Assembly (NCBI RefSeq): GCF_009791395.1
Contig: NZ_WSZK01000034.1
Coordinates: 62,001 to 126,000 of the forward strand
Direction of reading: 5' to 3'
Length of the DNA stretch: 64,000 bases
Source of the DNA: Halomarina oriensis
GTDB lineage: Archaea; Halobacteriota; Halobacteria; Halobacteriales; Haloarculaceae
The notes below the pieces were generated by a model. That model did no database searches. It worked only from the letters and a program-made list of their open reading frames with translations, and was not told where the DNA came from. Position 1 is the first letter of the stretch. Each line of letters starts with the position of its first letter. This document shows, one piece after another, positions 1 to 64,000 of the stretch. The translations under genes were made by a program, and so were the position numbers.

Positions 1-71
1 TCACCGCCTACCGCGTCCCCGAAGGGGACGTCGAACTCGAAGACGTCACCTCGTCGTACCGCGGCGAGTGA
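1..71 (+). CDS. C-terminal end of an unidentified protein (cut by window edge)
   Basis: Only the last 22 codons are visible, in the frame starting at base 3 and ending in TGA at 69-71. The tail is acidic (it ends SSYRGE) and codon use is that of a haloarchaeal gene, with mostly G or C in third positions. The family cannot be identified from this fragment. Bases 72-320 after it show no convincing gene. Confidence 0.6.
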   Translation, partial: TAYRVPEGDVELEDVTSSYRGE

Positions 72-320
72 AGCGCTCTCCGACCGACCCACCGGGCCGC
101 GTGACGGGGCGAGGCGAGCGCTACCGAAGCGGACGACCACCCGCACCGCAGCCACCTCAGCTAACGTAGCCGACTGAGGTGCGGTCGGCTCCCCGCGGTG
201 GACGGGCGTCCGAGAACAGCGTGTCGAGACGGCACTCGGGACGGGGTCGGAGAGGAACGTGAGACGTTGCAGGCCGCCTTACGGCGGGGAGGGATGGTCG
301 GCGGGGGGGGGCGTACCGCG

Positions 321-572
321 TCACCGGCGCGACGGGAGTTTCGCCTCGACGGCGACGCCCTGTCCACGGGACACGACAGACGTCCCTACGGGGAGCATGC
401 CCGACGCCACGGGGACGAGTTTGAGGCTCCGACCGCTCGGCGTCTTCACCCACTCGGTCCCGTTCTCGTCGTCCCAGCAGTACGGCGTCCACGACCCGTC
501 CTCGAACCGTTCCCAGATCTGCGTCTCGCTCACGTACTCCCCCGTCGAACAGCGATAGATTGCTTCGTTCAT
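321..572 (-). CDS. small hypothetical protein (83 aa)
   Basis: The frame begins at an ATG (complement of 570-572) preceded by a purine-rich GGGAGAGGT stretch, a plausible ribosome binding site. An in-frame ATG 20 codons upstream is possible but has no such site and reads as Ser/Arg-rich noise. The product begins MNEAIYRCSTGEY and has a W/Y-rich middle (QIWERFEDGSWTPYCWDDENG), suggesting a small compact fold, perhaps a WW- or SH3-like beta sheet. No signal peptide or membrane segment is seen. The function is not recognised. It lies downstream of the metal ATPase on the same strand, with about 135 bases between them. Confidence 0.6.
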   Translation of the reverse strand: MNEAIYRCSTGEYVSETQIWERFEDGSWTPYCWDDENGTEWVKTPSGRSLKLVPVASGMLPVGTSVVSRGQGVAVEAKLPSRR

Positions 573-707
573 CGATACCTCTCCCGGAAAGGACGTCGAC
601 CAGGAGCGACTACTTGCCCGTTGAGAGGACAACGTGGACTACCCCCCGTCGAAGAATCAATCCGTTCGCTGACACTCCGAGCCGGAGGTGCGACCGGCCG
701 TCGGCGG

Positions 708-3393
708 TCACTCGTCGGGGGTGAGGTCGGGGGTGACCGACGAGAGGCGCATCGCGTTGCCGGTGACCCCGACGGTCATCCCCGCGTCACCGAACAGGAC
801 GGCGGCCCAGATGGGGAGGCCGAACGGGACGGCCACCGCGAGGGCGGCCTTCGCGGCGAGACTGGTCCAGACGTTCTGTCGGATGACACCGTTGGCGCGG
901 TGGGAGAGGTCGTAGAGGTAGGGGAGTCGGGAGAGGTCGTCGGCCATCAGCGCGATGTCCGCCGTCTCCAGGGCGGTGTCGGTGCCGGCCGCACCCATCG
1001 CCACACCCACGTCGGCGGTGGCCAGTGCGGGTGCGTCGTTGATGCCGTCGCCGACCATCGCCACCGTGCCGTACTCGCGCCGAAGCGCCTCGACGGCGGT
1101 CACCTTGTCCTCGGGGAGCAGTTCCGCACGCACGTCGTCGACGCCGACCTGCTCGGCGATGGCGTTCGCGGTCCGTTCGTTGTCGCCGGTGAGCATCACG
1201 ACGTGCTCGACGCCCAGTTCGTGGAGCCGCTCGACCATCGCGGCGGCGTCGGGACGGACCTCGTCGGCGACGGCGATGACACCCTCCAGTTCGGCGTCCG
1301 TACCGCCGGACTCCGTCCGGTCTCCGGTCGAGGGCCGCCCGGTGCGGCCGACGAGGACGACGGTCTTCCCCTCGGACTGGAGGCTCGGGACGGTGTCCTC
1401 CAGGAGGTCGAGGCAGTCGTTGCGCTCACAGAGCTGCTGGGTCGTCGTCGTGACCTGCCCGCCCTCCGTCGTCGCGTGGACGTGCGAGAGGTCGAAGCCC
1501 AGTTCCTCGAACAGTCCCGGCTTCCCCGCGACGTGGGGCGTCCCGTCGAGGGCCGCACGGACGCCCTTCCCGGTGAGGCTCTCGAAGTCGGCGACGTCGC
1601 GGTCACCGACCTCCCGACCGTCCGCCTGCGCGACGATGGCCTCGCCGATGGGGTGCTCCGAGCGCCGCTCCAGCCCGCCGGCACACCGGAGTACGTCCGC
1701 CTCGCTGTTCCCGTTGAGCGGAATCACGTCGGTGACGACGAGTTCACCCTTCGTCAGCGTCCCCGTCTTGTCCAGCGCGATGGCGTCGACTTCGCCCATC
1801 GCCTCCAGGTGGTCGCCGCCCTTGACGAGCACGCCGTTCTTGGCGGCGCTGGTGATGCCGGAGACGACGGAGACGGGCGTCGAGATGACGAACGCACACG
1901 GGCAGGCGAGGACGACGAGCGTCAGCCCGCGGACGAACCAGACGGTCCAACTCCCACCGAACGCCAGCGGCGGGACGACCATCGCCAGGAGTGCGACGCT
2001 CACGACGACGGGCGTGTAGTAGTCCGCGAACCGCTCGACGAACTGCTCGCGGTCGGTCTTGTTCGACTGGGCGTCCTCGACCATCGAGACGACGCGGGCG
2101 ATGGTGTTCTCGCTGGCCGTCGCCGTCACCTCGATTTCGAGGTAGCCCCCCTCGTTGACCGTCCCGGCGTACACCTCGTCGCCGAGCGTCTTGTCGACGG
2201 GGACCGACTCCCCGGTGATGGGTGCCTGATTGACCGCGCTCTCGCCCTCGATCACCTCGCCGTCCATCGGTATCTTCTCACCGGGACGGACGACGACCAC
2301 CTCGCCGACGTCGACCTCCTCGACGGGGACCGTCGTCTCCGTCCCCCCCCCTGCGGACCGTCGCCTCGTCGGGCGAGAGGTCCATCAACTCCCGGAGGGA
2401 GTCGCGGGTCCTGTCCATCGAGTGACGTTCGAGGAGTTCGGCGACGCTGAACAGAACGGCGAGCGTCGCGGCCTCGAAGTAGAGCGCCGCCCCGAAGCCG
2501 ACGGACGCCACCAGCGCCCCGACGATGGCCCCACTCATCAGCAGGTCGATATCCAGGTTCAGGTTGCGTGCGGAGTAGTAGCCGTTCCGCAGGATGGTCT
2601 GCCCACCGACGGCGACGCCGACCAGGAACAGGACGTCCGCGGCCAGCAGTTCGCTCCCGAGGACGCTCGCCACCTCGACGTTCGAACCCCGCAGGACGAA
2701 CTCGAACAGCAGTCCGACGACGACGACGACGCCGCTGACCCACGTCTTCACCGCGCGGGTGCTCCGCCAGACGCTCCCGGCGTCCGGGGACGCGTGAGCG
2801 TGACCGCGTCCGTCCTCGTCGGCGTTCGCTGTGGCGTTCTTCACCTCGTATCCGGCCCCTTCGATGGCGTCGACGACCTGCCGACGCGAGACGCGGCGCT
2901 CGTCGAACGTCACCCGGACGGTCCCGCTCGTCGGTCGGGTCTCGCAGTCGTCGACCCCGGCGACGCTCCCCAGTGCGTTCTCGACCTTCCCTGCACAGGA
3001 CGCACAGTCCATGTCGGGAACGTCGAACGTCACCTCGCACGGGCCGTTCGACCCCTCGACCCGGTAGCCCGCACGCTCGACACGCTCGCCGATGGCGGCG
3101 GCGTCGGTCCGCCGGGCGTCGTACGCCACACGTAACCGGCCGCTCGTCACCCGCGGGTCGACACGGTCGATGCCCTCCAGACGCCGGACGCTCGACTCCA
3201 CCTTGCTCGCACACGACGCACAGTCCATCTCCGGAACGTCGAGTTCGACGGTGGCGGAGGTCCGGGATCCCGTCTCCGACGCACGGTCCGTCTCGGACCG
3301 CCCACCGTCGGTGACCGGCCGGCCACCGCCGTCGGACCCTGCGGCCGCTGGGTCGTTCCGACCGCCGGCGGACTCGTCGCACTGCTCGGACAT
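708..3393 (-). pseudogene. zntA: Zn/Cd/Pb-type P1B ATPase, split by a +1 frameshift
   Basis: This is a heavy-metal-exporting P-type ATPase of the inner membrane. The start ATG (3391-3393) is followed by two heavy-metal-associated domains, each with an MDCASC metal-binding motif (CxxC near residues 58-61 and 130-133). After them come the membrane region, the phosphatase TGES loop, an ACPC transmembrane metal site, the phosphorylated DKTGT, the HP locus (SEHPIG), the nucleotide-binding TGDN and GDGINDAPAL. The last helix carries GDAGMTV, placing an Asp where ZntA-type (P1B-2) pumps have their conserved Asp. This favours Zn/Cd/Pb over Cu. The frame breaks at a run of nine G (complement of 2343-2351). 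Eight G would give one 894-aa protein running from MDLSPDEATVRR into TTVPVEEVDVGEV. It is therefore either a recent pseudogene or a homopolymer sequencing error. Confidence 0.85.
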
Positions 3394-4014
3394 ACTCGAC
3401 GGTAGTCGGTGCGGGGTTATCAACTCGGCTGTTACGAACCGGCGTTCGATGTGGTGATTTTCACAATTCATCGGCTCTAGTTTAACAACAGCCGTCGGGG
3501 ACTCCGCCACGTCGCTCGGCCGGCCGAGACGAGGAATCGGCCAGCGTCTCCGAGACCGGCCGACCGTCGCCCGTCTCCGGTCGTGTCACGCCCTCCGTCG
3601 ACGGCCGCTCACCGCCGTCGTCGTGTAACTGCTGTTATCGCTCCCTTGCAACGGCGTCCTCACGAGAAACTGTCGGCGGAGTGGATCCGAATCCGGCCGC
3701 TACGGCCCCCGAACCGGACGAGCGAGTCGATATATAGAGCTTCGAGACGGTTGCAGGCGTTCTCGCCAGCGCCGACTCGCCGACCGGTCGAGAGTCCCAC
3801 GTTCGACCGCGACATCGCCGCTCCGACGGGTCGGGGACCGAATCCGGGTTGATATCCGACAACACGCGAGCGGAATAACATGTCTATAGACTTTACACTA
3901 CGAGACCCACCGACACTAAGGGATGATTGGGGGAGTATCGTCAGTAGCTCGACAGGAGTGTATCGCTCGGTCGACCGGTCGGAACGCACGGGGAGACGTG
4001 GCGAGGGAGGAGCG
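3394..4014. other. gene-free stretch between zntA and the GT2 gene
   Basis: About 620 bases lie between divergently transcribed genes. Near zntA there is a short palindrome, GTGATTTTCAC at 3454-3464, and a wider inverted pair, CGGCTGTT (from 3426) with AACAGCCG (3487-3494). A TATA-like TATATAG lies near 3731, and CTATAGACTTTACAC near 3885-3900 is another AT-rich candidate promoter element. The frames crossing this stretch read as Arg/Pro-rich noise, and I support no gene in it. Confidence 0.4.
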
Positions 4015-5274
4015 ATGAGCGAGGAGTTGGCGGGTGTTCGGGGTCAGAAGCCGCTGTTGGCCCGTCTCGCCGTCGGACTCATCGCCACCGGTGAGAACGA
4101 CGAGCGCGTCCTGCACGAACTGTTCTGGGCGGCGACGAACGACCAGGAGGTGTACGTCACGTACTCGACCCAACCCGTCCCCGCAGTCGTCGAGTTCGCG
4201 CGGCGTGCCGGCGGCGTCGTCATCGACCCCCACGACTGGACCGGCGACATCGACACCATCGAACGCCAGTTCGTGGAGGCGATTCGCGTCAGGACCGACA
4301 GACCGGTCGTCGTCCACCGGGAGCATCGATACACCGGCTCCGACAGCCTCCGGGGACGAGTCGGTATCTCGGACACCGTCGTCGCGGTGCCGGCGTACAA
4401 CGAGGCCGGGAGCATCGCCGACGTCGTCGAGAACGCACTCGCGGTAGTGGACACCGTCGTCGTCGTCGACGACGGCAGCGAGGACGACACGGCACTCGTC
4501 GCGGAGCGAGCGGGGGCGACCGTCGTCAGCCACGACCGGAACGAGGGCTACGGCGGGGCGCTACGGACCGCGTTCCGGACGGCCGCCGAACTCGGTGCCG
4601 AACACCTCGTCACGCTCGACGCCGACGGACAGCACGACCCGCGGGACATCCCCCGACTGGTCGACCGGTTGGGAGAGAAGAAAGCCGACATCGTCATCGG
4701 GAGTCGGTACGCCGACGGCGGCGGCAGTGACTGCCCACGGTACCGACGAGTCGGCCTCTGGGTCATCAACACCCTCACCAACCTCAGCCTCGGATTCTGG
4801 CGGTCCGACGTCCGGATCCACGACACCCAGAGCGGGTTCCGCGCGTACAACGCCAGAGCCATCGGTGAACTGGCGACGAGCCCCAACGTCGGCGACGGGA
4901 TGGGCGCGAGCATCGACATCCTCTACCACGCCCACCACCACAACTACACCATCGAGGAGGTCGGAACGGCCATCTCCTACGCCGTCGAGAAGGGGAGCAC
5001 GTTCGGCCCCGTCTCACACGGCTACACGCTCGTCCGCAACATCTTCCGGACGGTCGAACGCGACCGACCGCTCTCGGTGCTCGGCGTCCCTGGCTTCGTG
5101 ACGATACTCCTCGGACTCGTGCTCGGCTACTCGGCCGTCACGACGTTCTCCCGAGCGGGCACGGTGCCGGTCGAACTCGGACTGCTCGCCACGTTCTCGC
5201 TCATGATGGGCTTTCTCGCCTGCTTCACTGCGGTCATCCTCCACGCGCTTCACACCTACTTCGACCCAGTCTGA
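4015..5274 (+). CDS. GT2 glycosyltransferase (DPM1/AglJ-like) with extra N-terminal domain
   Basis: This is a family 2 glycosyltransferase that probably moves a sugar from a nucleotide donor to dolichyl phosphate on the inner face of the membrane. I chose ATG 4015 because GAGGGAGGAG precedes it directly; the open frame extends upstream without another good site. Residues 1-115 form an additional domain (from GQKPLLARLAVGLIATGEND to about VVVHREH) not found in the core family. The GT-A domain starts near 120 (VVAVPAYNEAGSI), with DDGS at about 152-155 and DADGQHD at about 202-208, then a GSRY motif. Two C-terminal hydrophobic segments, near 345-367 and 375-405, anchor it in the membrane. The length of 419 aa exceeds AglJ-type enzymes because of the N-terminal domain. 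It opens the surface-glycan locus. Confidence 0.85.
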   Translation: MSEELAGVRGQKPLLARLAVGLIATGENDERVLHELFWAATNDQEVYVTYSTQPVPAVVEFARRAGGVVIDPHDWTGDIDTIERQFVEAIRVRTDRPVVVHREHRYTGSDSLRGRVGISDTVVAVPAYNEAGSIADVVENALAVVDTVVVVDDGSEDDTALVAERAGATVVSHDRNEGYGGALRTAFRTAAELGAEHLVTLDADGQHDPRDIPRLVDRLGEKKADIVIGSRYADGGGSDCPRYRRVGLWVINTLTNLSLGFWRSDVRIHDTQSGFRAYNARAIGELATSPNVGDGMGASIDILYHAHHHNYTIEEVGTAISYAVEKGSTFGPVSHGYTLVRNIFRTVERDRPLSVLGVPGFVTILLGLVLGYSAVTTFSRAGTVPVELGLLATFSLMMGFLACFTAVILHALHTYFDPV

Positions 5275-5667
5275 GCGCCGTTTCTCGTCGACGACCGTTC
5301 GAGACCACAGCGACCGGGAGGCCGCCGCCCGACGAGACACCGGAGGAGCCACGCGAACCCACTCGGCAGTCGTAGTGAGTCCCGTGAGACGAACGGACCT
5401 CGACGAGGCCGGCCCCGGCCGAGGGCCGCGAATGACATCGTGGCAATCCCGTGTCTGGGGTCGCCGGTCGAACCCACCGAAAGAACGGGGATAGCTCTCG
5501 TGTCGACACGACGCCGACCGGCCGGGCCGAGCGAGGACCCCCGGACGACCACGACCAGAACGACCACGTGCTCGAAAGCGCGTGCTCCGTCTCGTCGGCG
5601 TCGTGTACGTTCGTGAGCAGTAGTTCGTGACCGGCGTCCGTGCGTGAAGGAGACGGCCGCACCCTCG
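5275..5667. other. gene-free stretch between convergent genes
   Basis: These 393 bases separate the ends of the GT2 gene (+) and the CBS-epimerase gene (-). Frames crossing it are Arg/Ser-rich and look non-coding. I see no clear terminator hairpin, tRNA or repeat in it. Confidence 0.35.
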
Positions 5668-7083
5668 TCAGTCGGCGTGAGCCTCGACGTCGCTGTCCTC
5701 GACCGCCGTCTTGTAGTTGCTGTAGACTTTGTCCGTGTAGTCCTCGAACTCGCCGCGCTCGAAGGCCTCGCGGAGCTCCACACAGGCGCTCTCGATGGTG
5801 TGTTCGGCCTCGTAGTCGAGCACGTCGCGGAGCTTCGAGAAGTCGACCCGATAGCTCCGGTCGTCCTCCCGGTCCGCGTTGACGTCGAGCGACGCGTGCG
5901 GGTAGTGGTCGGCGACGATGCGTCCGATGTCCTCGACGCAGTAGTTCTGCGCGTTCGACCCGACGTTGAACACCTCGTGAGCGACCGTCTCGATGGGCGC
6001 TTCCAGACAGGCCACGTAGGCGCGTGCGGCGTCGGCGACGTGGACGTTCGGCCGGTACTGGTCGCCGCCGAAGATGGGGACGACCCCCTCGGTGTGGGCC
6101 TTCGCGTTGAGGACGTTGACGACGAGGTCGAAGCGCATCCGTGGCGAGAGACCGTACACGGTCGCCATCCGGAGGACGGTCGGCGCGAAGTTGCCGTCCA
6201 TGTTCAGCAGTTCTCGCTCGGACTCTATCTTCGTCCGCGCGTAGAGCGAGACGGGGTTGAGGTCGTCTCCCTCGGTCAGCAGGTCGCCGCTCCCGGACTT
6301 CCCGTAGACGCTACACGTCGACGCGAACAGGAACCGGTTGATCTGGTGGTACTTGCAGATGTCCGCGACCAGTTTCACCGAGTGGAGGTTGAGCGCGAGC
6401 GTCCGCGACGGGTCGAGGCTCGATGCGGGGTCGCCGACCAGTCCACCGAGGTGGACGACCGCGTCGGCCCCCTCGATGGCGGTCATCACCGTCTCGATGT
6501 CGCACATGTCACCTTCGACGAGCGTGAACCGCTCGTCGTCGTAGTACTGGGAGATGCCGTGGTCGCCGAACAGCAACGGGTCCAGCACGCGAATCTCGTA
6601 CCCACGTTCGAGCAACTGTCCACAGAGCACCGACCCGATGTAGCCCGCCCCGCCGATGACGAGGACGGTGTTGACGCTCCCGTTCGAGGGACGGGTGGGA
6701 CCGGCGATCTCCCCACGCTTCGAGAGGAACGTGACGTCGGTCACCCGGTCGTCCTCGTCGACGATGGGGACGACCAGCCGACCCGTCTTCGGGGCCGCCG
6801 CTTCGAGTCTGGTCCGCGAGAACCGCGCGGCCACCTCCCGACGGTCCCACGACGCGCGGATGGCGACCGGGTCCTCGTTCATCACCGCCTCGACGGGCGC
6901 GTCGAGGCTCACACCGTCGAGGATGCCCCGACGGATGTCGCCGTCGGTGGCCGTCCCGACGAGGCGGGCGTCGTCGTCGACGAGGACGACGAGACCGAGG
7001 CCCACCTGGTCGATGCGGAGCATCGCGTCTTCGAGCGGCGTCGACCGGTGCGTGAGGATGTCCACCCGCGACGTGAGCCCCAT
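5668..7083 (-). CDS. CBS-domain pair fused to NAD-dependent sugar epimerase (SDR)
   Basis: The 471-aa protein has two parts. Residues 5-120 resemble a tandem CBS pair (VVLVDDDARLVGTATDGDIRR and, in the second copy, VPIVDEDDRVTD), a module that usually binds adenine nucleotides. From about 138 an extended SDR begins with GGAGYIG (144-150). It has an STCSVYG serine motif near 255-261 and the catalytic pair Y281/K285 (YARTK). The STCS motif is that of epimerases or reductases; the TDE motif of 4,6-dehydratases is absent. In nonulosonate loci CBS pairs are known at the front of PtmE-type nucleotidyltransferases, so this pairing with an epimerase is unusual. Its start lies one base after the stop of the aminotransferase gene, which implies co-transcription. 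The substrate is unknown. Confidence 0.8.
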   Translation of the reverse strand: MGLTSRVDILTHRSTPLEDAMLRIDQVGLGLVVLVDDDARLVGTATDGDIRRGILDGVSLDAPVEAVMNEDPVAIRASWDRREVAARFSRTRLEAAAPKTGRLVVPIVDEDDRVTDVTFLSKRGEIAGPTRPSNGSVNTVLVIGGAGYIGSVLCGQLLERGYEIRVLDPLLFGDHGISQYYDDERFTLVEGDMCDIETVMTAIEGADAVVHLGGLVGDPASSLDPSRTLALNLHSVKLVADICKYHQINRFLFASTCSVYGKSGSGDLLTEGDDLNPVSLYARTKIESERELLNMDGNFAPTVLRMATVYGLSPRMRFDLVVNVLNAKAHTEGVVPIFGGDQYRPNVHVADAARAYVACLEAPIETVAHEVFNVGSNAQNYCVEDIGRIVADHYPHASLDVNADREDDRSYRVDFSKLRDVLDYEAEHTIESACVELREAFERGEFEDYTDKVYSNYKTAVEDSDVEAHAD

Positions 7084-7084
7084 C

Positions 7085-8230
7085 TCAGGCCACCTCGCGC
7101 TGTTCGACGAGTGCCTCGTCCACGGCGTCGACGACGCGCGACGTCTCCGTCTCCGTCAGACCAGGGAACATCGGGAGCGTGAGGACACGCCCCGCCACGT
7201 CGTCGGTCACCGACAGCGGCACGCGCAGGCTCTCGTCGTCGCCGAGATAGTACTCGGACTGGTGGACGGCGGGGTCCCAGTACACCTTCGAGGCGATGTT
7301 CCGGTCGGCCAGCCGCGAGATGAGCGCCTCCCGGTCGACCCCGCGGGCGAGTTCGACCGTGTAGAGCTGGTAGACGTGTCGACCCGAGGGCGACGTGTGG
7401 GGCCTGACGCCGTCGACGTCCGCGAACCCCTCGTTCAGGCGTGTGGCCGCCGCCCGGCGGCCGGCGACGAGGTCCTCGACCCGCTCCATCTGTGCACAGC
7501 CGATGGCGGCGACGACGTCGGCCATCCGCAGGTTCGCGCCGAGTTGGACGTACCGGCCCGTCTGGGCGGAGTCGAAGTAGCGTTCGGAGGCACGCCCGTG
7601 CGAGCGGAAGAGTCGTGCGTTCCGCGCCACCTCCGGGTCGTTCGTGACGACGGCCCCGCCCTCGCCGGTGGTCGCGATCTTGTTCTGACAGAAGCTCAGC
7701 GCGCCCGAGTGGCCGAACGTCCCGAGTGGCTTCCCGTTGGAGTCCGCCCCCAACACCTCGGCGGCGTCCTCGACGAGCAACAGGTCGTGTTCGGCCGCGA
7801 GCGCCACGAGTTCCTCGATGCGACACGCTCCGCCGTAGGGGTGAACCGGGAGGATGGCGGCCGTCTCCGGTCCGATACACTCCCGGACGGAGTCGGGGTC
7901 GAGGCCGAACGTCTCCGGTTCGATGTCGGCGAAGACGGGCGTCGCGCCCGCCAGTCTGACCGCGTTGGCCGTCGCGATGAACGTGAACGACGGAACGACG
8001 ACCTCGTCGCCGGGGCCGACGTCGTGGGCGACGAGGGCGGTGACGAGGGCGCTCGTCCCGGAGTTGACGACGACGGCGTGTTCGACCCCGAGATAGTCGG
8101 CGATTCGCTCCTCGAACTCGTCGACGAACGGCCCGTTCGCCCAGTGACTCCCACGCCTGATGGACCTCGTCGCGTACTCCACGTCACGGTCGTCGGCGTC
8201 GATTCTGAACAGCGGGATTGTCTCGTGCAT
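7085..8230 (-). CDS. DegT/DnrJ/EryC1-family PLP sugar aminotransferase
   Basis: This PLP-dependent enzyme transfers an amino group to a keto-sugar nucleotide. The 381-aa length is typical of perosamine-synthase-like enzymes. Visible motifs are NSGTSAL (about 56-62, PLP phosphate), EDAAE (about 154-158, with the Asp contacting the pyridine nitrogen) and SFCQNKIATTGEGG with the Schiff-base Lys near 184. SF..NK.I.TGEGG resembles perosamine synthases more than the SFxxxKNL form. I start at ATG 8228-8230; a GTG six bases upstream is also in frame. It is first in a two-gene unit with the CBS-epimerase. In this context it would make a 4-amino sugar for the glycan, or an intermediate of the nonulosonic acid route. 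Confidence 0.87.
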   Translation of the reverse strand: MHETIPLFRIDADDRDVEYATRSIRRGSHWANGPFVDEFEERIADYLGVEHAVVVNSGTSALVTALVAHDVGPGDEVVVPSFTFIATANAVRLAGATPVFADIEPETFGLDPDSVRECIGPETAAILPVHPYGGACRIEELVALAAEHDLLLVEDAAEVLGADSNGKPLGTFGHSGALSFCQNKIATTGEGGAVVTNDPEVARNARLFRSHGRASERYFDSAQTGRYVQLGANLRMADVVAAIGCAQMERVEDLVAGRRAAATRLNEGFADVDGVRPHTSPSGRHVYQLYTVELARGVDREALISRLADRNIASKVYWDPAVHQSEYYLGDDESLRVPLSVTDDVAGRVLTLPMFPGLTETETSRVVDAVDEALVEQREVA

Positions 8231-8376
8231 CGTCACTCACCTACTGCTGCTACTTGGCTATCTGCTGTTTAGTTATTGTTACATGACATTTTTACACCGC
8301 CGTCGTATCGGCGGAAAGGACGGCGTTCAGACGTCGGTCCGGAGCCGACGAACAGTTGCACAGTAGTTATCCTGTT

Positions 8377-8385
8377 GATATTTAT
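8377..8385 (+). promoter_or_regulatory. TATA-like box for the NodB-type deacetylase gene
   Basis: GATATTTAT is centred about 38 bases upstream of ATG 8419, so transcription would start roughly 12 bases before the gene. It lies in the region shared with the divergent aminotransferase gene. Confidence 0.4.
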
Positions 8386-8418
8386 CCCCTCGTGGGCGAG
8401 AATCACCGATAGAGACCG

Positions 8419-9363
8419 ATGCGCGTCCCGATGTACCACTACGTCCGGCCGACCGTCGACCGGCCACCCGGCGGCTACTACCGACTCGCCCTCGCGGACT
8501 TCCGGGCGCAGCTCGACCGGCTAGCGTCGAGATACGACCTGCTGGACCGTGAACAGGCTCTCGCCGTGCTCCGCGGCGAGCGACCGCCACCGGACGACGG
8601 CGTCCTCCTCACCTTCGACGACGGACTCGTCGACCACCACGAGTGGGTGTTGCCGGAGCTCCGTGACCGCGGCGTCTGTGGCGTCTTCTTCGTCACGACC
8701 GGACCGCTCGACGGGTGCGTACCCGCCGTCCACCGTGTCCACGCACTGCTCGGAGCCGTCCCCGCGCGGGAGGTCCACGCGGCCCTGCGCGAGACGATGG
8801 CGGACCGAGACGTCTCGCCGGACCGCGGCAGGTCGGCAGACACCTACGACGAGGGGGGTGTGACCGGTGACGACGCCGAGGCGGCGGCGGCGGTCAAACG
8901 ACTCGTCAACTTCGAACTCCCGCCGACCTCGGTGTCGAAGTTAGTCGGTGCCGTCGAAGAGCGACTGTCGAAGCCGACGCCGAGTGTCGACTCGTACTAC
9001 CTGTCGGCCACACAGCTTCGAGACCTGGACGAGGCGGGGATGCTCCTCGGGGCACACACCGTGACGCATCCGGTGCTCTCTCGACTGCCGCCGGCCGCAC
9101 AGCGCGTGGAGGTTCGAGATTCGTTCGACCGCCTCGAATCGCTCGTCGGCCCGCTCGACGTCCGACTGTTCGCGTACCCGTACGGCGGAGCCGAGACGTT
9201 CACCGACGAGACGACGGCGATACTCCAGGAGTCGGGCTGTGACCTCGCGTTCACCACCGTCTCGGGGACCGTCGACGCCGAGTCGCTCACCACGTCCCCC
9301 TACGAACTCCGTCGACAGGACTGCAACGAGTTCCCCCACGGCGGTGCGACGTTCGACCTGTGA
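8419..9363 (+). CDS. polysaccharide deacetylase, NodB homology domain
   Basis: This is predicted to remove N- or O-acetyl groups from a carbohydrate. The 314-aa protein has the metal and catalytic motif TFDDG (Asp 67-68), the metal-binding HTVTH (His 213 and 217) and the AYPYGG motif that follows in carbohydrate esterase family 4. A charged insert of about 60 residues (roughly 115-185) separates the first two motifs. No signal peptide is visible, so it may act in the cytoplasm on lipid-linked or nucleotide-linked sugars. It is transcribed away from the aminotransferase operon and towards the methyltransferase gene. Confidence 0.85.
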   Translation: MRVPMYHYVRPTVDRPPGGYYRLALADFRAQLDRLASRYDLLDREQALAVLRGERPPPDDGVLLTFDDGLVDHHEWVLPELRDRGVCGVFFVTTGPLDGCVPAVHRVHALLGAVPAREVHAALRETMADRDVSPDRGRSADTYDEGGVTGDDAEAAAAVKRLVNFELPPTSVSKLVGAVEERLSKPTPSVDSYYLSATQLRDLDEAGMLLGAHTVTHPVLSRLPPAAQRVEVRDSFDRLESLVGPLDVRLFAYPYGGAETFTDETTAILQESGCDLAFTTVSGTVDAESLTTSPYELRRQDCNEFPHGGATFDL

Positions 9364-9529
9364 GTCCGTACTACGAGACTGTTTCACCCCGAAATCTCCG
9401 GGTCGGCTCTCCGACGCCGGGACGACGGCACGTTCCGCGAGCGGCCGGCACACCCCCGCGAGGGTGAACGACACGCCCGGCGAGAGGACGGGGCGGCTAA
9501 CATTGTATCCCCAGGCCGTTCGACGGGTG

Positions 9530-10534
9530 ATGGAGAGACGCCACGGCAAGCCGGTCGACCCGAGGCAGTTCAAGCAGGACGACCTCGCCGACCTCGCCGG
9601 GGCCGTCGAGACGAACCGACGACGCGCCGAGTCGTTCGACGAGGACGAACGCGTCACCGTCGAGCGCTGTCCCGTGTGTGACGCCGGCGAGCGGTCCGTC
9701 GTCAGACGGGCGTTCGGCTACGAGTACGCCCAGTGTGGCGACTGCACGCACGTCTATCTCACGACACGACCGACCGAACGAGCGCTGTTCGACCACCTTG
9801 CGACGAGCGAGACGCTCTCGTCGGTCTACACCGATGACCGCCAGCGGGCGTACCGCCGCGAACACATCACGGAACCGAAGTTCGACTTCGCGCTGGAGCA
9901 CGTCGACGCCGACACCGGCCGCTGGCTGGACGTCGGGTGTGGCATGGGCGAGTCCGTCGACTACCTCCGGTCGAAAGGGTGGGCCGCCGAGGGCATCGAA
10001 CCGAGCGAGGAGTGCGTCAGGGCGGCACGAGAGGCGTTCGATGTCGACCTGATAGACCGGTCTCTGGACGAGTTCGCCGCGACGACTCCCGAGGGGAGCT
10101 ACGACGTCGTCTCGCTGTTCGGCATCCTCGTCATGAACCCCGACCCGCTCGCACAGTTACGGCAGGTTCGGCGACTCCTCGGCGAGGACGGCTACGTCGT
10201 CCTCGGCGACGCCCACTACGACTCGGTGTCCTCGATGGTCCAGCGGACGATACCCGACCGGGCACATCGCCACTCGATCCCACCCGTCGGCATGCACCAG
10301 TTCACCGGCGACTCCATCGGCCGCATGTTCGAGGTCGTCGGGTTCGAACCCGTCGCGGTCTGGTACTTCGGCCTCGACTTCTACGACTTCCTCACCCACC
10401 TCCAGTTGGAACTCGACGGCTTCGCCGACAGCGACCTCTCCGACTACTTCATGGACAACCTCGACGACTTCCAGCGCACCATCGACGAGGACGAACGGAG
10501 CGACTACGTCGTGGTCGTCGGCCGGCGCGTCTGA
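9530..10534 (+). CDS. class I SAM-dependent methyltransferase with N-terminal zinc-binding motif
   Basis: The 334-aa product starts at ATG 9530; the frame is open upstream, but that part reads as noise. Residues 45-70 hold CPVCDAG and CGDC, a four-cysteine zinc site as found ahead of some sugar methyltransferases. The SAM-binding domain follows with LDVGCGMGES, then IEPSEECVRAAR, and FGILVMNPDP as the post-II acidic strand. The organisation is like that of sugar C- or O-methyltransferases of deoxysugar clusters, but the acceptor cannot be told from the sequence. It is the first gene of a run that continues with the PtmA-like SDR 39 bases downstream. Confidence 0.8.
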   Translation: MERRHGKPVDPRQFKQDDLADLAGAVETNRRRAESFDEDERVTVERCPVCDAGERSVVRRAFGYEYAQCGDCTHVYLTTRPTERALFDHLATSETLSSVYTDDRQRAYRREHITEPKFDFALEHVDADTGRWLDVGCGMGESVDYLRSKGWAAEGIEPSEECVRAAREAFDVDLIDRSLDEFAATTPEGSYDVVSLFGILVMNPDPLAQLRQVRRLLGEDGYVVLGDAHYDSVSSMVQRTIPDRAHRHSIPPVGMHQFTGDSIGRMFEVVGFEPVAVWYFGLDFYDFLTHLQLELDGFADSDLSDYFMDNLDDFQRTIDEDERSDYVVVVGRRV

Positions 10535-10573
10535 GGCCAGAATGTTCTTCATTCGACACGACGAGAGGGCGTC

Positions 10574-11341
10574 ATGGACGGACTGTTCGAACTGACCGGC
10601 CGGACGGTGGTGGTCGCAGGCGGCGCGGGACTCATCGGGACGGCGCTCTCGGAGGGGCTGGCGGCGCAGGGTGCGGCCGTCGTCGTCGCCGACGCGGCCC
10701 GTGACCGCGGCGAGCAGGTCGCCGAGACGGTCGGCGGTCGATTCGTCGAGACGGACGTGACCGACGAGGGGAGCGTCGAGTCGCTGTTCGAGACGGTGCT
10801 CGCCGAGGCGGGTCGTCTCGACGGCCTCGTCAACTGCTCGTACCCGCGCAACGAGAACTACGGTCGGCGCTACGAGGACGTCACCTACGCCGACTGGCGG
10901 GAGAACGTCGACCTCCACCTGAACAGCTACTTCCTGCTCGCCCACCGCGCCTCGCTCGTCATGCGCGAACAGGGCCACGGCAGCATCGTCAGCTTCGGGT
11001 CGACCTACGGCGTCCAGGCCCCCGACTTCTCGGTGTACGAGGGGACCGAGATGACCAGCCCCGTCGAGTACGCCGCCATCAAGGGCGGCATCCTCAACCT
11101 CACGCGCTACATGGCGTCGTACCTCGGGCGCGACGGCGTTCGCGTCAACACCATCAGTCCCGGCGGCGTCTTCGACGAGCAACACCCCACGTTCGTCTCC
11201 GAGTACGAACGACGCACGCCGCTCGACCGGATGGCCCGACCGGAGGACTTCGTCGGGGCCGTCGTCTACCTGCTCTCCGACGCCGCCGGATACGTGACGG
11301 GGCACGACCTCCGCGTCGACGGCGGGTGGACCGTCTGCTGA
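10574..11341 (+). CDS. PtmA-like short-chain dehydrogenase (nonulosonic acid locus)
   Basis: This is a classical SDR of 255 aa. It has an altered glycine motif, GGAGLIGTA, near residues 16-24, followed by NCSYPRNENYG near 92-102 and the active-site YAAIKGG, with Tyr and Lys four residues apart. The CSYPRN.NYG stretch is characteristic of PtmA-type SDRs found with flagellin nonulosonate genes in bacteria. The exact reaction of that family is not settled. GAGAGGG lies about ten bases upstream of the start. It precedes the CMP-sugar synthetase gene with an 84-base gap that contains a possible promoter. Confidence 0.85.
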   Translation: MDGLFELTGRTVVVAGGAGLIGTALSEGLAAQGAAVVVADAARDRGEQVAETVGGRFVETDVTDEGSVESLFETVLAEAGRLDGLVNCSYPRNENYGRRYEDVTYADWRENVDLHLNSYFLLAHRASLVMREQGHGSIVSFGSTYGVQAPDFSVYEGTEMTSPVEYAAIKGGILNLTRYMASYLGRDGVRVNTISPGGVFDEQHPTFVSEYERRTPLDRMARPEDFVGAVVYLLSDAAGYVTGHDLRVDGGWTVC

Positions 11342-11388
11342 ACGTGACGCGTCGTTAAGAGTGAGTTACAGGATTATCGCTACCGCTA

Positions 11389-11397
11389 CTTATCTCC
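11389..11397 (+). promoter_or_regulatory. TATA-like box before the CMP-sugar synthetase gene
   Basis: TACTTATCT is centred about 33 bases upstream of ATG 11426. It could start a separate transcript for the four-gene block 11426-14790, whose members overlap or abut. Confidence 0.35.
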
Positions 11398-11425
11398 CCA
11401 CAGTCGCAACTTCCGAGCCGTTCAG

Positions 11426-12160
11426 ATGATTGACACCCACCGCGTCGTCGCCGTCGTCCCCGCCCGTGGCGGGAGCGAGACGGTGCCGAACAAGAACGTC
11501 CGGGGGTTGGGGGGGAAGCCACTCGTCGCGTGGCCCATCGACGTCGCTCGGGCCACGCCGGCCATCGACCGCGTCGTCGTCACCACCGACGACCCCAGCA
11601 TCGCCGCCGTCGCCCGCGAGTACGGGGCCGACGTCGTCGACCGGCCCGCGTCACTGGCGACCGACGACGCACTCGTCGTCGACGCGCTTCGGCACGTCGT
11701 CGAGGAACTCCGCAGCGAGGGGGAGGACGCCGACCTCCTCGTGATGCTCGAACCGACCTGTCCGTTGCGGCGTCCCGAGGACGTGATCGCGTGTCTCGAA
11801 CGACTCGCGGCCGGCGACTGTGACTCCGTCGCGACGTTCACCGAGGCGGCGGTCAACCCACATCGCATCTGGCGCATCGATGGCGGTGACCCCGAACCGT
11901 TCGTCGACGGAGCCGACCCGTTCCAGCCACGGCAGTCGCTTCCCGACGCCTACGAACTGACGGGAGCGGTGTACGCGTTCGCCGTCGACGCGCTCCCCGC
12001 CGAGGGGAGTTCGTTGCTGTTCGGCCGGCAGGGAGCCGTGACGATGCCCCGGGAACGGAGCGTCGACATCGACACCGAACTCGACTTCGCCGTCGCCGAG
12101 ACGCTGCTCGCGGAGGGCGTCGTGACCGGCGGCCGACCCGTGGAGGCGACCAATGAGTGA
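11426..12160 (+). CDS. neuA: acylneuraminate cytidylyltransferase (NeuA/LegF type)
   Basis: This enzyme activates a nonulosonic acid by joining it to CMP from CTP. The 244-aa protein opens with the nucleotide-binding VPARGGSETVPNKNVR, where Arg and Lys sit as in bacterial CMP-NeuAc synthetases. It continues with VVVTTDDPSIAAVA, the LEPTCPLR substrate loop near 110-117, and DIDTELDF near the end, which carries the conserved metal-binding Asp pair. Sequence alone does not tell sialic from legionaminic or another nonulosonate. The stop overlaps the start of the next SDR gene by eight bases, so the two are co-translated. Confidence 0.88.
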   Translation: MIDTHRVVAVVPARGGSETVPNKNVRGLGGKPLVAWPIDVARATPAIDRVVVTTDDPSIAAVAREYGADVVDRPASLATDDALVVDALRHVVEELRSEGEDADLLVMLEPTCPLRRPEDVIACLERLAAGDCDSVATFTEAAVNPHRIWRIDGGDPEPFVDGADPFQPRQSLPDAYELTGAVYAFAVDALPAEGSSLLFGRQGAVTMPRERSVDIDTELDFAVAETLLAEGVVTGGRPVEATNE

Positions 12161-12980
12161 CACCACCGAACGGCCGACCGTCTGGGACCTGTTCGACCTG
12201 ACGGGGCGGACCGCCGTCGTGACCGGTGGTCCGGGCAAACTCGGCTCGCAGATGTGCGAGGCGCTCGCCGAAGCGGGCGCGAACGTCGTCGTCACCTCTC
12301 GGACCTACGAGGACTGCGAGGCGAAAGCGCGCGAACTCTCCTCGCAGTACAACGAGGCGCTCCCCGTCGCCGCGGACGTGACCGACGAGGAGTCGGTGAA
12401 GGACCTCGTCGACACCACCGTCGACGCCTTCGGCGGCATCGACGTCCTCGTCAACAACGCCTACCACGCGACGGGCTACGGCACGGCCTTCGAGGAGTTG
12501 ACGGCCGAGGAGTGGGCCGAGACGCTCGAAGGCGTCCTGACCCAGACGTTCGTGACGACGCAGGCGGCGCTCCCGGCTATCCGCGAGAGCGACGCGCCGA
12601 GCGTCGTCAACATCGGCAGTCACTACGGCGTCGTCCCGCCGGACCAGCGCGTCTACGGCGAGACGGGCATCAACAACCCGCCGACGTACGGGTCGGCGAA
12701 GGCCGGCGTCATCCACTTCACGAAGTGGCTGGCGTCGTACCTCCACGAGGAGCGGGTTCGGGTGAACTCCATCAGCCCCGGCGGGTTCTACAGCGAGGCG
12801 ATGGAGGAGGTAGAGGGGTACACCGAGACGTTCGTCCCGAACTACGAGTACCGGACGATGCTCGGGCGGATGGGCGACGACACCGACATGAAGGGGATAA
12901 TCGTCTACCTCGCCAGCGACGCGAGCAAGTGGATGACCGGCCAGAACGTCGTCCTCGACGGCGGGTGGACCTCGTGGTGA
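12153..12980 (+). CDS. short-chain dehydrogenase in the nonulosonate operon
   Basis: This classical SDR of 275 aa has TGGPGKLG as its glycine motif, NNAYHATGYG in place of the usual NNAG, a GSHYGVV serine region and YGSAKAGVI as the active-site Tyr/Lys. It resembles the PtmA-like SDR at 10574 in plan and ending (both end in DGGWT) and may be a diverged duplicate. It overlaps the cytidylyltransferase by eight bases upstream, and its stop TGA overlaps the GTG of the oxidoreductase downstream. The substrate is unknown, probably a sugar or sugar-acid intermediate. Confidence 0.82.
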   Translation: MSDTTERPTVWDLFDLTGRTAVVTGGPGKLGSQMCEALAEAGANVVVTSRTYEDCEAKARELSSQYNEALPVAADVTDEESVKDLVDTTVDAFGGIDVLVNNAYHATGYGTAFEELTAEEWAETLEGVLTQTFVTTQAALPAIRESDAPSVVNIGSHYGVVPPDQRVYGETGINNPPTYGSAKAGVIHFTKWLASYLHEERVRVNSISPGGFYSEAMEEVEGYTETFVPNYEYRTMLGRMGDDTDMKGIIVYLASDASKWMTGQNVVLDGGWTSW

Positions 12981-13960
12981 CCGTCGTCCGCGAGGACGGA
13001 CTCCGAGTCGTTGCCGACGGCGACGACCGGGACGAGGGCGGCCTCTCGCTCGGCGTCGTCGGCCTCACACCCGGCAACGGTCACCCCTACTCGTTCGCGG
13101 CCATCGTCAACGGCTACTCCGACGCCGGGTTCGCCGACTCCGAGTGGGGCGTCGTCCACGACTACCTCCGCAAGAAGTCGCCCGCCGAGTTCGGCTTCGA
13201 CGGCGTCCGCGTCACCCACGCCTGGACCCAGGAACTCGCGGAGACCCAGCGTCTCGCCGCCGCCGCCCGCATCCCGGCCGTCGTCGAGGAACTGGAGGAA
13301 CTCCACGACGAGGTGGACGCCCTCCTGCTCCTCCGGGACGACTTCGAGCGCCACGCGGAGATGGCACTCCCGTTCCTGGAGGACGGAACGCCCGTCTTCG
13401 TCGACAAACCGCTCGCGCTGGACGTCGAGGAACTGGAGCGGTTCCGCCCGCACCTCGAATCGGGACGACTCGTCTCCACCTCGGGGATGCGCTTCGCGCG
13501 CGAACTCGACGGTCCGCGGGCGACCCTCGCCGACTACGGCGACGTGACCGTCGCTCGTGGTACGGTCATCAACGACTGGGAGCACTACGGCGTCCACATG
13601 CTCGACGCCGTCTACGGCGTCCTCGACCAGCGCCCGGTGACGGTGTCGTCCTACGACGTCCCCCACGACGCGTTCGCGGTGGAACTCGACGGCGGGACGC
13701 TCGTCGAGATCGACGCGCTCGGCGAGGCCCCGTTCACGTTCGACGTGGCGTTCTACGGGTCCGAAGCGCACTCGACCCACCAGCTCCGTGATAACTTCAC
13801 CGCGTTCCGCCGGACGCTCTGGGCGTTCGTAGAGACGGTCCGGACCGGCCACCCCGTCGTCGAACCCGAAGACACCCTCGACGTGATGCGGACGCTCGTC
13901 GCGGGGCGACGGGCACGCGAGACCGGCGAGGACGTCGCCATCGAGGACCTCGGGATATGA
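12977..13960 (+). CDS. Gfo/Idh/MocA-family oxidoreductase of nonulosonate loci
   Basis: This is an NAD(P)-dependent sugar oxidoreductase of about 327 aa. GTG 12977 is chosen because it overlaps the upstream stop as GTGA; GTG 12974 and 12965 are also in frame. The N-terminal Rossmann part reads LGVVGLTPGNGHPYSF, close to the GNGHPYS start of Gfo/Idh proteins that accompany neuraminate-type genes. Next come RVTHAWTQ and the DKPLAL motif with the family's conserved Lys-Pro. The C-terminal half is the alpha/beta substrate domain. The stop shares ATGA with the next gene. Its role is probably sugar oxidation or reduction in the pathway, inferred from context. Confidence 0.82.
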   Translation: MTVVREDGLRVVADGDDRDEGGLSLGVVGLTPGNGHPYSFAAIVNGYSDAGFADSEWGVVHDYLRKKSPAEFGFDGVRVTHAWTQELAETQRLAAAARIPAVVEELEELHDEVDALLLLRDDFERHAEMALPFLEDGTPVFVDKPLALDVEELERFRPHLESGRLVSTSGMRFARELDGPRATLADYGDVTVARGTVINDWEHYGVHMLDAVYGVLDQRPVTVSSYDVPHDAFAVELDGGTLVEIDALGEAPFTFDVAFYGSEAHSTHQLRDNFTAFRRTLWAFVETVRTGHPVVEPEDTLDVMRTLVAGRRARETGEDVAIEDLGI

Positions 13961-14790
13961 GCGACGACCGGGGAGCGGTCGACCTCGTCGACCTGCGTGT
14001 GGACGGCGATACCGCCGGAGCGGACGGCGACTCCGACGTCGAAGCGGACGACGGGGTGGACGACACGGCCGACGACGAGCGCCCGACCGTCGTCTTCCTC
14101 GGGGCGAACAACGTCGGACTGGAGGTGTACGACTGGCTCTGTGACCGCGAGTCGGTCGACGTGCTGGCGATGCTGACCGAGAAGTCCCAGCTCCCGCTGG
14201 TCGAACGCCTCCACCCCGACTTCGTCGTGGCCTGCGGGTTCACCCACATCGTCCCGCCGACGGTGCTCGCGGTGCCCGAGAGGGGCTGTCTCAACCTCCA
14301 TCCCGGACTCCTCCCGTACGCGCGAGGCTACAACCCGAACGTCTGGAGCATCGTCGACGACGTGCCGGCGGGTGTGACGCTGCACTACATGGACGACGGC
14401 GTCGACACCGGCCCCGTCGTGGCGACCCGCGAAGTCGAGGCCCACTTCGACGACACCGGGAAGACGCTCTACGACCGCCTCGAACGGGCGACCGTCGACC
14501 TGTTCGCCGAGGCGTGGCCCGGCGTCGAGGACGGCACCGCCACGGCCCGCGACCAGGACGACTCGCTGGCGACGACCCACTACAAACGCGAGTTCGTCGA
14601 CCTGTGCGAACTCGACCCCGACGAGGAACTGACGACGAAGGAACTGCTCGACAGACTCCGCGCACTGACGTTCCCGCCGTTCGACAACGCTCGCATCGAC
14701 GTCGACGGCGAGACGTACTACGTCGAGGTGTCCATCACACACGAGGACGACACCGAATCGGGCGACGACGGTCGGCTGTCGTCGTACTGA
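13957..14790 (+). CDS. formyltransferase-family protein (sugar N-formyltransferase candidate)
   Basis: The protein belongs to the fold that uses 10-formyltetrahydrofolate to formylate amines. Of 277 aa, the first 40 are a low-complexity acidic leader. The core begins at TVVFLGANNVGLEVYDWL and contains LNLHPGLLPYARGYNP, matching the N-x-H-P-x-LLP active-site loop, and then DDGVDTGPVV with the catalytic Asp. It lacks the C-terminal OB domain of tRNA formyltransferases, which favours a small-molecule acceptor such as an amino sugar. It is the last gene of the plus-strand block and converges on a second formyltransferase 39 bases away. Confidence 0.83.
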   Translation: MSDDRGAVDLVDLRVDGDTAGADGDSDVEADDGVDDTADDERPTVVFLGANNVGLEVYDWLCDRESVDVLAMLTEKSQLPLVERLHPDFVVACGFTHIVPPTVLAVPERGCLNLHPGLLPYARGYNPNVWSIVDDVPAGVTLHYMDDGVDTGPVVATREVEAHFDDTGKTLYDRLERATVDLFAEAWPGVEDGTATARDQDDSLATTHYKREFVDLCELDPDEELTTKELLDRLRALTFPPFDNARIDVDGETYYVEVSITHEDDTESGDDGRLSSY

Positions 14791-14829
14791 TTCCGCGACC
14801 GTTCCCGCGGGGGTCGGAGGACGCTCCCG

Positions 14830-15774
14830 CTACTCCACGAGGTAGTCCCGCGCGTCCACGAACCGGTCGCCGATTGCCGCGTACCCCTCTTCGACCAGCG
14901 CACTCGCCGGCAGTTCCTCGCCGTCGACACCGACCCGCGTCACCTCGACGGCCCCCTCCCAGACGCCGACGCGAAGCGCGTCGCCGTCGACGGACAGTAG
15001 CGCTCCCGGTTCACAGAACGCGTGCTCGGCGGTCGGTGGGGTCGCCGCCCAGAGCCGGACCTCGTGGCCGTTCAGTTCCGAGAACGCGCCGGGATAGGGG
15101 TGGGTCTGTCCGCGAATCCAGTCGTACACCTCGCGTGGCGGGCGGGTCCAGTCGACCAGTCCGTGTCGCGGGACGCGTTTCGGCCACCACGTCGCCGCGG
15201 CGTCGTCCTGTGGTTCGCGGGGCACCTCGCCGGCCTCGAATCGCGGGTACGCCTCCCGAATCAGCGACCGACCGGCCTCGACGACCTTCTCGTAGAGCGA
15301 GGCCGCGTCGTCCTCGACGGCGACGGGAATCGGCCGTTGACCCACGAGGTCACCGGCGTCGGCCTCCTCGGCGAGGTGGAAACACGACAGCGCCGTTTCG
15401 TCGAGGCCCTTGACGAGACTCCACGCGATGGGCGCACGTCCGCGCCCGCGGGGGAGCGGCGCGGGGTGCATCCCGAGCGCCGCGACGTTCGCCAGGTCGA
15501 ACACCGCGGGGTCGACCAGACGCGACCACCCGACGACGAACAGCAGGTCCGGGTCCTCGGCCGCGATGCGTTCGCGGACGGCATCGGCGTTGACGTCGTC
15601 GACCTCTTCGAGCGGGACGTCGTGTGCCGACGCGAACCGCGAGAGGTCCGTCTGGTCGCTGATGCCCGGTTGCTGTGGCCGAGTGACCACCCGCCTGACG
15701 TCCGCGCCGAGGTCGACGAGTTCTTCGAGACAGGCGAGACCGAGGTCGTTGTGGGTGACGAAGACGACGCGCAT
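14830..15774 (-). CDS. second formyltransferase, full-length Fmt/ArnA-like
   Basis: The 314-aa protein has an N-terminal formyltransferase domain (VVFVTHNDLGLACLEEL) and the loop ALGMHPAPLPRGRGRAPI. In that loop Met stands where most family members have the catalytic Asn (N-x-HP). Later it has AEEADAGDLVGQ, aligned with the Asp of the usual DTG. A C-terminal domain containing THPYPGAFS resembles the second domain of Fmt and ArnA-type enzymes. The Asn replacement may alter or weaken catalysis. It follows the 2-epimerase gene by 57 bases on the same strand, forming a PIG-L / NeuC-type / formyltransferase set. A tRNA role is unlikely in this setting. Confidence 0.8.
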   Translation of the reverse strand: MRVVFVTHNDLGLACLEELVDLGADVRRVVTRPQQPGISDQTDLSRFASAHDVPLEEVDDVNADAVRERIAAEDPDLLFVVGWSRLVDPAVFDLANVAALGMHPAPLPRGRGRAPIAWSLVKGLDETALSCFHLAEEADAGDLVGQRPIPVAVEDDAASLYEKVVEAGRSLIREAYPRFEAGEVPREPQDDAAATWWPKRVPRHGLVDWTRPPREVYDWIRGQTHPYPGAFSELNGHEVRLWAATPPTAEHAFCEPGALLSVDGDALRVGVWEGAVEVTRVGVDGEELPASALVEEGYAAIGDRFVDARDYLVE

Positions 15775-15831
15775 ACCCCCTCCAGTACGCCGAGGAGCAT
15801 CAACGTGTACGCCGTTTGATGGTTCGGAGAG

Positions 15832-17043
15832 TCAGTAGGTCAGTCGCTTGCGGAGCAGCGACTCGTCCAGTTCGACCGACGCGAGACGGTCGGCGACGGT
15901 CCGACCGGCCCCGCCGTGGTCGTAGGGGTTCTCACAGTCGGCGACCCGCCGGCGGAAGGCGTCGTCGCTGAGACAGCGGTCGACGGCCTCGTGGACTGCG
16001 TCACGGTCGTGGGGCACCCGAATCGTGTGGTCGGCGCGCTCGCGGCCCTCCTGGCGGGGGCCGACGTCCACGACGGGGAGGTCGAGCGACGCGGCTTCGA
16101 TGATGCCGCTAGAGGAGTTCCCGACCATCACGTCCGCGGCGGCCATCAGTCCGAGGTACGTCGCCCGTGGGAGACTCCTGAACGCCGTGAGGGCCGGCCT
16201 CGCCTCGATTTCGGCGATGACGCGTCGGCCCCCCGCATCGGAGTTCGGGTAGACGACGACCGGTTCGACGTCGAGGTCGGTCAGCGCGTCGAGCGTGGCC
16301 GCCATCTGTTCGCCCGCTCGCTCGGGAGCGGAGGTGAGCGGATGCTGGACGACGAGCGCGAGTCGGCGGTCGGGCAGGTCGAGTCGCTCTCGAACCGCCT
16401 CGGGGGTGTCGTACTCGCCGGCGAGGACGGCGTCGAGGCCGGGTGCGCCGACCGTCGTGATGCGCCACTCCTCCTCGCCCAGTCGCCGGATACGCTCGGC
16501 CGACCGCTCGGTGACGGGGAAGTGGAGGTGGGCGAACTTCGTCAGCGCGTGACGGATGCTGTCGTCGACGATGGCCCCCTCCATCGAGTCCCCACCGTGG
16601 ACGTGCGCGACGGGGACGTTCATGTGGGCGGCCGCGAGGCCCGCTGCGAGCGCCTCGTCGCGGTCACCGAGGACGAGCACCACGTCGGGGTCGAGACTCG
16701 CAAGTGCGTCCGCCGTCCCCGAGACGCCGAGACCGAGCGACTTCGCCATCGCCACGCCGGAGTCGCCGTCGACGAGCGTCGGCACCTCGCGGGCGACGCC
16801 GAACCCGTCGTCGCGGATGTCGTCGACGGTGTGGCCGTACTGCGGCGAGAGATGCATCCCCGTCACGACCACGTCCAGTGTGAGCGCGTCGTGAGCGTCG
16901 ATAGCGCGCATCGACGACGACAGGAGACCGTACTCCGCCCGCGTCCCGGTGACGACGACGACCCGTCGGGAACTGGTGTCGTCGCTCGTCTCGGCAGCGG
17001 TCGGGTCGTGGTCGTGCTCTCGGCCACTCGCGTGGTCGGTCAC
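15832..17043 (-). CDS. neuC: UDP-GlcNAc 2-epimerase, hydrolysing (NeuC/LegG type)
   Basis: This enzyme inverts C2 and releases UDP, giving the free ManNAc-type sugar used by the synthase. Start GTG 17043 overlaps the PIG-L stop as GTGA, giving 403 aa. After a charged leader of about 30 residues the protein has VTGTRAEYGLL, the classic N-terminal motif. It then has LGDRDEALAA, HVHGGDSMEGAIVDDSIRHALTK and, near the end, VGNSSSGIIEA for UDP binding. These are the signatures of hydrolysing rather than reversible epimerases (the reversible WecB type lacks the S-x-EG-x-x-DD form). Whether its substrate is UDP-GlcNAc or a 2,4-diamino derivative (LegG-like) is not decided by these motifs. Confidence 0.88.
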   Translation of the reverse strand: MTDHASGREHDHDPTAAETSDDTSSRRVVVVTGTRAEYGLLSSSMRAIDAHDALTLDVVVTGMHLSPQYGHTVDDIRDDGFGVAREVPTLVDGDSGVAMAKSLGLGVSGTADALASLDPDVVLVLGDRDEALAAGLAAAHMNVPVAHVHGGDSMEGAIVDDSIRHALTKFAHLHFPVTERSAERIRRLGEEEWRITTVGAPGLDAVLAGEYDTPEAVRERLDLPDRRLALVVQHPLTSAPERAGEQMAATLDALTDLDVEPVVVYPNSDAGGRRVIAEIEARPALTAFRSLPRATYLGLMAAADVMVGNSSSGIIEAASLDLPVVDVGPRQEGRERADHTIRVPHDRDAVHEAVDRCLSDDAFRRRVADCENPYDHGGAGRTVADRLASVELDESLLRKRLTY

Positions 17044-17726
17044 GGCGCTCCTCTCCGTTCCGTGACCAGACGGAACGCTTCGGCGGCGGACACTCCCGCG
17101 GCAGCGCCACGCATCGTCGCTCGCGCGCGGAGGCTCTCCTCGGAGCGCGGGTGGGGGAACGCACGGGTCTCGGACTCGTAGGCCGCGAACCCGGCGATCT
17201 TCGTGTCGAGGTGGTCGGTCACGTCGACGTACACCGTCGGGTGGAACCCGTCGGTCCCACCGCCCACCCAGTCCGTCGACGACGGTGTCTCGTAGGCGAG
17301 GACGCGCTCGACGCCGCTGTCCGGTCGGGTAGCGACGAGCGTCGAGTCGTAGACGGCGTGGTGGTCGCGGTTGACCTCCTGTCGTGAGTGCGTGTAGACG
17401 ACCGATGGCTCGACGCTGGCGACACACTCCTCGACGACGGCGTTGACCTCGACGTGTGGCACGTCGTCGAGGCGCATGTCGGGCAGGTCGCCGAAGTGGA
17501 CCGTCTCGACGCCGAGTCGGTCGGCACAGACCCGTGCTTCCTCGCGTTTTCGCTCGACGTACGACGGGTCGTCGTACTGTGCGGTCGAACCTTCCGTCAC
17601 GATGAGGACGTGTACCTCGTCACCCTGCGCTGCGTGGGCGGCGAGCGTCCCCCCTGCTCCCAGCACCTCGTCGTCCGGGTGCGCACCGACACAGAGCACC
17701 GTCCGGGGGGCGACGGTCCGCGTCAC
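17040..17726 (-). CDS. PIG-L/LmbE-family N-deacetylase
   Basis: This is a zinc-dependent deacetylase of 228 aa that removes acetyl from N-acetyl sugars. Zinc motif AHPDDE lies at residues 15-20, with catalytic Asp 18 or 19, and VNRDHHAVYDST carries the second histidine motif (HxxH-like). It begins at GTG 17726, preceded by GGGGGTGG. Its stop shares GTGA with the start of the 2-epimerase, so the two proteins should be made together. Pairing of a deacetylase with NeuC and a formyltransferase suggests that an acetamido group is exposed and then reacylated, which is inference. Confidence 0.85.
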   Translation of the reverse strand: MTRTVAPRTVLCVGAHPDDEVLGAGGTLAAHAAQGDEVHVLIVTEGSTAQYDDPSYVERKREEARVCADRLGVETVHFGDLPDMRLDDVPHVEVNAVVEECVASVEPSVVYTHSRQEVNRDHHAVYDSTLVATRPDSGVERVLAYETPSSTDWVGGGTDGFHPTVYVDVTDHLDTKIAGFAAYESETRAFPHPRSEESLRARATMRGAAAGVSAAEAFRLVTERRGAP

Positions 17727-17819
17727 GCGTCCACCCCCGACTCGGAGAACGCCGTCGAATCTCTCGAAGTCATCCTGTACCGCTACTAACTGCTCGTCGC
17801 AGAGGGCTTATACTCCACG

Positions 17820-17864
17820 GCGCTGTCGAGGACGATGCTATCGGTCACCGCGCTGTCGAGGACG
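17820..17864. repeat. 15-bp direct repeat pair, 30 bases apart
   Basis: GCGCTGTCGAGGACG occurs at 17820-17834 and again at 17850-17864, in the gap between the PIG-L gene and orc1/cdc6. Its role is not recognised, and it is unrelated in sequence to the origin repeats further on. Confidence 0.5.
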
Positions 17865-17988
17865 GTCACGCCGAGTCAGGGCGACGGGGCTTCTGACGGG
17901 ACGACTGCTCGTGTCCGACGACCGGGTACGGGGCCTCGGGGAGTCCGTCCGGCAGCGAGGTGTCCGGTGGGACGTGGGGGCCCTGAAC

Positions 17989-19263
17989 TCAGACGAGTTC
18001 CTTGAGTCGGCTGTCCCGGAGGACGGATTTCAGGACGATACCGGTGTCCTGGACGAGACGGTGTTCGAGGTAGCTCCCCTGTCCGCGCCCCCCGCCGGTC
18101 CGGGTGGACTCGACGACGCCGAGGAACGCCTGCTCTTTCAGCAGTTCGTAGACGCGGTGTTCGCTGAGCACCGTCGCGTTCGTCTGGTCGGCGGTCTCGC
18201 CGTACCGCTCGTAGATGCGGCTGGTCGAGAAGGCGTCCGTCTCGGGGTCCTCCTCGGAGAGTCGCGCGAGCGCGTAGAGGATGAACTTCACCTGTGTCGT
18301 CGACCCGCGGAGCAGTTCCTCGAACCGGTCGACCTCCGCCCACTCCTGAGCGTTGCGAACGTGGTCCTCGGTGACCCTGCTGGCGTTCGCCCGCTCGGCG
18401 AGCTCCCCCGCGTGCCGGAGGATCTCGATGGCCTTGCGCGCGTCCCCGTGTTCCTGTGCGGCGACCGCCGCCGTGAGCGGGATGACGTCGTCGGAGAGGA
18501 CCCCCTCGCAGAAGGCGTCACGACGGTGCTCCATGATCTCGCGCAGTTGATTGGCGTCGTACGGCTGGAAGACGAACTCCTCCTCCCGGAGGCTGGACTT
18601 GACGCGCTCGTTGAGCTGGTCGCGGTACTCGATCTTGTTGCTCACCGCGACGACGCCGAGGTGGCAGTCGGCCTTGCCGGACTCCTTCGCGCGCGTGAGT
18701 TGCATCAGGATGTCGTCGTCGTCGAGGCGGTCGACCTCGTCGAGGATGATGATAGCCGAGTCGTAGGCGATGTCGAGGATCTCCCAGAGGTAGTCGTAGT
18801 ACTCGCCGCTCCCGATACCGGTCCGTGGGATGTCGAACTGGGTCTTCTCGTTCTCGTTGAGCGTCCGCGTGACCGTCCGTGCGACGCGCGTCTGGGTGTT
18901 GTGCTGGGCGCAGTCGACGTAGACCGTGCCGACCGGGATGTCGTTGCTCTCGGCGGCCCGGCGGGCGCGCTCGGTGACGTGGCGAGCGACGAGCGACTTG
19001 CCCGTCCCCGTCTTCCCGTAGATCATCACGTTGTTCGGCGGGTCGGCCCGGACGATGGGACGGAGTTCCGCCGCGACGGCTTCGATCTCGTCGTCACGAC
19101 CGACGATGCGCGTACTCTCGGGGACGTGGCCCACCTTCAGTAGCTCCTTGCGCGAGAAGATGTCGACCCGGTCCGGGTCCTCGCCGATGCTGAACAGTGG
19201 GTCCTCGGACGGCTCTTCGAACCGGTCGTCGAAGTCCGAGAGGTTCGTCGACTCGTCGGCCAT
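17989..19263 (-). CDS. orc: Orc1/Cdc6 replication initiator
   Basis: This AAA+ protein of 424 aa binds origin repeats and loads the MCM helicase. ATG 19261-19263 is chosen; the ATG six codons upstream gives no better context. It has Walker A GKTGTGKS (about 83-90), Walker B IIILDEVD (about 171-178), a sensor-1 VAVSNK stretch, sensor-2 HGDARKAIE, and a C-terminal winged helix from about 340 on (IYERYGETADQTN). The gene lies at the left edge of the repeat-flanked AT-rich region and is transcribed away from it, the standard arrangement of haloarchaeal origins. It should recognise the adjacent repeats, since initiators usually match their own origin. Confidence 0.93.
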   Translation of the reverse strand: MADESTNLSDFDDRFEEPSEDPLFSIGEDPDRVDIFSRKELLKVGHVPESTRIVGRDDEIEAVAAELRPIVRADPPNNVMIYGKTGTGKSLVARHVTERARRAAESNDIPVGTVYVDCAQHNTQTRVARTVTRTLNENEKTQFDIPRTGIGSGEYYDYLWEILDIAYDSAIIILDEVDRLDDDDILMQLTRAKESGKADCHLGVVAVSNKIEYRDQLNERVKSSLREEEFVFQPYDANQLREIMEHRRDAFCEGVLSDDVIPLTAAVAAQEHGDARKAIEILRHAGELAERANASRVTEDHVRNAQEWAEVDRFEELLRGSTTQVKFILYALARLSEEDPETDAFSTSRIYERYGETADQTNATVLSEHRVYELLKEQAFLGVVESTRTGGGRGQGSYLEHRLVQDTGIVLKSVLRDSRLKELV

Positions 19264-19307
19264 CAGTATCGTATCGTGCAACGGGGGCCTCTGTACTTAA
19301 GCGTTCG

Positions 19308-19327
19308 CACCCGGCCAAGAGTGTATC
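19308..19327 (+). repeat. origin recognition box 1 (degenerate)
   Basis: CACCCGGCCAAGAGTGTATC is two bases shorter than the consensus at its centre but keeps CACCC and CAAGAGTGTAT. It is closest to the orc1/cdc6 start, so it may also affect that gene's promoter. Confidence 0.6.
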
Positions 19328-19401
19328 TCCCGGCGAGACCGCCGTCCGCCGACCCTCGGCGGACGATAGAGCGAGACGATCGACGACGACTGTGACTCGA
19401 C

Positions 19402-19422
19402 CACCCCTCGTCCCGAGTGTAA
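19402..19422 (+). repeat. origin recognition box 2
   Basis: CACCCCTCGTCCCGAGTGTA matches the shared 20-mer except at two central positions (CCC in place of CAA with one further change). Confidence 0.65.
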
Positions 19423-19493
19423 CGGACGAGGGACGAGCGACGGTTCGATCGCTCCCGAATCGGACGCCCGTTCACCGACCATCGCCACGTGGA

Positions 19494-19514
19494 CACCCCC
19501 CGTCAAGAGTGTAT
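19494..19514 (+). repeat. origin recognition box 3
   Basis: It matches the shared box with one change (C for T at position 7), giving CACCCCCCGTCAAGAGTGTA. Confidence 0.8.
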
Positions 19515-19534
19515 ATCGGGGGGAGCGCGACGAC

Positions 19535-19555
19535 CACCCCTCGTCAAGAGTGTAT
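19535..19555 (+). repeat. origin recognition box 4
   Basis: It has an exact copy of CACCCCTCGTCAAGAGTGTA, 41 bases after box 3 (about four helical turns), so both boxes face the same side of the DNA. Confidence 0.85.
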
Positions 19556-19752
19556 CAGCGTGTCGGTGGGTCTCCACCCGTTCGTTCACGCTCGTTCACG
19601 CTCTCGTTGATGGGGGATGTGTCACGCTCGACGACACATACTCGACGACGTTCGGTTGGCCGCCCGTTCGCGGGCCGCCCGTTCGCGCCCGTCGACGACG
19701 GACGGGGTCGGAGGTCGTGTAACGTTCCAGTCGGGCGACGAGTGCCGGCCCA

Positions 19753-19773
19753 CACCCCTCGTCAAGAGTGTAT
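19753..19773 (+). repeat. origin recognition box 5
   Basis: It has an exact copy of the shared 20-mer, preceded by a further CA (CACACCCC). Confidence 0.85.
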
Positions 19774-19833
19774 CGTCGAGACCGTCCGAACGGTGGGGCG
19801 GATGCCAGCTTTCGGGGGTCTCGCCGGCACCCA

Positions 19834-19854
19834 CACCCCTCGTCAAGAGTGTAA
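19834..19854 (+). repeat. origin recognition box 6
   Basis: It has an exact copy of the shared 20-mer, 81 bases after box 5, preceded by CA as in box 5. It is the left box nearest the AT-rich core, and a G-rich run follows directly. Confidence 0.85.
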
Positions 19855-20027
19855 CAACGAGGAGGGGGGTGGGGGGGTCTGTGCTGTGTCGTGTCGTCGG
19901 TAGAACACGAATCCGGCCTCTCGTCGGTCGAAGAGGCCGTGAACGGCCGCGAGAAGGACACCGGCGGCTACCTCCCGCCGTCTCTGTGAGTCGTCTCACA
20001 GGGAGTATGCCAGTACCAACGACATGA

Positions 20028-20145
20028 GTAGTATACGTCATATCTGATTCCGAATATGAAAATACTCTAATATTAAGCTAGCTAGCTTATATAGTATGAG
20101 CGCTAATATCTCAACAAGTGCATTCTTGATGAACGTAGAGTGATG
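20028..20145. other. AT-rich DNA-unwinding element
   Basis: This is the most AT-rich stretch of the window, in otherwise very GC-rich DNA. It includes AAAATACTCTAATATTAAGC and GCTAGCTAGCTTATATAGTA. It lies between the left boxes and the single inverted right box, as expected for the site where an origin melts. Confidence 0.75.
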
Positions 20146-20371
20146 GCGGCATTCACTCGTATCCATCCGAACGACTGCTGACGTCTTCCGTGGTCGTGAC
20201 GCCGTCCCTTCCGAGTCGTCGTCGGACGGTGACTCGGTGGGAACCCCCGTTTCAGCGGGTGAACTACCGGTATCCGGGCAGCAGACGCTTCGCTGGACGA
20301 CCCCTCCGTCACCGTCACCCGGCCACCGAACCCCCTCTTCGAGTGGAACCCCCACCCCACCCTCGCACCGT

Positions 20372-20392
20372 TTACACTCTTGACGAGGGGTG
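20372..20392 (-). repeat. origin recognition box 7 (inverted, right flank)
   Basis: This is the reverse complement of the shared 20-mer, reading TACACTCTTGACGAGGGGTG on the plus strand. It is the only box found right of the AT-rich core, and its inverted orientation completes the origin. Confidence 0.85.
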
Positions 20393-20400
20393 TGTGTCTT

Positions 20401-20697
20401 CGAGGTCACGGCCATCGCCGCCCTCTCCTGGGGTCGTTCGGGAATCGTCTGCTCTTGGCGGGGGTTCGAACTTCTGATGGGGTCGAGCGACACGCGAAGT
20501 GAGGTGGGTTGGCAAGTGAGGGAGTCCCACCTCGTCTATTACGAGACACAACTACACTAAAACTATTGCGTCACCGGAGATGATTTATCGAACTTCCTCG
20601 ACACGTCAGTGCAGTATCGGGTCTGGTGGATAGGCCCCGCGACTCCGGAGAACGCCGGTGGTTCCTCACGGGGAGCCACCGTATCCCTGACCGTCGT
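20401..20697. other. right flank of the origin, gene-free
   Basis: About 300 bases lie between the right box and the end of the ABC exporter gene. GAGGTGGG and CCCACCTC around 20500-20530 form a weak inverted pair. I see no further box copy and no gene. Confidence 0.35.
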
Positions 20698-22530
20698 TCA
20701 GTCGCCGGCTTGCATCGCGTAGAGTCGGGCGTAGGTCCCCTCGCGTTCGACGAGTCGGGCGTGCGTGCCGGACTCGACGACCCGGCCGTCCTCGACGGTG
20801 TAGATGCAGTCCGCGTTCCTGACGGTCGACAGCCGGTGTGCGATGGCGACGACGGTGTACTCCTCTAGTCGTTCGATCTCGCGCTGGACCTCGCGTTCGA
20901 GGTCCGTGTCGAGGTTGCTCGTCGCCTCGTCGAGGACGAGGACGTCGGCCTCTTTCAGCAGCGCTCGCGCGAGCGCGACACGCTGGCGCTGGCCGCCCGA
21001 TAGCTGGACGCCGTTCTCGCCGATGGGCGTCTCGAACCCGCGAGGCAGGTCCGTGAGGAACTCGTCGACCTGGGCGATGCGACAGACCCGTTCGAGGTCC
21101 GCGTCCGTCGCGTCCCGTCGGCCGAGGGTGAGGTTCTGACGGAGCGTGTCGTCGAACATGAACGGGTCCTGTCGGACGACGGCGATCCGCGAGCGCCACG
21201 CCGTCAACTCGAACTCGTCGATGGACGTCCCGTCGAGACGAATCTCGCCACCGTCGGGGTCGTAGAACCGGGTCAGCAGTGAGACGACGGTGGACTTGCC
21301 GGACCCCGACTGACCGACCAGCGCGACGAACTTCCCGCGTCCGAGTTCGAGCGAGAGGCCGTTCAACACTGGGTCGCCGGTCCGGTACGAGAACGTCACG
21401 TCGTCGAAGACGAGCGAGTGGAACGACCGGGGCGGTGTCCGCGACCCGCCGTCGTCCTCCTCGTTGGCGGCGAGTTCGTCGACGAACGCCTCGGTCCGGG
21501 CGACGTGCGGCAGGTCGCTCTCGATGGTGTAGAGACGTCGGTTGAGGTTGCTGACGCGGGGTGCCAGGCGGAACATGACGAACAGGAAGACCGCGAGGCC
21601 GGCGAACGAGAGCGTCGTGAACCGCAGGGCGAGGAAGACGAGGCCGAACACGGCCAGTGCCAACAGGAGCTGGTGGACGTTGCCGACGAACGAGTCGTTG
21701 CGATGGAGCGTGATGGAGGCGTCGGCGAACGCCTCGACGGCCCGGTGGTAGTCGTCGAGCACCTCGCGTTCGACGCCGAACAGCTTGACCGGACGGATGC
21801 CCTGTGTCCCCGCCTGGACGGCCGTCTGGATGGACTCGTTGGCGTCGGCCACTCTGTCACCCACGCTGAAGCCCGGCTCGACCACGTTCCGGACGAGATA
21901 CGTGATGCCACCGATGGAGACGAACGCGACGACGGTGAGCGCCGGCGAGATGTAGAACGCGAACCCGAGGTAGACGAGGCTCAACAGCCCCTGTTCGAGG
22001 ACGTAGACGAGGTTGCGAATCGCGTTGCCGGCGTACTTCGTCTGTGTGATGATGGCGTTCAGCACCTCGTCGGAGCCACGAGCGTCGAAGAAGCCGACCC
22101 GCGTCCGCAGTGCGTGCTCGAACGCGCGGGACTGGACGTCCCGGATGTACGTCGTCTGGAGGTAGCCCCGTGACCAGTCGACGGCGAAACTCGACAGGTA
22201 GCGACACGTCATGGCGACGCTGACGCCGAGAATCATGTACTCCAGCGTGAACGGGACGCCGAGGAACTGGTAGCCCCGATAGAAGACGCCGACGACGCCC
22301 CCGGCGTCGGCCGTGACGTCGCTACCCTGTGCCACGTCGACGATGGGGACGAGGAGACCGACGCCGACCCCTTCGAGTGCCGCGGTCAGGCAGCCAAAGA
22401 GCACGATGAGCGCGGTCAACGGCGGGTCGTACGCGGCGACGAGTGTCACCGACCGCCGTTTCCGACCGCCAGGGGAGTTCGGGGAGCGCACGGACCCTCC
22501 GATATATCCCTGTCGGCGGATTAAACGCAT
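20698..22530 (-). CDS. ABC exporter/flippase, permease fused to ATPase (MsbA/PglK-like)
   Basis: This half-transporter of 610 aa would act as a dimer to flip lipid-linked glycan or export polysaccharide. The N-terminal half is a six-helix exporter domain (ALIVLFGCLTAALEGVGVGL is the first helix). The ATPase begins near 375 with VFDDVTFSYRTGDPVL. It has Walker A GQSGSGKST, Q-loop VRQDPFMFDD, signature LSGGQRQR, Walker B VLVLDEATS and switch HRLST. All catalytic residues are present. It follows the HP-motif putative transferase by 37 bases and the NeuB-type gene beyond it, so its cargo is probably the nonulosonate-containing glycan. A paralogue lies at 39881. Confidence 0.9.
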   Translation of the reverse strand: MRLIRRQGYIGGSVRSPNSPGGRKRRSVTLVAAYDPPLTALIVLFGCLTAALEGVGVGLLVPIVDVAQGSDVTADAGGVVGVFYRGYQFLGVPFTLEYMILGVSVAMTCRYLSSFAVDWSRGYLQTTYIRDVQSRAFEHALRTRVGFFDARGSDEVLNAIITQTKYAGNAIRNLVYVLEQGLLSLVYLGFAFYISPALTVVAFVSIGGITYLVRNVVEPGFSVGDRVADANESIQTAVQAGTQGIRPVKLFGVEREVLDDYHRAVEAFADASITLHRNDSFVGNVHQLLLALAVFGLVFLALRFTTLSFAGLAVFLFVMFRLAPRVSNLNRRLYTIESDLPHVARTEAFVDELAANEEDDGGSRTPPRSFHSLVFDDVTFSYRTGDPVLNGLSLELGRGKFVALVGQSGSGKSTVVSLLTRFYDPDGGEIRLDGTSIDEFELTAWRSRIAVVRQDPFMFDDTLRQNLTLGRRDATDADLERVCRIAQVDEFLTDLPRGFETPIGENGVQLSGGQRQRVALARALLKEADVLVLDEATSNLDTDLEREVQREIERLEEYTVVAIAHRLSTVRNADCIYTVEDGRVVESGTHARLVEREGTYARLYAMQAGD

Positions 22531-22540
22531 CGGCCGGTGT

Positions 22541-22574
22541 GGCGGCCGTCACGAGCGGCGGCGGCCGTCACGAG
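22541..22574. repeat. 15-bp tandem duplication at a stop codon
   Basis: GGCGGCCGTCACGAG occurs at 22541-22555 and 22560-22574. The second copy includes the stop codon of the HP-motif transferase gene (minus strand). This is probably a small duplication event; no function is implied. Confidence 0.5.
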
Positions 22575-23956
22575 AGGATGTCCGCGAACGCCCGCTGGAC
22601 GTTCGCCAGCGGGTCGCGGGCGAAGAAGGGGGTGGTGTCCTCGACCGTCCGGCCGGTCCCGAGTCGGTCGAGCAGGTCGTCGACGCCGTCGACGGTCATC
22701 CCCCGGTCGACGAGCGCGGGCGACGAGGGCATCCACGGGAAGTCGACGAGGTACGTCTCGACGCCGAATCGGAGGCCCTCGTAGAGCGCCGTCGAGTAGA
22801 CGCCGACCTGTGCGCGTGACTCCGCGAACAGGCGGTGGAGCGGTCGACCAGTCTGGTCGACGACGTCGACGCCAGAACCGACGAGCCACGGGTACTCCTC
22901 GCGCCAGCGGTCGGCCTCGCCGGGGTGGAGTTTGTAGACGACCGACCAGTCACACGTCGGCCGTGCAGCCAGTTCGACGGCCAGTTTCGAGAGGACGTGG
23001 CCGACCTCGCCGGTCGAGACGAAGACGACCTGGTCGCGTCGAGGTACGTCGGCGTACCGCTCGACGCTCCGTTCGAGGTGGGGGTAGCCGACGGCGTGGA
23101 TTCGGTCGTCGGGGATGGGGAAGGCCGCCCGCCGGTTCCAGAACTCGCCGAAGGTGAGCAGGTGGTCGGGGAACGCCCGCTTCGTCCGCCAGTCGGGAAA
23201 CGAGTAGCCGTACTGGTACTCGTCGATGATACCGTGCTGGAGTTCGACGACCGGGATGTCGAGTTCCCGACAGGCGTCGATGAACGGCTCACGACCGGCG
23301 TAGCTGACGACGACGACGACGAGTTCCGGGTCGACCCGTGAGAGGAACCGTCTGTACAGCGGTTGTACGGTCCGACGGGACGCGAGATAGCGTCGCGCGA
23401 TGTCGTCGACCGGGACGTGGTGGTCGAACCGGTCGTGGATGGCCGCCTCCACGTCGCCGAACCCGTCGAACCGTGGCCGGTCGAGCGCCCGCCCGACGAC
23501 CGTGCCCACCTCGCCCGCGATCTCGATGGCGTCGACGTAGCGGAGTGCGCGGGTCTTCGTCGGGGTGAAGTGGTGGTTGAGGTGTGGCGCTTCGACGTGG
23601 AGGTAGTCGAGCGAGAGGCGCTCGGTGATGGGGTCACAGTAGACGTCCCACCAGAGACCGTCTTCGAGGCGTTTCCGACGGGCGTGCCCCCAGAACAGCA
23701 CGTCGTGGTGCCCGCTCAGAAACGGGTTCCGGTGGACGAGGTTTCTCGCCAGTAGCCGTGTACGCGCAGCGTAGAGTTCGTGCGTCCGGTCGACGCGTGT
23801 GTGTGGCTCACCCCACCCATGACGGGCGGCGATGACCCGGCGGAACACCGTGAACCGGACCTGCTCCCACACGGGAACGCCGTCGTGACGGACGCCGAAC
23901 GGCCGGACCGTCGCTTCGAGGTCCAGGAGTTCACGATGAGTGTCGTCGAACGCCAT
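22568..23956 (-). CDS. putative surface-glycan transferase with HP motif
   Basis: The 462-aa protein has no named family that I can assign with certainty. The second half looks like a GT-B nucleotide-binding domain. It has VELQHGIIDEYQYGYSF, then DQVVFVSTGEVG, YKLHPGE (K-x-HP) and VGVYSTALYEG near the end. A K-x-HP motif followed by an S/T-rich motif and Glu is shared by polysialyltransferases, KpsC/KpsS Kdo transferases and CDP-glycerol transferases. No membrane segment is seen. It is located between the NeuB-type gene (86 bases upstream) and the flippase (37 bases downstream). A role in adding CMP-nonulosonate to the glycan is therefore likely but inferred. Confidence 0.6.
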   Translation of the reverse strand: MAFDDTHRELLDLEATVRPFGVRHDGVPVWEQVRFTVFRRVIAARHGWGEPHTRVDRTHELYAARTRLLARNLVHRNPFLSGHHDVLFWGHARRKRLEDGLWWDVYCDPITERLSLDYLHVEAPHLNHHFTPTKTRALRYVDAIEIAGEVGTVVGRALDRPRFDGFGDVEAAIHDRFDHHVPVDDIARRYLASRRTVQPLYRRFLSRVDPELVVVVVSYAGREPFIDACRELDIPVVELQHGIIDEYQYGYSFPDWRTKRAFPDHLLTFGEFWNRRAAFPIPDDRIHAVGYPHLERSVERYADVPRRDQVVFVSTGEVGHVLSKLAVELAARPTCDWSVVYKLHPGEADRWREEYPWLVGSGVDVVDQTGRPLHRLFAESRAQVGVYSTALYEGLRFGVETYLVDFPWMPSSPALVDRGMTVDGVDDLLDRLGTGRTVEDTTPFFARDPLANVQRAFADILS

Positions 23957-24042
23957 CCACTGTTCCCGGTATCCTCACCAGAGATATAACTGTCTAGTCA
24001 CACACGTATCGACGGACGGAGCCGTCCCAAGGAACTGCCTCG

Positions 24043-25065
24043 TCAGTCCCCGCTCGGTTCGCCGACGGACTCCTCGGTGATTGGGTTCCCGGCGTCGAGG
24101 GCCACCCGTGCGGTCGTTCCCAGGACGCGCTCGTAGGTGGTCGGTGCTAAGCCGTCGGCCGGGCGGGTGATGGCGACGTTCTCGGCGGTGAATCGCTCGC
24201 CGGCGTCGATGGGGACGGCGGCGTGGAGCGCCTTTCTGATGACGTCGCGGTTCTCGCGTTCGGTCCGGGTCGGGCCCTTCTCGGCGCTGCCCAGGACCGT
24301 CTCGGCGTCACGGACCAGCGCGACGGCCGCCGTCAACTCGTCGGGTTCGAGCGAGGCGCGGTGGTCGGGGCCGGAGAGGGTTCTGTCGAGCGTGAAGTGC
24401 TTCTCGACGACGGTAGCACCGGCGGCGACGGCAAACGCGGGCACCTCGACGCGCGTCGTGTGGTCGGAGTAGCCGACCGGTACCGGGAGCGTATCGGCCA
24501 TCGTTCGCATCGCCCGCAGGTTCACCTCGTCGAGCGCGGCCGGGTAGGCCGTCGTGCAGTGGAGGAACGTCACCGGAACGTCCTCGTCGACGCCGCGAAT
24601 CGCCGCCAGCGCGGCCTCTACCTCCTCCATGGTCCCCATGCCCGTCGAGACGACCATCGGACGGCCGAACCCGGCGACGTGCTCCAGCAGGGGGTGGTTG
24701 TCGAGTTCGCCGGACCCGAGTTTCACTCGCGGGACGTCCAGTTCGTCCAGCAGTGTCGCGCTCTCGACGTCGAACGGCGTCGAGAGGAAGTCGATACCAC
24801 GCTCTCGACAGTACGACTGGAGTCGGTCGTGATCCGCACGCGTCAGTTCCAGCGACTGGAGCATCTCGTGCTGTGACTCCTCACCGGTCGTCTCCTCCTG
24901 ATACGGCGCTTTCGGCGCGTCGCGGGTCGCCAACCGGTCGGCGACGAACGTCTGGAACTTCACGGCGTCGGCTCCGGCCGCGACGGCGGCGTCGACGAGT
25001 CGCTCCGCCCGGTCCATGTCGCCGTCGTGGTTGACACCCGCCTCGGCGATGAAGTAACACGTCAT
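24043..25065 (-). CDS. neuB: N-acetylneuraminate/legionaminate synthase (NeuB type)
   Basis: This enzyme condenses a ManNAc-type sugar with phosphoenolpyruvate to give a nine-carbon acid. The 340-aa length and plan are those of NeuB. The TIM barrel begins FIAEAGVNHDGD and contains VKFQTF, STPFD, KLGSGE, STGM, LHCTTAYP, GYSDHT and the metal-binding EKHFTLDR. A C-terminal antifreeze-like SAF domain (about 280-340) starts near RKALHAAVPIDAGE. The motifs do not separate sialic from legionaminic or pseudaminic substrates. It is the first gene of a minus-strand operon with the HP-motif protein and flippase, apart from the NeuC and NeuA homologues on the other side of the origin. Confidence 0.9.
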   Translation of the reverse strand: MTCYFIAEAGVNHDGDMDRAERLVDAAVAAGADAVKFQTFVADRLATRDAPKAPYQEETTGEESQHEMLQSLELTRADHDRLQSYCRERGIDFLSTPFDVESATLLDELDVPRVKLGSGELDNHPLLEHVAGFGRPMVVSTGMGTMEEVEAALAAIRGVDEDVPVTFLHCTTAYPAALDEVNLRAMRTMADTLPVPVGYSDHTTRVEVPAFAVAAGATVVEKHFTLDRTLSGPDHRASLEPDELTAAVALVRDAETVLGSAEKGPTRTERENRDVIRKALHAAVPIDAGERFTAENVAITRPADGLAPTTYERVLGTTARVALDAGNPITEESVGEPSGD

Positions 25066-25197
25066 GCTGTTGTCGGGTTATCTACACTCGTCGAGGGGCT
25101 TAGCTTCTCCGTGCTTCGCTCTCGTCGTCGGGACGTTCAGGGAGTGCGTGTGTTCTCAATCCACATGCTTTTGACAGCTGAGTCACAACTAGTAGCG

Positions 25198-26465
25198 ATG
25201 GAATCGCGTCGGTCGATGCTGAAGCTACTGGGGGCGGGACTCGGCGGGGTGGCCGTCGTCGCTGCCGGTGGGTTCGCACTCGACCAGTCGCGGCGAGACG
25301 ACCGACCGCCCGCTCGGCCGGGGTCATCCGCCGGCGAGACGACCGACCACCCGCTCGCACCGAACGGGAGGGCCTACTTCGTCGCTCCGGACGGCGCCGA
25401 CGGGAACGAGGGGACGATGGCGGCCCCCTTCGGGACGGTCGACCGGGCCGTGGGGGCGTCGAGGCGGGCGACACCGTCGTCCTCCGGCGTGGGGTCTACG
25501 AGCGCGACAGCGCACTCGTCCTCTCCCATCTCGACGGACGGGCCGACGCTCGCTGTTCGTTGGTGGGGTACCCCGGGGAGCGACCGGTGATCAGGTTCGA
25601 CGGGCCGTCGCCGGGCGGGTGGCAGGTCGACAGCGGCGTCGTCCTGGAGAACTCGGCGTTCTGGACGGTTCGGAACCTCCGCATCCGGAACAGTCGACAC
25701 CTCGGGTTGAGACTCACCGGGACGGGGACACACGACACGCTCGTCTCGAACGTCGAGACGTCCGGCAACTACCTCTCCGGTATCGGCGTCTACGAAGGGG
25801 CGTCGAACAACCTCCTCAGCGACGTCTGGGCGCACGACAACTTCGACCGGGACAACGGCGGCGACGACGCCGACGGCATCCAGTTCGGTGCCGCCGACGG
25901 CAACGTCGTCCGGCGAGCGGTCTGTTACGGGAACTCGGACGACGGCATCGACCTGTGGGAGAGTCGTGACGTCCTCGTCGAGGACTGCTGGTGCTGGCAG
26001 AACGGCCGCGGGAAGACCGGGAACGGCAACGGGTTCAAACTCGGCGGTGGCGAGCGCTCCTCGGGCGGTCAGACCGTCCGGTGGAACGTCGCGTTCGCCA
26101 ACCGTGCGGCCGGTTTCGACCAGAACGGGGCCGACGTGCCCATGCGTGTCTACAACAACACCGCCGTCGCCAACGCCGCCGCCTACGTCTTCTACGACGT
26201 CCCACACGACCTGAAGAACAACATCGCTTTCGGAGGGAGCGTCGACGTGAACGACGCCGTCCGGGATGCACACAACACGTGGTCGCTCGACATCACGGAC
26301 CCGGGGTTCGTGAGTCGTCGCCCCCGCGACGAAGCGTTCCTACGCCTCCTGCCGACGAGTCCCTGCGTCGACGCCGGGGCCGACGTGGGCCTCGAGTACG
26401 CGGGCCCCCGTCCCGACCTCGGGGCGTTCGAGTTCATCCCTCGGTCGCCGACCACGACGGGGTGA
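25198..26465 (+). pseudogene. Tat-exported right-handed beta-helix protein, frameshifted
   Basis: The start ATG 25198 opens a twin-arginine signal (ESRRSMLKLLGAGLGG) and then a FVAPDGADGNEGT segment typical of pectate-lyase-like proteins. The frame breaks in a run of five G at 25452-25456. With six G the protein reads on as AVGGVEAGDTVVLRRGVY and joins the long second frame (from VGYPGERPVI), giving about 422 aa. The paralogue at 28469 has AVGRVGAGDTISLRGGV at the same place and is intact, which fixes the site of the missing base. The second part has parallel beta-helix repeats (DGIDLWESRDVLVEDC). A surface polysaccharide lyase or binding role is possible. Either a fresh pseudogene or a sequencing error. 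Confidence 0.75.
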
Positions 26466-26619
26466 GCGCAGTGACAGACTTCGTAACATTCGGAGTTTCG
26501 GACTATGTCGAGATTCGTATGGTTCTATCGAACTGGTAGTGTCTCGTCCCTCAATATCTCTCAGAAACCCCGAATTCAGGCTTCTGTGAGTGCTGTCAGA
26601 TGCTAGTGATTTACGAAAA

Positions 26620-26637
26620 TATCAAACAGTTTTGATA
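26620..26637. promoter_or_regulatory. perfect inverted repeat upstream of the CBM6 lipoprotein gene
   Basis: TATCAAA and TTTGATA are separated by CAGT, 59 bases before the ATG. The surrounding 150 bases are AT-rich for this genome. It could be an operator for the surface-protein genes; no regulator is identified. Confidence 0.35.
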
Positions 26638-26695
26638 CTATGAGTATTGCCAGTAGTGGTAAGTCCTCGGTCCCAAACAGGCCGTCAATGTCAAC

Positions 26696-28105
26696 ATGAC
26701 CGAGGAGAGCCGAACCGACGACGAGGCCGCACCGAGTGGGCTCACGTCGAGACGAACGATGCTGAAGCTGGCGGGCGTCTCCGCCGCGTCGCTCGCGGGG
26801 TGTCTCTCCGGCACCGGCGACGAGGCGTCTCAGCCGGTCGCGTACGGATACGGGGGACAGCCGATGGCACTCGGCGAGTCGAGCACGGAGCGTTCGCTCG
26901 AAGCACAGTCCGTCGCCGAGCAGTCGGCCTTCGTCCAGAGTCTGACGGGCCGGCTACAGGCCGAGAACTTCGACCGCGGCGGCGAAGGCGTCGCGTACCA
27001 CGACACCGACGCCGAGAACGCGGGCGGGAAGTACCGCCCCGACAGCGGCGTCGACATCCAGACCGTCGACGACGTCGGCGGGGGGTACAACGTCGGCTGG
27101 ATGCGAACCGGCGAGTGGCTGGAGTACACCGTCGCCGTCACCGACGGCACCTACGACATCAACGCGCGGGTCAACTCGCCCAGCGGCGAGGGGTCGCTGC
27201 TGGTCGCACTCGACGGACAGCGCCTCGCCGAAGTGCCGCTTCCCGAGAGCGGGGAGTGGATGAACTTCCAGACGGTGACGATTCCCGGCGTCGAAATCAC
27301 GGGTTCCCGCCAGAGCGTGCTCCGTCTCGAAGCGAACGCCGACGACTTCAACGTCAACTGGATCGAGTTCATCCCGTCCGAGTCGGGGTCACCCCCACCG
27401 ACGGAGACACCCACTGAGACTCCCACGCCGACCGAGACGCCGACAGAGACACCCACCGAGACGCCCACCCCGACTCCCGACCCGAGTCAGGAACCGTACG
27501 GTGGGACGCCGGCGACGATTCCGGGTACGGTACAGGCTGAGGACTTCGACCGCGGCGGCGAGGGCGTCGCCTACGCCGACGCGACCGACGAGAACGCGGG
27601 CGGGAAGTACCGTCCGGACAGCAGCGTCGACATCCAGGCCATCGAGGACGGCAACGGCGGCTACAACGTCGGCTGGATAGCGGACGGCGAGTGGCTGGAG
27701 TACACGACGACGGTCGACGCCGGTAGCTACGACGTCACCGTCCGACTGGCGGCCCCGGAGGGCGGCGACCGGCTACGCCTCTCGATGGACGGCACGGGCC
27801 TCGGTGCCGTCGCCGTCCCCGACACGGGCGGCTGGATGAACTTCCGGACGGTGACGCTCCCGGACGTCCCGCTCGACGCTGGCGACGAGCGGGTCCTGCG
27901 TCTGGAAACCGTCGGCGAGCGATTCAACGTCGACTGGGTCCGCTTCGAGCAGGTCGACCGGACCGACCCGCCGAAGGAGACGCCGACGGAGACACCCACC
28001 GAGACGCCGACGGAGACACCCACCGAGACGCCGACGGAGACACCCACCGAGACGCCGGACGACTACGGCGACCAGGGCTACGGCGACCTGGGGTACGGCG
28101 GCTGA
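26696..28105 (+). CDS. Tat lipoprotein with two CBM6-like carbohydrate-binding domains
   Basis: The 469-aa surface protein has a Tat lipoprotein signal (SRRTMLKLAGVSAASLAGC, lipid Cys near 36). Two homologous domains follow, each starting QAENFDRGGEGVAY or QAEDFDRGGEGVAY and containing NVGW...GEWLEYT and a final FNVNWIEF or FNVDWVRF. These are the marks of family 6 carbohydrate-binding modules. Thr-Pro-Glu repeats link and follow the domains, and the tail is rich in Gly, Tyr and Asp (DQGYGDLGYGG). No catalytic domain is seen. It probably holds a glycan at the outer face of the cytoplasmic membrane. It stands between two beta-helix proteins. Confidence 0.85.
   Translation: MTEESRTDDEAAPSGLTSRRTMLKLAGVSAASLAGCLSGTGDEASQPVAYGYGGQPMALGESSTERSLEAQSVAEQSAFVQSLTGRLQAENFDRGGEGVAYHDTDAENAGGKYRPDSGVDIQTVDDVGGGYNVGWMRTGEWLEYTVAVTDGTYDINARVNSPSGEGSLLVALDGQRLAEVPLPESGEWMNFQTVTIPGVEITGSRQSVLRLEANADDFNVNWIEFIPSESGSPPPTETPTETPTPTETPTETPTETPTPTPDPSQEPYGGTPATIPGTVQAEDFDRGGEGVAYADATDENAGGKYRPDSSVDIQAIEDGNGGYNVGWIADGEWLEYTTTVDAGSYDVTVRLAAPEGGDRLRLSMDGTGLGAVAVPDTGGWMNFRTVTLPDVPLDAGDERVLRLETVGERFNVDWVRFEQVDRTDPPKETPTETPTETPTETPTETPTETPTETPDDYGDQGYGDLGYGG
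27977..28048 (+). repeat. three tandem 24-bp units coding a Thr-Pro-Glu stalk
   Basis: The unit GAGACGCCGACGGAGACACC plus CACC is repeated exactly three times and encodes ETPTETPT. It lies inside the CBM6 lipoprotein gene. A looser version is in the first linker near 27405-27480. Exact copies suggest slippage or recent expansion, so length variation between strains is likely. Confidence 0.8.
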
Positions 28106-28159
28106 ACACACGTATCGAACTCTGAACGACACGGACACCGATCAACGACACAGACACCA

Positions 28160-28462
28160 ATGACGCAGAACCACAGCTACGATACACCACAGCGCGGCGC
28201 GACGAACTGGGACGTCCCCCTCAACGGGAACTTCGAAGCACTCGACACGGACGTCGAAATCCGTGACCGGGACACGAACAAGGGGAACTACGAGCCCAAG
28301 CGTGGCTCGAAGTTCCTCGCAACGGACACGAAGAACGTCTACCTCGGTGACGGCTCACAGTGGCAGTTCTTCGCCACGATGGGCGGCATCGAGGGGCGCA
28401 TCTTCGTCCAGTCCTCGGAACCGAACGGTTCGGAAGGCGACGTCTGGATCGACACGAGCTAA
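28160..28462 (+). CDS. 100-aa tail-fibre-like small protein
   Basis: The protein has no signal peptide. Its start, QRGATNWDVPLNGNFEALDTDVEIRD, resembles the NF.L motif common in phage tail-fibre and structural proteins. The end, RIFVQSSEPNGSEGDVWIDTS, is another phrase found in phage-associated structural proteins. The resemblance is from memory of such motifs and not from a search. The gene sits six bases before the beta-helix protein and is probably co-transcribed with it. Confidence 0.7.
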   Translation: MTQNHSYDTPQRGATNWDVPLNGNFEALDTDVEIRDRDTNKGNYEPKRGSKFLATDTKNVYLGDGSQWQFFATMGGIEGRIFVQSSEPNGSEGDVWIDTS

Positions 28463-28468
28463 CCACCG

Positions 28469-29683
28469 ATGACGACCTACTACGTTTCGACCGACGGCAG
28501 CGACGGGAACTCGGGTTCGAAGAGCGACCCGTTCGCCACCGTCGACGAGGCCGTCGGCCGCGTCGGTGCCGGCGACACCATCTCCCTGCGCGGCGGCGTC
28601 CACCGACCGAGCGGGACCGTCAAACTCTACGGCGCGAACGGGTCGGCGGGCGACCGTATCACGCTCACGGGCCACCCCGGAGAGCGTGCGGTCGTCGACT
28701 TCGGCGGGCAGTCCGGTGGCGGGTGGAACTCGTACGACGACGGCGCGATTCGCGTCGGGTCGTCGTACTGGACCATCAAGGACCTCGCCGTCCAGAACAG
28801 CCCGTACGGCGGTATCGTCCTGGAGAACTCCGGGGCACACCACAACCGACTGGAGAACGTCGACGTCTCGTACTGCTTTCTCCCCGGCATCCTGGGGCTG
28901 GAGGGTGCGAACGACAACGTTGTCGTCGACTCGGCGTCGCACGACAACTTCAACCCCGACGGCACCGGCGGGGACTCCGACGGCGTCCAGTTCGCCGGGA
29001 CTCGCAACAACGTCGTCCGCAACACCGTCTCGTACAACAACGCCGACGACGGGTTCGACCTCTGGGAGTCCGTCGGCTGTCGCATCGAGGGCTGTGTCGC
29101 CTACGACAACGGCAAGCGCGGCGGCGACGGCAACGGCTACAAACTCGGCGGCGGCGAGTCCGGGGACAACACCGTCCTCCGCAGCGTCGCCTACGAGAAC
29201 ACCGCCGTCGGCTTCAACAACAACGAGGCCAACCGGCAGGTTCGGGTGTACAACTGCACCTCCTACAACAACGGCGACGTCGGCTACGCCGCGTGGGACG
29301 GCGGGTCGGGGACGACTCACGTCTACCGAAACTGCATCTCCTACGACGACGGCGGGCAGGCCGACACCGACGGCAGCGACACCACCGAGGCCAACACCTG
29401 GGACCTCGACATCGGGAACCCGGAGTTCGTCAGTACCGACCGGGGTGCGGACGACTTCCTCCGACTCACGGCGGACAGTCCCTGCGTCGGTGCGGGGGTG
29501 GCGGTCGGCCCCGTCGACAGCGACGGCTCTCCCGACCTCGGCGCGTACCCGTTCGACGGCGAGGAGAGCGGCGGGTCGTCCGGTTCGACGGTCCGCTACC
29601 ACGACGGCGACGACTGGCGCGAGGGGACGCTTCGCTACCACGACGGGAGCGGCTTCCGGCAGGTCGACGTGAGACAGCTCTGA
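28469..29683 (+). CDS. right-handed parallel beta-helix repeat protein
   Basis: The 404-aa protein opens TTYYVSTDGSDGNSGS and continues with ATVDEAV and GAGDTISLRGGVHR, the usual entrance of pectate-lyase-like helices. Repeats rich in Asn, Asp and Gly follow (DDGFDLWESVGCRIEGC, GNGYKLGGGES). The C-terminal 40 residues carry two YHDG units (VRYHDGDDWREG, LRYHDGSGF), a phrase seen at the ends of phage-like fibres. No signal peptide is present, unlike its frameshifted paralogue at 25198. Glycan cleavage or binding is possible; no catalytic residues can be assigned. Export would need a partner or a non-classical route. Confidence 0.8.
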   Translation: MTTYYVSTDGSDGNSGSKSDPFATVDEAVGRVGAGDTISLRGGVHRPSGTVKLYGANGSAGDRITLTGHPGERAVVDFGGQSGGGWNSYDDGAIRVGSSYWTIKDLAVQNSPYGGIVLENSGAHHNRLENVDVSYCFLPGILGLEGANDNVVVDSASHDNFNPDGTGGDSDGVQFAGTRNNVVRNTVSYNNADDGFDLWESVGCRIEGCVAYDNGKRGGDGNGYKLGGGESGDNTVLRSVAYENTAVGFNNNEANRQVRVYNCTSYNNGDVGYAAWDGGSGTTHVYRNCISYDDGGQADTDGSDTTEANTWDLDIGNPEFVSTDRGADDFLRLTADSPCVGAGVAVGPVDSDGSPDLGAYPFDGEESGGSSGSTVRYHDGDDWREGTLRYHDGSGFRQVDVRQL

Positions 29684-29859
29684 GACGACCGTCCGCCTCC
29701 CGACCGCCGCCCTGTCTCGCGGCCACTGACCAGTAACTCACCAAACACTTATCCCGAACTCCGGTCACCTGTCGGTACGCTACCGATGTGTCCACCGTGT
29801 TCGACGTCGACGCTCGCGTGCTGGAGCCGAGGGGTCGAACGCCGGCGGGGTGACTCGAC

Positions 29860-30969
29860 GTGAGTCGTTTCCGGGTGTGTTTCGTCTCGCTGGAGGCGTA
29901 CACGTTCTTCGTCCCGACGGAGGGCGTCTCGACGGGCGGTGCCGAACGACAGCTCTCCCTGCTCGGGCGGGAGTTGGCCGCCGACCTCGACGTCCACTTC
30001 GTCGTCGGTGACTACGGGCAGGCCGAGACGAGTCGGGCCGACGGCGTGACGCTCCACCGAGCCTATCGACCGGCCGCGAGCGCGACGCCGGTACGGCGTC
30101 TCGGTCACCTCCGGTCGCTGTTCCACGCGATGCGCCGGGCCGACGCCGACGTCTACGTCGTCCGTGGGGACGAACTCCTGGCGACGGCCTGCTACACGTT
30201 CGCCAGACTGCTCGGCCGACGCTGGGTGTACAACCTCGCGGTGGATTCGCAGGCCGAACGGTCGCCGGGGCCCGTCGGCAGGCTGACCGACCGCGTGTTC
30301 GGCGCGATGCTGCGTGATGCCGACCACGTCATCGCCCAGTCGTCCCACCAGCAGCGCCGTCTCCGGGCGTCGTTCGCCGTGGACGCGACGGTCGTCCCGA
30401 ACGGCTATCCGGTCCTCGACGGCGGGACGGAGTCGTCGCCCCGTGAGGCGTTCCTGTTCGTCGGCCGACTCGACCCCGGACAGAAACGCCCGCACCTGTT
30501 TCTGGACCTCGCCGAACGCGTCCCGGCGGCATCGTTCGTCCTCGTCGGCCCCGACTCGGCCGACGAGCGGTACTCGCGTGCGGTCGCGTCGAGGGCCCGT
30601 CGCCTCGACAACGTCGAGTTCCTGGGCCGACTCCCGCCCGAGGAGGTGTACGACCAGTACGACCGCGCGCTCGCGCTCGTCAACACGTCGACACAGGAGG
30701 GGTTCCCGAACACCTTCCTGGAGGCGTGGCGGGCCGCCACTCCGGTCGTCAGTCTCACGGTCGACCCCGGCCGGTTCCTCGACGGCGCGGCCGTCGGCTG
30801 TGCGGACGGGTCGTTCGAGGAACTGGTCGCACTGACCGAGCACGTCGTCGCCGACCCGGAGCGCTGGACGGCCATCGGCCGCGACCATCGCGCGGCGTTC
30901 GAGGCCCGCTACGGTATCGCCGAGTGTGCGACGCGGTACGCGAACGCACTCACGCACGCCCTCGACTGA
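29860..30969 (+). CDS. GT4 glycosyltransferase
   Basis: This GT-B enzyme of 369 aa transfers a sugar from a nucleotide donor. GTG 29860 is chosen because GGGGTGA lies about eight bases upstream. The N-terminal STGGAERQLSLLGREL binds the acceptor side. The C-terminal domain has FVGRLDPGQKRPHLFLD, VLVGPDS and NTSTQEGFPNTFLEAW, in which the E-x7-E type motif contacts the donor. It begins the long plus-strand run of glycosyltransferases on the right side of the locus. Donor and linkage are not predictable. Confidence 0.85.
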   Translation: MSRFRVCFVSLEAYTFFVPTEGVSTGGAERQLSLLGRELAADLDVHFVVGDYGQAETSRADGVTLHRAYRPAASATPVRRLGHLRSLFHAMRRADADVYVVRGDELLATACYTFARLLGRRWVYNLAVDSQAERSPGPVGRLTDRVFGAMLRDADHVIAQSSHQQRRLRASFAVDATVVPNGYPVLDGGTESSPREAFLFVGRLDPGQKRPHLFLDLAERVPAASFVLVGPDSADERYSRAVASRARRLDNVEFLGRLPPEEVYDQYDRALALVNTSTQEGFPNTFLEAWRAATPVVSLTVDPGRFLDGAAVGCADGSFEELVALTEHVVADPERWTAIGRDHRAAFEARYGIAECATRYANALTHALD

Positions 30970-31064
30970 CCGACACCGGCGCTCTCTGCCAGTCCGAATA
31001 GTCGACGAATCCGACGCTTCGGGCCTCAGCGCTGGATGTACGAGCGAAGCATTTAGGTCACATC

Positions 31065-32972
31065 ATGATTATCTTGATTGACATGTATCCCTCTCGGTAT
31101 CTCCCTCGCCACGATTTGGGATACCATCGCCAGGTGCAGGTGGGTCTCCTCGCTCTCGTCGCCCTCTGTACCATCGCCGTCAGTCTCTGGGCTGCCTCCT
31201 CGCCGCCGGCGACGGACTACGAGACCATCTACCGCGCGTACCCGACGGCGTTCTGGGCGCTCGTCGTCACGGGGTTGGGGGCGGCGACGGTCGTGTTCGC
31301 CCTCTCGTCGGTCACCAGCGACGGCTACTGGAAGGTCGCGCTGTTGCTGGTCTGTCTCCTCTACTCGGTGTTCCTGTTGCTCCCGCTGTTCCGTGGCTGG
31401 GCGTTGTACGGCCGGTTCTCGGCGGACGTGCTGGCACACATCGGCTTCACGTCGGTCGTCGTCGAGTCGGGCCACCTCTCGACCATCGACTACTACCCGG
31501 CCAGTCACCTCCTGATGGCGGAACTCGAACTCCTCGGCGTGCCGACCCGTGTCGTCCCGACGTTCCTCTCGGCGCTGTTCACACCGCTGTACATCGTCGG
31601 TATCTACCTCTTCAGCCGCCGCCTGTTCGACGACCACGGCGTCGCCGTCGCCACGCTCGCCTGTGCGGTCCCGCTGTTCTACACCGAGTTCCACCACTCG
31701 TTCCTCCCGGCCATCTACTCGTTCCTGCTGGTGCCCGTCTTCTTCTGGACGTTCCTCGGCTACGTCGAGACGCGTCGTGCCTCGCTGCTGGCGTTCACCC
31801 TCGCTCTGTCGGCGTTCGTCGTCCTGTTTCACCCCGTCACGGCGCTGTACGTCGTGGTCGCGCTGTTCGTCGCCGTGTTCGCGCGCTGGCTGTACAGCGT
31901 GGTGCGTGGCGGGCCCGTGGCCGTCGGCCCGCACCTCCTCGTGCTGGTGTTCATCGGCGTCGTCTGGGTGGCCTGGTTCGGACAGTTCACGTTCATCACG
32001 GAGTCGCTGGTCGAAGTCCTCGCGTTCGCCGACTCCGGTGGAAGTACGGTCGCCGACGAGTACGGTGCCGACCGGGTCGAGCAGACCCGCAGCCTCGGCC
32101 AACTCGTAGACGGGTTCGTCAACCTCTACGGCCCTATCTTCCTCGTCTGTGCGCTCGCCGGGTTCGGGGGGCTGGTCGTCGCCCTCCGGTTCTGGCGCGA
32201 CGAGGCGACGAGTGCCGAAGTGTGGATCGCCGTGCAGTTCCTCGTCGGCGTCGTCATCAGCGTCGTCTCGCTGTTCACCTACGTCGTCGCGTTCGACCCC
32301 ATCCGGAACTCCCGGTACATGATCCTCATGGCGACGCTCCTCGCGGGACTGTTCCTCTACTGGCTGCTGGTCGGGGAGACGAGCGGTGGACCGACGCTCG
32401 ACTCCGACCGCTGGGGACGTGCTCGCCGGGTCGCACTGGTCGTGTCGCTCGTCCTCCTCGTCGCCGCCGTCCCGGTGGCGGCCGCGAACTCGTACGACAC
32501 GAGATATCACATGACGTATTCGGAGCGCGACGGCGCGTCCTGGCTGTATCAGCACGAGACTCGAGACCGGCTGACCGTCTCGCACCACGTCAACGACAAC
32601 AAGATGCTGATGTACACACAGCGGACCGTCGACTACAGTCCCTCCACCGTCGTCGGTATCGGCGAGGCCGGTTCGCCCGTGCCGAAGTTCTTCGGCTATC
32701 CGTCGAACGACACCCTCGGCGAGACGGTCGGCGACGAGTCCGTCTATCTGGTGACCAAGGAGTACGACACGGAGTACCAACTCGTCCAGCGGGAGTTCCT
32801 GCGCGACGAACTGGTCGTCTACGACCGGGCGACGCTGGACCGCCTCCACGGGGATTTCACGGCCGACAAGCTCTACACGAACGACGGCTACACCGTCTGG
32901 CTCGTCACGCCGGACGGCGGCTCCGGCGAGGGTGAGAGGGGCGGTGAGGCCGACACGGCCCGGTCACGATGA
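31065..32972 (+). CDS. polytopic membrane protein (possible GT-C glycosyltransferase)
   Basis: The 635-aa protein has about 12 hydrophobic helices over the first 470 residues, starting near VGLLALVALCTIAVSLWAA. A soluble C-terminal domain of about 150 residues starts near SYDTRYHMTYSERDG. The fold plan (many helices and an outside C-terminal domain) is that of GT-C enzymes using dolichyl-phosphate sugars. I see no clear DD or DE catalytic motif in the first loop, only ADVLAH near residue 123, so the assignment is tentative. AGGT lies seven bases upstream of ATG 31065; ATG 31083 is an alternative. Its stop overlaps the next gene as ATGA, tying it to a GT4 enzyme. Confidence 0.75.
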   Translation: MIILIDMYPSRYLPRHDLGYHRQVQVGLLALVALCTIAVSLWAASSPPATDYETIYRAYPTAFWALVVTGLGAATVVFALSSVTSDGYWKVALLLVCLLYSVFLLLPLFRGWALYGRFSADVLAHIGFTSVVVESGHLSTIDYYPASHLLMAELELLGVPTRVVPTFLSALFTPLYIVGIYLFSRRLFDDHGVAVATLACAVPLFYTEFHHSFLPAIYSFLLVPVFFWTFLGYVETRRASLLAFTLALSAFVVLFHPVTALYVVVALFVAVFARWLYSVVRGGPVAVGPHLLVLVFIGVVWVAWFGQFTFITESLVEVLAFADSGGSTVADEYGADRVEQTRSLGQLVDGFVNLYGPIFLVCALAGFGGLVVALRFWRDEATSAEVWIAVQFLVGVVISVVSLFTYVVAFDPIRNSRYMILMATLLAGLFLYWLLVGETSGGPTLDSDRWGRARRVALVVSLVLLVAAVPVAAANSYDTRYHMTYSERDGASWLYQHETRDRLTVSHHVNDNKMLMYTQRTVDYSPSTVVGIGEAGSPVPKFFGYPSNDTLGETVGDESVYLVTKEYDTEYQLVQREFLRDELVVYDRATLDRLHGDFTADKLYTNDGYTVWLVTPDGGSGEGERGGEADTARSR

Positions 32973-34075
32973 ACGTCGGCTACCTCATCGGGACGTTCGG
33001 TCGTGGCGGCGCGGAGACGATGCTGTTGCGCCAACTCGAACACGGCGTGGGTGAGCGCGTGGTCTTCCGACTCGGTGGCGCGGACGACCTCGAAGCCGAC
33101 TTCCGCGCGGCGGGGGCGACGACGGTGAACCTGGAGGTCGGCTCCGTCGTCGACCTCCGCGCGCTGAACCGGGCGCGACGGACCATCGCTCGCTACGACC
33201 TCGACGTCCTGCACGCGCACCTCCCACACGCGATGGTCGTCGCTCGACTGGCGGGGCGTGCGGCCGGCGTGGACGCCGTGGTCTCGACGCACCACAACGT
33301 CCTGGCCTCGGCGGACTACCGGTCGATATCGACGCTGGAACGCGCCACGCGCCCGCTCGACAGCCACGAGGTCGCCGTCTCGGAGGCGGTCCGTGAGAGC
33401 CAGGCGACGGTGTTCGACCGGCCCCCGTGGTCGGTCGTCTACAACGGCATCGACGTCGCGGGGTTCCGTGACGCCGTCCGGTCGGCGACCCCGCCCTCGC
33501 TGCCGGGCGACGACGGGGCAGGACCGACGTTCCTCAACGTCGGTCGGTACGACCCACAGAAAGGCCAGAAGTACCTCGTCGAGGCGATGTCGTCGGTGGT
33601 CCGGGAGCGCCCGGACGCTCGCGCGGTCGTCGTCGGCCACGGTGCGGAGCAGGCGGCGCTCGAACGACTCGTTCGCGCCCGCGACCTGACGGAGTCGGTC
33701 CACGTCACCGGGAAGGTCGACGACGTCCACGGCTACTACGCGGCCGCGGACGTCTACGTCATGCCGTCGCTGTTCGAGGGGCTCCCGCTCACCGCGCTGG
33801 AGGCGATGGCGGCCGAACTCCCGGTCGTCGGAACTCGCGTGCCGGGCGTCGAGGAGGTCCTCACGGACGGGGTCGGTCGGCTGGTCCCGGCGCGGTCACC
33901 CGAACGGCTCGCCGCCGCGATGCTCTCGCTCGCCGACGAGGACCTGTCCGCAGCCGGCGCGCGGGCGTACGACCACGTCGAACGTCGGTTCGACATCCAG
34001 ACGCTCGTCGACGCACACGAGCGACTCTACGAACGACTCGTCGGTACACGGACGGTCCCGACGCCACCCGAGTGA
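32969..34075 (+). CDS. GT4 glycosyltransferase
   Basis: This is a 368-aa GT-B enzyme. The N-terminal domain has GTFGRGGAETMLLRQLE. The C-terminal domain has NVGRYDPQKGQKYLVEAM and MPSLFEGLPLTALEAMAAELPVV, the donor-binding E-x7-E region of family 4, and GVEEVLTDGVGRLVP after it. The start shares ATGA with the end of the polytopic membrane protein gene. It probably adds one sugar during glycan assembly in the cytoplasm. Confidence 0.87.
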   Translation: MNVGYLIGTFGRGGAETMLLRQLEHGVGERVVFRLGGADDLEADFRAAGATTVNLEVGSVVDLRALNRARRTIARYDLDVLHAHLPHAMVVARLAGRAAGVDAVVSTHHNVLASADYRSISTLERATRPLDSHEVAVSEAVRESQATVFDRPPWSVVYNGIDVAGFRDAVRSATPPSLPGDDGAGPTFLNVGRYDPQKGQKYLVEAMSSVVRERPDARAVVVGHGAEQAALERLVRARDLTESVHVTGKVDDVHGYYAAADVYVMPSLFEGLPLTALEAMAAELPVVGTRVPGVEEVLTDGVGRLVPARSPERLAAAMLSLADEDLSAAGARAYDHVERRFDIQTLVDAHERLYERLVGTRTVPTPPE

Positions 34076-34203
34076 GGTGTGGATGGCCCCGTTCGAGGGA
34101 CGACCCGTCGTCCACTACGGCCGACACGTCTCGCGCCGACGCGACTCGTCCCGAGTTGGATTCACGATTGCTCGTTCAGGCTTCTGGACCGTTCGTGACA
34201 ACC

Positions 34204-34212
34204 TATTTTAAC
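34204..34212 (+). promoter_or_regulatory. TATA box of the SDR epimerase gene
   Basis: TATTTTAAC is centred 30 bases before ATG 34238 and 9 before ATG 34217. The spacing fits a nearly leaderless transcript starting just before 34238, which decides the start codon of that gene. Confidence 0.55.
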
Positions 34213-34237
34213 TTGTATGTCGGTGTACTCACAGGAA

Positions 34238-35257
34238 ATGAGTGACTGGTCCGGACAGCGAGTGTTGGTTACGGGCGGGGCATCGTTCATCGGGAGTCAT
34301 CTGGTCGAGGACCTGGTCGCGGCGGGGGCGTCGGTTCGGGTCGCCGACGACTTCTCCAGCGGCCGGCGTGAGAACCTCGCGGCGGTCATCGACGACGTCG
34401 AGGTGTTCGAGGGGAACCTCAAACACTGGGCGTTCGCCGACCGGGCGACGACGGACGTCGATACGGTGTTCCACCTCGCGGCCGACCACGGGGGCCGGGG
34501 GTACATCGCCAACTACCCCGCCAACTGCGCGACGAACATGGCGCTCGACAACATCGTCTTCGAGACGGCCGCGAACAACGGTGTCGAGAACATCACCTAC
34601 GCCTCCAGCGCGTGCACCTACCCGACGGACATCCAGACGGAACGCCAGCGCCTCTCGGAGGACATGGTCAGCTTCGAGGACCGTGGCGGGGCCTACGCCG
34701 ACGAGACGTACGGCTGGGCGAAACTGATGGGCGAACGCTCGCTGACGGCGTTCCACGAACAGTACGGTATCGACGCCAGCATCGTCCGCATCTTCACCGC
34801 CTACGGCCCCCGCGAGAACGAGTCACACGCCATCATCGCGCTCGTCGCCAAGGCGTACGCCCGACAGGACCCCTACGAGATATGGGGCGACGGGACACAG
34901 ACCCGGAACTTCACCTACGTCAAGGACATCACGACGGCGCTGCGGCGTGCCGCCGAGCGCATCGACGACGCGACGCCGGTCAACGCGGGTATCGAGGAGT
35001 ACATCTCCATCAACGAGGTGGCCGAGGCCGTCTTCGACTGGTTCGACTGGGAACCCGACGAAGTCGCCTACCGGACCGACAAGCCCGTCGGCGTCGAACA
35101 CCGCGCGGCCGACACGACCCGTGCGAGAGAGCTCATCGACTGGGACCCGGAGTACGACCTCCAGCGTGGCCTCGACCGGACCATCGACTGGTACACGAGT
35201 ACGCAGGACGTAGAGCAGGTGAGCGCGGAACTGACCCAGCGTCTCACCAGCCGGTGA
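34238..35257 (+). CDS. NAD-dependent sugar epimerase, GDP-mannose-3,5-epimerase-like SDR
   Basis: This extended SDR of 339 aa has TGGASFIGSHLVEDL as the glycine motif, FHLAADHGG, the catalytic-serine stretch YASSACTYP and YGWAKLMGE with the active Tyr and Lys. SSACTYP is like the SSACIYP of GDP-mannose 3,5-epimerases, and FTAYGPRENE follows as in that group. ATG 34238 is preferred over 34217 because of the TATA spacing. The stop overlaps the GTG of the next glycosyltransferase, so its product sugar may be that enzyme's donor. The substrate is not certain; a UDP-sugar 4-epimerase is the main alternative. Confidence 0.83.
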   Translation: MSDWSGQRVLVTGGASFIGSHLVEDLVAAGASVRVADDFSSGRRENLAAVIDDVEVFEGNLKHWAFADRATTDVDTVFHLAADHGGRGYIANYPANCATNMALDNIVFETAANNGVENITYASSACTYPTDIQTERQRLSEDMVSFEDRGGAYADETYGWAKLMGERSLTAFHEQYGIDASIVRIFTAYGPRENESHAIIALVAKAYARQDPYEIWGDGTQTRNFTYVKDITTALRRAAERIDDATPVNAGIEEYISINEVAEAVFDWFDWEPDEVAYRTDKPVGVEHRAADTTRARELIDWDPEYDLQRGLDRTIDWYTSTQDVEQVSAELTQRLTSR

Positions 35258-36567
35258 CGTCCGTGGGGTCCGAGACGAACACCGTCCGCGAGACGCTGGA
35301 CGCACCCCAGGGGGCGGCACTCGACCGCGAGTACGTGCTGGTGACGGAGTTCTTCAGCCCCGACACCGCCTCGACGGGCGAGTACATGACCGACGTGGCG
35401 GTGGGCCTGCGAGCACGCGGCCTCGACCTCTCCGTGCTGACCGCCCAACCGCACTACCACAGCGGCGACCACGAGCGCCAGCCACGCCGAACGACGGTCG
35501 AGGGGGTACCGGTCGAACGGCTCCGGGTGCCGCTGCTCAGAACCTCGACGACGGCCCGATACCTGTTCGACTGGGTCGTCTTCGCGCTGGCGGCGTTCGT
35601 CCACCTGTTGCTCGACGACGCGGGCGAGGACCGCGAGATACTGTTCGTGTCGAACCCACCCATCCTGACGGCCGTCGTCTGGGCCGTCTGCAAGCTTCGG
35701 GGCTGGGAGTACACGTACATCCTCTATGACCCCTACCCGCACACGCTCGTCACGGCGGGCTACATCGGGGAGGACAACCCCATTGCGCGCCTCTGGTACG
35801 CGCTCAACCGGCGCGTCTACCGCGACGCTCGTGGCGTCATCACCATCGGGACACAGCTGCGTGACCTCGTCGTCGAGGAAGCCGGACCGGGCTTCGACGC
35901 GGCGAAACTCGACGTCGTCGACCTCTGGGAGGACGAGGACGTGCTGGTCCCGCTGGCGAAAGCCGACAACCCGTTCAGCCGCCGACACGGTCTCGTGGAC
36001 CCGTTCGTTGTGCTCTACTCGGGGAACATCGGCGTGATGCACGACCTGGGGACGCTCGTCCGTGCGGCGGCGGCGTTCGAAGACGAGGACGTACTGTTCC
36101 TCGTCATCGGCGAGGGAACCGAGAAGCGTTCGTGCGTCGAACTCGCCGCCCGACTCGGCCTCGACGAGGGGACGGTTCGGTTCCTGCCGTACCAGCCACT
36201 GGACGCGCTCCCGTACTCGCTGACCAGCGGCGACGTCTCGGTTGTCAGCAAGCGCGACGACATGCCCGAGGTGTCGTGTAAGGTCTACACCTCGCTGGCC
36301 GTGGGTGAACCGGTCCTCGTCGTCGCTCCCGACGCCTCCGACGAGGCGCGTATCGTCCGGACCCACGACGCCGGCCAGCAGTGCCCGCCGAGGGACGTCG
36401 AGGCCGTCGTGGAGGCCGTCGAGCGCTGGCGCTCCGATTCGGACCTGGTCGAACGCCAGGGCGAGAACGCCCGGCGAGCGTTCGAGCGCCACTACTCGAA
36501 GCCACGTGGCGTCGACGCGTACTACCGGTCGGTCACCGGTGTCGACCCGCCGGCCCCGGAGGAGTGA
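35254..36567 (+). CDS. GT4 glycosyltransferase, WcaI/WbuB-like
   Basis: This 437-aa GT-B enzyme starts at GTG 35254, which overlaps the upstream stop as GTGA; the frame is open further upstream but lies inside the epimerase gene. The first domain has FFSPDTASTGEYMTDVAVGLR and a hydrophobic stretch (FDWVVFALAAFVHLLL) that may touch the membrane. The second domain has LYSGNIGVMHDLGTLV and VIGEGTEK, and ends with DVSVVSKRDDMPEVSCKVY in place of the usual E-x7-E. These are typical of WcaI/WbuB-type enzymes of capsule and O-antigen loci. Confidence 0.84.
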   Translation: MTSVGSETNTVRETLDAPQGAALDREYVLVTEFFSPDTASTGEYMTDVAVGLRARGLDLSVLTAQPHYHSGDHERQPRRTTVEGVPVERLRVPLLRTSTTARYLFDWVVFALAAFVHLLLDDAGEDREILFVSNPPILTAVVWAVCKLRGWEYTYILYDPYPHTLVTAGYIGEDNPIARLWYALNRRVYRDARGVITIGTQLRDLVVEEAGPGFDAAKLDVVDLWEDEDVLVPLAKADNPFSRRHGLVDPFVVLYSGNIGVMHDLGTLVRAAAAFEDEDVLFLVIGEGTEKRSCVELAARLGLDEGTVRFLPYQPLDALPYSLTSGDVSVVSKRDDMPEVSCKVYTSLAVGEPVLVVAPDASDEARIVRTHDAGQQCPPRDVEAVVEAVERWRSDSDLVERQGENARRAFERHYSKPRGVDAYYRSVTGVDPPAPEE

Positions 36568-36723
36568 CCGCGCCACCGTCGTCACTCGGCCCGTCGCTCG
36601 ACCCCGCCACGGCCGGCCGGTCCCGGCAGCGTCGCCCCGGCAGTCTTATTCTCGGTTCTGTCATACGTGTGGGACGATGACCGTGGTGTCGTGGCGTCGG
36701 GTTCGTCGGTCGGGGCGGTGTCG

Positions 36724-37908
36724 ATGAGCTATCGGCTCCTCGCGAGCGCGGTGAACCACCCGGACGCGGTGGACCCGTACGTCTCGCTGTTCAACCACCG
36801 GATGCTGGAGTCGCTGGCCCGTAGCGGCGTCTCGCTCGACGCCGTCGTCGCCCGTCCGTTCGCGCCGCCGGTCGGGCCGTACTCCGACTACTGGCACCTG
36901 CCGACCAGCACGCGGTGGGGGTCGTACTCGGTTCACCACCCGCGGTTCACCTACCTCCTCCCGAAACGTCTGTTCTACGCCCACGCCGGCGACTCCTTCG
37001 CCGCTCGCGTCCCCCGATACGTCGAGCGGACGTTCGACGTGCCCGACGTGGTCCACGCCTGCGACATCTACCCCGACGGCTACGGGATGCTTCGGTACTG
37101 CCAGCGCCACGACGTGCCGCTGTTCGCCGTCTCTCACGGCGTCCTGTTGAACACGTTCGCGGAGGCGAGCGAGGGCGTCCAAGAGCGGATACGCGAGACG
37201 CTCGACGGCTGTACCGAACTGCTCTGTGTCAGCGAGGCGCTGGCCCGGCGTGCCGAGCGCATCGCGCCGGGCGTGGAGACGACGGTGACCGCCCTCGGTG
37301 CGGACCCCGAGAAGTTCCCGGTGGGCAACGACGACGCCATCCGCCGGGAGTTCGGCATTCCCCGGGAGAAGGCCGTCGTCCTCTACGTCGGGCACTTCAC
37401 CGAACGGAAGGGACTCGGGGAACTCCTGGAGACACTCTCGTCGATGGACCCCGAGCGAGTCGAGTTCCTCTTCGTCGGCCACGGCGGCGAACTCCGGTGG
37501 GACCTCCAGCGAGCGGTCGCCGAGCACGGGTTCGCCAACCACCACGTCTACTGGCGACTCGACCCCATCGCGGTCCGACGACTGTTCGCAATCGCGGACC
37601 TGCTGGTCCTCCCGAGTTACGCCGAGGGCCGCCCGACGGCGATCTACGAGGCGATGGCGAGCGACACCGCGGTGCTCGCCTCCACCGTCGGCGGCATCCC
37701 CGAACAGGTCGTCGACGGCGAGACGGGGAGACTGGTTCCGCCCCGGGACCAGGCCGCCCTCGAAGCCGTACTGACCGATATGGTGGGAGACCGCACGCTG
37801 CTCGCCGAGATGGGACGCGCCGGCCGGCGGCGACTGGTCGAGCAGGGGTGGACGTGGCAGGCCCACGCCGAGCGACTCCGCGCCCGACACGAGGCCGCCG
37901 TTCGCTGA
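36724..37908 (+). CDS. GT4 glycosyltransferase
   Basis: This GT-B enzyme of 394 aa is started at ATG 36724 (MSYRLLASAVNHPD), where family-like sequence begins. GTG 36667 is an in-frame alternative, and a TATT-containing box near 36648 would suit it. The C-terminal domain has LYVGHFTERKGLGELLE, FVGHGGELRW and LPSYAEGRPTAIYEAMASDT with the donor-binding Glu pair. Then comes GIPEQVVDGETGRLVPP. It ends the group of four GT4 genes and precedes the second transferase/flippase pair. Confidence 0.84.
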   Translation: MSYRLLASAVNHPDAVDPYVSLFNHRMLESLARSGVSLDAVVARPFAPPVGPYSDYWHLPTSTRWGSYSVHHPRFTYLLPKRLFYAHAGDSFAARVPRYVERTFDVPDVVHACDIYPDGYGMLRYCQRHDVPLFAVSHGVLLNTFAEASEGVQERIRETLDGCTELLCVSEALARRAERIAPGVETTVTALGADPEKFPVGNDDAIRREFGIPREKAVVLYVGHFTERKGLGELLETLSSMDPERVEFLFVGHGGELRWDLQRAVAEHGFANHHVYWRLDPIAVRRLFAIADLLVLPSYAEGRPTAIYEAMASDTAVLASTVGGIPEQVVDGETGRLVPPRDQAALEAVLTDMVGDRTLLAEMGRAGRRRLVEQGWTWQAHAERLRARHEAAVR

Positions 37909-37980
37909 ACCCATCGACGTTCTAGAGACTCCGACTCACGCGGTAGCGGCGAACGCCGGACGCCGAACGCTCGCTGGTAG

Positions 37981-38005
37981 ATTTATTAGCCACTATGATA
38001 TATTA
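37981..38005 (+). promoter_or_regulatory. AT-rich promoter region of the HP-motif gene at 38019
   Basis: Two TATA-like stretches, TTTATTA (37982-37988) and GATATATTA (37997-38005), lie 34 and about 18 bases before ATG 38019. The first has the better spacing. Confidence 0.45.
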
Positions 38006-38018
38006 GTTGACAATAACG

Positions 38019-39671
38019 ATGTTGGAACCTCTGTACACACTGCCACGGGCGTCGTTCGAGGCGGCCAGTCGACTCGGGATGGGTCGGCCGATGCTGGAAC
38101 TGTTCGACGGCGTCGTGGGGATGCCCCGGTACGACTTCCTCGGTGGGGTCGACGAGCGCATCCGGAGCTACGAACCGGACTCGGGGGCGGCGAAGGGTGT
38201 CGTCCTGTTCCCCGTCTTCCCGGCGTTCGACGGCGTGCTCTACCGGGCGTGTATCCTCGCTCACGCGTTCCGGACTCGTGGCTACCGGCCGGTGATGCTC
38301 GACTGCAAGCGCGACTGTGACACCTGTCAGTTCGAGGACTGCCTCTACGAGATGGCCGGCGAAGTCGGTCCGACGACGCCGGTGCTCTGCCGGATGGACA
38401 GCCACGAGATTCCCGCAGCGTTCGGCCTGGAGACGTGGTCGCTGGGTGAGGTGCTCGACGACGGCTACGAACCACCGGTGGTCCCGTTGCGTCCCGACGC
38501 CACCTACCGGAAGGTCCCCGTGGGTCAGTACGCGCTGGCGTCGGCGCGCAAGTTCCTGAAGAAACACCACCTCGACCTCGACACCCCGGTCGACCGGTCG
38601 GTGTTCGGCAGCTACCTCCGGACGGCGACGACGCTCGCCGACGTCTACCACTCGCTGTTCGCGGACGACCTGTTCGACGTGGTCGTCACCAACGAGACGG
38701 TCTACGTCCACGGCGGCGTCCCGCTGTCGGTGGCCGACGCCTACGGGGTATCGGGGTACTCCCACGACGTCGGGTACCAGGACGGGAGCATCGTCTTCGG
38801 TAACACCGGCAACCGGAACACCGAACCGTACTTCTCCGACGACGCGGTGGTCGAGGCGTTCCTCGCCGAACCGCTCGACGAGGACCAGGAACGCGCGCTG
38901 ACGGCGGCGATGGACGAGCGGAGCGGTGGCGAGGGGACGTTCCTCTTCTCGTCGATGGCGGACGTGAGCGTCGAGACACCCGCCGACCACGCCGTGGCCG
39001 GGATGTTCACGAACCTCGTCTGGGACGCGTCGCTCCAGGTCGGGCCCGACGACGTCGCGTTCGACGACGTCTTCGACTGGGTGGCCGCCACCGTCGACGA
39101 CTTCCTCGAGCACGACGACCGGACGCTCGTCATCAAGACCCACCCCGCGGAACTGGACATCGGGACGAACGAGGACGTGACGACGTGGATTCGACGTCGG
39201 TACGGGGAGCTCCCCTCGAACGTCCACCTCCTGCCTCCCGACACCGCGGTCAACACCTACCAGCTCATGCGCGACATCGACGTCGGACTGACCTACACGA
39301 CGACGGTCGGCATCGAGATGGCGTACACGGGGCTTCCGGTCGTCGTCGCCGGCGAGGCCTGCTACCGCGGCTACGGCTTCACGGTCGACCCGGACTCGCC
39401 CGCGGCCTACGTCGAACGACTGCACGCGCTAGAGGACCTGACGCTGACCGAGGAGCAACGGGCGAGAGCGCGCCGGTTCGCCTACTACGCGCTGGTCCAC
39501 CAGTGTTTCCCGTTCCCGTACGTCTCCGTCGACATGAAGCGCCAGCAGTACCAGTACCACCCGGTCGCCCACGACGAACTCACGCCCGGCAACGAACCGT
39601 TCGACACCATCGTCGGGAAGATGAGCGGCGGCGACCCGGTCGTCCCCGGAGACCGGACCGACTCCGTGTAA
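38019..39671 (+). CDS. second HP-motif putative surface-glycan transferase (with Cys cluster)
   Basis: This 550-aa soluble protein starts at ATG 38019; TTG 38007 is in frame upstream. Its N-terminal domain has KGVVLFPVFPAFDGVLYRACILAHAF and a cysteine cluster CKRDCDTCQFEDC near residues 96-108, which could hold zinc or an Fe-S cluster. The second half has GYSHDVGYQDGSIVFGN, VIKTHPAELDIGTNED (the K-x-HP motif) and VGLTYTTTVGIEMAYTGLPVVV, an S/T-plus-Glu motif. This plan resembles KpsC/KpsS and polysialyltransferase GT-B enzymes. It is followed by an ABC flippase, as is the HP-motif gene at 22568. The activity is unproved; addition of an acidic sugar is the best guess. Confidence 0.6.
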   Translation: MLEPLYTLPRASFEAASRLGMGRPMLELFDGVVGMPRYDFLGGVDERIRSYEPDSGAAKGVVLFPVFPAFDGVLYRACILAHAFRTRGYRPVMLDCKRDCDTCQFEDCLYEMAGEVGPTTPVLCRMDSHEIPAAFGLETWSLGEVLDDGYEPPVVPLRPDATYRKVPVGQYALASARKFLKKHHLDLDTPVDRSVFGSYLRTATTLADVYHSLFADDLFDVVVTNETVYVHGGVPLSVADAYGVSGYSHDVGYQDGSIVFGNTGNRNTEPYFSDDAVVEAFLAEPLDEDQERALTAAMDERSGGEGTFLFSSMADVSVETPADHAVAGMFTNLVWDASLQVGPDDVAFDDVFDWVAATVDDFLEHDDRTLVIKTHPAELDIGTNEDVTTWIRRRYGELPSNVHLLPPDTAVNTYQLMRDIDVGLTYTTTVGIEMAYTGLPVVVAGEACYRGYGFTVDPDSPAAYVERLHALEDLTLTEEQRARARRFAYYALVHQCFPFPYVSVDMKRQQYQYHPVAHDELTPGNEPFDTIVGKMSGGDPVVPGDRTDSV

Positions 39672-39736
39672 GAGCCGTCCGGACGACGGTCTCGGAACGC
39701 GACAGAAAAGACGACCGATTGACCTGTTGCCGACAC

Positions 39737-39746
39737 AATATATATG
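39737..39746 (+). promoter_or_regulatory. TATA box of the second flippase unit
   Basis: AATATATATG is centred about 35 bases before ATG 39777. It would start a transcript carrying a short leader frame and then the ABC exporter gene. Confidence 0.5.
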
Positions 39747-39776
39747 TGCGTCTCTGACCAACAGAGCTACTCGAAG

Positions 39777-39884
39777 ATGGAAAGTCAGCCAGTTGAAAGG
39801 TATCGTCGACCGGTCGGCGCGACCGTGACTGCGTTCGCCACGCGGTCCGTCCCGCGTCCGACACCGGCGGCGGTGCCGACATGA
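39777..39884 (+). CDS. possible 35-aa leader peptide overlapping the ABC exporter start
   Basis: ATG 39777 lies about eight bases after the expected transcription start. The frame encodes MESQPVERYRRPVG and on to a Thr/Pro/Ala-rich tail. Its TGA shares ATGA with the ABC exporter start at 39881. The overlap suggests coupled translation. The peptide has no recognised family, so it may only serve to deliver ribosomes, or may be chance. Confidence 0.35.
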   Translation: MESQPVERYRRPVGATVTAFATRSVPRPTPAAVPT

Positions 39885-41686
39885 GCGACGACGTCGAGCA
39901 CAGGGAGGTCACGACCGAAGAGAAGTTTCGTGCCCTCAGGGCCTCGTTGGCCTATCGACCGGTGTTGACCGGGGTCGTCATGTTCCTCAGCGTCGTCGCG
40001 GCGGTGCTCGAGGGGCTCGGACTGAGCTTCATCGTCCCTATCGTCGAACAGGTCCAGTCGGGTGGGACGCCGAGCGAGGACCCGACGGGCGTGATGAGCG
40101 CGTTCTCGGAGGTGTACGGCTTCTTCGGCGTGGCGCTGACGCTGGAGTCCATCGTCGTCGGGGTGGTGCTGGTGATGATCGTCCGGTACACGACCAGTTT
40201 CGTCGTCGGGTGGATGGGGGCGTCACTGGAGGCCGACTACATCCGACACCTCCAGTCGGAACTGTTCGAGAACGCCCTCGACGCCCGCATCGCGTACTTC
40301 GACCGTAACGGCTCGGACAAGATCCTCAACAAGATCGTCACGGAGGCCTCCTACGCCGCGAAGTCGCTCCGGCAAGCCATCTACGTGTTCGAACAGTCCG
40401 TGCTCTGTCTCATGTATCTCGCCATCGCCGTCTACCTCGCGCCGGTGTTGACCGTCGGGATGGCGGTGTTCCTCGGCGGTCTCGTCTTCCTCATCCGTGG
40501 CGTGCTCGAATCCGGCTACGACGTGGGCGACCGCGTCGCGGCCGCCAACGAGCGCATCCAGGAGATCGTCCAGGCGGGAACACAGGGCATCCGCGACGTC
40601 AAACTGTTCGGGATGACCGACGAACTCTCCCGGAACTTCGGGGGAGCGGTCGACACGTTCGTCTCCTCGACGGTGACGCTCCGTCGGAACGAGACGGCCG
40701 TCGACCGACTCTACGAACTCGTCGTCGCGGTCACGGTGTTCGTCCTCATCTACTTCGCGGTGACCTTCGCCTCGATGTCCCTGGGCGCACTCGGCGTGTT
40801 CCTCTTTGCGATGTTCCGGCTGGGACCGAAGCTCAGCTACCTCAACAACCACGTCTACTCGCTGGAGGGTAACCTCCCCCACCTCGTCCGGACCCGGCGC
40901 ACCATCGCCTCGCTCGCCGCGCACGCCGAACCGAACCCCGCGACCCGTCAGCTACCGACCCGCGTCCGGGGCGTCCGGTTCGACGACGTCGGCTTCGCCT
41001 ACGACCCCGACGACCCGGTCGTCGACGGCCTCTCGTTCGCCGTCGACCGCGGGGAGTTCGTCGCGTTCGTCGGCCCCTCGGGGGCCGGGAAGTCGACCGT
41101 CGTCGCGCTGTTGACCCGGATGTACGACCCCGACCGCGGCGCGATATACGCCGACGACGTTCCCATCGAGGCGGCGGAGATCGGGCAGTGGCGCTCGCGG
41201 GTGTCGGTCGTCCGGCAGAACCCCTACATCTTCAACGACACGCTCCGGTACAACGTGACCGTCGGGAACCGCGACGCGAGCGACGCCGAGGTCGACCAGG
41301 CGTGTCGTATCGCGCAGGTCGACGAGTTCCTCGACGGCCTGCCGCGTGGCTACGACACGGTACTCGGCGACGACGGGGTCAGACTGTCGGGCGGGCAGCG
41401 CCAGCGTATCGCCATCGCACGGGCGTTGCTCGCCGACGCCGACGTGCTCGTCTTCGACGAGGCGACGAGCGACCTCGACACGGCGCTCGAACGCCACGTC
41501 CACCGTGGCATCGAGGAGATGGAGCGGGACGTCGCGCTCATCGTCATCGCCCACCGCCTCTCGACGGTGACGAACGCCGACCGCATCTACACGATGGAGG
41601 ACGGCCACGTCGTCGAAGCGGGGACCCACGAACAGCTACTGGAGAACGAGGGGCGCTACGCCTCGCTGTACACCATCCAGACGTGA
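39881..41686 (+). CDS. second ABC exporter/flippase (MsbA/PglK-like)
   Basis: This 601-aa fused permease-ATPase is clearly paralogous to the exporter at 20698. Both have LEG(V/L)G near the first helix, AGTQGI(R) before K-LFG, and ACRIAQVDEFL or VCRIAQVDEFL in the ATPase. The ATPase has Walker A GPSGAGKST, VRQNPYIFND, LSGGQRQR, Walker B VLVFDEATS and HRLST, all intact. It probably flips the lipid-linked product of the right-hand glycosyltransferases. The preceding HP-motif gene gives the same transferase-then-flippase order as on the left side. Confidence 0.9.
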   Translation: MSDDVEHREVTTEEKFRALRASLAYRPVLTGVVMFLSVVAAVLEGLGLSFIVPIVEQVQSGGTPSEDPTGVMSAFSEVYGFFGVALTLESIVVGVVLVMIVRYTTSFVVGWMGASLEADYIRHLQSELFENALDARIAYFDRNGSDKILNKIVTEASYAAKSLRQAIYVFEQSVLCLMYLAIAVYLAPVLTVGMAVFLGGLVFLIRGVLESGYDVGDRVAAANERIQEIVQAGTQGIRDVKLFGMTDELSRNFGGAVDTFVSSTVTLRRNETAVDRLYELVVAVTVFVLIYFAVTFASMSLGALGVFLFAMFRLGPKLSYLNNHVYSLEGNLPHLVRTRRTIASLAAHAEPNPATRQLPTRVRGVRFDDVGFAYDPDDPVVDGLSFAVDRGEFVAFVGPSGAGKSTVVALLTRMYDPDRGAIYADDVPIEAAEIGQWRSRVSVVRQNPYIFNDTLRYNVTVGNRDASDAEVDQACRIAQVDEFLDGLPRGYDTVLGDDGVRLSGGQRQRIAIARALLADADVLVFDEATSDLDTALERHVHRGIEEMERDVALIVIAHRLSTVTNADRIYTMEDGHVVEAGTHEQLLENEGRYASLYTIQT

Positions 41687-41699
41687 CGGGGAACGGTCC

Positions 41700-42659
41700 G
41701 TGAGCGCGCTCGCCGACTACGTCGACCTGCTCGCCGTGGCGACTGTCGCCGCGCTGTTCGCGCTCGCGGTGTCACCGTTCGACGCGCTGGGGACGCCACC
41801 GGGTATCGTCCTCTCGCTCGTGTTCGTCGTCGTCCTGCCGGGCTACGTCCTCGTGGCCGTACTGTTCCCCCGTGGGTCGCCACCGGCGGCCGACCCGGCG
41901 GCCGACCGACCCGGTGACCGAGTCGACGGCCTCGAACGCGTCACGCTGACGCTCGTCGGGAGTCTCGTCGTCGCCGCGCTGGTCGGTTTCGCACTCACCT
42001 ACACGCCGCTCGGCCTCACTCGTGGGACGTTCGTGACGACGATGTACGGCTATCTCCTCGTCGGCGTCGTCGCCGCGGCGGTCCGGCGGCGGCGGGTCCC
42101 GCGCGACGACCGGTTCAGCGTCGCGCCCGGCCCGTGGGTCCGCACTCGAGTGAGCGGCGGGTCGTCGGCCGACACGGCACTCGCCGTGCTCGTCGCACTC
42201 GCCGTCGTGGTCGCACTGAGCGCCTCGGTGTACGCGGTTGCGATGCCGATTCGCGGGGAGGCGTACACCGAGTTCTACGCGTTCACCGAGACCGACTCGG
42301 GTGCCCCCGTCGCCGCCGACTACCCACGGTCGTTCGTCGAGGGCGAGTCGCGGTCGCTCTGGCTCGGCATCGGCAACCAGGAGGGCGAGTCCACGCGCTA
42401 CACGGTGGTGGTCCAACTCCAGCAGGTCGACGAGTCGGACGGTCGGCCGTCGGTCACGGCCAGCACCGAACTCGACCGCTTCGCGGTCACCCTCGACGAC
42501 GGCCGCCAGTGGGAACGGGAGTACGACGTGACGCCGCCGACGACCGGCGACCGACTCCGCCTCGCGTTCCTCCTGTACGAGGGCGACCCGCCCGCGACAC
42601 CGACGCTGGAGAACGCCGACGAGGAGATTCACTTCTGGATCTCCGTCGAGGCGTCCTGA
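41700..42659 (+). CDS. DUF1616-family membrane protein
   Basis: This 319-aa protein starts at GTG 41700, 13 bases after the exporter. It has about four N-terminal helices, including FVVVLPGYVLVAVLFP, the phrase typical of DUF1616 proteins. A further helix lies near 155-178 (ALAVLVALAVVVALSASVYAV). The C-terminal domain is Ig-like and outside (FVEGESRSLWLGIGNQEGEST). DUF1616 proteins are frequent beside haloarchaeal surface-glycan genes, but their function is not established. Confidence 0.83.
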   Translation: MSALADYVDLLAVATVAALFALAVSPFDALGTPPGIVLSLVFVVVLPGYVLVAVLFPRGSPPAADPAADRPGDRVDGLERVTLTLVGSLVVAALVGFALTYTPLGLTRGTFVTTMYGYLLVGVVAAAVRRRRVPRDDRFSVAPGPWVRTRVSGGSSADTALAVLVALAVVVALSASVYAVAMPIRGEAYTEFYAFTETDSGAPVAADYPRSFVEGESRSLWLGIGNQEGESTRYTVVVQLQQVDESDGRPSVTASTELDRFAVTLDDGRQWEREYDVTPPTTGDRLRLAFLLYEGDPPATPTLENADEEIHFWISVEAS

Positions 42660-42709
42660 GCGCCGTCGACGGGCCACACCGAGCGTCCGTCCGGACTCAC
42701 GCTCGGCCG

Positions 42710-43300
42710 ATGCGAACGCTGATACAGCGTCCGGTCTTCGGTTCGACCGTGTGGCCCTGGGGACATCTCGGCTTCGGCTATCTGTTGTACTCGCTGTCGC
42801 GGCGTGCGACCGGTCGTGGGCCGCCGACCGACGCCGCGGCGCTCGCCCTCGCGTTCGGGACGCAGTTCCCCGACGTCGTCGACAAACCGCTGGCGTGGTG
42901 GCTGACCGTCCTCCCGAGCGGCCGGTCGCTCGCCCACTCCGCGCTCTTCGGAACGCTCGTCGTCGCACTGGTCTGGTGGGTGCTCGCCAGCCGCGAGCAC
43001 TCGGAGGCCGGAAGCGCGTTCGCGCTGGGGTACGCCTCGCACCTGCTCGGTGACAGCCTCGTCGACCTCTCGGCCGGGGCGTTCGGTCGGCTGACGTTCC
43101 TCCTGTGGCCGGTGCTCCCGGCCGTCGAGTACGACGACGAGGGGCTGGGGCCGCTCGTCGGCGAGTTCGCGCTCACCCCGTGGGTCCTGTTCGGACTCCT
43201 CGTCGGCGTGCTCACCGCCGTGCTCTGGGCGGTCGACGGGTTCCCCGGTGTCGCCGGCGTGACGCGGTGGTACCGTCGGGTTCGCAGTACCGTCGGCTGA
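42710..43300 (+). CDS. membrane-bound metal-dependent hydrolase-like protein (YdjM/DUF457 type)
   Basis: The 196-aa protein has four to five hydrophobic helices and histidine and aspartate motifs: GHLGFGYLLYSL near 19-30, FGTQFPDVVDKP, RSLAHSALF and GYASHLLGDSLVDL. HS and H-x3-D spaced along the helices are the pattern of YdjM-type (LexA-regulated in bacteria) hydrolase-like proteins. Catalysis has not been shown for this family as far as I know. It follows DUF1616 by 50 bases. Confidence 0.75.
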   Translation: MRTLIQRPVFGSTVWPWGHLGFGYLLYSLSRRATGRGPPTDAAALALAFGTQFPDVVDKPLAWWLTVLPSGRSLAHSALFGTLVVALVWWVLASREHSEAGSAFALGYASHLLGDSLVDLSAGAFGRLTFLLWPVLPAVEYDDEGLGPLVGEFALTPWVLFGLLVGVLTAVLWAVDGFPGVAGVTRWYRRVRSTVG

Positions 43301-43346
43301 CTGCCGTCAGCGGTGGCTTTTCCCGAGTGGCGTCCGAACGGCGGCC

Positions 43347-43565
43347 GTGACCTACACGTGGCAGTACTACGACCTCGTGTTGCTGGGCGTGTTCTGTAGC
43401 ATGGTAGCCGGGGCGCTCGTCGGGCAGTTCACGGCCGTTGCGACGACGACGGCCGTCACCGTCGCGGGTCTGCTCGCCGTCGTCATCATCGCACACGGCC
43501 TGTTCGTCAACGGGCCGGTCGACGCCCCCGAGGACCTCACCGACCCGGTCGAGTCGCTGAACTGA
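43347..43565 (+). CDS. small two-helix membrane protein (72 aa)
   Basis: It begins at GTG 43347 and contains two hydrophobic segments (YDLVLLGVFCSMVAGALVGQF and AVTVAGLLAVVIIAHGLFV), then an acidic tail PVDAPEDLTDPVESLN. It is probably an integral membrane protein; no function is recognised. It converges on the AI-2E-family gene. Confidence 0.65.
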   Translation: MTYTWQYYDLVLLGVFCSMVAGALVGQFTAVATTTAVTVAGLLAVVIIAHGLFVNGPVDAPEDLTDPVESLN

Positions 43566-43621
43566 GCGGTCGCCGTTCGGTCGCGTCCGGCCCGTCGCCG
43601 TCCGGCCCGGCGAGTGACGGC

Positions 43622-44653
43622 TCACGCCTCGTCGCCGTTGACGCCGTGGCGGTCGGCCAGCACCTCGACGAGGTGTTTCGCCAGGCCGACGACGACCGGT
43701 CCCACGAACAGCCCCAGGAACCCGAACAGCGCGAGGCCGCCGAAGATGCCGACGACGACGAGGCCCGTGTTGAGCTGTGCACCACGGTGGACGACGAACG
43801 GGCGGATGACGTTGTCGGACCCGCTGATGACGAACGTGCCGACGACGAGGAGGACGACGGCGTCCGCGATTCGACCGACGAAGAGGAGGTAGGCGCTCGC
43901 GGGAATCCAGACGACCGACGCCCCGATGACGGGGAGCAGCGAGAGGAGGAACGTCACGAGCGTCCAGAACACGGCGTTGGTGAACCCGAGGAGGTTGAAC
44001 GCGATACCCGTCAACACCGCCTGCACGGCCGCGACGACGACGGTGCCGACCAGCGAGGCCCACAGCAGGCGGTCGAACCGTTCGATGAGGTCGTCGGTCT
44101 CGGCCCGCGAGAGCGGTGTCACGTCCCGGACCCACGCGACCAGTCGGTCGCCGTCACGGAGCAGGTAGTAGAAGACGAACAGGAAGACGACGGTGCCGAT
44201 GAGGAGGTGGGTCGTCTGACCGACGAGCGTGTAGACGTTCCCGAGCAACCCCTGTGACCCGGTCTGGACCGCCTCCGTGAGGAGGTCGACGAGCTCCATC
44301 GTCCCCATCTCCACGCCCAGTCGGTCCAGCACCGCGTCGCTGGTGTCGACCACCGACGACCGGGTGAGCCCGCTGACCAGCGACTGTGCCTGCGCCAGCG
44401 CGACGACGAACACGAACGCGAAGGGGGCGACGACCGACACCAGCGCGAGGACGACGGTGATGCCCGCGCCGAGCGTTCGCCCGACCAGCGCGGCGAGTCG
44501 CCGCGAGAACGGAAAGAGGACGTAGCCCAGCAGCCCCGCCAGCAGGACGTACTGGGAGAACGGGAGGAAAAGGAGCGCCGTGACGCCGCCGAACACGAGC
44601 AGTAGTGCCCACAGGAACACCGTCGACTGCGTGAACCGAACGCGACGGCTCAT
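43622..44653 (-). CDS. AI-2E/PerM-family transporter
   Basis: This 343-aa membrane protein starts at ATG 44651-44653; the frame extends 80 codons upstream with Arg-rich, non-coding-like sequence. It has eight hydrophobic helices and a central cytoplasmic-like loop, VETG-type spacing around LLWASLVGTVVVAAVQAVLTGIAFNLLGF, and the family phrase FLLSLLPVIGASVVWIP. It ends with FGFLGLFVGPVVVGLAK. Substrates of the family range from autoinducer-2 to Na+/H+ exchange, so the cargo is unknown. Confidence 0.85.
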   Translation of the reverse strand: MSRRVRFTQSTVFLWALLLVFGGVTALLFLPFSQYVLLAGLLGYVLFPFSRRLAALVGRTLGAGITVVLALVSVVAPFAFVFVVALAQAQSLVSGLTRSSVVDTSDAVLDRLGVEMGTMELVDLLTEAVQTGSQGLLGNVYTLVGQTTHLLIGTVVFLFVFYYLLRDGDRLVAWVRDVTPLSRAETDDLIERFDRLLWASLVGTVVVAAVQAVLTGIAFNLLGFTNAVFWTLVTFLLSLLPVIGASVVWIPASAYLLFVGRIADAVVLLVVGTFVISGSDNVIRPFVVHRGAQLNTGLVVVGIFGGLALFGFLGLFVGPVVVGLAKHLVEVLADRHGVNGDEA

Positions 44654-45019
44654 CGTCCCCTCCGGAGCGCCGCCGGGGCATCCCCCCGAGCGACGGTCCC
44701 GACGGACCGCCGACGCTGCCCCCACCGACGTGTCACACCGTCCGATGTTCTCATACCCGTCGTACAACGCGTCCCTACAAAACCGCTCGCTCGTGGACGT
44801 GTCCGGCGTCACACCGGATGCACCACGGCCGGACCGAGCACGCCCGCTCGCGGGTCGGGACGGTCGTGGCCGTTCGGGGCGGCGACGGGTCACCGCGGTC
44901 GGACACGTCGCCGTCGGTGAGTGTCTCGGTCGCGGCCGCTATCACTGTAGCCTCGCCTCGCCGGTGCTTCAACGCCTGTATGGGCACGACCCATACGGTC
45001 GGCGCGACTCGACCCGTGT
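44654..45019. other. gene-free stretch with a hairpin near 44978-44996
   Basis: About 365 bases lie between divergent genes. GTATGGG and CCCATAC (7-base arms, 5-base loop, 44978-44996) lie 24 bases before the next ATG and may be an operator or RNA hairpin. Nothing else is recognised. Confidence 0.35.
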
Positions 45020-45202
45020 ATGCAGTCAGACAACGACCCGACCCAAGCCGACGTCGCCACCCTCGAACGGGACCTGCTCACCGCCATCGAGAACGTCGCC
45101 GCCAGCGGCGCGATGACCGAAGACGACCGCCACCTACTGAGCTACGAGGCCGAGATGCTGAGCGCGGAACTGCGCGGGTGCATCGAGTACGCCCCGGAGT
45201 GA
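45020..45202 (+). CDS. small acidic helical protein (60 aa)
   Basis: The product, from MQSDNDPTQADVATLERD on, is predicted helical and acidic. It has two likely helices (DVATLERDLLTAIENVAA and DDRHLLSYEAEMLSAELRG). It is soluble and no family is recognised. Haloarchaeal codon use supports it as a real gene. Confidence 0.55.
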   Translation: MQSDNDPTQADVATLERDLLTAIENVAASGAMTEDDRHLLSYEAEMLSAELRGCIEYAPE

Positions 45203-45217
45203 CCCGACGGGGGGTCC

Positions 45218-45907
45218 TCAGGTCCCGGCGTCGGCGGCGAGTTCGACGGCCACCTCGTTCCGGCGGACGAACGGGACCGACCACGGCGCGTCGTAGCCCA
45301 TGAAGAAGGGGTCGCCGGTGACCGACACGTCCGCGTCGTCGAGCGTGTCGAGCAGTTCGTCCATCCGACGGGCGACCCGGCCGTCCGTCGCCCACCACGA
45401 GAACCGGAGGACCGCGAGCGTCCGCTCGGGGACGGCGCTCAGGTCCACGCGACTATCGGTCGGCCGGGGTGCGGTGTCGACGTCGTACGTCGCGGGGAGG
45501 TAGAACCCCATCCGGACCCCCTCGTCTCGTTCGGCCGTCTCGACGGGTGCGGTCATCGCCACCGACTCTCCACGGTCGTCCTTCTCCACCTCGACCGGTG
45601 TGGTCGTCGCTACCGACCGCTCCGTTCCCCCGCCGTCGACCTCGACGGGTGCGGTCATCGCCACGTCCGCCGCGCTCTCGTTGTCGCCCGCGATGTACCG
45701 GAAGAGGCGACGGAACGCCGCGCTCTCCGAGTGAGCGGTCGTCTCGACGAGCGCCGTCTCCGGATACTGCCTGACCTCCACGTCGCCGATGGTCTCGACC
45801 ACGGTGTACGGGACCGTCTCGGTCGTCGCTCGCTGGTAGAGGTTCCACGCGCCGACCGCCGCGAGGACCCCACCGACCGCACCACCCGTCGCCAGCACTC
45901 GGTTCAT
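45218..45907 (-). CDS. SOUL heme-binding family protein
   Basis: This 229-aa protein has an N-terminal hydrophobic helix (VLATGGAVGGVLAAVGAWNLY) that anchors or exports it. The SOUL domain begins YTVVETIGDVEVRQYPETALVET and contains FRYIAGDN and the family phrase VAMTAPVE, here present two or three times (VAMTAPVEVD, SVAMTAPVET). The family binds heme or related tetrapyrroles in animals; the role in archaea is not established. It ends VPFVRRNEVAVEL, as usual for SOUL proteins. Confidence 0.87.
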   Translation of the reverse strand: MNRVLATGGAVGGVLAAVGAWNLYQRATTETVPYTVVETIGDVEVRQYPETALVETTAHSESAAFRRLFRYIAGDNESAADVAMTAPVEVDGGGTERSVATTTPVEVEKDDRGESVAMTAPVETAERDEGVRMGFYLPATYDVDTAPRPTDSRVDLSAVPERTLAVLRFSWWATDGRVARRMDELLDTLDDADVSVTGDPFFMGYDAPWSVPFVRRNEVAVELAADAGT

Positions 45908-46267
45908 ACCGTCCCGAAGGGGACGCGTGGTCTTAACGGGACGCTCGGCGAGCGGTAGCGACCGCCGAACGTCGGTCAGTCGGTCGGTAACTAACCGGCT
46001 GTGGGGTGTCGAACCGGACGACGTGGGTTGTCAGTGTCACCGACTCCACGTCGCTCCTGTCGTATCGGTGGCGGCCGGGCCTGTCACCCCGGTCGACGCC
46101 ACCACCCCTATCGTACCTCCGTTCCTCGCCGAGCCGCGCACATCGGGTAGACGTCGCTCGGTCGTCGCGGTGTCCGGCCGGTCGGCCTCTCCCGAGTCGC
46201 TCGGATGGCCCAAAGCGACGTTTGATGCTCCGGCGTGGTTATCCTCCGAGGCGTCGAACGTCGGGTG

Positions 46268-46960
46268 ATGACGACACGACGGTCCCTGCTGACGTACTGC
46301 GCGCTCGCCACCCTCCCGCTCGCCGGCTGTCTCGGCACCGCCGACCCGGCCGACGACGAGTCGGGGGCCGACACCACCGACCCGACTCCCACGCCGACCC
46401 CGTCGGGGAACACGACCGACGACCTGCCGGGCGGCAACGCGACCGACGACGCTGGTGGCACCCGACTCCGCGGGACGGGCGGTCCCGGCGTCACCGTCGT
46501 CGACACCGACACGGTCGACGCGGCCGTCGAACACGCCGTCGAGGTCGTCACCGACGCCGCGACCGAGGACGCGCCGCCCGGACTGCGCGTCTCGGTCACC
46601 AACACGACCGACGAGACGCTCGCGGTCGGTGAGGGCCGAGCGGTCGTCTTCGCGTACGTCTCGGACACGGCCGGCTCCCTCGTCTTGCTCCCTCCAGAGG
46701 GCGAGTACCCCGCCGAAGCCGGCTGCTGGCGACTCGCGGACCCCGTCGCCGTCACCATGGAGTACCGGACTCGAACGCTCGACCCCGGCGAGACCGCCAC
46801 ACGGGAACTCGACGTCTACGCCCTGCCCGGCGAGGACGCCTGTCTTCCGGTCGGCGAGTACCGTTTCGAGACGACGTTCCGGACCGGCCCGGCCGACGAC
46901 GGGGCGACCGGGGACGCCGCCACCGAGCACTCCTGGGGCTTCTCGGTGCTGCTGGAGTAG
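46268..46960 (+). CDS. Tat lipoprotein of unknown function
   Basis: This 230-aa protein starts at ATG 46268, with GGGTG just upstream. It has a twin-arginine signal (TTRRSLLTYCALATLPLAGC) with the lipid Cys near 21. An acidic Thr/Asp-rich stalk follows, and then one Ig-like domain (LRVSVTNTTDETLAVGEGRAVVF to YRFETTF). Two cysteines (GCWRL and DACLPV) may form a disulphide. The family is unknown. Confidence 0.7.
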   Translation: MTTRRSLLTYCALATLPLAGCLGTADPADDESGADTTDPTPTPTPSGNTTDDLPGGNATDDAGGTRLRGTGGPGVTVVDTDTVDAAVEHAVEVVTDAATEDAPPGLRVSVTNTTDETLAVGEGRAVVFAYVSDTAGSLVLLPPEGEYPAEAGCWRLADPVAVTMEYRTRTLDPGETATRELDVYALPGEDACLPVGEYRFETTFRTGPADDGATGDAATEHSWGFSVLLE

Positions 46961-47032
46961 CTCTCGACGTACCTCCCTCCTCGATGGCTCCCGTTCCGGT
47001 GCGCGACCGACGGGACCACGCGGCCCTCGCGT

Positions 47033-47392
47033 TCACTCGGGGTCGTCCGCGAACTGAAGCAGCGGCAGCACGTCGCTCGCGGTCTCGGACAGTTCGACGT
47101 GCCCCGAGTCGCGGTCGTACTCGACGACGTCGTGGTTGTCGAGTTTCGGGAGGTGGAGATGGACCAGCGACGTGTCGATGGTCCGAAGTCGGTCGTCCTC
47201 GATGTCGGAGGGATGTGTCGCCTGCCGTCCGGCGGCGAGGATGTTCACCAGTTCTTCACGGGTGAGCGCCCCGTCGTCGGCTTCGAGCAGCGCGTGGACG
47301 ACGTGTCGTCGCCGCGGTCGGGACATGAGCGTGAGCGCCTGCTCCTTCGAGAGGTCGTCCGGGGTCCACGACTCCGGCCCTGTACCAGTCAT
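47033..47392 (-). CDS. winged-helix regulator, DUF7344-like
   Basis: The 119-aa protein is a small haloarchaeal winged-helix domain: EQALTLMSRPRRRHVVHALLE is the first helix pair, LTREELVNILAA the recognition region, and LVHLHLPKLDNHDVVEYDRDSGHVELSE the helix and beta-wing. No ligand domain is present. It probably regulates a nearby or unlinked gene; the target is unknown. Confidence 0.75.
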   Translation of the reverse strand: MTGTGPESWTPDDLSKEQALTLMSRPRRRHVVHALLEADDGALTREELVNILAAGRQATHPSDIEDDRLRTIDTSLVHLHLPKLDNHDVVEYDRDSGHVELSETASDVLPLLQFADDPE

Positions 47393-47517
47393 ACTCGTCG
47401 TCGACGCTTCGGCGACGTATTATTACGAGCCACCTATACTGTAACCAGGTCCGAAGCACGCGGTCGAGTCCGCCCCCTCGCCGGTACGATTATGACCCGC
47501 TGGCACCCGTCTCTGCC

Positions 47518-48312
47518 ATGCACGAACCGGACTACGGCGTCGCCGGACGGACCGCCATCGTCACGGGTGCGAGTCAGGGTATCGGGAAGGCCATCGCCGA
47601 GACGCTCGCCGCCAGTGGCGCGAACGTCGTCATCTGCTCGCGTGCGCAAGAGCGCGTCGACCCCGTCGCGGAGGCCATCGACGACGAGTGCGAGGGAACC
47701 GCGCTCGCCGTCGAGTGCAACGTCCGCGAACGCGAGCAGGTCGACGCGCTCGTCGACGCGACCGTCGCGGAGTTCGGTGGGGTCGACGTCCTCGTCAACA
47801 ACGCGGGCGGGGAGTTCGTCGCCCCCTTCGAGGACATCTCGCCGAACGGCTGGAACGCCATCGTCGACCTCAACCTCAACGGCACCGTCCACTGCACGCA
47901 GGTCGCCGGCGAAGTGATGCGCGAGAACGGCGGCGGGAGCATCGTCAACCTCTCGTCGGTCAACGGCCAGCACGCCGCGCCCGGCGAGAGCCACTACGGC
48001 GCGGCGAAGGCCGCCATCATCCGTCTGACCGAGACGCTCGCCGTCGAGTGGGCACCACACGGGATTCGCGTCAACTGCGTCGCCCCCGGTCTGATTCAGA
48101 CGCCGGGCGTCGCCGAGACGCTGGGTATCGACAGCGAGCAGATGCCCGAGCGCGAGGAGGTCGACCGCCGTATCGGGCACGGGGAGGAGATCGCGGACCT
48201 CGTCCAGTTCCTCGTCAGCCCCGCCGCCTCGTTCGTGACCGGCGAGACGGTGACGGCGAAGGGCGTCCCGAAGCCCGGTAACTCGATGAGCGAGGGACTG
48301 GGACTGGAGTGA
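47518..48312 (+). CDS. short-chain dehydrogenase/reductase (FabG-like)
   Basis: This classical SDR of 264 aa has TGASQGIGKA, NNAGG, the catalytic Ser in NLSSVNG and YGAAKAAII with Tyr and Lys, then RVNCVAPGLIQTP. It most resembles 3-oxoacyl-ACP reductase or 2,4-dienoyl-CoA reductase-like enzymes that work on acyl-CoA. The substrate is not determined. It precedes a beta-hydroxyacid-type dehydrogenase on the same strand, 116 bases away. Confidence 0.85.
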   Translation: MHEPDYGVAGRTAIVTGASQGIGKAIAETLAASGANVVICSRAQERVDPVAEAIDDECEGTALAVECNVREREQVDALVDATVAEFGGVDVLVNNAGGEFVAPFEDISPNGWNAIVDLNLNGTVHCTQVAGEVMRENGGGSIVNLSSVNGQHAAPGESHYGAAKAAIIRLTETLAVEWAPHGIRVNCVAPGLIQTPGVAETLGIDSEQMPEREEVDRRIGHGEEIADLVQFLVSPAASFVTGETVTAKGVPKPGNSMSEGLGLE

Positions 48313-48428
48313 CCCCGCTTCGACCGACCGGCGGGCTACGTCGACGCCCGAGTGGGTCGGCGTAACAGCCTGCTCGCCGTGCCGATGCCAATCTCTTAGC
48401 GTGGTCCCGCCGCAGGGTCCGTCGAAGG

Positions 48429-49487
48429 ATGACACCCGCCACGGAGAACGGTACGTACGACGCTATCGACACCGTCGGCCTCGTCGGCGCTGGACGCGTC
48501 GGGCAGTGGTTCGTCACGAAACTCGTCCGCGCGGGCTACGACGTCGTGGTCTCGGACGTGGATGCGGAGGCGGTCGCGGACGCGGTCGACCGCGGCGCAC
48601 GGGCCGCCGAACACCCCGCGGACGCGACGGCACGCTCGAACGTCGTGCTGCTCGCGCTGCCGACCCGCGAGGCCGTCGAGGCGGTGATGGAGGGCGACGA
48701 CGGAGTTCTCGACTCGCTCGACGCCGGGCAGACGGTCGTCGACACCGGCACGACGACGCCGGACGTGGACGTCCACTACCACGGTCGATGCCGTGACCGT
48801 GAGGTGGGCTACGTCGACTGCGGGCTGACTCGCCACGGTCCCGGCCCGACCGACGGCGACGAACCTGCCTACACCTTGTTCGTCGGTGGCGAACGTGAGA
48901 CTTACCAGCGTCTCACCCCGATTTTCGACGCGCTCGGTCACACCCACGAGTTCTTCGGGGGTGTCGGGAACGGTCACGTCGTCAAACTCGGGGTCGTCCT
49001 CCGGGCGTCGATCCGAGCGGCGATGGCCGCCGAGGTCTGTACGTTCCTCTCGCAGAACGGTGTCGACCCGGAGCGGGTCGTCGACCTGCTGGAGTGGGAC
49101 GTCCCGTCCGTGTACGTCGACCCGCCGTACTCGACGAACCGGGGGTTCGAGCGAGCGGTCGAGACCGACGAGGGCGAGACCGAAGGCCGGAGGGTCCGAG
49201 TCGACGAGAGTGGAGCGCGTCCGCGACTCCGGACGTCCTCGTGGGCGAAAGACACCGAGTACGCGCTCGACGTCGCTCGCGCCTCGAACAGCTACGTGCC
49301 GCTCCTGACCGCCGCACACCAGACGCGACTGCTCGCGGAGAACTACGGGGCGGCGCTCGCGGACCACGACCTCGCGTTCGGCGACGAGGCGTGGCAGCCG
49401 TTCCACCTCCGGTCGTTCTACCGTGCGCTCTGTCGCCCACAGGAGGAGTGGCGACGGCTCGGCAGGTGGAATCGAGAGGAGTCGTAA
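48429..49487 (+). CDS. 6-phosphogluconate/3-hydroxyisobutyrate dehydrogenase-like protein
   Basis: This 352-aa NAD(P)-dependent dehydrogenase of the beta-hydroxyacid group has VGLVGAGRVGQWF for the cofactor. VDTGTTTPDV stands where the family has a D-x-x-TT-P motif, and VGNGHVVKLG holds the catalytic Lys. The following N-x-x-N of the family is not kept (VVLRASIRA follows). The C-terminal half is helical, with an acidic insert near 265-285. The substrate is unknown. Confidence 0.82.
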   Translation: MTPATENGTYDAIDTVGLVGAGRVGQWFVTKLVRAGYDVVVSDVDAEAVADAVDRGARAAEHPADATARSNVVLLALPTREAVEAVMEGDDGVLDSLDAGQTVVDTGTTTPDVDVHYHGRCRDREVGYVDCGLTRHGPGPTDGDEPAYTLFVGGERETYQRLTPIFDALGHTHEFFGGVGNGHVVKLGVVLRASIRAAMAAEVCTFLSQNGVDPERVVDLLEWDVPSVYVDPPYSTNRGFERAVETDEGETEGRRVRVDESGARPRLRTSSWAKDTEYALDVARASNSYVPLLTAAHQTRLLAENYGAALADHDLAFGDEAWQPFHLRSFYRALCRPQEEWRRLGRWNREES

Positions 49488-49537
49488 TCGGTTCGAGCGG
49501 AGCTATCCGTCGACGGCGGGTGGAGCGTGCGCCCCGC

Positions 49538-50503
49538 TCAGATGCCCATGGCTTCGATCTGTTCTTGATAGCGGTTGCGGATGGTGACCTCGGTGACCTG
49601 CGCGACGTCTGCGACCTCGCGCTGGGTCTTCTTCTCGTTACAGAGCAGCGAGGCGGCGTAGATGGCCGCGGCGGCGTAGCCCGTCGGGGACTTCCCCGAC
49701 AGCAGACCCTTCTCCGTGGTGACGTTGATGATCTCGTTGGCCTTCGCCTCGACCTCCTCGCTCAGTTCGAGTTCCGAGCAGAACCGCGGGACGTACTTCT
49801 TGGGGTCGACCGGCTCCATCTCCAGACTCAGGCTCTGGGAGATGTAGCGGTAGGTGCGACCGATCTCCTTGCGCTCGACCCGCGAGACCTCGGTGATCTC
49901 CTCGAGCGAGCGCGGGATACCCTCCTTGCGGCAGGCGGCGTAGAGTGCGCTCGTGGCGACGCCCTCGATGGAGCGGCCACGGATGAGGTCCTCGCTCAGC
50001 GCGCGCCGGTAGATGACCGACGCCACCTCTCGGACGGACTGTGGGACGCCCAGTGCGCTGGCCATCCGGTCGATCTCGGAGAGTGCGAACTGGAGGTTCC
50101 GTTCGCCGGCGTCTTTCGTGCGGATACGCTCCTGCCACTTTCGAAGCCGGTGCATCTGACTGCGCTTCTCCGAGGAGAGCGAGCGCCCGTAGGCGTCCTT
50201 GTTCTTCCAGTCGATCTGGGTGGTCAGTCCCTTGTCGTGCATCGTCTGCGTCGTGGGAGCGCCCACGCGCGACTTGCTCTGGCGCTCGGAGTGGTTGAAC
50301 GCCCGCCACTCCGGGCCGGGGTCGATGTTCGTCTCCTCGACGATGAGTCCACACTCGTCACAGACGAGTTCGCGGCCGTCGTCGCTCTTGACGAGTCGGC
50401 CCGACTCACACTCGTCGCACACCCGCTCCCCCTCTGTGCCCTTCGATTGCTCCCCAGCCTCGCTCTCGGGCGCGCGCTCACGCTGTCGGGTGGAGTAGTC
50501 CAT
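49538..50503 (-). CDS. tfb: transcription initiation factor TFB
   Basis: TFB bridges TBP at the TATA box and RNA polymerase. The 321-aa protein is started at ATG 50501-50503, since the true N-terminus ([15 protein letters not shown]) begins there although the frame is open upstream. The zinc ribbon uses Cys 29, 32, 48 and 51. The B-reader and linker segment is [21 protein letters not shown]. Two cyclin folds follow (about 125-215 and 220-315). The helix-turn-helix [21 protein letters not shown] reads the BRE. Haloarchaea carry several TFBs; which one this is cannot be said from sequence alone. Confidence 0.95.
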
Positions 50504-50527
50504 TTCATTCTGTAATGAACAGTTGAA

Positions 50528-50539
50528 GGGCTTAAGCCC
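50528..50539 (-). promoter_or_regulatory. TATA-like box of tfb
   Basis: GGGCTTAAGCCC, a perfect palindrome, is centred 30 bases before the tfb start, as expected for a near-leaderless mRNA. As a palindrome it could also be bound by a regulator. Confidence 0.5.
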
Positions 50540-50737
50540 TCGCCACGAATAGCTATCCGAAACCCGACAGGTCACGTCCGAACCTCGCCGGTCGAACTCC
50601 CGTTTCGAGCTTCGAGAGCACGTCGTGTGGCCGTTGAGCGGTTCCGGGTGACGCCGTACCATGCGGCACGGGCGCACACGTGTCGGCTACCCAGATAACC
50701 CCAAAGCCTGAACTATCTCTGGGTCGTATCTGTCGTC

Positions 50738-51241
50738 ATGGCAGTGACTCAGCGACTCCGAGAGCTACGGGCGGCAGGGAAACACGAGTTGGCCGACACA
50801 CTCGCTGTAGAGGCGCTACGTAACGAGCGCCCGACCGTGACGAGGGCGGGCGACCACGTCCGCGTCTCGACGCGGACGTTCGCCGGCGAGCACGCGCTCT
50901 CCTCGGCGTTCGACCCGACCGACGAGGCGTCCGTACGGGAGGCGCTCGCGCGACGCGGGACCTACGGTCTGGCCGACCACGACGGCCGGACGTTCACGAC
51001 GGGGGCGCTCTACGACGCCGTCGTCGCGGCGATGCTCGACGACGGTGAGGAGTCGGCGTCGAGCGACACCGTAGCGGAGTCCACGCCCGCGCCGTCCGTC
51101 GACACCGGGACGGAGGCCGCGCCCGACCCCGCCGACGCCGACGAACAGGTCGGCCCGGTCGGTCCGGCCGAGTCCTCCCGTCGGCCGACCGCCGTGTTAC
51201 GGCAGGCGGTCGCCGCAGTCCAGAGCCAGTTCCGGAACTGA
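50738..51241 (+). CDS. hypothetical protein, basic helix start and acidic tail (167 aa)
   Basis: The protein begins with a basic amphipathic helix (TQRLRELRAAGKHELADTL). A domain with RPTVTRAGDHVRVSTRTFAGEHALSSAF follows, and then a low-complexity acidic and Thr/Ala/Pro-rich region. The last 20 residues form another possible helix (TAVLRQAVAAVQSQFRN). No family is recognised. It is divergent from tfb across 234 bases. Confidence 0.65.
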   Translation: MAVTQRLRELRAAGKHELADTLAVEALRNERPTVTRAGDHVRVSTRTFAGEHALSSAFDPTDEASVREALARRGTYGLADHDGRTFTTGALYDAVVAAMLDDGEESASSDTVAESTPAPSVDTGTEAAPDPADADEQVGPVGPAESSRRPTAVLRQAVAAVQSQFRN

Positions 51242-51594
51242 CCGACCGTCTCTCGGGTCGTCGCCGTCCTCCCGTCACCTCGGCAGTCGTCCCGCCCCAT
51301 TCCGCCCCGCTTCGGTCCACTTCGGCGAGCAGCGACGGCCGCGCCTCGACTCCTCCATGGCCGGTTCGTCGACCGTCTTCGACGCCGCTCCCCTGTCTCT
51401 AGCGACGGTCGTTCGTGCCGTCGACGTGCAGCGGTGGGTGTCCGCGTCGAGTGGTCGAGCGGGGCGACCACGAGAAACTGACACACGGCGTCGCACTCGT
51501 TCGTTCGAAGGGATGAGCGACTGGAACGTTACCTACGTGATTAGGTGTGGCGCATAACTCCCGGTGTGTTGTTGGGCCGGTCAAGGGAAAACAG
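51242..51594. other. gene-free stretch before the small wHTH gene
   Basis: About 350 bases of Arg/Ser-rich non-coding-like frames. A GGTGTGGCGCATAACTCCCGGTG stretch near 51544 holds weak GTG start options for the next gene. I see no RNA gene or repeat here. Confidence 0.3.
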
Positions 51595-51936
51595 ATGTCG
51601 ATCCATAGCGCGACCCCACCGTTCACGGACGATTCGCCCCGACAGCCAGACGAGACGCTCGGGCGGGTCTTCGAGGACGCCCGTCGTCGCACGCTCCTCC
51701 GCGTGCTGGCGACCTGTACGGGGACCATCGAACTCGACGACCTGACCGACCGGGTCGTCGCCGCGGAGACCGACCACCCGAGTACGGGCGACGACGCCGA
51801 CCGGTTCGACCGGGCGCTCGTCTCGCTGTACCGCTGTCACCTGCCGGCGTTCGTCGCTGCCGACCTCGTCGAACTCGACGAGAGCGGGGGTGTGTTCGTC
51901 ACGCCGCTCACCGAAGTGATAGCGGAGTTGGTGTAG
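51595..51936 (+). CDS. small winged-helix regulator, DUF7344-like
   Basis: This 113-aa protein starts at ATG 51595, 48 bases into a longer GTG frame. DETLGRVFEDARRRTLLRVLATCTG, LDDLTDRVVA and LYRCHLPAFVAADLVELDESGGVFVTP resemble the DUF7344-type winged helix also seen at 47033. It is probably DNA-binding, with unknown targets. Confidence 0.65.
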   Translation: MSIHSATPPFTDDSPRQPDETLGRVFEDARRRTLLRVLATCTGTIELDDLTDRVVAAETDHPSTGDDADRFDRALVSLYRCHLPAFVAADLVELDESGGVFVTPLTEVIAELV

Positions 51937-52003
51937 CGACTCCGGGCGTTCCGTCTCCGACCGCCGTCTGCCGTTCTCGGACCGACGCACTCTCGTGGCC
52001 GGT

Positions 52004-52336
52004 TCAGCTCAGCATCGCCTTCACCAGCGGGTAGGCGAACAGCACGGCGAAGACGAGAAACGCCAACCACGCGACGCCGCTGACGAGACCGGTGATGCCG
52101 GCGAGCAGCCCGCCGACGAACGGAATCAGCCCGAGGACGCCGCCGAAGAACGTGAACAGGATGGCGACCCCGAGTGAGACGAGCGCGTACTTCCCGTAGC
52201 GCATCACGCGGTCGGTCTTCTCCCTGGTTCGGCCGGGACGGTCCATCCCGGTCATCGAGTCGAGGCGGTCCCCGGCACGACTCCGGACGCTCTCGTCCGA
52301 ACCGCTGTGGGTCCGCTCGGCTGACTTCTCGCTCAT
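52004..52336 (-). CDS. small membrane protein (110 aa)
   Basis: An N-terminal charged, soluble region of about 48 residues is followed by two hydrophobic segments (YALVSLGVAILFTFFGGVLGLIPFVGG and GLVSGVAWLAFLVFAVLFAYPLV). It is like DUF-type small membrane proteins of haloarchaea; the function is unknown. It is transcribed towards the wHTH gene and lies beyond the MFS gene. Confidence 0.65.
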   Translation of the reverse strand: MSEKSAERTHSGSDESVRSRAGDRLDSMTGMDRPGRTREKTDRVMRYGKYALVSLGVAILFTFFGGVLGLIPFVGGLLAGITGLVSGVAWLAFLVFAVLFAYPLVKAMLS

Positions 52337-52412
52337 AATCCAGTTCCGTTACCGACACGTGTAAGCTTACCGTCGGTCCCCGCGGCGGCGACTCCCGTCG
52401 TCGTCGCCCACG

Positions 52413-53771
52413 TCACGGGCGTCCCCCCGTCTCGCCGGTCGTGGGTTCCGTCCCGGACCGCACCAGCGGGCCGGCGGCGACGACCAGCGTGAGGACGACC
52501 GCGCCGGCACAGAGCCAGTACGTCGCCTCGAAGCCGAACCAGGTGTCGACCATCGGGACGGCGAGCAGCGGGCCGAGACTCAGTCCCACGTCGCCCATGA
52601 TGTTGTAGACGCTCCCCATGCGCCCGATCTCCTCGCCGGGGGTGATGTCGCCCAGAATCGCCAGGAGCGCCGGCCCGCCCCCACCGGTCCCCATCCCGAT
52701 GAGTGCGGTCCCGCCGAACAGGCCGAGGAGGGTCGGCACCGCGGCGAGCACGGCGAGTCCGGTCCCCATCGCCAGAAAGGCCGGGACGAGGACGTACGCC
52801 CGGTTCGACAGGCTATCGGAGACCCGACCGCTGAGGAACGTCGTGGCGCTCGACGTGACGACGCCGACGCCCAGGACCACACCGCTGATACCGGCCGCGT
52901 CGAGGACGCCCAGTTCGACTCCGGTCGCCGCGGCGTACTTCACCACCGTCGCCAACAGCACCCCACCGAAGGTGAACCGGATGGTCATGTTCCCGATGCC
53001 GATGGGGAGGACGCGAGGCTCCCGGCGGACCATCGCGGGCAACTGCCGGAGACGTGTCCGCCCTTCCGTCGAGGGAGCCACGTCCGGGAGGACGACCAGC
53101 GCGACGAACCCGGCGAGCACGGCGAGGACACCGGCGGTCAAAAACGCCTCCTCGATACCCAGCAGGTCGGCCATCAGTCCCCCGACGACCAGTCCCGTCG
53201 GGAAGCCGAGCGACTGGCCGCCGCGCATGTAGCCGAGCCACCGCCCACGGTTGCCCGTCGTCGTGACGTGGGTGATGGTGGCGAACGCACCGAGGAAGAC
53301 GAACGCGCTGCCGAACCCCCACATCGTTCGCGCGAGCAGGAAGACCGCCGCCGCGTTCGAGACGGGCCCGACACCCGGCAACGTGGCGAGCGTCCCCGCC
53401 GGAACCGAGAGCCCCGCGACGTAGCCGAACGGAGCGAGCCCCTGGACGAACAGGCCCGCTATCATCGGTCGGCGTGCACCGACGCTGTCGACGACCGTCC
53501 CGGCCGGCGCGTTCATGAACAGGCGGGCGATGCGGTTCGCCGAGAGGATGACACCGAGCACGACCGCGCTGATGCCGAGCAGGTCGTCGAGCAACGGGAG
53601 CGTCGGGTAGGCGACGCCCGTCGCAACGCCGCCGAAGAACACGCCCGCGACGACCGCGAGCGCGATGGTCCGGATCTCGCGTGGCTCAAACTGCACGTCG
53701 GCGTCCGACCGCCGAGTGCCGTCGCCGTCGTCCTCCCGGACGCCGCTGGTCTCCGACCCGTCCGGTGTCAC
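52413..53771 (-). CDS. MFS transporter
   Basis: This 452-aa protein starts at GTG 53771. About 12 helices are visible, with an acidic N-terminus (SDADVQFEPREI). The family's A-motif-like loop is NRIARLFMNAPAGTVVDSVGARRP between helices 2 and 3, and NRGRWLGYMRGGQSLGFPTGLVVGG lies later. The type is that of drug/H+ antiporters or unclassified major facilitator exporters. The substrate is not predictable. Confidence 0.85.
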   Translation of the reverse strand: MTPDGSETSGVREDDGDGTRRSDADVQFEPREIRTIALAVVAGVFFGGVATGVAYPTLPLLDDLLGISAVVLGVILSANRIARLFMNAPAGTVVDSVGARRPMIAGLFVQGLAPFGYVAGLSVPAGTLATLPGVGPVSNAAAVFLLARTMWGFGSAFVFLGAFATITHVTTTGNRGRWLGYMRGGQSLGFPTGLVVGGLMADLLGIEEAFLTAGVLAVLAGFVALVVLPDVAPSTEGRTRLRQLPAMVRREPRVLPIGIGNMTIRFTFGGVLLATVVKYAAATGVELGVLDAAGISGVVLGVGVVTSSATTFLSGRVSDSLSNRAYVLVPAFLAMGTGLAVLAAVPTLLGLFGGTALIGMGTGGGGPALLAILGDITPGEEIGRMGSVYNIMGDVGLSLGPLLAVPMVDTWFGFEATYWLCAGAVVLTLVVAAGPLVRSGTEPTTGETGGRP

Positions 53772-53976
53772 GGCCGCTCTCCCTCCACGACTCGACTCTT
53801 GGGGTGAGACGACGCCGTCACTGCACGGAGATACCGGTCGCGTCGGTTAACAGTTACTCGGGCCGAAGCGAGCGCTCTCGATAACACCGATGGTCGGACG
53901 AGGCTGCAGTATAGCAACCATCGTTGTCTCAGTCACCGGAATACTTGTATGTTGTTAACACGATACGACGTAGGAG

Positions 53977-55452
53977 ATGGATTGGAAGCGAGTCAACCGA
54001 CGGCGGGTGTTACAGGGAGTCGGGGCCGGCATCGTCGCGGCCACCGCGGGGTGTGCGGGCGACGGTGGCGGTGAGGGAACCGACGGGGAGACGACCGACG
54101 GAGGCGGCGGGGGCGGAGGTGGTGGCTCCAGTGGGACCGACAGCGACGGTGGGTCCTCCGGCGACGGACCGACCTCGAACGAGGTGCTCATGCTCACCGA
54201 CTACGCCAGCGAGGCGTGGCAGGCGAAGTGGCAGGACGATATCATCCCCGGCTTCGAGGAGGAGGTGAGCCCCGACTACACCGTCACGGCGGAGTACGTC
54301 GGGTTGCAGGGGACCGGCGAGCAGCGGTTGACGACGCTGTTGCAGTCGGGGACGCCGCCGGAGATGTACTTCGGGACCATCACGCAGGTCGCGGACCTCG
54401 TCGCACAGGACCAGACCGCGCCGCTCGGCGACCTCGTGAGTCGCATCGAGGAGGCCAACGGCGAGATGTACTTCAAGAGTACCGTCACCGTGGCCGACAG
54501 CGTCCAGATGGTGCCCCACGGACTGTACCTCGGCGGGACGCTCAACTACCGTCAAGACATCTACGACATGCTCGGCCTGTCGGTCCCCGAGACGTGGGAC
54601 CAGCTGCTGGAGAACGCACGGGCTATCTCGGAGTCCGACGAGACGCAGGCGCTCGGGTTCGCCACGGCGGCCCAACCCGCCGGCAAGGCTGGCTCGGACT
54701 TCGCCAACTTCCTCGCCAACTCCGGCGGCGGCGTCTTCCAGGCCACGGAGGACGGTGGCGCGGAGATTTGGTTCGACGAACAGCACGTCACGGAGTCGCT
54801 GACGGTGATGCAGGACCTCGCGGAGTTCTCGCCGGACCCCTCCAGCCTCAACTGGGGGTCGACCATCGAGAACTGGGTCGCGGGTCGCATCGGGCAGTGT
54901 ATCATGAACAACGCGTGGCTTGCCGGGCCGGCGTACGCCGCCGGCGCGACCGACGTCGCGCTCAACACGAACATCGCACCCGTCCCGATGCAGAGCGACG
55001 CCGACCCCATCGACCGTGGGTGGGCGCTCATCGACGGGACGCCCGTTCTCAGCGGGTCGGACAACGTCGGTGGCGCGGAGGCGTTCCTGGAGTACATGTA
55101 CGGCTCGCCGGAGGCACAGGCCGACAAGAACCTCGTCGAACCGATGCGGTTCCTGCCGCCGTACCAGGACATCCTGGAGACCGACGCCTACCAGAGCGCC
55201 GAGATATTCCAGGCCGAGGACGGCTACTTCCTCGACCTCAACCGGCGCTGTTTCGAGGAGATCGCCCCGAACCTCCAGAGCGACGAGCGTCCCTCGACGG
55301 TCGCCACGACCTACGAGAGCCGGTTCCAGTACGACTCGGAGATGGTCAACGCCGTCCTCGTACAGGGCAACTCCCCTCAGCAGGCCTACGAGGACGGCCT
55401 GGGACGCCTGGAGACCATCTTCCAGGAGGGACAGGAACTGGCGTCGAACTGA
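53977..55452 (+). CDS. sugar ABC transporter substrate-binding lipoprotein (CUT1 family)
   Basis: This 491-aa periplasm-facing binding protein has a Tat lipoprotein signal (NRRRVLQGVGAGIVAATAGC, lipid Cys near 26). A Gly/Asp-rich stalk (about 27-65) comes next, and then the type I binding fold. MLTDYASEAWQAKWQDDIIPGFEE and YRQDIYDMLGLSVPETWDQLLENA are characteristic of maltose/sn-glycerol-3-phosphate-type binding proteins. The matching ATPase and permeases lie at 56390-59355 on the opposite strand. The exact sugar is unknown. Confidence 0.88.
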   Translation: MDWKRVNRRRVLQGVGAGIVAATAGCAGDGGGEGTDGETTDGGGGGGGGGSSGTDSDGGSSGDGPTSNEVLMLTDYASEAWQAKWQDDIIPGFEEEVSPDYTVTAEYVGLQGTGEQRLTTLLQSGTPPEMYFGTITQVADLVAQDQTAPLGDLVSRIEEANGEMYFKSTVTVADSVQMVPHGLYLGGTLNYRQDIYDMLGLSVPETWDQLLENARAISESDETQALGFATAAQPAGKAGSDFANFLANSGGGVFQATEDGGAEIWFDEQHVTESLTVMQDLAEFSPDPSSLNWGSTIENWVAGRIGQCIMNNAWLAGPAYAAGATDVALNTNIAPVPMQSDADPIDRGWALIDGTPVLSGSDNVGGAEAFLEYMYGSPEAQADKNLVEPMRFLPPYQDILETDAYQSAEIFQAEDGYFLDLNRRCFEEIAPNLQSDERPSTVATTYESRFQYDSEMVNAVLVQGNSPQQAYEDGLGRLETIFQEGQELASN

Positions 55453-55456
55453 ACCG

Positions 55457-55999
55457 GTGTTCGACTGGTTTCCGAGCAGTCGACCGCCGGAACCGGCGGT
55501 CGACTCGGCGTCGCCACGCCTGCTGGGTCGCCGGGCGGTCGCCGTCCTCGTCGACCTGCTGGTCTGTTACGTCGTCGTCGAGGGGGTCCCACTGGGAGTT
55601 CTCGTCTGGCTCCTCCCGAGCATCGCCGAGGCCAACACCACCCTGCTGTTCGCCGGCAGCCTCGTCGCACTCGCACCCGTCTCGGTCGTCTACGGCTTCT
55701 ACTTCGAGTTGCGCTACGCCCGCACGCCGGGCAAGGTGCTGACGGGCCTCGTCGTGACCACCGCGACCGGGCACCCGCCGGGGCTGGTGGCCGCCGGCGT
55801 CCGGAACCTGCTCCGGTACGTCGACTTCCTGCCCGCCGGCTACCTGCTCGGCGCGGTCGTTGCGGGCGTGTCCGGCGACGGCCGGCGGGTCGGTGACCGC
55901 CTCGGTGGGACGCTCGTCGTGCGGCCCCGCGCGTCGGTTCGTAGTGAGCAGGTCGGGTCGTCGGCCGACGAAGAGTCGGTCGAGCGTACGCACACCTGA
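55457..55999 (+). CDS. RDD-family membrane protein
   Basis: This protein of about 180 aa starts at GTG 55457, four bases after the binding-protein stop; the frame is also open further upstream within that gene. Its three hydrophobic helices lie at GRRAVAVLVDLLVCYVVVEG, LLFAGSLVALAPVSVVYGF and, further on, GYLLGAVVAGV. Arg-Ala-Val-Ala-x-Leu-x-Asp follows the family's R-x-x-A-x-x-x-D motif. YARTPGKVLTGLVV is also a marker of RDD proteins. The function is unclear. Confidence 0.75.
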   Translation: MFDWFPSSRPPEPAVDSASPRLLGRRAVAVLVDLLVCYVVVEGVPLGVLVWLLPSIAEANTTLLFAGSLVALAPVSVVYGFYFELRYARTPGKVLTGLVVTTATGHPPGLVAAGVRNLLRYVDFLPAGYLLGAVVAGVSGDGRRVGDRLGGTLVVRPRASVRSEQVGSSADEESVERTHT

Positions 56000-56389
56000 G
56001 CCCTCGACCGGTCGCCGTACGGAGTCTTCCCGACTGACGGGCCAGCGATGCAGAGCGTGGTCCGCTCGAGTTCGGATCGTCGTTCGGCGACGACAGTACG
56101 ACGTCCCTGCCGGAGGGATGCGGTGGCGTCCGAGAGGACGGATGCACGCCTTCTGGAACGCGACCGACGAGCCGGTGTGTCTCCTAGATCTCTCGTTCGA
56201 TCAGAACTTCGACGAGTACCTCGAAGCGCTGTTCGCCCTGCGCGAGGCGACGGGTCGAGACGGCCCGGCGTTCGACGCGTGAAAGACCGAACTCGACCAC
56301 GAGTTCGGCATCACGTGGCACCCCAACCGACGGGAGCCGATTCTCGACCGATACGGGGTCGTGGAATGGTATCGGGTCCGCCGAGGGGT
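56000..56389. other. intergenic stretch holding a gene remnant
   Basis: This 390-base gap lies between the convergent RDD gene and the ATPase gene. The only structure seen in it is the cupin-like fragment given separately. Confidence 0.4.
56073..56370 (+). pseudogene. remnant of a cupin-like protein
   Basis: The frame reads YDVPAGGM, then MHAFWNATDEPV, LLDLSFDQNFDEYLEALFALRE. The order resembles the C-terminal half of a small cupin in which a metal-binding His is followed by NATDEP. There is no start or first cupin motif upstream, and TGA at 56280-56282 breaks the frame before KTELDHEFGITWHP, which looks like the normal end of such a protein. I therefore read it as a decayed gene that has lost its front. 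Confidence 0.5.
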
Positions 56390-57466
56390 TCAGCGAATCC
56401 GGAGCCCGCTGTCGGGGTCGAACAGTCTGAGTTCCGACGAGGACGGTCGCAGGCCGTAGGCGCGGCCCTCGCCGCGGAAGCCCTTCGGCGTGACGACGGT
56501 CACCCGACCCTCCGGTGTGTCGAAGAAGCTGTTCGTCCGGTCGCCGAGCGGTTCGTCGAGGACGTGCTCGCCGGCCAGTCCGCCACTGGTGTCCTCGGTG
56601 ACGCTGATGTCCTGTGGACGGACGCCGACGCGAATCGGCCGGTCGGTGTACTCCGCGAGACCGTTGCGCGTCGAGACGGGCCAGCGGTGCTCGCCGACCT
56701 CGACCGCGAGGCCGTCGCGCTCCTCGACGACGCGTCCCTGGAACGTCTGCATCGTCGGCTGACCGATGAACGTCCCGACGAACTCGCTGTCGGGGTCGTC
56801 GTACAGTTCCTCTGGGCCGCCGACCTGGGCGATGCGACCGTCGTCCATCACGACGATGCGGTCGGACATCGTCATCGCCTCCTCCTGGTCGTGGGTGACG
56901 TAGAGCGTCGGACAGCCGATTTCCTTCGTGACCTCCTCGAACAGCGGCCGGAGGTCGCGTTTCAGCTTCGCGTCGAGGTCGCTCATCGGTTCGTCGAACA
57001 GGAACAGCGCCGGGTCCCGGACCATCGACCGGCCGAGCGCGACGCGCTGCTGTTGCCCGCCCGAGAGGTCCGCCGGGCGGTTGTCGAGCAGGTCCGTTAT
57101 CTGGAGGAGGTCGGCCGTCTCCTCGACGCGCTCGTAGCGGTCTGGTTTCGCGTAGCCCGCTATCTTCAGCCCGTAGGCCATGTTGTCCCGGACGCTCATG
57201 TGCGGGTAGAGCGCGATGTCCTGGAACAGCAGGGCGACGTCGCGTTCCTGGGGCGGGAGGTCGGTGACGTCCCGGTCGCCGAACAGCAGTCTCCCGGCCG
57301 TCGCCGTCTCCAGCCCCGCGAACATGCGGAGCGTCGTCGTCTTCCCACACCCCGAGGGGCCGACGAGCGTGACGAACTCGCCCTCGTCGATGGTGAGGTC
57401 GAACTCCTCTACGGCGACCAGCGAACCGAACTCCTTGCGGAGGCCTTGTGCGTGAACTTGAACCAT
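56390..57466 (-). CDS. sugar ABC transporter ATPase (MalK/UgpC type)
   Basis: This 358-aa ATPase powers sugar uptake. ATG 57464-57466 is chosen. Walker A GPSGCGKTT, LFQDIALYPHMSV (Q-loop), LSGGQQQRVALGRSM, Walker B LFLFDEPMSDLDAKL and VTHDQEEAMTM are intact. A C-terminal TOBE-type domain (about 235-358) contains RVGVRPQDIS, typical of carbohydrate-uptake ATPases. The gene stops three bases before the permease gene's reading frame begins on the same strand, so the three genes form one operon. Confidence 0.92.
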   Translation of the reverse strand: MVQVHAQGLRKEFGSLVAVEEFDLTIDEGEFVTLVGPSGCGKTTTLRMFAGLETATAGRLLFGDRDVTDLPPQERDVALLFQDIALYPHMSVRDNMAYGLKIAGYAKPDRYERVEETADLLQITDLLDNRPADLSGGQQQRVALGRSMVRDPALFLFDEPMSDLDAKLKRDLRPLFEEVTKEIGCPTLYVTHDQEEAMTMSDRIVVMDDGRIAQVGGPEELYDDPDSEFVGTFIGQPTMQTFQGRVVEERDGLAVEVGEHRWPVSTRNGLAEYTDRPIRVGVRPQDISVTEDTSGGLAGEHVLDEPLGDRTNSFFDTPEGRVTVVTPKGFRGEGRAYGLRPSSSELRLFDPDSGLRIR

Positions 57467-57468
57467 GG

Positions 57469-58383
57469 TTAGAGTGCCCTGATTTCGAAGCCTTTCAGCA
57501 GGTACGACTGGAGGAAGAACGCGAACAGCAGCGGGGGGATGGTCATCAGCAGGCCGACGGCCATGAAGTCGCCGTAGCCCGTCTCGAACGAGGCGTTGAC
57601 GAGTCGGAGGATGCCCGGCGGGAACGTCGTCGCGTCGTTCGACGGGAGCAGAATCTGGGCGAACGTGAAGTCGTTCCACGCGAGGCCGAACGCGAACAGC
57701 GCGTTGGCGATGATGGCCGGCGTCGTCTGGGGGAGGACGACGTCGACGAACCCCCGCCAGCGCGGTGCGCCAGCGATCCACGCCGACTCCTCCATCGCCT
57801 GAGGGATGGTCTGGATGTACTTCCACATCAGCCAGACCGCAAAGGGCATCGACACCGCCGAGAGCGCGAGGATGAGGCCGATGTGGGTGTTCAACAGGCC
57901 GGTCCAGTCCCAGATGAGATACAGTGGGAGCGCCAGCACGATGGGGCTGAACAGGTAGCCCAACAGCAGGAACCGGGCGAACGCGACCTTCCCGCGGAAG
58001 TCGTAGCGTGCCAGCCCGTACCCGGCGACGAGCGACACGGCGACCACCAGGAGGACGGTTCCGATGGTGACGATGATGCTGTTGGTGATGTAGGTGAGGA
58101 CCGCGCCGTTGTTGACGATGCCGAAGCGTTCGAGCGTGAACGCGTCACCCGTCGGGAGCCACGAGACGCCCGCGTTGATGGCGAGACGCGTCTTGAACGC
58201 GTTCTGTGCCATCCAGTAGAGCGGGAACGCCATGAGGAAGCCGAGGAGGAGCGCGCTCCCGACCGTGCCCAGTCTGAGAACCGACCGCCGGACGGGGTAC
58301 GACAGGCGACGGGTGAGACCGGGGCCGCGACGACGCTCCGTCGCCGTCCCGGTTCCCGACTCGTCGTCGTCGAGGGTGCTCAC
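57469..58383 (-). CDS. sugar ABC transporter permease (MalG type)
   Basis: This 304-aa inner-membrane permease starts at GTG 58381-58383, overlapping the stop of the partner permease as GTGA. It has six hydrophobic helices. The EAA loop reads MEESAWIAGAPRWRGFVDVVLPQTTPAI, through which the ATPase drives transport. The N-terminal 35 residues are charged and lie in the cytoplasm. Confidence 0.92.
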   Translation of the reverse strand: MSTLDDDESGTGTATERRRGPGLTRRLSYPVRRSVLRLGTVGSALLLGFLMAFPLYWMAQNAFKTRLAINAGVSWLPTGDAFTLERFGIVNNGAVLTYITNSIIVTIGTVLLVVAVSLVAGYGLARYDFRGKVAFARFLLLGYLFSPIVLALPLYLIWDWTGLLNTHIGLILALSAVSMPFAVWLMWKYIQTIPQAMEESAWIAGAPRWRGFVDVVLPQTTPAIIANALFAFGLAWNDFTFAQILLPSNDATTFPPGILRLVNASFETGYGDFMAVGLLMTIPPLLFAFFLQSYLLKGFEIRAL

Positions 58384-59355
58384 GTGTCCACCTCCTGACT
58401 CGGGTTGAACGCCACGAAGTACGCGACGGCCCCGACGGCGAGGAAGCAGAACATCACGACGGCGATGGCGTTCCCGAGGCCGTAGGCGCTCCCCTCGAAC
58501 GTCTCGCGGTACGCGAGGATGGGCATCGTCGTCGTCTCGTAGCCCGGTCCGCCCTGGGTCAACTGCCAGATGATGTCGTACTTGTTGAACATGAACACCG
58601 AGCGCAGCAGGACGGCGACGAGAATCGCGCCCTTCAGCCGCGGCAGCGTGATGTCACGGAACATCTCCCAGGAGGTCGCGCCACAGATCTTGGCGGCCTC
58701 GTAGAACCGGTTGGGGATGGAGCGCAACTGCGCGAGCGCGAAGATGGTGATGAACACCGAGAACTTCCACGACCCGATGAGGACGACGGCGGGGAGCGCG
58801 AGACTCACCTCGCCGATACCCGGCAGGTTCCACGTCGCCGCACCGAGCACGTACCCCTCCCACAGTCCCAGCGACGCGCCGAACTGGTGGAGGACGCCGA
58901 CGAACGGGTCGAGCATGAACAGCGCGATGAGCGTCACGATGATCGTCGGGATGAGATACGAGGTAAACACCAGCGTGCTCAGGAGGCGCTGACCGCGCTC
59001 CATCCGGTTGATGACCAGCGCCATCCAGAGACCGACGGCCAGTTGGACCAGCGTCGACCCGACCATGAACAGCGTCCCGCGCCACATCGACCCCCAGAAC
59101 CGGTCGAGTTCGAACACCTGCGCGTAGTTCTCCAGACCGACGAACGTCCACTGGGGCTGGGTCAGGGGGATACGGTGCAGCGACGCCCAGAGGGCGAACC
59201 CGACGGGTAGGATGGCGATGAGCGTGTAGAGGAACAGCACCGGGAGTATCGTCAAGCCCCCCCCAGAACCCGTCCTCGGAGATGCTGAGTCGCCCGACGG
59301 TCACTCCGCCACGGGCCAACCCGCCCTCTTCGCCGACGCGTTCGTCGACGCCCAT
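58380..59355 (-). CDS. sugar ABC transporter permease (MalF type), frameshifted near its start
   Basis: Seven or so helices and an EAA loop (FYEAAKICGATSWEMFRDITLPRLKGAI) mark the MalF-type partner. The N-terminus MGVDERVGEEGGLARGGV with SEDGFWGG at its end is in another frame. The two are joined across a run of eight G (complement of 59257-59264), and seven or ten G would restore one protein of about 324 aa. Without a fix the protein could begin at TTG 59253-59255, leaving the first helix intact and losing only the cytoplasmic tail. It may therefore still work, or the base change may be a sequencing error. Confidence 0.82.
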
Positions 59356-59501
59356 CTACACCCCCCACCGCCCGCGTCCCGCGTGAACGTTTATCATTGT
59401 AAGCGGTATCGCCGGTTTCGACTGACAGCTATTAACTCTTGGCCGCGAATCGCTACCGTCGGTACGCTTATACGAACTCCTGTCAGGTGGTAGTACACGA
59501 C

Positions 59502-60710
59502 ATGGACTTCAGCGAACCGGAAGAGGCCGTCCAGATCACGAAGGCGCTGGACGACTTCATCGAACAGGAGGTCACGCCACTGGAGAACGAACACCCCGAG
59601 TTCCTCGGTGAGGACTACGAACGGCACATCGTCGACGAGGACCACTACCAGGTCCCGGAGTACCGCGAGATTCGAGAGACCATCCGGAAGCGGTCCGTCG
59701 AGGCCGGGTTCTACGGGATGGGGATGCCCGAGGAGGTGGGCGGCGGTGGCGTCGACGTCCTCACACGGGGTATCGTCACCGAACACCTCGCCAACCGACC
59801 GCCGGGCTTCCACAGCGCCATCATGGGCGGTGCGGGCGGGCCGACGCCCGTCCTGCTCGCCGCCGACGAGGACCAGCGCGAGGAGTACCTCGCCCCGCTG
59901 ATGGCCGGGGAGATAACGACCTGCTTCGCGCTGACCGAACCCGCACACGGCAGCGACCCCCACTACATGGACGCCCGTGCCGAGCGGGTCGGCGGACCCG
60001 CGGGCGACGAGTGGGTCATCGACGCCAACAAGTACTGGATCACCAACGGCCCGTACGCCGACTTCGCCATGGTGTTCGCCCGGACGAGCGGCGAGGCCGG
60101 CGACTACGGCGGCATCACCTGCTTCCTCGTCGACGCCGACGCGGAGGGGTACAGCGTCGAGAAGGTCCACCGGACGATGGGCCTGACGCCCGGCGGCCAG
60201 TGTGAACTTCGGTTCGACGGCGTCCGCGTCGGTGAGGACGCCGTGCTCGGCGAGGTCGACCAGGGGTTCCAGACGGCGATGAACTGGATCGGCGGCGGGC
60301 GCATCGCCATCGCGGCGAACGCCGTCGGCAGTTCGCAGTACCTCCTCGACCTCGCGGTCGACTACGCCCGCGACCGGGAGACGTTCGGGAAGCCCATCGG
60401 CCACCGACAGGGCATCTCGTTCCAGCTGGCCGAACTCGCCACCGACATCGAGCAGACCCGACAGCTCTACCGCTACGCCGCCTGGAAGCTCGACAACGAC
60501 GAGCGCGCCCGCAAGGAGGAGTCGATGGCGAAGCTCCGGGGGGCACAGCTCAACAACCGCGCCGCGGACGTGGCGATGCAGGTCCACGGCGGGTCGGGGT
60601 TCATGAAGGACCTCCCCATCGAACGCCAGTACCGGAGCGCACGCGTCCTGCGAATCTTCGAGGGGACCGACGAGATTCAGAAACGGACCATCGCCCGCGA
60701 ACTCGTCTGA
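59502..60710 (+). CDS. acyl-CoA dehydrogenase
   Basis: This flavoprotein of 402 aa oxidises an acyl-CoA to the 2-enoyl-CoA. ATG 59502 is chosen over an upstream in-frame option because family sequence begins there. A TATA-like CTTATA lies near 59467. It has FALTEPAHGSD (FAD/substrate), KYWITNGPYADFAMVFA, DRETFGKPIGHRQ and the last motif RIFEGTDEIQKRTIARELV, whose Glu is the usual catalytic base. The chain-length preference is not predictable. Confidence 0.9.
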   Translation: MDFSEPEEAVQITKALDDFIEQEVTPLENEHPEFLGEDYERHIVDEDHYQVPEYREIRETIRKRSVEAGFYGMGMPEEVGGGGVDVLTRGIVTEHLANRPPGFHSAIMGGAGGPTPVLLAADEDQREEYLAPLMAGEITTCFALTEPAHGSDPHYMDARAERVGGPAGDEWVIDANKYWITNGPYADFAMVFARTSGEAGDYGGITCFLVDADAEGYSVEKVHRTMGLTPGGQCELRFDGVRVGEDAVLGEVDQGFQTAMNWIGGGRIAIAANAVGSSQYLLDLAVDYARDRETFGKPIGHRQGISFQLAELATDIEQTRQLYRYAAWKLDNDERARKEESMAKLRGAQLNNRAADVAMQVHGGSGFMKDLPIERQYRSARVLRIFEGTDEIQKRTIARELV

Positions 60711-60818
60711 GTCCCGTGCCCCGGCCCCGCGTCGACCCCGTCGACCGACGCGAGTGCCGCGGTAACACGTCCCGGGTCCCCGTCAGACTCTTCGACTCGG
60801 GGCTGGTCCGTGAGACGG

Positions 60819-61595
60819 ATGCCGTTCCCGAACCACCCGGACAAACATCGTGGCGAGGCCATCGCCACGCCCGAACACGCCAGCGCGGACCGTCAGGAAC
60901 GATACGACGGCAACCCCGCCGACCTGCCGTCGGCCGTCGTCGTCTGCTACAGTCGCAGTCTGATGACGTCGCTGATGGAGCGCCACGCCGGCGAGACGGT
61001 CGGTCACTACTACGGCGACCTCTACGCCTTCGACGAGACGGACGGCCGTGTCGGCGTCCTCGGGAACTTCGGTATCGGTGCCCCGACGACGGCGATGCTG
61101 ATCGACGAACTCGTCGCCGACGGCGTCGGGACGTTCCTCTCGGTCGGTATCGCGGGCGGTCTCGACCACGACGTCGAGATGGCCGAGTTCGTCGTCTGTG
61201 ACCGGGCCATCCGCGACGAGGGTACCTCCCACCACTACGTCGCGCCCGGCCGGTGGGCGACGCCCGACGAGACGCTCACGACCCACCTGACCGAGTTCCT
61301 CGACGAACGGGACGACCCGTACCACGTCGGCCCCTCGTGGACCACCGACGCCATCTACCGGGAGACGGTGGCCGAGGTCGAACGCTACGCCGCCGAGGGC
61401 GTGCTCACCGTCGAGATGGAGGCGTCGGCCGTCTTCGCCGTCGCCGAGGCCCGCGGCGTCGACGCCGCCTCGATGTTCGTCGTCAGCGACTACCTCGGCA
61501 CCGAAGAGTGGGACCGACGATTCCACCTGACCGACGACCACCTGCGTCGACTCGGCGACACCGCGAAGGACGTGCTCGCCGCCACGCTCGACTGA
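60819..61595 (+). CDS. nucleoside phosphorylase (PNP/UDP family 1)
   Basis: This 258-aa enzyme splits a nucleoside with phosphate. ATG 60819 is preferred over GTG 60810. FLSVGIAGGLDHDVEMAEFVVCDRAIRDEGTSHHY binds phosphate and base, and VEMEASAVFAVAEARGVDAASMFVVSDYL is the family signature with catalytic Glu and Asp. The type is uridine-phosphorylase-like. It follows the acyl-CoA dehydrogenase by about 108 bases. Confidence 0.87.
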   Translation: MPFPNHPDKHRGEAIATPEHASADRQERYDGNPADLPSAVVVCYSRSLMTSLMERHAGETVGHYYGDLYAFDETDGRVGVLGNFGIGAPTTAMLIDELVADGVGTFLSVGIAGGLDHDVEMAEFVVCDRAIRDEGTSHHYVAPGRWATPDETLTTHLTEFLDERDDPYHVGPSWTTDAIYRETVAEVERYAAEGVLTVEMEASAVFAVAEARGVDAASMFVVSDYLGTEEWDRRFHLTDDHLRRLGDTAKDVLAATLD

Positions 61596-61656
61596 GTCGA
61601 GGGACGCGCCCCCACGACGGCGCAACTGACTGGACCCTGCGGCCGGAACTGACCGC

Positions 61657-62268
61657 ATGGAACGTGTCGCTCTCGACGACGTCGCGCCGGCCACCCCCGC
61701 GCCCGGCGTCGTCCGTCGACGGCTGTCGGCCGTGCTCGGCACGGCCGGTGTCGCACTCGTCCACTACCGCGTCGCTCCCGGCGACGAACTCCCGGCGGGC
61801 CTCCACGCGCACGCCGACCAGGAGGAGGTGTTCGTCGTCCTCGACGGGACGGCGAGGTTCGAGACGCTCGTGCCGACCGACGACTCGGCCGCTCCGGCGC
61901 TGTCACCGGGAGGGGTCACCGTCGAGGCGGGCGAGGCCGTCGGGTTCGCGTCCGGCGAGTTCCAGTCGGGTCACAACGCCGGCGACACCGACCTCCTCGT
62001 CCTGGCGGTCGGTGCGCCGCTCGATAGCGGCGACCTGCGTGTCCCCGTGTCGTGTCCCGACTGCGACCGCTACGCGATGGGTCTGACGACCGACGGCGGC
62101 CCCCGGTTCGCCTGTCCGGACTGCGGGTGTGCTCGCCGCCCGACATCCTGTCCCGAGTGCGCTGGCGACGACCTGCGGGTCCGCCTCGGCGAGACACGCC
62201 CCACCGTCGTCGAGTGCGTCGACTGCGGGGAACGGTACCCGACGCCGCCCGTCGACGGGGCGTGGTGA
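61657..62268 (+). CDS. cupin fused to a zinc-ribbon pair
   Basis: This protein of 203 aa has two parts. Residues 25-125 form a cupin with HAHADQEEVFVVLDGTARFET (two His and a Glu as metal ligands) and SGHNAGDTD as the second motif. From about 130 two zinc-ribbon-like units follow: CPDCDRYAMG with FACPDCGC, then SCPECAGDD with VECVDCG. Eight or more cysteines are visible. Such a tail often binds nucleic acid or a partner protein. The combination is uncommon and the function is unknown. Confidence 0.75.
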   Translation: MERVALDDVAPATPAPGVVRRRLSAVLGTAGVALVHYRVAPGDELPAGLHAHADQEEVFVVLDGTARFETLVPTDDSAAPALSPGGVTVEAGEAVGFASGEFQSGHNAGDTDLLVLAVGAPLDSGDLRVPVSCPDCDRYAMGLTTDGGPRFACPDCGCARRPTSCPECAGDDLRVRLGETRPTVVECVDCGERYPTPPVDGAW

Positions 62269-62291
62269 CGAGTACCGTGAGTACTGGTAGC

Positions 62292-62297
62292 GTTAAG
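62292..62297 (+). promoter_or_regulatory. TATA-like box of the MBL-hydrolase gene
   Basis: GTTAAG is centred about 26 bases before ATG 62321, the spacing expected for a leaderless transcript. It supports that start over the GTG at 62297. Confidence 0.45.
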
Positions 62298-62320
62298 TGA
62301 GCCGCCCCGTTCGGTGGGGT

Positions 62321-63328
62321 ATGGACCGGTCGTGTGAACACGAAGGGGCGGACGGACGAGCAGACGGGCGCGGGAGCGTCGCGGTCCACCGCATCGAGTT
62401 CAGTATCGAGTGGCCGCCGTGGACCGCCGCGGCGTACCTCGTCGCCGGGGCGGAACCGACGCTCGTCGACGCGGGCGTCCCCGGCGAGAGCGGTCGGGAG
62501 GAACTCGCCGACGGCCTCGCCGCCCACGGCTACGCACTCGGCGACGTCGAGCACGTCCTGCTCACCCACCCCCACAGCGACCACCTCGGGCAGGTCCCGG
62601 CGCTCCGCGACGCGGACGCGACCGTCTACGCCGCCGACCGCACGCTCGACCGACTCCGCCGGTCGGAAGCCGACCTCGAAGCCGGCGTCCGCGAGACGGC
62701 CCACGCCGTCGGCCTCGACGAGGAGCGGGTCGACAGCGAGGTCGACCGTGCGCTCGACTCGCTCCGCCGCAACCGACGGCTACTCCCGCCCGAGGAGGTA
62801 GACGTGGGGTTCGCCTTCGGCGAGCAGTTCGCGGCGGGTGGCCGCTCGGTCACGCCGCTCCACACGCCGGGTCACCAGGCCGACCACGCGGCGTTCGCAC
62901 TCGACCTGGGCGACGACCGCGTGCTGTTCTCCGGGGACGTGCTGGTCGAACCGTTCCGCGCCGCCGCCCTCAACGTCGGCCTCGACCGAGGGGCCGAGGA
63001 CGCGGTCGACGACTTCTACCGAGCGTACGACCGCCTCGCCGACCACGCGTTCGACCGCGTCCACCCCGGCCACGGACCGGTGTTCGAGACCTACGACGCC
63101 GTCCTCGCCGCCTCCCTGGAGCGCCTCGGCGAGATGGTCGACGACGTGTTCGACGCCGTCCCGACCGACGATGCCGCCTCGCCAGTCGCCGTGACCGAAG
63201 CCCGCGGCAAGCGACTCGACCCGCCGGCGGCGATGCTCGACACCGTCGGCGCGCTGGGGTCTCTGGACGGGCAGGGTCGAATCACCCGCGAGACGGTGGA
63301 CGGACTTCGCCGCTATCGGCGTGACTGA
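62321..63328 (+). CDS. MBL-fold metallohydrolase
   Basis: This 335-aa hydrolase starts at ATG 62321, supported by the TATA spacing. The zinc motifs are LTHPHSDHLG (HxHxDH), PLHTPGHQADH (the later His), LFSGDVLVEP (bridging Asp) and HPGHGP (last His). A long helical insert (about 105-165) and a helical C-terminus resemble the lactamase-B-like plan of thioesterases such as glyoxalase II and LACTB2. The substrate is unknown. Confidence 0.88.
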   Translation: MDRSCEHEGADGRADGRGSVAVHRIEFSIEWPPWTAAAYLVAGAEPTLVDAGVPGESGREELADGLAAHGYALGDVEHVLLTHPHSDHLGQVPALRDADATVYAADRTLDRLRRSEADLEAGVRETAHAVGLDEERVDSEVDRALDSLRRNRRLLPPEEVDVGFAFGEQFAAGGRSVTPLHTPGHQADHAAFALDLGDDRVLFSGDVLVEPFRAAALNVGLDRGAEDAVDDFYRAYDRLADHAFDRVHPGHGPVFETYDAVLAASLERLGEMVDDVFDAVPTDDAASPVAVTEARGKRLDPPAAMLDTVGALGSLDGQGRITRETVDGLRRYRRD

Positions 63329-63355
63329 GTCGCGTGTCCCGAGGTGGCCCCGTAC

Positions 63356-64000
63356 TCAGTCCTCGGCGTACTCACCGTCGGCGAGTCTGAACTTCTGTAT
63401 CTTCCCGCTGGCCGTCCGCGGGAGGTCGTCGATGAACTCGACCGCCCGGGGGTGTTTGTACTCCGCGACGCGCTCCAGACAGTACCGCGTCAGTTCCTCG
63501 CTCGTCACGTCGACACCCGCCTCGACGCCCGACTTGACGACGACGAACGCCTTCGGCACCTCGTTGCGTCGCTCGTCGGGGACGCCGACGACGGCCGCCT
63601 CCGCGACGGCGTCGTGTTCGTGGAGCAGTTCCTCGACCTCGCTCGGGTAGACGTTGTAGCCCGCCGTGACGATCACGTGCTTCTTCCGGTCGACGATCTC
63701 GAAGTAGTTGTCCGGGTCACGACGGGCGACGTCGCCGGTCCGGAAGAACCCCGCCTCGGTGAACGCCGCGTCGGTCGCCTCGGGCATCCCGTGGTAGCCC
63801 GCCATCACCTGCGGGCCCCGGACCAGCAGTTCGCCGGACTCGCCGATGGACACCTCCTCGCCGCCCTCGTCGACGATGCGACAGTCGACCATTCGGAGTG
63901 GCTGACCGATGGTGCCGTGACGAGGGCCGAACGTCGAACGCTGCTGGGAGTGGGTCGCGCCGTTCGTCTCGGTCAGTCCGTAGCCCTCGGTCATCTCGAT
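63356..64000 (-). CDS. AMP-forming acyl-CoA synthetase/ligase, C-terminal part (window edge)
   Basis: The gene enters from beyond the right edge. The visible 215 or so residues include EGYGLTETNGATH (the A5 motif), GELLVRGPQVMAGYHG, FFRTGDVARRDPDNYFEIVDRKKHVI (A7/A8 hinge) and the C-terminal PRTASGKIQKF with the catalytic Lys. It activates a carboxylic acid as acyl-AMP and then acyl-CoA. The chain type cannot be told without the N-terminal half. Confidence 0.9.
   Translation of the reverse strand: MEMTEGYGLTETNGATHSQQRSTFGPRHGTIGQPLRMVDCRIVDEGGEEVSIGESGELLVRGPQVMAGYHGMPEATDAAFTEAGFFRTGDVARRDPDNYFEIVDRKKHVIVTAGYNVYPSEVEELLHEHDAVAEAAVVGVPDERRNEVPKAFVVVKSGVEAGVDVTSEELTRYCLERVAEYKHPRAVEFIDDLPRTASGKIQKFRLADGEYAED

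Follow-up and report, generated by a model that had tools for sequence, protein, structure and literature searches.

Two convergent operons of the haloarchaeon Halomarina oriensis each end in a formyltransferase gene, which raises the question of what sugar is made here and which of its nitrogens would be formylated. The window analyzed is a stretch of 64,000 nucleotides (contig NZ_WSZK01000034.1, positions 62,001 to 126,000). A sequence-only reading had described the two operons, with a PIG-L deacetylase, a NeuC-type epimerase and the second formyltransferase on the minus strand and GTGA coupling between the first two. This layout and its coordinates were reproduced by open reading frame and Pfam analysis: the genes for FMT1, FMT2, NeuC and PIG-L are all open reading frames, and their domain assignments score above the curated Pfam cut-offs.

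The plus-strand block starts with SDR1 (10574..11341), a PtmA-like short-chain dehydrogenase (PRK09186, 265 versus a cut-off of 255; PtmA, 171.5, below cut-off), and continues with a NeuA-type cytidylyltransferase (11426..12160), the short-chain dehydrogenase SDR2 (12153..12980; adh_short_C2, 168.6 bits) and a Gfo/Idh-like oxidoreductase (12977..13960), an open frame with a GTG start whose orthologs are annotated as Gfo/Idh/MocA. Its last gene encodes FMT1 (13957..14790; Formyl_trans_N, 81.6 bits, and N_formyltrans_C, 60.1), of the VioF/PseJ-like sugar-4-amine type. The Gfo/Idh start overlaps the SDR2 end by GTGA and the FMT1 start overlaps Gfo/Idh by ATGA; the first ~40 residues of FMT1 are acidic and poorly conserved and its start codon is uncertain. 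On the minus strand, PIG-L (17040..17726; 102.0 bits) overlaps neuC (15832..17043) by GTGA at 17040-17043, followed by the ArnA/Fmt-like FMT2 (14830..15774; Formyl_trans_N, 65.3, and Formyl_trans_C, 54.7). The stop codons of the two blocks, at 14790 and 14830, are ~40 nt apart, and no terminator-like site was found between them.

NeuB, the nonulosonic acid synthase that the sequence-only reading requires, is located outside the region it had described (24043..25065, minus strand). NeuB (NeuB_NnaB, 426.8 bits versus 399.65) and NeuC (Epimerase_2, 272.6; NCBIfam NeuC_NnaA, 391 versus 236 bits) both pass their cut-offs, as expected for the synthase and the hydrolysing UDP-HexNAc 2-epimerase of a nonulosonic acid locus. 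The cytidylyltransferase scores over the Pfam cut-off for CTP_transf_3 (77.9 bits; PseF, 134.8, below cut-off), which identifies a CMP-nonulosonate synthetase at the family level and does not specify its substrate. The LegC-type aminotransferase (7085..8236, minus strand; DegT_DnrJ_EryC1, 368 bits) scores below the cut-offs of the PseC and LegC models; it belongs to the DegT family and shares 56-64% identity with the LegC proteins from loci of the legionaminic type, as expected for a C-4 aminotransferase. It is adjoined, here and in several genomes, by an extended SDR with a CBS domain (CBS-SDR; 5668..7083, minus strand; Epimerase, 146.6, and CBS, 33.4 bits), which occupies the position of the FlaA1-type 4,6-dehydratase in relatives and whose role is uncertain. 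The CBS-SDR has the motif STCSVYG and keeps YxxxK, and the STDE motif is absent from it and from the other SDRs inspected. No recognisable 4,6-dehydratase was found in the window and no FlaA1-type enzyme in the Halomarina genome; the backbone supplied by the CBS-SDR/LegC pair might not be 6-deoxy. The SDR/SDR/Gfo-Idh trio may add a further modification to the nonulosonic acid.

The sequence-only reading had predicted that a nonulosonic acid or a precursor of it loses an acetamido group, with N-formyl as a possible replacement. An exchange for N-formyl is supported by the joint gain and loss of PIG-L and FMT2. Of 75 haloarchaeal genomes with neuB, 17 contain PIG-L and FMT2 together, one contains PIG-L alone and none FMT2 alone (genome G103 has PIG-L without FMT2). 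In a tree-based test with 6 supported independent pairs, 5-6 showed a change in both genes, and opposite change was never observed. The same gene set was found in nine other haloarchaeal genomes of a sample of 394, with FMT2 identities of at least 55%, and the arrangement is therefore not due to chance. PIG-L itself has the AHPDDE motif and the distal metal-binding His, and residues H16, D18, D19, D121 and H122 are invariant (alignment A2), leaving the metal site intact.

A chemical counterpart is available from Halorubrum sp. PV6, whose N-glycan carries 5-N-formyl-legionaminic acid (PMC6137143). The mass step of this sugar in PV6 corresponds to one formyl and one acetyl group (PMC6137143). 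A PV6-like genome (G052) was recognised by the published PV6 S-layer glycopeptide, which matched in 24/24 residues, and its gene order legC-legB-legF-legG-FMT2-neuD-PIGL-legI is the published PV6 order. The slot of gene 1052, unnamed in the publication, is occupied in G052 by the only PIG-L of that genome, and FMT2 is its only formyltransferase that is not of the purine type. The pair predicted to exchange acetyl for formyl is present in a PV6-like genome, and N-formyl-legionaminic acid was measured in PV6 (PMC6137143). The sequence-only reading had named legionaminic acid in a Halorubrum N-glycan and missed that it is the N-formylated form. Its statement that no such archaeal pathway was described holds for the deacetylase, which is not named in the publication, but not for the sugar or for HrrPV6_1050, the one putative N-formyltransferase proposed there (PMC6137143). 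How a nitrogen that is acetylated at first obtains its N-formyl group was left open in 2018 (PMC6137143), and PIG-L is a candidate for the enzyme missing from that pathway.

FMT2, PIG-L and NeuC of Halomarina are 55-63% identical to those of G052, and the PV6 cluster (HrrPV6_1046-1053) also shares NeuB, LegC and a cytidylyltransferase with Halomarina. The PV6 cluster has NeuD and a FlaA1-type LegB and no FMT1, whereas Halomarina has FMT1, the CBS-SDR, the SDR/SDR/Gfo-Idh trio and another type of cytidylyltransferase (~35% identical).

FMT2 aligns over ~290 residues with both domains of the ArnA formyltransferase domain and Fmt, and ArnA/Fmt came out on top of a fold search with its AlphaFold model. 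It differs from them in gene context and in having Gly at the position of the catalytic Asn. The Asn-x-His...Asp triad of 10-formyl-THF-dependent formyltransferases is kept by FMT1, but FMT2 reads Gly-x-His...Asp, and this Gly is found in 19/19 haloarchaeal and 5/5 bacterial sequences of the class inspected (the active-site pLDDT is <50 and uninformative on the Gly). FMT2 is therefore classed as an ArnA/Fmt homolog and as a putative formyltransferase. The Asn is likewise missing from the related hydrolase domain of 10-formyl-THF dehydrogenase, which together with the Gly would suit a hydrolase, or a transferase of another group, with the formyl coming from elsewhere. This is considered quite improbable, as His and Asp are kept and FMT2 is the only non-purine-type candidate in the PV6-like genome, and the PV6 glycan is N-formylated (PMC6137143).

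The NCBI pipeline names an FMT2 ortholog methionyl-tRNA formyltransferase. That label, together with the match of PIG-L to bacillithiol deacetylase models, would fit two housekeeping enzymes located here by chance, one formylating methionyl-tRNA and the other deacetylating a thiol or lipid. Such an explanation has hardly any probability left, since the scores to these housekeeping models are below their cut-offs and linkage to neuB and neuC is conserved; the initiator methionine is not known to be formylated in Archaea. Action on tRNA or purines, which the sequence-only reading had named as speaking against its own proposal, was rejected as unlikely, since the genome has purine-type and deformylase relatives (PurN-PurH and PurU) at other sites.

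The pair might also come into play at a late stage and use the completed nonulosonic acid, or this acid in its CMP form, instead of the hexose precursor, and indeed no residues tracking the presence of FMT2 were found in NeuB or NeuC. This timing is thought unlikely: characterised PIG-L enzymes use GlcNAc conjugates, and the pair exists without NeuB in genomes G144 and G041 and in bacterial operons. In plasmid operons of Roseobacteraceae (Leisingera sp. S132, Sulfitobacter sp. DSM 110093), a G-x-H formyltransferase adjoins PIG-L in polysaccharide loci which, unlike that of Halomarina, have no neuB nearby. These bacterial pairs fit action on a hexosamine, and their substrate is probably a nucleotide- or lipid-linked di-amino hexose.

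The two formyltransferases of Halomarina belong to different classes and probably have different functions; FMT2 alone is associated with the deacetylase. VioF and PseJ are among the closest solved relatives of FMT1, and the N-x-H and Asp motif of these PseJ and VioF/QdtF-type sugar N-formyltransferases is intact in it. Unlike in their settings, FMT1 is found in a legionaminic-type locus beside a second, PIG-L-linked formyltransferase. FMT1 occurs in 19 genomes and NeuD in 9, and they never share a locus (0 genomes with both), although these numbers are too sparse for a tree-aware test. The Halomarina locus contains no NeuD homolog and the FMT1/cytidylyltransferase block no acetyltransferase. 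It is proposed that FMT1 has taken the slot of the 4-N-acyltransferase LegH. The most economical interpretation of the mutual exclusion of FMT1 and the NeuD acetyltransferase is that FMT1 acts on the second nitrogen and that the product is a 5,7-di-N-formyl sugar. FMT1 could instead modify another amino sugar of the same glycan, with a mono-formyl nonulosonic acid, formylated at N-5 only, resulting from PIG-L and FMT2. Its presence without them in pseudaminic-like loci and the 4-amino hexoses used by its closest characterised relatives, not necessarily nonulosonate precursors, are in line with this. Its exclusion of NeuD and its place at the end of a cytidylyltransferase block without acetyltransferase argue against it, and this outcome is regarded as rather improbable.

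In the favoured pathway, LegC would aminate a sugar derived from UDP-HexNAc at its C-4. This amine, the later N-7, would be formylated by FMT1, in the slot of the NeuD-family acetyltransferase of relatives. PIG-L would strip the acetyl from the original 2-acetamido group and FMT2 would add formyl to the freed amine, the later N-5. NeuC would then remove UDP and epimerise C-2, NeuB would condense the sugar with PEP, and the cytidylyltransferase would activate the product. The reactions, their order and the di-formyl product are inferred from gene content, conservation, co-occurrence and motifs. The exchange by PIG-L and FMT2 at N-5 is the best supported part and very likely correct; the LegC/FMT1 step is weaker. 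That the locus makes a CMP-activated legionaminic-type nonulosonic acid with formyl on both nitrogens is considered reasonably probable.

No description of a 5,7-di-N-formyl nonulosonic acid was found, and the open library searched had no useful papers on PseJ or on PIG-L in combination with legionaminic acid or with a formyltransferase. One relative was already known to make the formylated sugar; the deacetylase, the widespread two-gene exchange cassette and the second formyltransferase are new.

PIG-L and the G-x-H formyltransferase, a class that departs from the catalytic rule of its family, may tentatively be seen as a portable cassette that exchanges N-acetyl for N-formyl on activated 2-acetamido sugars, common to haloarchaea and bacteria, where it is also present in polysaccharide loci, and joined in Halomarina and several other genera by a second formyltransferase to yield a 5,7-di-N-formyl nonulosonic acid. 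The archaeal legionaminic acid caps the glycans of the S-layer and of virus spikes, and a role in virus-host recognition was proposed (PMC6137143). The proposal predicts which haloarchaea would carry the mono-formyl, di-formyl or plain acetyl forms.

FMT1, a sugar-4-amine-type (VioF/PseJ-like) formyltransferase, is encoded at 13957-14790 on the plus strand as the last gene of a block with the order SDR, cytidylyltransferase, SDR, Gfo/Idh and FMT1. On the minus strand, FMT2, a formyltransferase of the ArnA/Fmt-like G-x-H class (14830-15774), the hydrolysing UDP-HexNAc 2-epimerase NeuC (15832-17043) and the de-N-acetylase PIG-L (17040-17726) were found; all four genes lie exactly where the sequence-only reading had placed them, and the GTGA overlap coupling PIG-L to NeuC was confirmed. 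The nonulosonic acid synthase NeuB (24043-25065) is located ∼6 kb past PIG-L, on the far side of an Orc1/Cdc6-like gene (17989-19281, minus strand), which was recognised by eye from the sequence and has an 81% match in genome G353. Beyond this gene, CACCCCTCGTCAAGAGTGTA is repeated in direct orientation between 19402 and 19870 and once in inverted orientation at 20372-20397, and the region 17989-20397, within the glycan cluster, resembles a replication origin. In two other Halomarina genomes a sulfatase-like gene, identified by eye, lies on the opposite strand between neuC and FMT2 (L036 7857-9809, L037 7901-9823); it is missing from the corresponding place in the window.

FMT1 matched the dTDP-4-amino sugar formyltransferase model, but below cut-off; among PDB structures its closest relatives are PseJ and VioF-type sugar formyltransferases, and its N-x-H...D motif is intact. 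FMT2 aligned to ArnA along ∼290 residues, contains a Formyl_trans_C domain and is predicted to have an ArnA/Fmt-like fold. The Asn of N-x-H is replaced by Gly in FMT2 (10/10 orthologs), in 10 aligned more distant haloarchaeal homologs and in 5 bacterial homologs. Judged by sequence, FMT1 and FMT2 are different kinds of formyltransferase. The host genome encodes a further, fifth protein with a formyltransferase domain (L005 1105-1977, G000:C45; 290 aa), which is not close to either of these two and is possibly another sugar formyltransferase.

The neuB neighbourhoods (mostly 20 kb) of 71 of 394 sampled Halobacteriales genomes and of four named genomes were compared. PIG-L and FMT2 occurred together in 17 and were both absent from 57; PIG-L was found alone once (G103) and FMT2 never. 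The Fisher value of 6e-16 ignores kinship and is inflated, since the four named genomes and a dozen of the regions were first located via FMT2. On the neuB tree FMT2 changes nine times, and in six comparable pairs on supported branches PIG-L changes with it in 5 or 6, never oppositely (p 0.03-0.06). Loci with both genes contained FMT1 only (12), NeuD, of an acetyltransferase family, only (3) or neither (2), and none contained FMT1 and NeuD together, an exclusion for which there were not enough independent pairs to allow a tree-aware test. FMT1 without the PIG-L/FMT2 pair was found in pseudaminic-like loci (G290, G357, G214, G229, G258, G353, G321). The simplest reading is that PIG-L and FMT2 act jointly on one nitrogen, the other being acylated by FMT1 or NeuD. 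The legionaminic-type locus of G103 (L067, 10457-16995) contains PIG-L and NeuD and no formyltransferase; ATP-grasp-like and HAD-like genes in the vicinity, seen by eye, resemble the ATP-grasp/HAD pair beside the Palleronia and Ruegeria formyltransferases. In Halorussus caseinilyticus the module is entirely plasmid-borne (427 kb plasmid; L039, L134), a location that could account for its patchy distribution.

The N-glycan of Halorubrum sp. PV6 terminates in 5-N-formyl-legionaminic acid, and its pathway genes were assigned, with HrrPV6_1050 proposed as N-formyltransferase and no deacetylase named (PMC6137143). The N-5 position of the formyl group is given there after Kandiba et al. (2012); by calculation, the mass step of 302.10 corresponds to one formyl and one acetyl at either position. 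The 24-residue S-layer glycopeptide of that study was found with 100% identity in G052 (next best 58% among 53 genomes of its genus), a match that makes G052 either PV6 itself or closely related to it. Its cluster, legC, legB, legF, legG, FMT2, neuD, PIG-L and legI, has the order of HrrPV6_1046-1053, and PIG-L, the only one in the genome, occupies the slot of the unnamed 1052. Besides FMT2, the only formyltransferase-domain proteins of G052 are a PurN-PurH fusion and a PurU-like protein, classes assigned via their G000 (host genome) counterparts. For the LegH step, PMC6137143 names a nucleotidyltransferase; the NeuD-family protein adjoining FMT2 (L045 10859-11488), which scored above the family cut-off, would by inference be the better candidate.

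PIG-L/FMT pairs were also found in G144 and G041, which gave no NeuB match at E 1e-40, and in bacterial operons (Leisingera, Sulfitobacter) an FMT stands next to PIG-L, with aminotransferase and sugar transferase genes alongside. Therefore, action on an activated 2-acetamido hexose is favoured; acetyl would be exchanged for formyl at this stage, and the C-2 nitrogen would become N-5. Residues tracking FMT2 were looked for in NeuB and NeuC and none were found, which leaves room for an exchange that possibly takes place after NeuB. G-x-H formyltransferases without a PIG-L neighbour were identified in Palleronia, Ruegeria and Agrobacterium.

In the window, a CBS domain-SDR protein (CBS-SDR, 5668-7083) stands in place of a FlaA1-type 4,6-dehydratase, and no close FlaA1-type enzyme was found in the host genome. 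The expected dehydratase motif is STDE; it was absent from the GDP_Man_Dehyd-type SDRs inspected, and CBS-SDR carries STCSVYG, without the dehydratase acid-base motif. Either CBS-SDR works as an atypical dehydratase or the C-6 hydroxyl of the sugar is retained, and 'legionaminic' therefore denotes here a type and not a proven backbone. CBS-SDR lies beside the LegC-type aminotransferase (7085-8236; both 5668-8236), as also in G383, G205, G301, G125, G391 and G347; elsewhere this slot holds a FlaA1-type 4,6-dehydratase. By analogy with EpaB and AciE (PMC12053666), the two SDRs and Gfo/Idh may possibly perform a C-8 epimerisation.

The gene set is real, conserved and functionally coherent. The proposed replacement of acetyl by formyl is probably right; the claim that no archaeal pathway of this kind had been described was too strong, because the PV6 N-glycan is already known to carry 5-N-formyl-legionaminic acid and the formylated product class is thus not new. 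The new elements are PIG-L as candidate deacetylase, the prediction of a di-formyl product, and the exchange cassette with its pattern of occurrence.
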